From assembly GCA_022560555.1 (NCBI GenBank), contig JADFSZ010000084.1, positions 1-7,663 on the forward strand: a stretch of DNA of 7,663 nucleotides, read 5' to 3'. Source of the stretch: JADFSZ01 sp022560555 [NCBI: PVC group bacterium]. Lineage in GTDB: Bacteria > GCA-001730085 > JADFSZ01. Of the stretch, positions 1 through 7,663 are shown one piece after another. Each line of letters begins with the position of its first letter. Position 1 is the first letter of the stretch. The notes under the pieces are model-generated. The model saw nothing but the letters and a program-made list of their open reading frames with translations. It made no database searches and had not been told where the DNA came from. The translations under genes and the position numbers were made by a program.

Positions 1-170
1 CCCAAGTTTCATTTGTGCACGCACTTGTTCCCGCTGTGCGAGGGGCTCCCGACCCCGCACCCACCACGACCGTAGGTCTCCTCTTTCCCTCTTTCCCAAA
101 TTTTCCCTCGTTCCCAAATTTCATTTGGGAACTCCCGCTGTGCGAGCGTCTCCAGCTCACGCACCCACCG
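1..170. repeat. Two diverged copies of a short intergenic repeat unit
   Basis: Two units share the same order of blocks. Unit A (from 1) has CCCAAGTTTCATTTG, then CCCGCTGTGCGAG at 30-42, then GCACCCACC at 57-65. Unit B (from 113) has CCCAAATTTCATTTG, then CCCGCTGTGCGAG at 134-146, then GCACCCACC at 161-169. The exact blocks are offset by 104 bp, and a further partial TTCCCAAATTTTCCC lies at 93-107 between the units. The blocks are too regular to be chance. From memory, similar strings recur through genomes of several uncultured aquatic bacteria and are often mis-called as tiny proteins, but I cannot check that here. I see no coding function in this stretch. It lies directly upstream of the zinc-ribbon gene. 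Confidence 0.7.
110..132. repeat. Perfect 10-bp hairpin inside repeat unit B
   Basis: GTTCCCAAAT (110-119) and ATTTGGGAAC (123-132) are exact reverse complements around the 3-nt loop TTC. The hairpin lies inside the second copy of the flanking repeat. Unit A has only a decayed version (CCCAAGTTTCATTTG followed by TGC). No T-tract follows on either strand, so it does not look like an intrinsic terminator. It is more likely the palindromic core of a mobile or dispersed repeat. Confidence 0.65.
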
Positions 171-195
171 GTACAGAATAACCTCACCCAAACCG

Positions 196-204
196 TGGTA
201 TACT
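196..204 (+). promoter_or_regulatory. Candidate extended -10 promoter of the zinc-ribbon gene
   Basis: TGGTATACT at 196-204 reads as an extended -10 element (TGN followed by TATACT, one base from TATAAT). No recognisable -35 lies 16-18 bp upstream, which is tolerated for extended -10 promoters. Transcription would begin near 211, downstream of the ATG at 209 but about 22 nt upstream of the ATG at 233. This is one reason for choosing the later start. It is a sequence match only. Confidence 0.4.
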
Positions 205-232
205 CAAAATGAACTCAACGAGGCTACCTCAC

Positions 233-715
233 ATGGACGATTCCAGTCCGCAAAACCAAGAGTCCACCGAAGAACTTCAGCTCTGCCCTTCCTGCCTCGC
301 GCCCAACGATCCCGAATGCGATTTCTGCACCAATTGCCAAGCACCCCTCGGAGCCACAGCCGGCCTCGACCCCATAAAGAGCATCTGGGCCCGCGGCTAC
401 ATCTACCGTGAAATGGCCCACGGCAAAGCCAGCAACACCGTCATCATCGGCGCCTGGCTCATATTCGGCCCCATGGTCATGTTTACGATCATGGCCCTGG
501 CATTTGCCGTCTTCTCTTTTACCTTCGGCGCCTCACGTTTCGAAGAACCAGCCGGTGCATGGCTACTCCTCGGCCTAGCCTCCGCTACAATGGGAATCCC
601 CGCCGCCATCATCCTCTACAAGACCACCACACGCTCCATAGACAAACTCGAAGAATCCGAAGCCACCGCGTCCCCGGACAAAAACGCTGACGGCAACAAC
701 AAAGCCTCTCTGTGA
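233..715 (+). CDS. Zinc-ribbon protein with two predicted transmembrane helices, function unknown
   Basis: The protein is 160 residues from ATG 233. An acidic N-terminus leads into a zinc-ribbon knuckle with Cys18, 21, 29, 32 and 35 (CPSC then CDFCTNC), followed by a linker and two hydrophobic segments near residues 70-96 and 108-129. A charged, Asn/Ala-rich tail follows. This layout suggests a small inner-membrane protein with a cytoplasmic metal-binding ribbon; I do not recognise a named family or function. ATG 233 is preferred over ATG 209 because GAGG at 220-223 lies 9 nt upstream and because the candidate promoter would start transcription after 209. The gene is GC-rich with a strong C excess on the coding strand (36 of 60 bases G or C, 24 of them C, in 301-360), unlike every other gene here. 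Its last codon and stop (CTG TGA) fall within the CTCTGTG repeat, so the original C-terminus may have been altered. Confidence 0.75.
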   Translation: MDDSSPQNQESTEELQLCPSCLAPNDPECDFCTNCQAPLGATAGLDPIKSIWARGYIYREMAHGKASNTVIIGAWLIFGPMVMFTIMALAFAVFSFTFGASRFEEPAGAWLLLGLASATMGIPAAIILYKTTTRSIDKLEESEATASPDKNADGNNKASL

Positions 716-732
716 ACTCTGTGCTCTCTGTG
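706..732. repeat. Period-9 CTCTGTG triplicate repeat at the gene junction
   Basis: CTCTGTG occurs exactly at 708-714, 717-723 and 726-732, a precise 9-bp period, followed by GTAAAAAAA. The repeat carries the stop codon of the upstream gene (TGA 713-715). Read onward in the thiL frame, it would encode a spurious 13-residue extension. From memory, tracts of this form (CTCTGTG/CACAGAG at 9-bp spacing, often next to coding ends) are scattered through many planctomycete-like and candidate-phylum genomes; I could not verify copy number here. It also marks the point where base composition changes. Confidence 0.7.
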
Positions 733-750
733 GTAAAAAAATTATCGATC

Positions 751-1680
751 ATGAATGAATTTGACCTGATCCGAAAAATTGCTTCAAAAATTCGCACCTC
801 TCCCCGGGTAAAAGTTGGGATTGGAGATGACTGCGCCGTTCTAAAAGACACAAAAGATACATACCTTCTGTTTGCCCAAGACACGATTGTAGAAGATGTT
901 CATTTTCGTTTGAATTCAATCACATACGAAGAAATCGGATGGAAGGCATTGGCGTGTAACATGAGTGATATCGCGTCTATGGGGGGCTGGAGTCTATCAG
1001 CCACCATCAGCATGGGTGTTCCCCGGCATGTTTCCGCAAGATCTTTAATAAAAATTTATGACGGGTTGATGAAACTTGCGAAAAGATTTGATGTGGATCT
1101 TGTCGGCGGAGATACGGTGAGAAGTCCGAAGAAATTATTTGTGAGCGTATCCATATTGGGGCGTGTCGAAAAAAAGTGCCTTGTGCTCAGAAAGGGCGCG
1201 AAGGTGGGTGATGCTGTTTTGTGTACGGGGAGCCTCGGAGGCAGTTTTTATGGAAAGCATAAACGCTTTACCCCGAGACAATCTGAAGCACGCTTTCTCG
1301 TCAAAAATTTTAATATTCATAGTATGATTGACATATCAGACGGCCTTGTAGGGGATTTAGGGCATATGTTAGTATCCTCCGGGTGCCAGGCTGTTTTGTT
1401 CGAAAGGACGATACCCATCTCAAGAGAATTAAAGAGGAAGAAGAGCTTATCAGGAAAAAAAATTAATCGTGCTCTCTACGATGGCGAGGATTATGAATTG
1501 CTTTTTTGTATAGCGTCAGAGGATGTGCGTGTGCTCTTAAACAGGGCTAAAAAACAAGGAATTCCTATCTCTCATATTGGAACAATTTCAAAAAAGGGCA
1601 AGGGGGTTATTCTCAAAACACTTGATGGTCGGTTGGTGCGTTTGCCTGTTCGTGCCTTCACTCATAATCTAATCTCGTAA
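751..1680 (+). CDS. thiL: Thiamine-monophosphate kinase ThiL
   Basis: ThiL phosphorylates thiamine monophosphate with ATP to give thiamine diphosphate, the final step of cofactor synthesis in the cytoplasm. The 309-residue product has the AIRS/PurM-like family marks in order: GIGDDC at 23-28, DTIVEDVHF at 44-52 (substrate and metal contacts), NMSDIASMG at 70-78, VGGDTVRS at 118-125, DISDGLVGDLGH at 194-205, and DGEDYELLF near 244-252. Length is normal for the family and the frame is intact. ATG 751 is chosen over the in-frame GTG 712 because the residues from MNEFDLI match where ThiL proteins normally begin, whereas the extra 13 residues come from the CTCTGTG repeat. Neither start has a clear Shine-Dalgarno sequence. 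No other thi gene is adjacent. The gene is AT-rich, unlike its upstream neighbour, and converges on the aminotransferase gene with a 6-nt gap. Confidence 0.93.
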   Translation: MNEFDLIRKIASKIRTSPRVKVGIGDDCAVLKDTKDTYLLFAQDTIVEDVHFRLNSITYEEIGWKALACNMSDIASMGGWSLSATISMGVPRHVSARSLIKIYDGLMKLAKRFDVDLVGGDTVRSPKKLFVSVSILGRVEKKCLVLRKGAKVGDAVLCTGSLGGSFYGKHKRFTPRQSEARFLVKNFNIHSMIDISDGLVGDLGHMLVSSGCQAVLFERTIPISRELKRKKSLSGKKINRALYDGEDYELLFCIASEDVRVLLNRAKKQGIPISHIGTISKKGKGVILKTLDGRLVRLPVRAFTHNLIS

Positions 1681-1686
1681 GATCCC

Positions 1687-3072
1687 TTAGCGATTTAAAA
1701 GAGAATTTTTAGCAAGATGGAAAATGGATGTCCACATACTACCCGGGAATTTGGAGCAGTCCGTCAAGACGCATTCAAATGATTGAAGAAAATAAAGTGC
1801 ATCCTCCGGGTTGAGTGTGAGGGCCGGCAAAAGTTTAATCACATCCATGCGGTGCCCCGCCACTTGGGTTAGAATGCGGTGTTTGTTCAAGAGAGGCATG
1901 ATAATTGTCTGTGTGAATAAATCCTGATTCATCCTATGGATCATATCCCAGGCGGTTTTCATTCCTAAAGATTGAGGGCGTGTAAACTCAATCCCGATCA
2001 TGACCCCTTTCCCGCGAATCTCTTTAATAATATCATATTTTTTTCTGTGCTGATTTAAACCATCCAGAAATATTCTTTCTAGATGAATCACATTGTCCAA
2101 AATATTTTCTGATTCGATAACATGCAGTGTCGCTAAGACGGCGGCCATGGCAAGGCCGTTTTGACTAAAAGTACTGGAATGGACTACGCAGCGATCCATT
2201 TTACTAAACACACTGTCATGAATGTCCTGCCGGGATAGAACGGCTCCGACAGGAATCATCCCGCCTGAAAGAGCTTTTGATAACGTGACAATATCCGGAG
2301 TGATACCGAAATGCTCAAAGGCAAAGAATTTTCCTGTTCGTCCGCATCCTGTTTGAATCTCATCGGCAATCATTAAAGCACCGTATTTTCGACAAAGAGT
2401 TTCAGCCTGAGGGAAGTAATCATGATCAGGGAGATATACTCCCTTGCCTTGAATCGGCTCAAAAATAAATGCGGCAACATCATTGTTTTTTAAGGCTCTT
2501 TCTAATACTTCGAGATCGTTAAATGGGATCTGTTGACATCCATCCAGCAACTTACCGAATCCATCCTTGAATTCAATATTTCCGTTAACGGATAAAGGTC
2601 CGATTGTGAGGCCATGGAAGGCATGTTTGAGAAATACAAACTTATCTCTCTTTGTAAAACATTTTGCGTATTTCATGGCCGTGTCTACGGATTCAGAACC
2701 TGAATTAGTAAAAAATACGTTTTCTAAATTATCCGGAGCGATTTTGATGAGACACTCCGCGGCCAGTCCGCTCACTACGGCGCAGTCCATCTTGAGAAGG
2801 TGCGGAGCTTGAGAGCCGATAAAATCCATAATCGCTTTGACAATCACAGGATGGTTGCGGCCTAAGGCAAAAACACCATAGCCCGTGATAAAATCAATAT
2901 AACGTTTATTATCCTTGTCATAAAGGTAATATCCGTTGGCGCGTGTGTAAGCCTTGTCAAAGCCGATAGTTTTTACCACTTTGACAAATTGTTTATTGAT
3001 GTGTTTGCTGTGAAGATGGTACATGTCGCCGGTACGCTCTTTGAGAATTTTCTTTAGATCAAAATCCGCCAT
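1687..3072 (-). CDS. Class-III PLP-dependent aminotransferase (ornithine/putrescine-type subgroup likely)
   Basis: The 461-residue protein is a fold-type I, class-III aminotransferase. Visible marks are NSGSESVD at 123-130 (phosphate cup), FHG at 152-154 (ring-stacking region), EPIQGKG at 205-211, IADEIQTGCGRTG at 235-247 with Asp237 for the pyridine nitrogen, TLSKALSGG at 263-271 with the Schiff-base Lys266, and STFSQN at 300-305. All catalytic residues are present. The wording around NHPVIVKAI and the DEIQTG motif resembles acetylornithine, putrescine and omega-amino-acid aminotransferases; the true substrate cannot be read from sequence. About 30 residues extend past the usual C-terminus. 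It is the last gene of the operon. ATG 3072 overlaps the patatin stop by one base (TAATG), with AGGA at 3082-3085 as ribosome site, so translation is probably coupled. A role in supplying or consuming an amine in the lipid/acyl pathway suggested by its neighbours is inference. Confidence 0.9.
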   Translation of the reverse strand: MADFDLKKILKERTGDMYHLHSKHINKQFVKVVKTIGFDKAYTRANGYYLYDKDNKRYIDFITGYGVFALGRNHPVIVKAIMDFIGSQAPHLLKMDCAVVSGLAAECLIKIAPDNLENVFFTNSGSESVDTAMKYAKCFTKRDKFVFLKHAFHGLTIGPLSVNGNIEFKDGFGKLLDGCQQIPFNDLEVLERALKNNDVAAFIFEPIQGKGVYLPDHDYFPQAETLCRKYGALMIADEIQTGCGRTGKFFAFEHFGITPDIVTLSKALSGGMIPVGAVLSRQDIHDSVFSKMDRCVVHSSTFSQNGLAMAAVLATLHVIESENILDNVIHLERIFLDGLNQHRKKYDIIKEIRGKGVMIGIEFTRPQSLGMKTAWDMIHRMNQDLFTQTIIMPLLNKHRILTQVAGHRMDVIKLLPALTLNPEDALYFLQSFECVLTDCSKFPGSMWTSIFHLAKNSLLNR

Positions 3073-5126
3073 TATGATTTTTCCTGTGTAGCTAAAAGTT
3101 TTTTTATGGTAATTTTCTTGATCTCGTCTACAACCTTGTATGCCGCTTCCTCTCCGGTTTTGACAAGGTCGCGAAAACGATGAAAATCGAAAAATGAAAA
3201 CTGCTCTATTTCCGGTTCAATCCGGATATCGGCATCTCTGGTTTTAAAACGTGCGTTGTTTAAACTCGATACGCCTACAGTTCGTGTAATAATCCGAATC
3301 ATGGTCGGCTCGGTAAAAAAACGATCAAAGACAGATAATAGACCTTTAGGTTTTGATTGTCGAGCGGAATCTGAATAGGGTGAATGGGTCAAAAAACGCT
3401 CGTGATAAGGTGTGACCGTTGATGTGATAATGATATGAGCCCCTTTTGATTTGAGAATATCTGCCGGAACGCTGTTAGATACGGCGCCATCAATCAAATA
3501 GTGATTTTTCCAGCGCACAGGCGGCATGAGAACGGGGATGGAAGAACTGGCTAAAAGCGCACGGTAAAGAATGCCTTTTTCGAGAACAATTTCGGAGCTG
3601 GTGATTAGATCAGTGCATAGAACATAGACAGGAATCGGAAGTTGGTCAAATGTCATATGTCCGAAAAAATCCTGCAAAAGTTTTTTAATCTTTCCGCCTT
3701 TCGTGATGGATGTGCGCGGCCAAAGTGAGTAATCTAAAATGGAAGACCTGCCTTTACCTAGATCATGAAAAAGTCGATTTTCAATCTCAGCAGCTGTTAC
3801 ACCTGTCGCGTACATAGCGCCGATCACAGCCCCCATACTTGTTCCGGAAATCATATCCACAGGAATGCCCTCTTTTTCAAATACTTTGAGAATCCCAATA
3901 TGCGCCATGGCTCGTGCTCCGCCGCTGCCAAGAGCTAAACCGATTTTAGCTCCCCCGAGCTCTCGTGCCAGGGTGTTCATCTGGCGGGTTGTTTTGCTAG
4001 CAGGCTCATCAATAACAATCGGAATTATTTTTTTGGTTTCAAAGAGAGGCTCATTTTCTCGCGTTGGAATGAGAATTGTGCTATTGATTTTTGACGCGTT
4101 CCTGATTTGCCCTAAGAGGCTTCTCGGCATAAAAACATTGTAAAACAAAGCCAATTTGGATTTAAGATTTATGTCTATCGTTTTCTCCCTAAGCTCATAG
4201 AGGAGTCGGTAAAGGTGTCTTAATGAGTCTTTTTGAGTTGTCGTTAAAATGATCGTTTTGTGAGATTGATCGATAGATTTAAAAGAAAATTCAGATTTAG
4301 GAATGCCGCTGCTGATCAAAAGTAAATCATACTTTTTGTGAAGTCCGCCGAGAAAGGGAGCTATATGTTTTGGATCCATCTCTTGTAAGAATTTTTTTTC
4401 ATCCTGACTAAATACCAGCATATCTTGAAAGTCCATAAATTTATGAACGTGCTCCTGGATGCACTCTTCACGACACTCTGGGTTGTTAATGGTTTTGAAA
4501 AACTCGTGAAGATCAGGTTTTTTTGATGTCTCACAAGAAGAGCTGTTTATGTGAAATTGGCTATTAAAATCAATAAACAAAACATTCTTGTGTGTCTCTG
4601 CCCGAAGGGAAAGCGCGAGATTTAGAGCAAAAGGAGAAGTGTTGATTTTAGGATCCGCGGTTAAAATGCTGATAATGGAGGGCGTGTAGATCAAGTCTTG
4701 TTGGATGTTTGTTTTTTTAAGCCGTTGCGACAAAATATGACTGAGATTTAATGAAATAACGTGTGATTTCGAAATGAAATCGTTAAAATCCTTTTTTGTG
4801 AGCAAGAGCATCTCAGTGTCGAGTGATGCCGTTGTTTCGGCTGATGTTTTATCTCCCGTCAAAAGCGACATCTCCCCAAAGTAATCGGAAGCATTTAAAA
4901 TGGTTAAAATCCTTTCCTTGTTATCATCTGTCTTAGGGACCTTTACAACAATCTGCCCGGATTTTACGATATAGAGATATTGCCCGACCTCATTTATATG
5001 CTGGACAACCTCACCGCGACTGTAAAAGACAAGGGAGGATTTGTTTGAAATGGAGTTGATCTCTCGATCTGAAAGAGAATGAAAAAGCGGGCAGTGTTTT
5101 AGTGTGTGATAATTAGGATTTGACAT
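3072..5126 (-). CDS. Cyclic-nucleotide-binding-like, MinD/CpaE-like and patatin phospholipase fusion
   Basis: The 684-residue protein has three parts. Residues about 10-135 form a cNMP-binding beta-roll domain with the FGEMSLL cassette at 83-89, but the Arg expected near residue 94 is Thr (GDKTSAE). Residues about 148-375 resemble a MinD/CpaE-type P-loop ATPase (IISILTA, FALNLALSL, NVLFIDFN at 181-188, YDLLLISS at 266-273), yet the GKT Walker-A residues are missing. Residues about 393-575 are a patatin/RssA-type lipase: oxyanion loop GSGGARA at 400-406, nucleophile Ser430 in GTSMG, and catalytic Asp546 in DGA. The dyad is intact, so acyl-ester hydrolysis of phospholipids or lysophospholipids is likely, as in bacterial relatives of neuropathy target esterase. 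No signal peptide is seen; the enzyme probably acts at the cytoplasmic membrane face. It starts one base after the upstream stop, with AAAGG at 5136-5140 as ribosome site. Confidence 0.88.
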   Translation of the reverse strand: MSNPNYHTLKHCPLFHSLSDREINSISNKSSLVFYSRGEVVQHINEVGQYLYIVKSGQIVVKVPKTDDNKERILTILNASDYFGEMSLLTGDKTSAETTASLDTEMLLLTKKDFNDFISKSHVISLNLSHILSQRLKKTNIQQDLIYTPSIISILTADPKINTSPFALNLALSLRAETHKNVLFIDFNSQFHINSSSCETSKKPDLHEFFKTINNPECREECIQEHVHKFMDFQDMLVFSQDEKKFLQEMDPKHIAPFLGGLHKKYDLLLISSGIPKSEFSFKSIDQSHKTIILTTTQKDSLRHLYRLLYELREKTIDINLKSKLALFYNVFMPRSLLGQIRNASKINSTILIPTRENEPLFETKKIIPIVIDEPASKTTRQMNTLARELGGAKIGLALGSGGARAMAHIGILKVFEKEGIPVDMISGTSMGAVIGAMYATGVTAAEIENRLFHDLGKGRSSILDYSLWPRTSITKGGKIKKLLQDFFGHMTFDQLPIPVYVLCTDLITSSEIVLEKGILYRALLASSSIPVLMPPVRWKNHYLIDGAVSNSVPADILKSKGAHIIITSTVTPYHERFLTHSPYSDSARQSKPKGLLSVFDRFFTEPTMIRIITRTVGVSSLNNARFKTRDADIRIEPEIEQFSFFDFHRFRDLVKTGEEAAYKVVDEIKKITIKKLLATQEKS
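3082..3085 (-). promoter_or_regulatory. Ribosome binding site of the aminotransferase gene
   Basis: AGGA on the minus strand, within the end of the patatin gene, lies 9 nt before ATG 3072. Together with the TAATG stop/start overlap this points to translational coupling. Confidence 0.5.
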
Positions 5127-5127
5127 T

Positions 5128-5520
5128 TTAGTTTACCTTTCCAAAAGCTTTGTCAAATTCAAAAATATCCTTAAAATCATCAAGGCTGTCGTTCTCGGTC
5201 TTTGAAAGGATCTTGTGATCAAGTAGATTGTAAACAATATGACCAAAATCAATCGTTTCGTTGACACCCCAATGATCAATCACAGTCCGGACCATGGGTC
5301 CGAATTTATCATTGGCAAAATCCTTGATGCCATAAAGAAGCTCTTTGCCGGTGACGTGGCCGGGCTGAGGCCGCTTGCGGACTGTGTTCTCGAGCGCCTC
5401 AAGGACAAAAATGTAAGAGTCACGCTTGAATCGCGGATCACGTTCAACAATGCAATCCAGTGTATCCTGGAAATCTGCTTCGCTTAATTTAGGGGGGCTA
5501 TTTTCCCTCGACTGAGTCAC
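5128..5520 (-). CDS. Minf_1886-family protein (TIGR04138-like), function unknown
   Basis: The 130-residue product matches, from memory, the Minf_1886 / TIGR04138 family of Verrucomicrobia, Planctomycetes and relatives. The recognisable core runs from RDPRFKRDSYIFVLEAL through GKELLYGIKDFAND, FGPMVRTVIDHWGV and DFGHIVYNLLD, and ends with the KTENDSLDDFKD and FDKAF blocks. It has no membrane segment or signal and is probably a soluble, mainly helical cytoplasmic protein. Its role is unknown. I place the start at GTG 5520 because GAGG at 5530-5533 lies 9 nt upstream; the open frame reaches TTG 5562, but that start lacks such a site and adds 14 residues before the conserved core. The chosen start overlaps the GH3 end by 23 nt, and the stop lies one base before the patatin ATG. 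Its position between two lipid-related enzymes suggests an accessory or regulatory role in that pathway, which is inference. Confidence 0.82.
   Translation of the reverse strand: MTQSRENSPPKLSEADFQDTLDCIVERDPRFKRDSYIFVLEALENTVRKRPQPGHVTGKELLYGIKDFANDKFGPMVRTVIDHWGVNETIDFGHIVYNLLDHKILSKTENDSLDDFKDIFEFDKAFGKVN
5136..5140 (-). promoter_or_regulatory. Ribosome binding site of the patatin fusion gene
   Basis: AAAGG on the minus strand, inside the final codons of the Minf_1886-type gene, sits 9 nt before ATG 5126. With a 1-nt gap between stop and start (TAAAATG), the ribosome that finishes the upstream gene can restart directly. Confidence 0.5.
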
Positions 5521-7183
5521 AGCTGATTTCCTCAATAGTTTTAAATTGTTTCTGAAAATCAAAGTCGCTTGTTAGCTGCATCATCTTGAATTGGCCGTCC
5601 GGAGTACCCGAAGCAACTTTGTTTTTGCGGTACTTTTCCATTTCGCCCTGGGCGAGGATTTTTAAGACAGGAGCTCCGAGTCTTAATGATTTTCGCTTGC
5701 TCTCGTACTCGATATTTTGAATACTCAGTCTTTCATCGATAGACTTTATGATGTTCATCTTTGCTTCCCGGCTGGTAGAGTCAGGTAAAGATTCGATCAA
5801 AAAACTGTATCGTGGAGGGTCGCTTGGATCAGCTACGGCCGAAACAAAAGTAAAATCAATATCCATATCCTGCATAGTTTCGCGAACGCTTTCAATGACC
5901 TGGTTTTCATAAAGCTTCTCTCCTGTAAGAGAGCTTACCCCTTTTCCTTTTTGAATGAATGATATTAACGGCGCGTCATAAAAAAATCCATCCACTCGTA
6001 TGATATCATTCATTTCGTAGCGGTAAAGCCCGGCGGAGGTGGTCATAAAAACGAAGTATTGCTCATCTTTTTCAAGTTCATGTGCTCGATAAACAGTCGG
6101 GTCGTCTTTTTCGATATCATCCAAGCGAATAAATTCGTAAAAATTTGTTTGAATCGTCAGCACTCCGGAAGAGGAATTGTCCTCTAACGGTAATGATCCG
6201 CGAAGCTCGCTCGCAAGATATCCCCAGTCCCGAATAGGAGTTGATTCGGGAAAATAGGCTCGCAGACCTTTTAAAAATATTTTGACGCTTCCTCCTGTCC
6301 AGCAGCCGATCAAGGCCATGTTGGGCCAGACGTCCTTTGGCAGTAAACTGTTATTTTGTTCGGAGAAATTTTGCAGCTCGGACGCTCGCTTAGGATTAGG
6401 TGTTAATCCGCGTGCGATGATCTTTCTTATCGCGTCATCAATAATAAGATCTTTTTTGAGAGTTCCATCTTGGATATCACGGATAATATCTTTTTTAAAA
6501 ATATCCATTTTTCTTGCCAAAAGGAGGATCGTACTTGGATTGCATGATCCGAGGAAAGTGACATCATGTTCTACGGACAATCTCAATAGAGTGTAATACT
6601 TTGAATCATAGTCTTTAATCAGAAAAACTTCATAGGGAGCCACATAGAGTTTCCGCATTGCATTCGGGATGTTTCGATAAGCGTGTCCGGACTCGGCTCC
6701 GCACGGTATGCCGCCTTTAGTGTAGCTTTCGATTTCCGGGCTAACAAGTGTAAAAAACTTTCCTTCGAACATTCGGGGATGATCTTTGGACGCTTTGTAC
6801 AGCCAGAGCCGCATAACGGCTGCTTTGTCATTGCGTGAAGTTTTGTTCATCGGAATGTATTTTGGGGTTCCTGTCGTGCCGCTTGTTGTTGCGAAGAGTA
6901 CGGGGTCTTCACATGTGAGAATGTTTTTGGCCCCGAGGGTTAATTGATTAATGTATTTGGAAATGTCATCATAGCTCTGACGGGGGACATGCGCCTGGAA
7001 ATCGGAAACTGAATGGATCGTCTCAAAGTCATGCTCATTGCCGAACGCACATGTCTGATTATCGCGGATTATCTTTAAAAGAACGTTTTTTTGCGTCTCT
7101 TCAACCGCGCGAGAGGCTGCTTCGAATTCAGACATCCCCTTTTTGCCAAGGATGTCTAAAACGTATTTGGCTATGGTAGGCAT
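5498..7183 (-). CDS. GH3-family acyl-acid amido synthetase (adenylate-forming enzyme)
   Basis: The 561-residue protein belongs to the GH3 branch of the ANL adenylating enzymes, best known from plant enzymes that activate jasmonate or auxin as an acyl-AMP and join it to an amino acid; bacterial members are mostly uncharacterised. The three GH3 nucleotide-binding motifs are present: the P-loop TTSGTTGTPK at 99-108, YLASE at 322-326 (YxxSE) and LYRYEMNDIIRV at 386-397 (YRxGD equivalent, here with Asn before Asp). The C-terminal lobe ends with a GQFK segment at 530-533, close to the conserved C-terminal lysine region of the family. Length is normal and the frame intact. The N-terminus (MPTIAKYVLD) fits, but no clear Shine-Dalgarno precedes ATG 7183. 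It is the first gene of the four-gene operon. The acyl and amine substrates cannot be read from sequence; the adjacent patatin and aminotransferase make a fatty acid and an amine attractive guesses. Confidence 0.9.
   Translation of the reverse strand: MPTIAKYVLDILGKKGMSEFEAASRAVEETQKNVLLKIIRDNQTCAFGNEHDFETIHSVSDFQAHVPRQSYDDISKYINQLTLGAKNILTCEDPVLFATTSGTTGTPKYIPMNKTSRNDKAAVMRLWLYKASKDHPRMFEGKFFTLVSPEIESYTKGGIPCGAESGHAYRNIPNAMRKLYVAPYEVFLIKDYDSKYYTLLRLSVEHDVTFLGSCNPSTILLLARKMDIFKKDIIRDIQDGTLKKDLIIDDAIRKIIARGLTPNPKRASELQNFSEQNNSLLPKDVWPNMALIGCWTGGSVKIFLKGLRAYFPESTPIRDWGYLASELRGSLPLEDNSSSGVLTIQTNFYEFIRLDDIEKDDPTVYRAHELEKDEQYFVFMTTSAGLYRYEMNDIIRVDGFFYDAPLISFIQKGKGVSSLTGEKLYENQVIESVRETMQDMDIDFTFVSAVADPSDPPRYSFLIESLPDSTSREAKMNIIKSIDERLSIQNIEYESKRKSLRLGAPVLKILAQGEMEKYRKNKVASGTPDGQFKMMQLTSDFDFQKQFKTIEEISCDSVEGK
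5530..5533 (-). promoter_or_regulatory. Ribosome binding site deciding the Minf_1886-family start
   Basis: On the minus strand, GAGG (plus-strand CCTC 5530-5533) precedes GTG 5520 by 9 nt within the GH3 coding tail. The alternative TTG at 5562 has no comparable element, so this site supports the shorter 130-residue protein. Confidence 0.5.
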
Positions 7184-7341
7184 TTTAAAGTTCGGAAATC
7201 AAAAGCACAAATCCAAATCAGCACTTTCAATTTATGAGTGTTATATTCGATAGTCTATATGCTGTTGTAAGGCTATTAAAATGAGGATTTTAACAGAAAA
7301 GAAGGGGAAGTCAATCGCTAGTGCATATCGATAGAATTGGA
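7184..7341. other. Divergent intergenic region between the GH3 operon and tRNA-Leu
   Basis: This AT-rich stretch has no supportable gene. It must hold the promoter of the minus-strand operon. Candidates read on the minus strand are TTACAA (plus 7265-7270) with TATAAC (plus 7240-7245) at a long 19-bp spacing, and TTGAAA (plus 7225-7230) with only a poor -10. Neither is convincing. It also contains the palindrome at 7276-7293, listed separately. Confidence 0.3.
7276..7293. repeat. Perfect 7-bp palindrome in the divergent promoter region
   Basis: TTAAAAT (7276-7282) and ATTTTAA (7287-7293) are exact reverse complements around GAGG. The site lies just upstream of both divergent transcription units. 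It could be an operator for a dimeric regulator of the GH3 operon, but an AT-rich palindrome of this size can arise by chance. Confidence 0.35.
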
Positions 7342-7370
7342 TTGACAGGTTATAGGTCGGCATATATAAT
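7342..7370 (+). promoter_or_regulatory. Consensus sigma-70 promoter for tRNA-Leu
   Basis: TTGACA at 7342-7347 and TATAAT at 7365-7370 both match the consensus exactly, with the optimal 17-bp spacer. Transcription would start near 7377, about 30 nt before the tRNA-Leu 5' end, leaving a short AT-rich leader for RNase P to remove. The strength suits a stable-RNA gene, and the transcript may extend through tRNA-Gly. Confidence 0.85.
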
Positions 7371-7407
7371 TCTATTTCTTTTATATATAACGATTTACGC
7401 TGTATAG

Positions 7408-7489
7408 GCGAGAGTGGCGGAATTGGCAGACGCGCTAGATTTAGGATCTAGTGTCCTCGGACGTGGGGGTTCAAGTCCCTTCTCTCGCA
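7408..7489 (+). tRNA. tRNA-Leu (anticodon UAG)
   Basis: A complete class-II tRNA folds cleanly. The acceptor GCGAGAG (7408-7414) pairs with CTCTCGC (7482-7488), with discriminator A at 7489. The D stem is GCG/CGC (7417-7419/7431-7433) with GG in its loop. The anticodon stem CTAGA/TCTAG (7435-7439/7447-7451) encloses loop TTTAGGA with anticodon TAG at 7442-7444, reading CUA. A long variable arm lies at 7452-7464. The T stem GGGGG/CCCTT (two G-U pairs) encloses TTCAAGT. The CCA end is not encoded. The long variable arm and discriminator A both fit leucine. Confidence 0.97.
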
Positions 7490-7495
7490 TCTAAA

Positions 7496-7598
7496 AACGG
7501 TACATTATAAATGGTATTAGTAAATGGCCTAAAGTCTTTAGAACACCCTTTCTTTTATCTTGGCTATTTACGATTTACTATTTACGAATAACGGTTCC
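7496..7598. repeat. Imperfect inverted repeat filling the tRNA-Leu/tRNA-Gly spacer
   Basis: The left arm (about 7496-7529, ending GTAAATGGCC) is an imperfect reverse complement of the right arm (about 7562-7598, beginning GGCTATTTAC). Both arms hold iterated ATTTAC/GTAAAT units, and CTATTTACGA is exactly repeated at 7564-7573 and 7578-7587 (14-bp period). A 32-nt centre separates the arms and overlaps the small palindrome CTAAAG-T-CTTTAG at 7529-7541. This resembles a small palindromic repeat or MITE-like element. Arm identity is partial, so exact ends are uncertain. Confidence 0.5.
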
Positions 7599-7603
7599 TT
7601 AAA

Positions 7604-7663
7604 GCGGGAGTAGCTCAGTGGTAGAGCTTCACGTTGCCAACGTGAAGGTCGAGGGTTCGAACC
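7604..7663 (+). tRNA. tRNA-Gly (anticodon GCC), 3' end cut by window
   Basis: The 5' acceptor strand GCGGGAG begins at 7604. TAGCTCAGTGGTAGAGC forms the D arm. The anticodon stem TCACG/CGTGA encloses TTGCCAA with anticodon GCC at 7636-7638, reading GGC. The T arm begins at GAGGGTTCGA and the window ends within it, so the 3' acceptor strand and any CCA are not visible. It has the same orientation as tRNA-Leu and probably shares its transcript, as no separate promoter of similar quality is seen in the spacer. Confidence 0.95.

Follow-up and report, generated by a model that had tools for sequence, protein, structure and literature searches.

The window, as the whole analysed stretch of 7,663 nucleotides is called here, contains four genes on the minus strand which, in the 5′ to 3′ direction of the operon, encode a GH3-family acyl-acid amido synthetase (positions 5498–7183, 561 residues, ATG start), a Minf_1886 family protein (5128–5520, 130 residues, GTG start), a fusion of cNMP-like, MinD-like and patatin parts (3072–5126, 684 residues, ATG start) and a class-III aminotransferase (1687–3072, 461 residues, ATG start). 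The four frames are real genes and not chance frames, and their layout is as an earlier note on this DNA had described it. The first two genes overlap by 23 nt, a value that depends on the choice of GTG 5520 as the Minf_1886 start, the longest frame beginning at TTG 5562; the GTG is favoured because a ribosome-site-like GAGGA (5529–5533, minus strand) lies 9–13 nt upstream. The Minf_1886 and patatin genes are separated by 1 nt, and the patatin and aminotransferase genes overlap by 1 nt. The ribosome sites that the note had placed inside the upstream neighbours of the last three genes are also present, as the tetramers GAGG/AGGA, AAGG (5136–5139, minus strand) and AGGA (3082–3085, minus strand), each starting 12–13 nt 5′ of the respective start codon and within the preceding gene. 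No such tetramer occurs in the 25 nt preceding the GH3 start. Further upstream, a consensus scan finds a promoter-like site, TTGACT-16-TAAAAT (7287–7314, minus strand, 10 of 12 positions), of a kind that also occurs by chance (21 in the window against 13.8 ± 3.6 in shuffled sequences). The G+C content of the four genes is even (0.41–0.44, with 0.434 for the window). A thiL gene (TIGR01379, 261.6 bits) converges on the operon from the opposite side.

The GH3 protein matches the Pfam profiles of the N-terminal, middle and C-terminal GH3 domains (PF03321, PF23571 and PF23572; 245.8, 71.9 and 56.3 bits, respectively), all over cut-off, and its best solved relative is JAR1 (126.1 bits over residues 17–538). 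By pattern match all three nucleotide motifs are intact: TSGTT at residues 100–104 (6872–6886), YLASE at residues 322–326 (6206–6220) and GLYRYEMND at residues 385–393 (6005–6031), all on the minus strand, and in an alignment the first of them is kept, save for one position, in the relatives L003 and L004. A bacterial enzyme of this fold family has recently been characterised, namely OlsH of Singulisphaera, which links free fatty acids to ornithine using ATP and Mg (PMC12493201, J Biol Chem 2025). The window protein scores only 121.5 bits against the OlsH equivalog profile NF052613, with a cut-off of 620, and eight further GH3 proteins likewise fall far below it (97–137 bits). A tree of 81 GH3 sequences places nearest to it two proteins from a single genome, G285, with a join support of 88 that is not starred. 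Matches at E 1e-60 are found in 30 of 384 genomes of the phylum of G285, with identities of up to 47%.

The Minf_1886 protein belongs to its family by TIGR04138 (128.7 bits, cut-off 60) and has no Pfam match; its single-sequence fold model, with a mean pLDDT of 43, was set aside, and among the papers listed for the family there is one genome paper. The next protein begins with a cNMP-binding-like domain (residues 33–120; 4767–5030, minus strand; PF00027, 62.3 bits), of which the phosphate-binding cassette reads GDKTSAETTA. The Arg of this cassette is important for the response to cyclic nucleotides; the fusion does not have it, and it is present in two of four aligned relatives. A MinD/ParA-like stretch follows (residues 167–314; 4185–4628, minus strand; PF13614, 24 bits, under the cut-off of 27), and here the P-loop is lost, the window protein having ADPKINTS where the relative L129 has GPAGVGKT. 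Since both the Arg and the P-loop are missing, the fusion may respond to signals other than cAMP and ATP, or be unregulated. The patatin domain itself (residues 397–558; 3453–3938, minus strand; PF01734, 114.8 bits) contains all of the lipase motifs, namely the oxyanion motif GSGGAR at 400, GTSMG at 428 with Ser430 and DGA at 546 with Asp546, so that the catalytic dyad is intact by pattern match. The best solved relative of the fusion is PlpD.

The last protein of the operon matches Aminotran_3 (PF00202, 304.9 bits) and has a Lys266 in the pattern SKALSGG (codon 2275–2277, minus strand), which we take to be the PLP lysine. Outside its own genome, the 290 genomes searched yielded five strong matches (422–561 bits, 44–53% identity), the limit of this strict set being placed at the gap between 422 and 303 bits after the list had been viewed. 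In a tree of 25 sequences, built without the reference HpnO of R. palustris, the six strict proteins form one clade with a support of 100/100, separate from the ArgD- and BioA-like aminotransferases that, by reading, the window's own genome also encodes. One member of the clade (L151/L168) shares a gene cluster with squalene-hopene cyclase, HpnH and DXS, in which the last two are separated by a gene that reads as IspG. Another (L166) precedes an HpnN-like transporter (497.6 bits, under the cut-off of 751.85), and a neighbour in L167 resembles this transporter by reading.

HpnH scores over its cut-off in 23 of the 290 genomes, that is, in all six with a strict aminotransferase and in 17 of the 284 without one. 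The co-occurrence, examined after the hopanoid cluster had been noticed in one of the six genomes, has a p value of 1.6e-6 when the own genome is excluded, 2e-5 when the genome with the cluster is excluded as well and 3e-4 when, in addition, a pair of genomes from one family is reduced to a single one. Among 12 weaker aminotransferase matches no link to HpnH is seen (1 of 12). Because it shares a fully supported clade with a protein of a hopanoid cluster and its relatives co-occur with HpnH, the window aminotransferase is very probably HpnO, the maker of aminobacteriohopanetriol, although HpnO has been noted to be close to other aminotransferases (PMC5462960). A HemL-like frame adjoining HpnH in locus L239 was considered as a second HpnO and dropped, because its start reads, we presume, as that of a glutamate-1-semialdehyde aminomutase and its identity to the window protein is only 31%.

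The best NCBIfam match of the window aminotransferase is to PigE (400 bits, cut-off 850), and an enzyme resembling PigE, or TamH, an aminotransferase that we take to be alike, could instead provide GH3 with a fatty amine. This match cannot separate PigE from HpnO, because the four relatives scanned, each from a genome with HpnH and one encoded within the hopanoid cluster, likewise have PigE as their best match (375–429 bits). As the tree and the HpnH pattern favour HpnO, and as the operon contains no reductase, a fatty-amine route appears improbable.

The gene order, which the earlier note had regarded as fixed, is not seen in any other genome searched, a set that includes one other genome of the window's phylum. 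None of 182 GH3 locus records outside the own place contains a match to any of the other three proteins at E 1e-6, and none of the 35 aminotransferase, 11 patatin and 45 Minf_1886 records contains two of the four; these are locus records and not independent genomes, the 35 include general class-III aminotransferases, and the GH3 records comprise several per place with flanks of up to 10 kb that are often 1.5 kb or ended by the contig. The conserved co-occurrence for which the note had proposed a search is likewise absent among the 290 genomes: with the own genome excluded, GH3 occurs together with a strict aminotransferase in none and with the patatin fusion in one, and no pair of the four co-occurs significantly, the GH3 counts resting on the 24 of 26 GH3 genomes that are over the curated cut-off. 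In 44 GH3-bearing genomes (33 from the best 80 of 311 loci and 11 from the set of 26) the best aminotransferase match, at 2e-89, lies outside the strict range. GH3 together with HpnH gives 4 of 23, with 1.75 expected (p 0.085, own genome excluded). No homologue of HpnH or squalene-hopene cyclase is found at E 1e-20 at the best 80 of the 311 GH3 loci. The first scan, from which these 80 loci come, was based on two peptide patterns and missed the nearest GH3 clade, which came to light only in the later search of the phylum of G285, so that the lack of the gene order among its loci proves little by itself. At a looser E of 1e-4, one of these 80 loci (L048) has a match to residues 8–140 of the fusion, covering the cNMP part alone, and was not counted. 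A conserved four-gene operon is thus rejected as far as searched, and within that scope the outcome is the one that the note had named as refuting its proposal, an order unique to this genome.

The four genes could also simply be expressed together and belong to no single pathway. That no other searched genome has two of the four together would suit such a chance arrangement, as would the distribution of the Minf_1886 family, which is found once per genome in 39 of the 290 genomes and does not adjoin the other three genes elsewhere. The tightness of the overlaps and the lipid-related families of three of the four proteins argue against it, and a chance operon is considered unlikely.

The nearest relatives of the GH3 protein also have recurrent neighbours of their own. 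Within four genes of 34 such loci, clustered by single linkage, the commonest is an enolase-superfamily protein (9), ahead of an alpha/beta hydrolase (7) and an NAD-dependent epimerase-like protein (6); the partners found in the window operon are not among them. In a second possibility, GH3 makes an N-acyl amino acid akin to an ornithine lipid, the patatin acts as a lipase or as an O-acyl transferase in place of OlsI, and the aminohopanoid of HpnO is a separate product, the operon merely co-expressing genes for membrane lipids. OlsH does catalyse such a reaction with ornithine (PMC12493201). Ornithine is plausible in this host because, by reading, an ArgD-like gene of its genome precedes argF- and argG-like frames; elsewhere GH3 adjoins genes for an acyl carrier, a ketoacyl synthase and an alpha/beta hydrolase, and the matches of the enolase-superfamily neighbours, all under cut-off, include N-acetyl-Glu racemase. 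Such a pathway would, however, leave the presence of HpnO in the operon without a reason, and the GH3 score is far under the OlsH cut-off. On balance it is held to be just as probable as the joint pathway described below.

The host genome itself encodes what a C35 hopanoid producer is expected to have, a squalene-hopene cyclase (476 bits) and HpnH (525 bits), both on other contigs with G+C contents of 0.419 and 0.433, respectively. HpnO converts ribosylhopane to aminobacteriohopanetriol (PMC12583986), and amides of this amine are reported lipids: N-acylaminotriols with C16–C19 acids (PMC8537080), N-acyl-aminotriols in a figure legend (PMC11844350) and tryptophanyl-, ornithinyl- and phenylalanyl-aminotriols (PMC12583986). 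The formation of N-acetyl-aminobacteriohopanetriol has been ascribed, only as a guess, to an acetyltransferase encoded at another place in the genome (PMC9228677), and the excerpts of the literature surveyed on these lipids name no enzyme for the amide bond of the aminotriol. For GH3 or patatin in connection with hopanoids or ornithine lipids, the first-listed matches of a literature search contain, for GH3, only OlsH. The earlier note had called the pathway undescribed, a word that has to be trimmed because the function of a bacterial GH3 was published in 2025.

The best explanation of the locus, with a probability of about one in three, reads it as a lipid-amide operon in a bacterium that makes hopanoids, in which the three enzymes would act jointly. 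HpnO, an identity supported by sequence, would make 35-aminobacteriohopanetriol from ribosylhopane, the chemistry being that of the literature. GH3, for which the mechanism is taken from OlsH and the plant enzymes, would activate a carboxylic acid with ATP and join it to an amine, and the most likely acceptor would be the aminotriol, because the GH3 and HpnO genes are made together; the product would be an N-acyl- or aminoacyl-aminotriol. The patatin could cut membrane lipids and thereby release the free fatty acid needed by a GH3 of the OlsH type; the authors of the OlsH study explain the silence of that enzyme in living E. coli by scarce free fatty acid (PMC12493201). The scheme assigns no step to the Minf_1886 protein. 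A slightly more tentative suggestion is that GH3 might be the missing N-acyl-aminobacteriohopanetriol (or aminoacyl-aminotriol) synthase, using the amine from the HpnO of its own operon and fatty acid released by the patatin. The absence of the gene order from the other genomes searched, the lack of co-occurrence between GH3 and the strict aminotransferase there, the lack of HpnH and squalene-hopene cyclase homologues at the 80 GH3 loci of the first scan, the pairing of GH3 with HpnH at p 0.085, the other recurrent neighbours of GH3 and the score of 121.5 against the OlsH cut-off of 620 count against the joint pathway. The earlier proposal of an acyl-amide or lipid-conjugate pathway is thus upheld in part by the GH3 motifs, the N-acyl ornithine made by OlsH and the HpnO-like aminotransferase, and the joint action of the genes stays at the level of a proposal. 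The link to hopanoids was absent from that proposal and gives it a concrete amine. If the reading is right, the overlapping genes connect HpnO with a synthetase that forms amides, which would give the amide step a named protein and bacterial GH3 a specific candidate acceptor other than an amino acid.

Compared with known systems, the operon combines familiar components in a different setting. With the OlsH-OlsI pathway it shares the GH3 fold family, the nucleotide motifs and a lipid hydrolase-like partner gene. OlsI is an alpha/beta hydrolase and adds the second acyl chain after the OlsH step (PMC12493201); in the window the partner is a patatin instead, profile scans of the four operon genes find no OlsI-type alpha/beta hydrolase, and an aminotransferase is present and OlsG is not. 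The plant GH3 enzymes such as JAR1 are matched over nearly the full length, whereas for the window protein no hormone substrate is expected and the genomic setting is different. As in the RssA/PlpD-type patatins the dyad is intact (RssA model, 129.6 bits, cut-off 272), and the domain presumably resembles NTE-type patatins as well, but unlike in all of these it is fused to an Arg-less cNMP-like and a P-loop-less MinD-like part. Finally, HpnO is typically located outside the hopanoid cluster in the Alphaproteobacteria studied (PMC12583986) and within a cluster in a Streptomyces (PMC9228677). The window aminotransferase falls into one clade with that of the squalene-hopene cyclase-HpnH-DXS cluster, and HpnH is found in all six genomes of the clade, yet its gene forms an operon with those of GH3, the Minf_1886 protein and the patatin fusion and not with hopanoid genes.

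Among the 34 GH3 loci compared from the phylum of G285, the genome with the nearest GH3 sequences in the tree, two kinds of neighbour recur, an enolase-superfamily protein (nine loci) and an alpha/beta hydrolase (seven loci). The loci with recurrent neighbours include L285, L286, L287, L288, L306, L309 and L311, together with others from that phylum, and also L246 and L011. In NCBIfam, the enolase-superfamily neighbour matches, among other models, muconate cycloisomerase, o-succinylbenzoate synthase and N-acetyl-D-Glu racemase, in every case below the cut-off, and an N-acyl amino acid produced by GH3 may be the substrate that this neighbour racemises. At two loci, GH3 is adjoined by a C45-type acyltransferase/hydrolase, at positions 1652-2755 of L294 (NF040521, 122.3 bits, cut-off 85) and 10649-11794 of L243 (PF03417, 24.1 bits, cut-off 23.2), and the two proteins share 57% identity.

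The genome G228 (L128, L130 and L246) carries GH3, the Minf_1886 protein and the patatin fusion spread over three contigs, with a squalene-hopene cyclase homologue approximately 6 kb from Minf_1886; the genome search found neither an HpnH above the cut-off nor the strict, HpnO-like aminotransferase. In a relative of the patatin fusion from another genome (G236, L126), the domain scan revealed an extra response-regulator receiver domain at the N-terminal end.

A second GH3 fragment, truncated by the contig end, is found in the window's own genome at positions 8-223 of contig C26 (L006, L238), with about 50% identity to residues 486-557 of the window GH3, and the frame that follows it reads like PilZ. 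Within the window, a tRNA-Leu gene (7408-7489, plus strand) is closely preceded by a perfect TTGACA-17-TATAAT consensus (7342-7370, plus strand). A 168-residue plus-strand frame with CxxC pairs (209-715), which has no match in the Pfam scan, reads from its sequence like a zinc-ribbon membrane protein.

Finally, at L008, L017 and L246 GH3 comes immediately after an alpha/beta hydrolase gene and a pair of genes resembling ketoacyl synthases, and an acyl carrier protein is additionally present at L017. The hydrolase of L008 gave no match in a profile scan to the model of OlsI, the alpha/beta hydrolase partner of the GH3 protein OlsH in the Singulisphaera ornithine lipid pathway, and the gene group with GH3 at these three loci looks like a dedicated fatty-acid unit.
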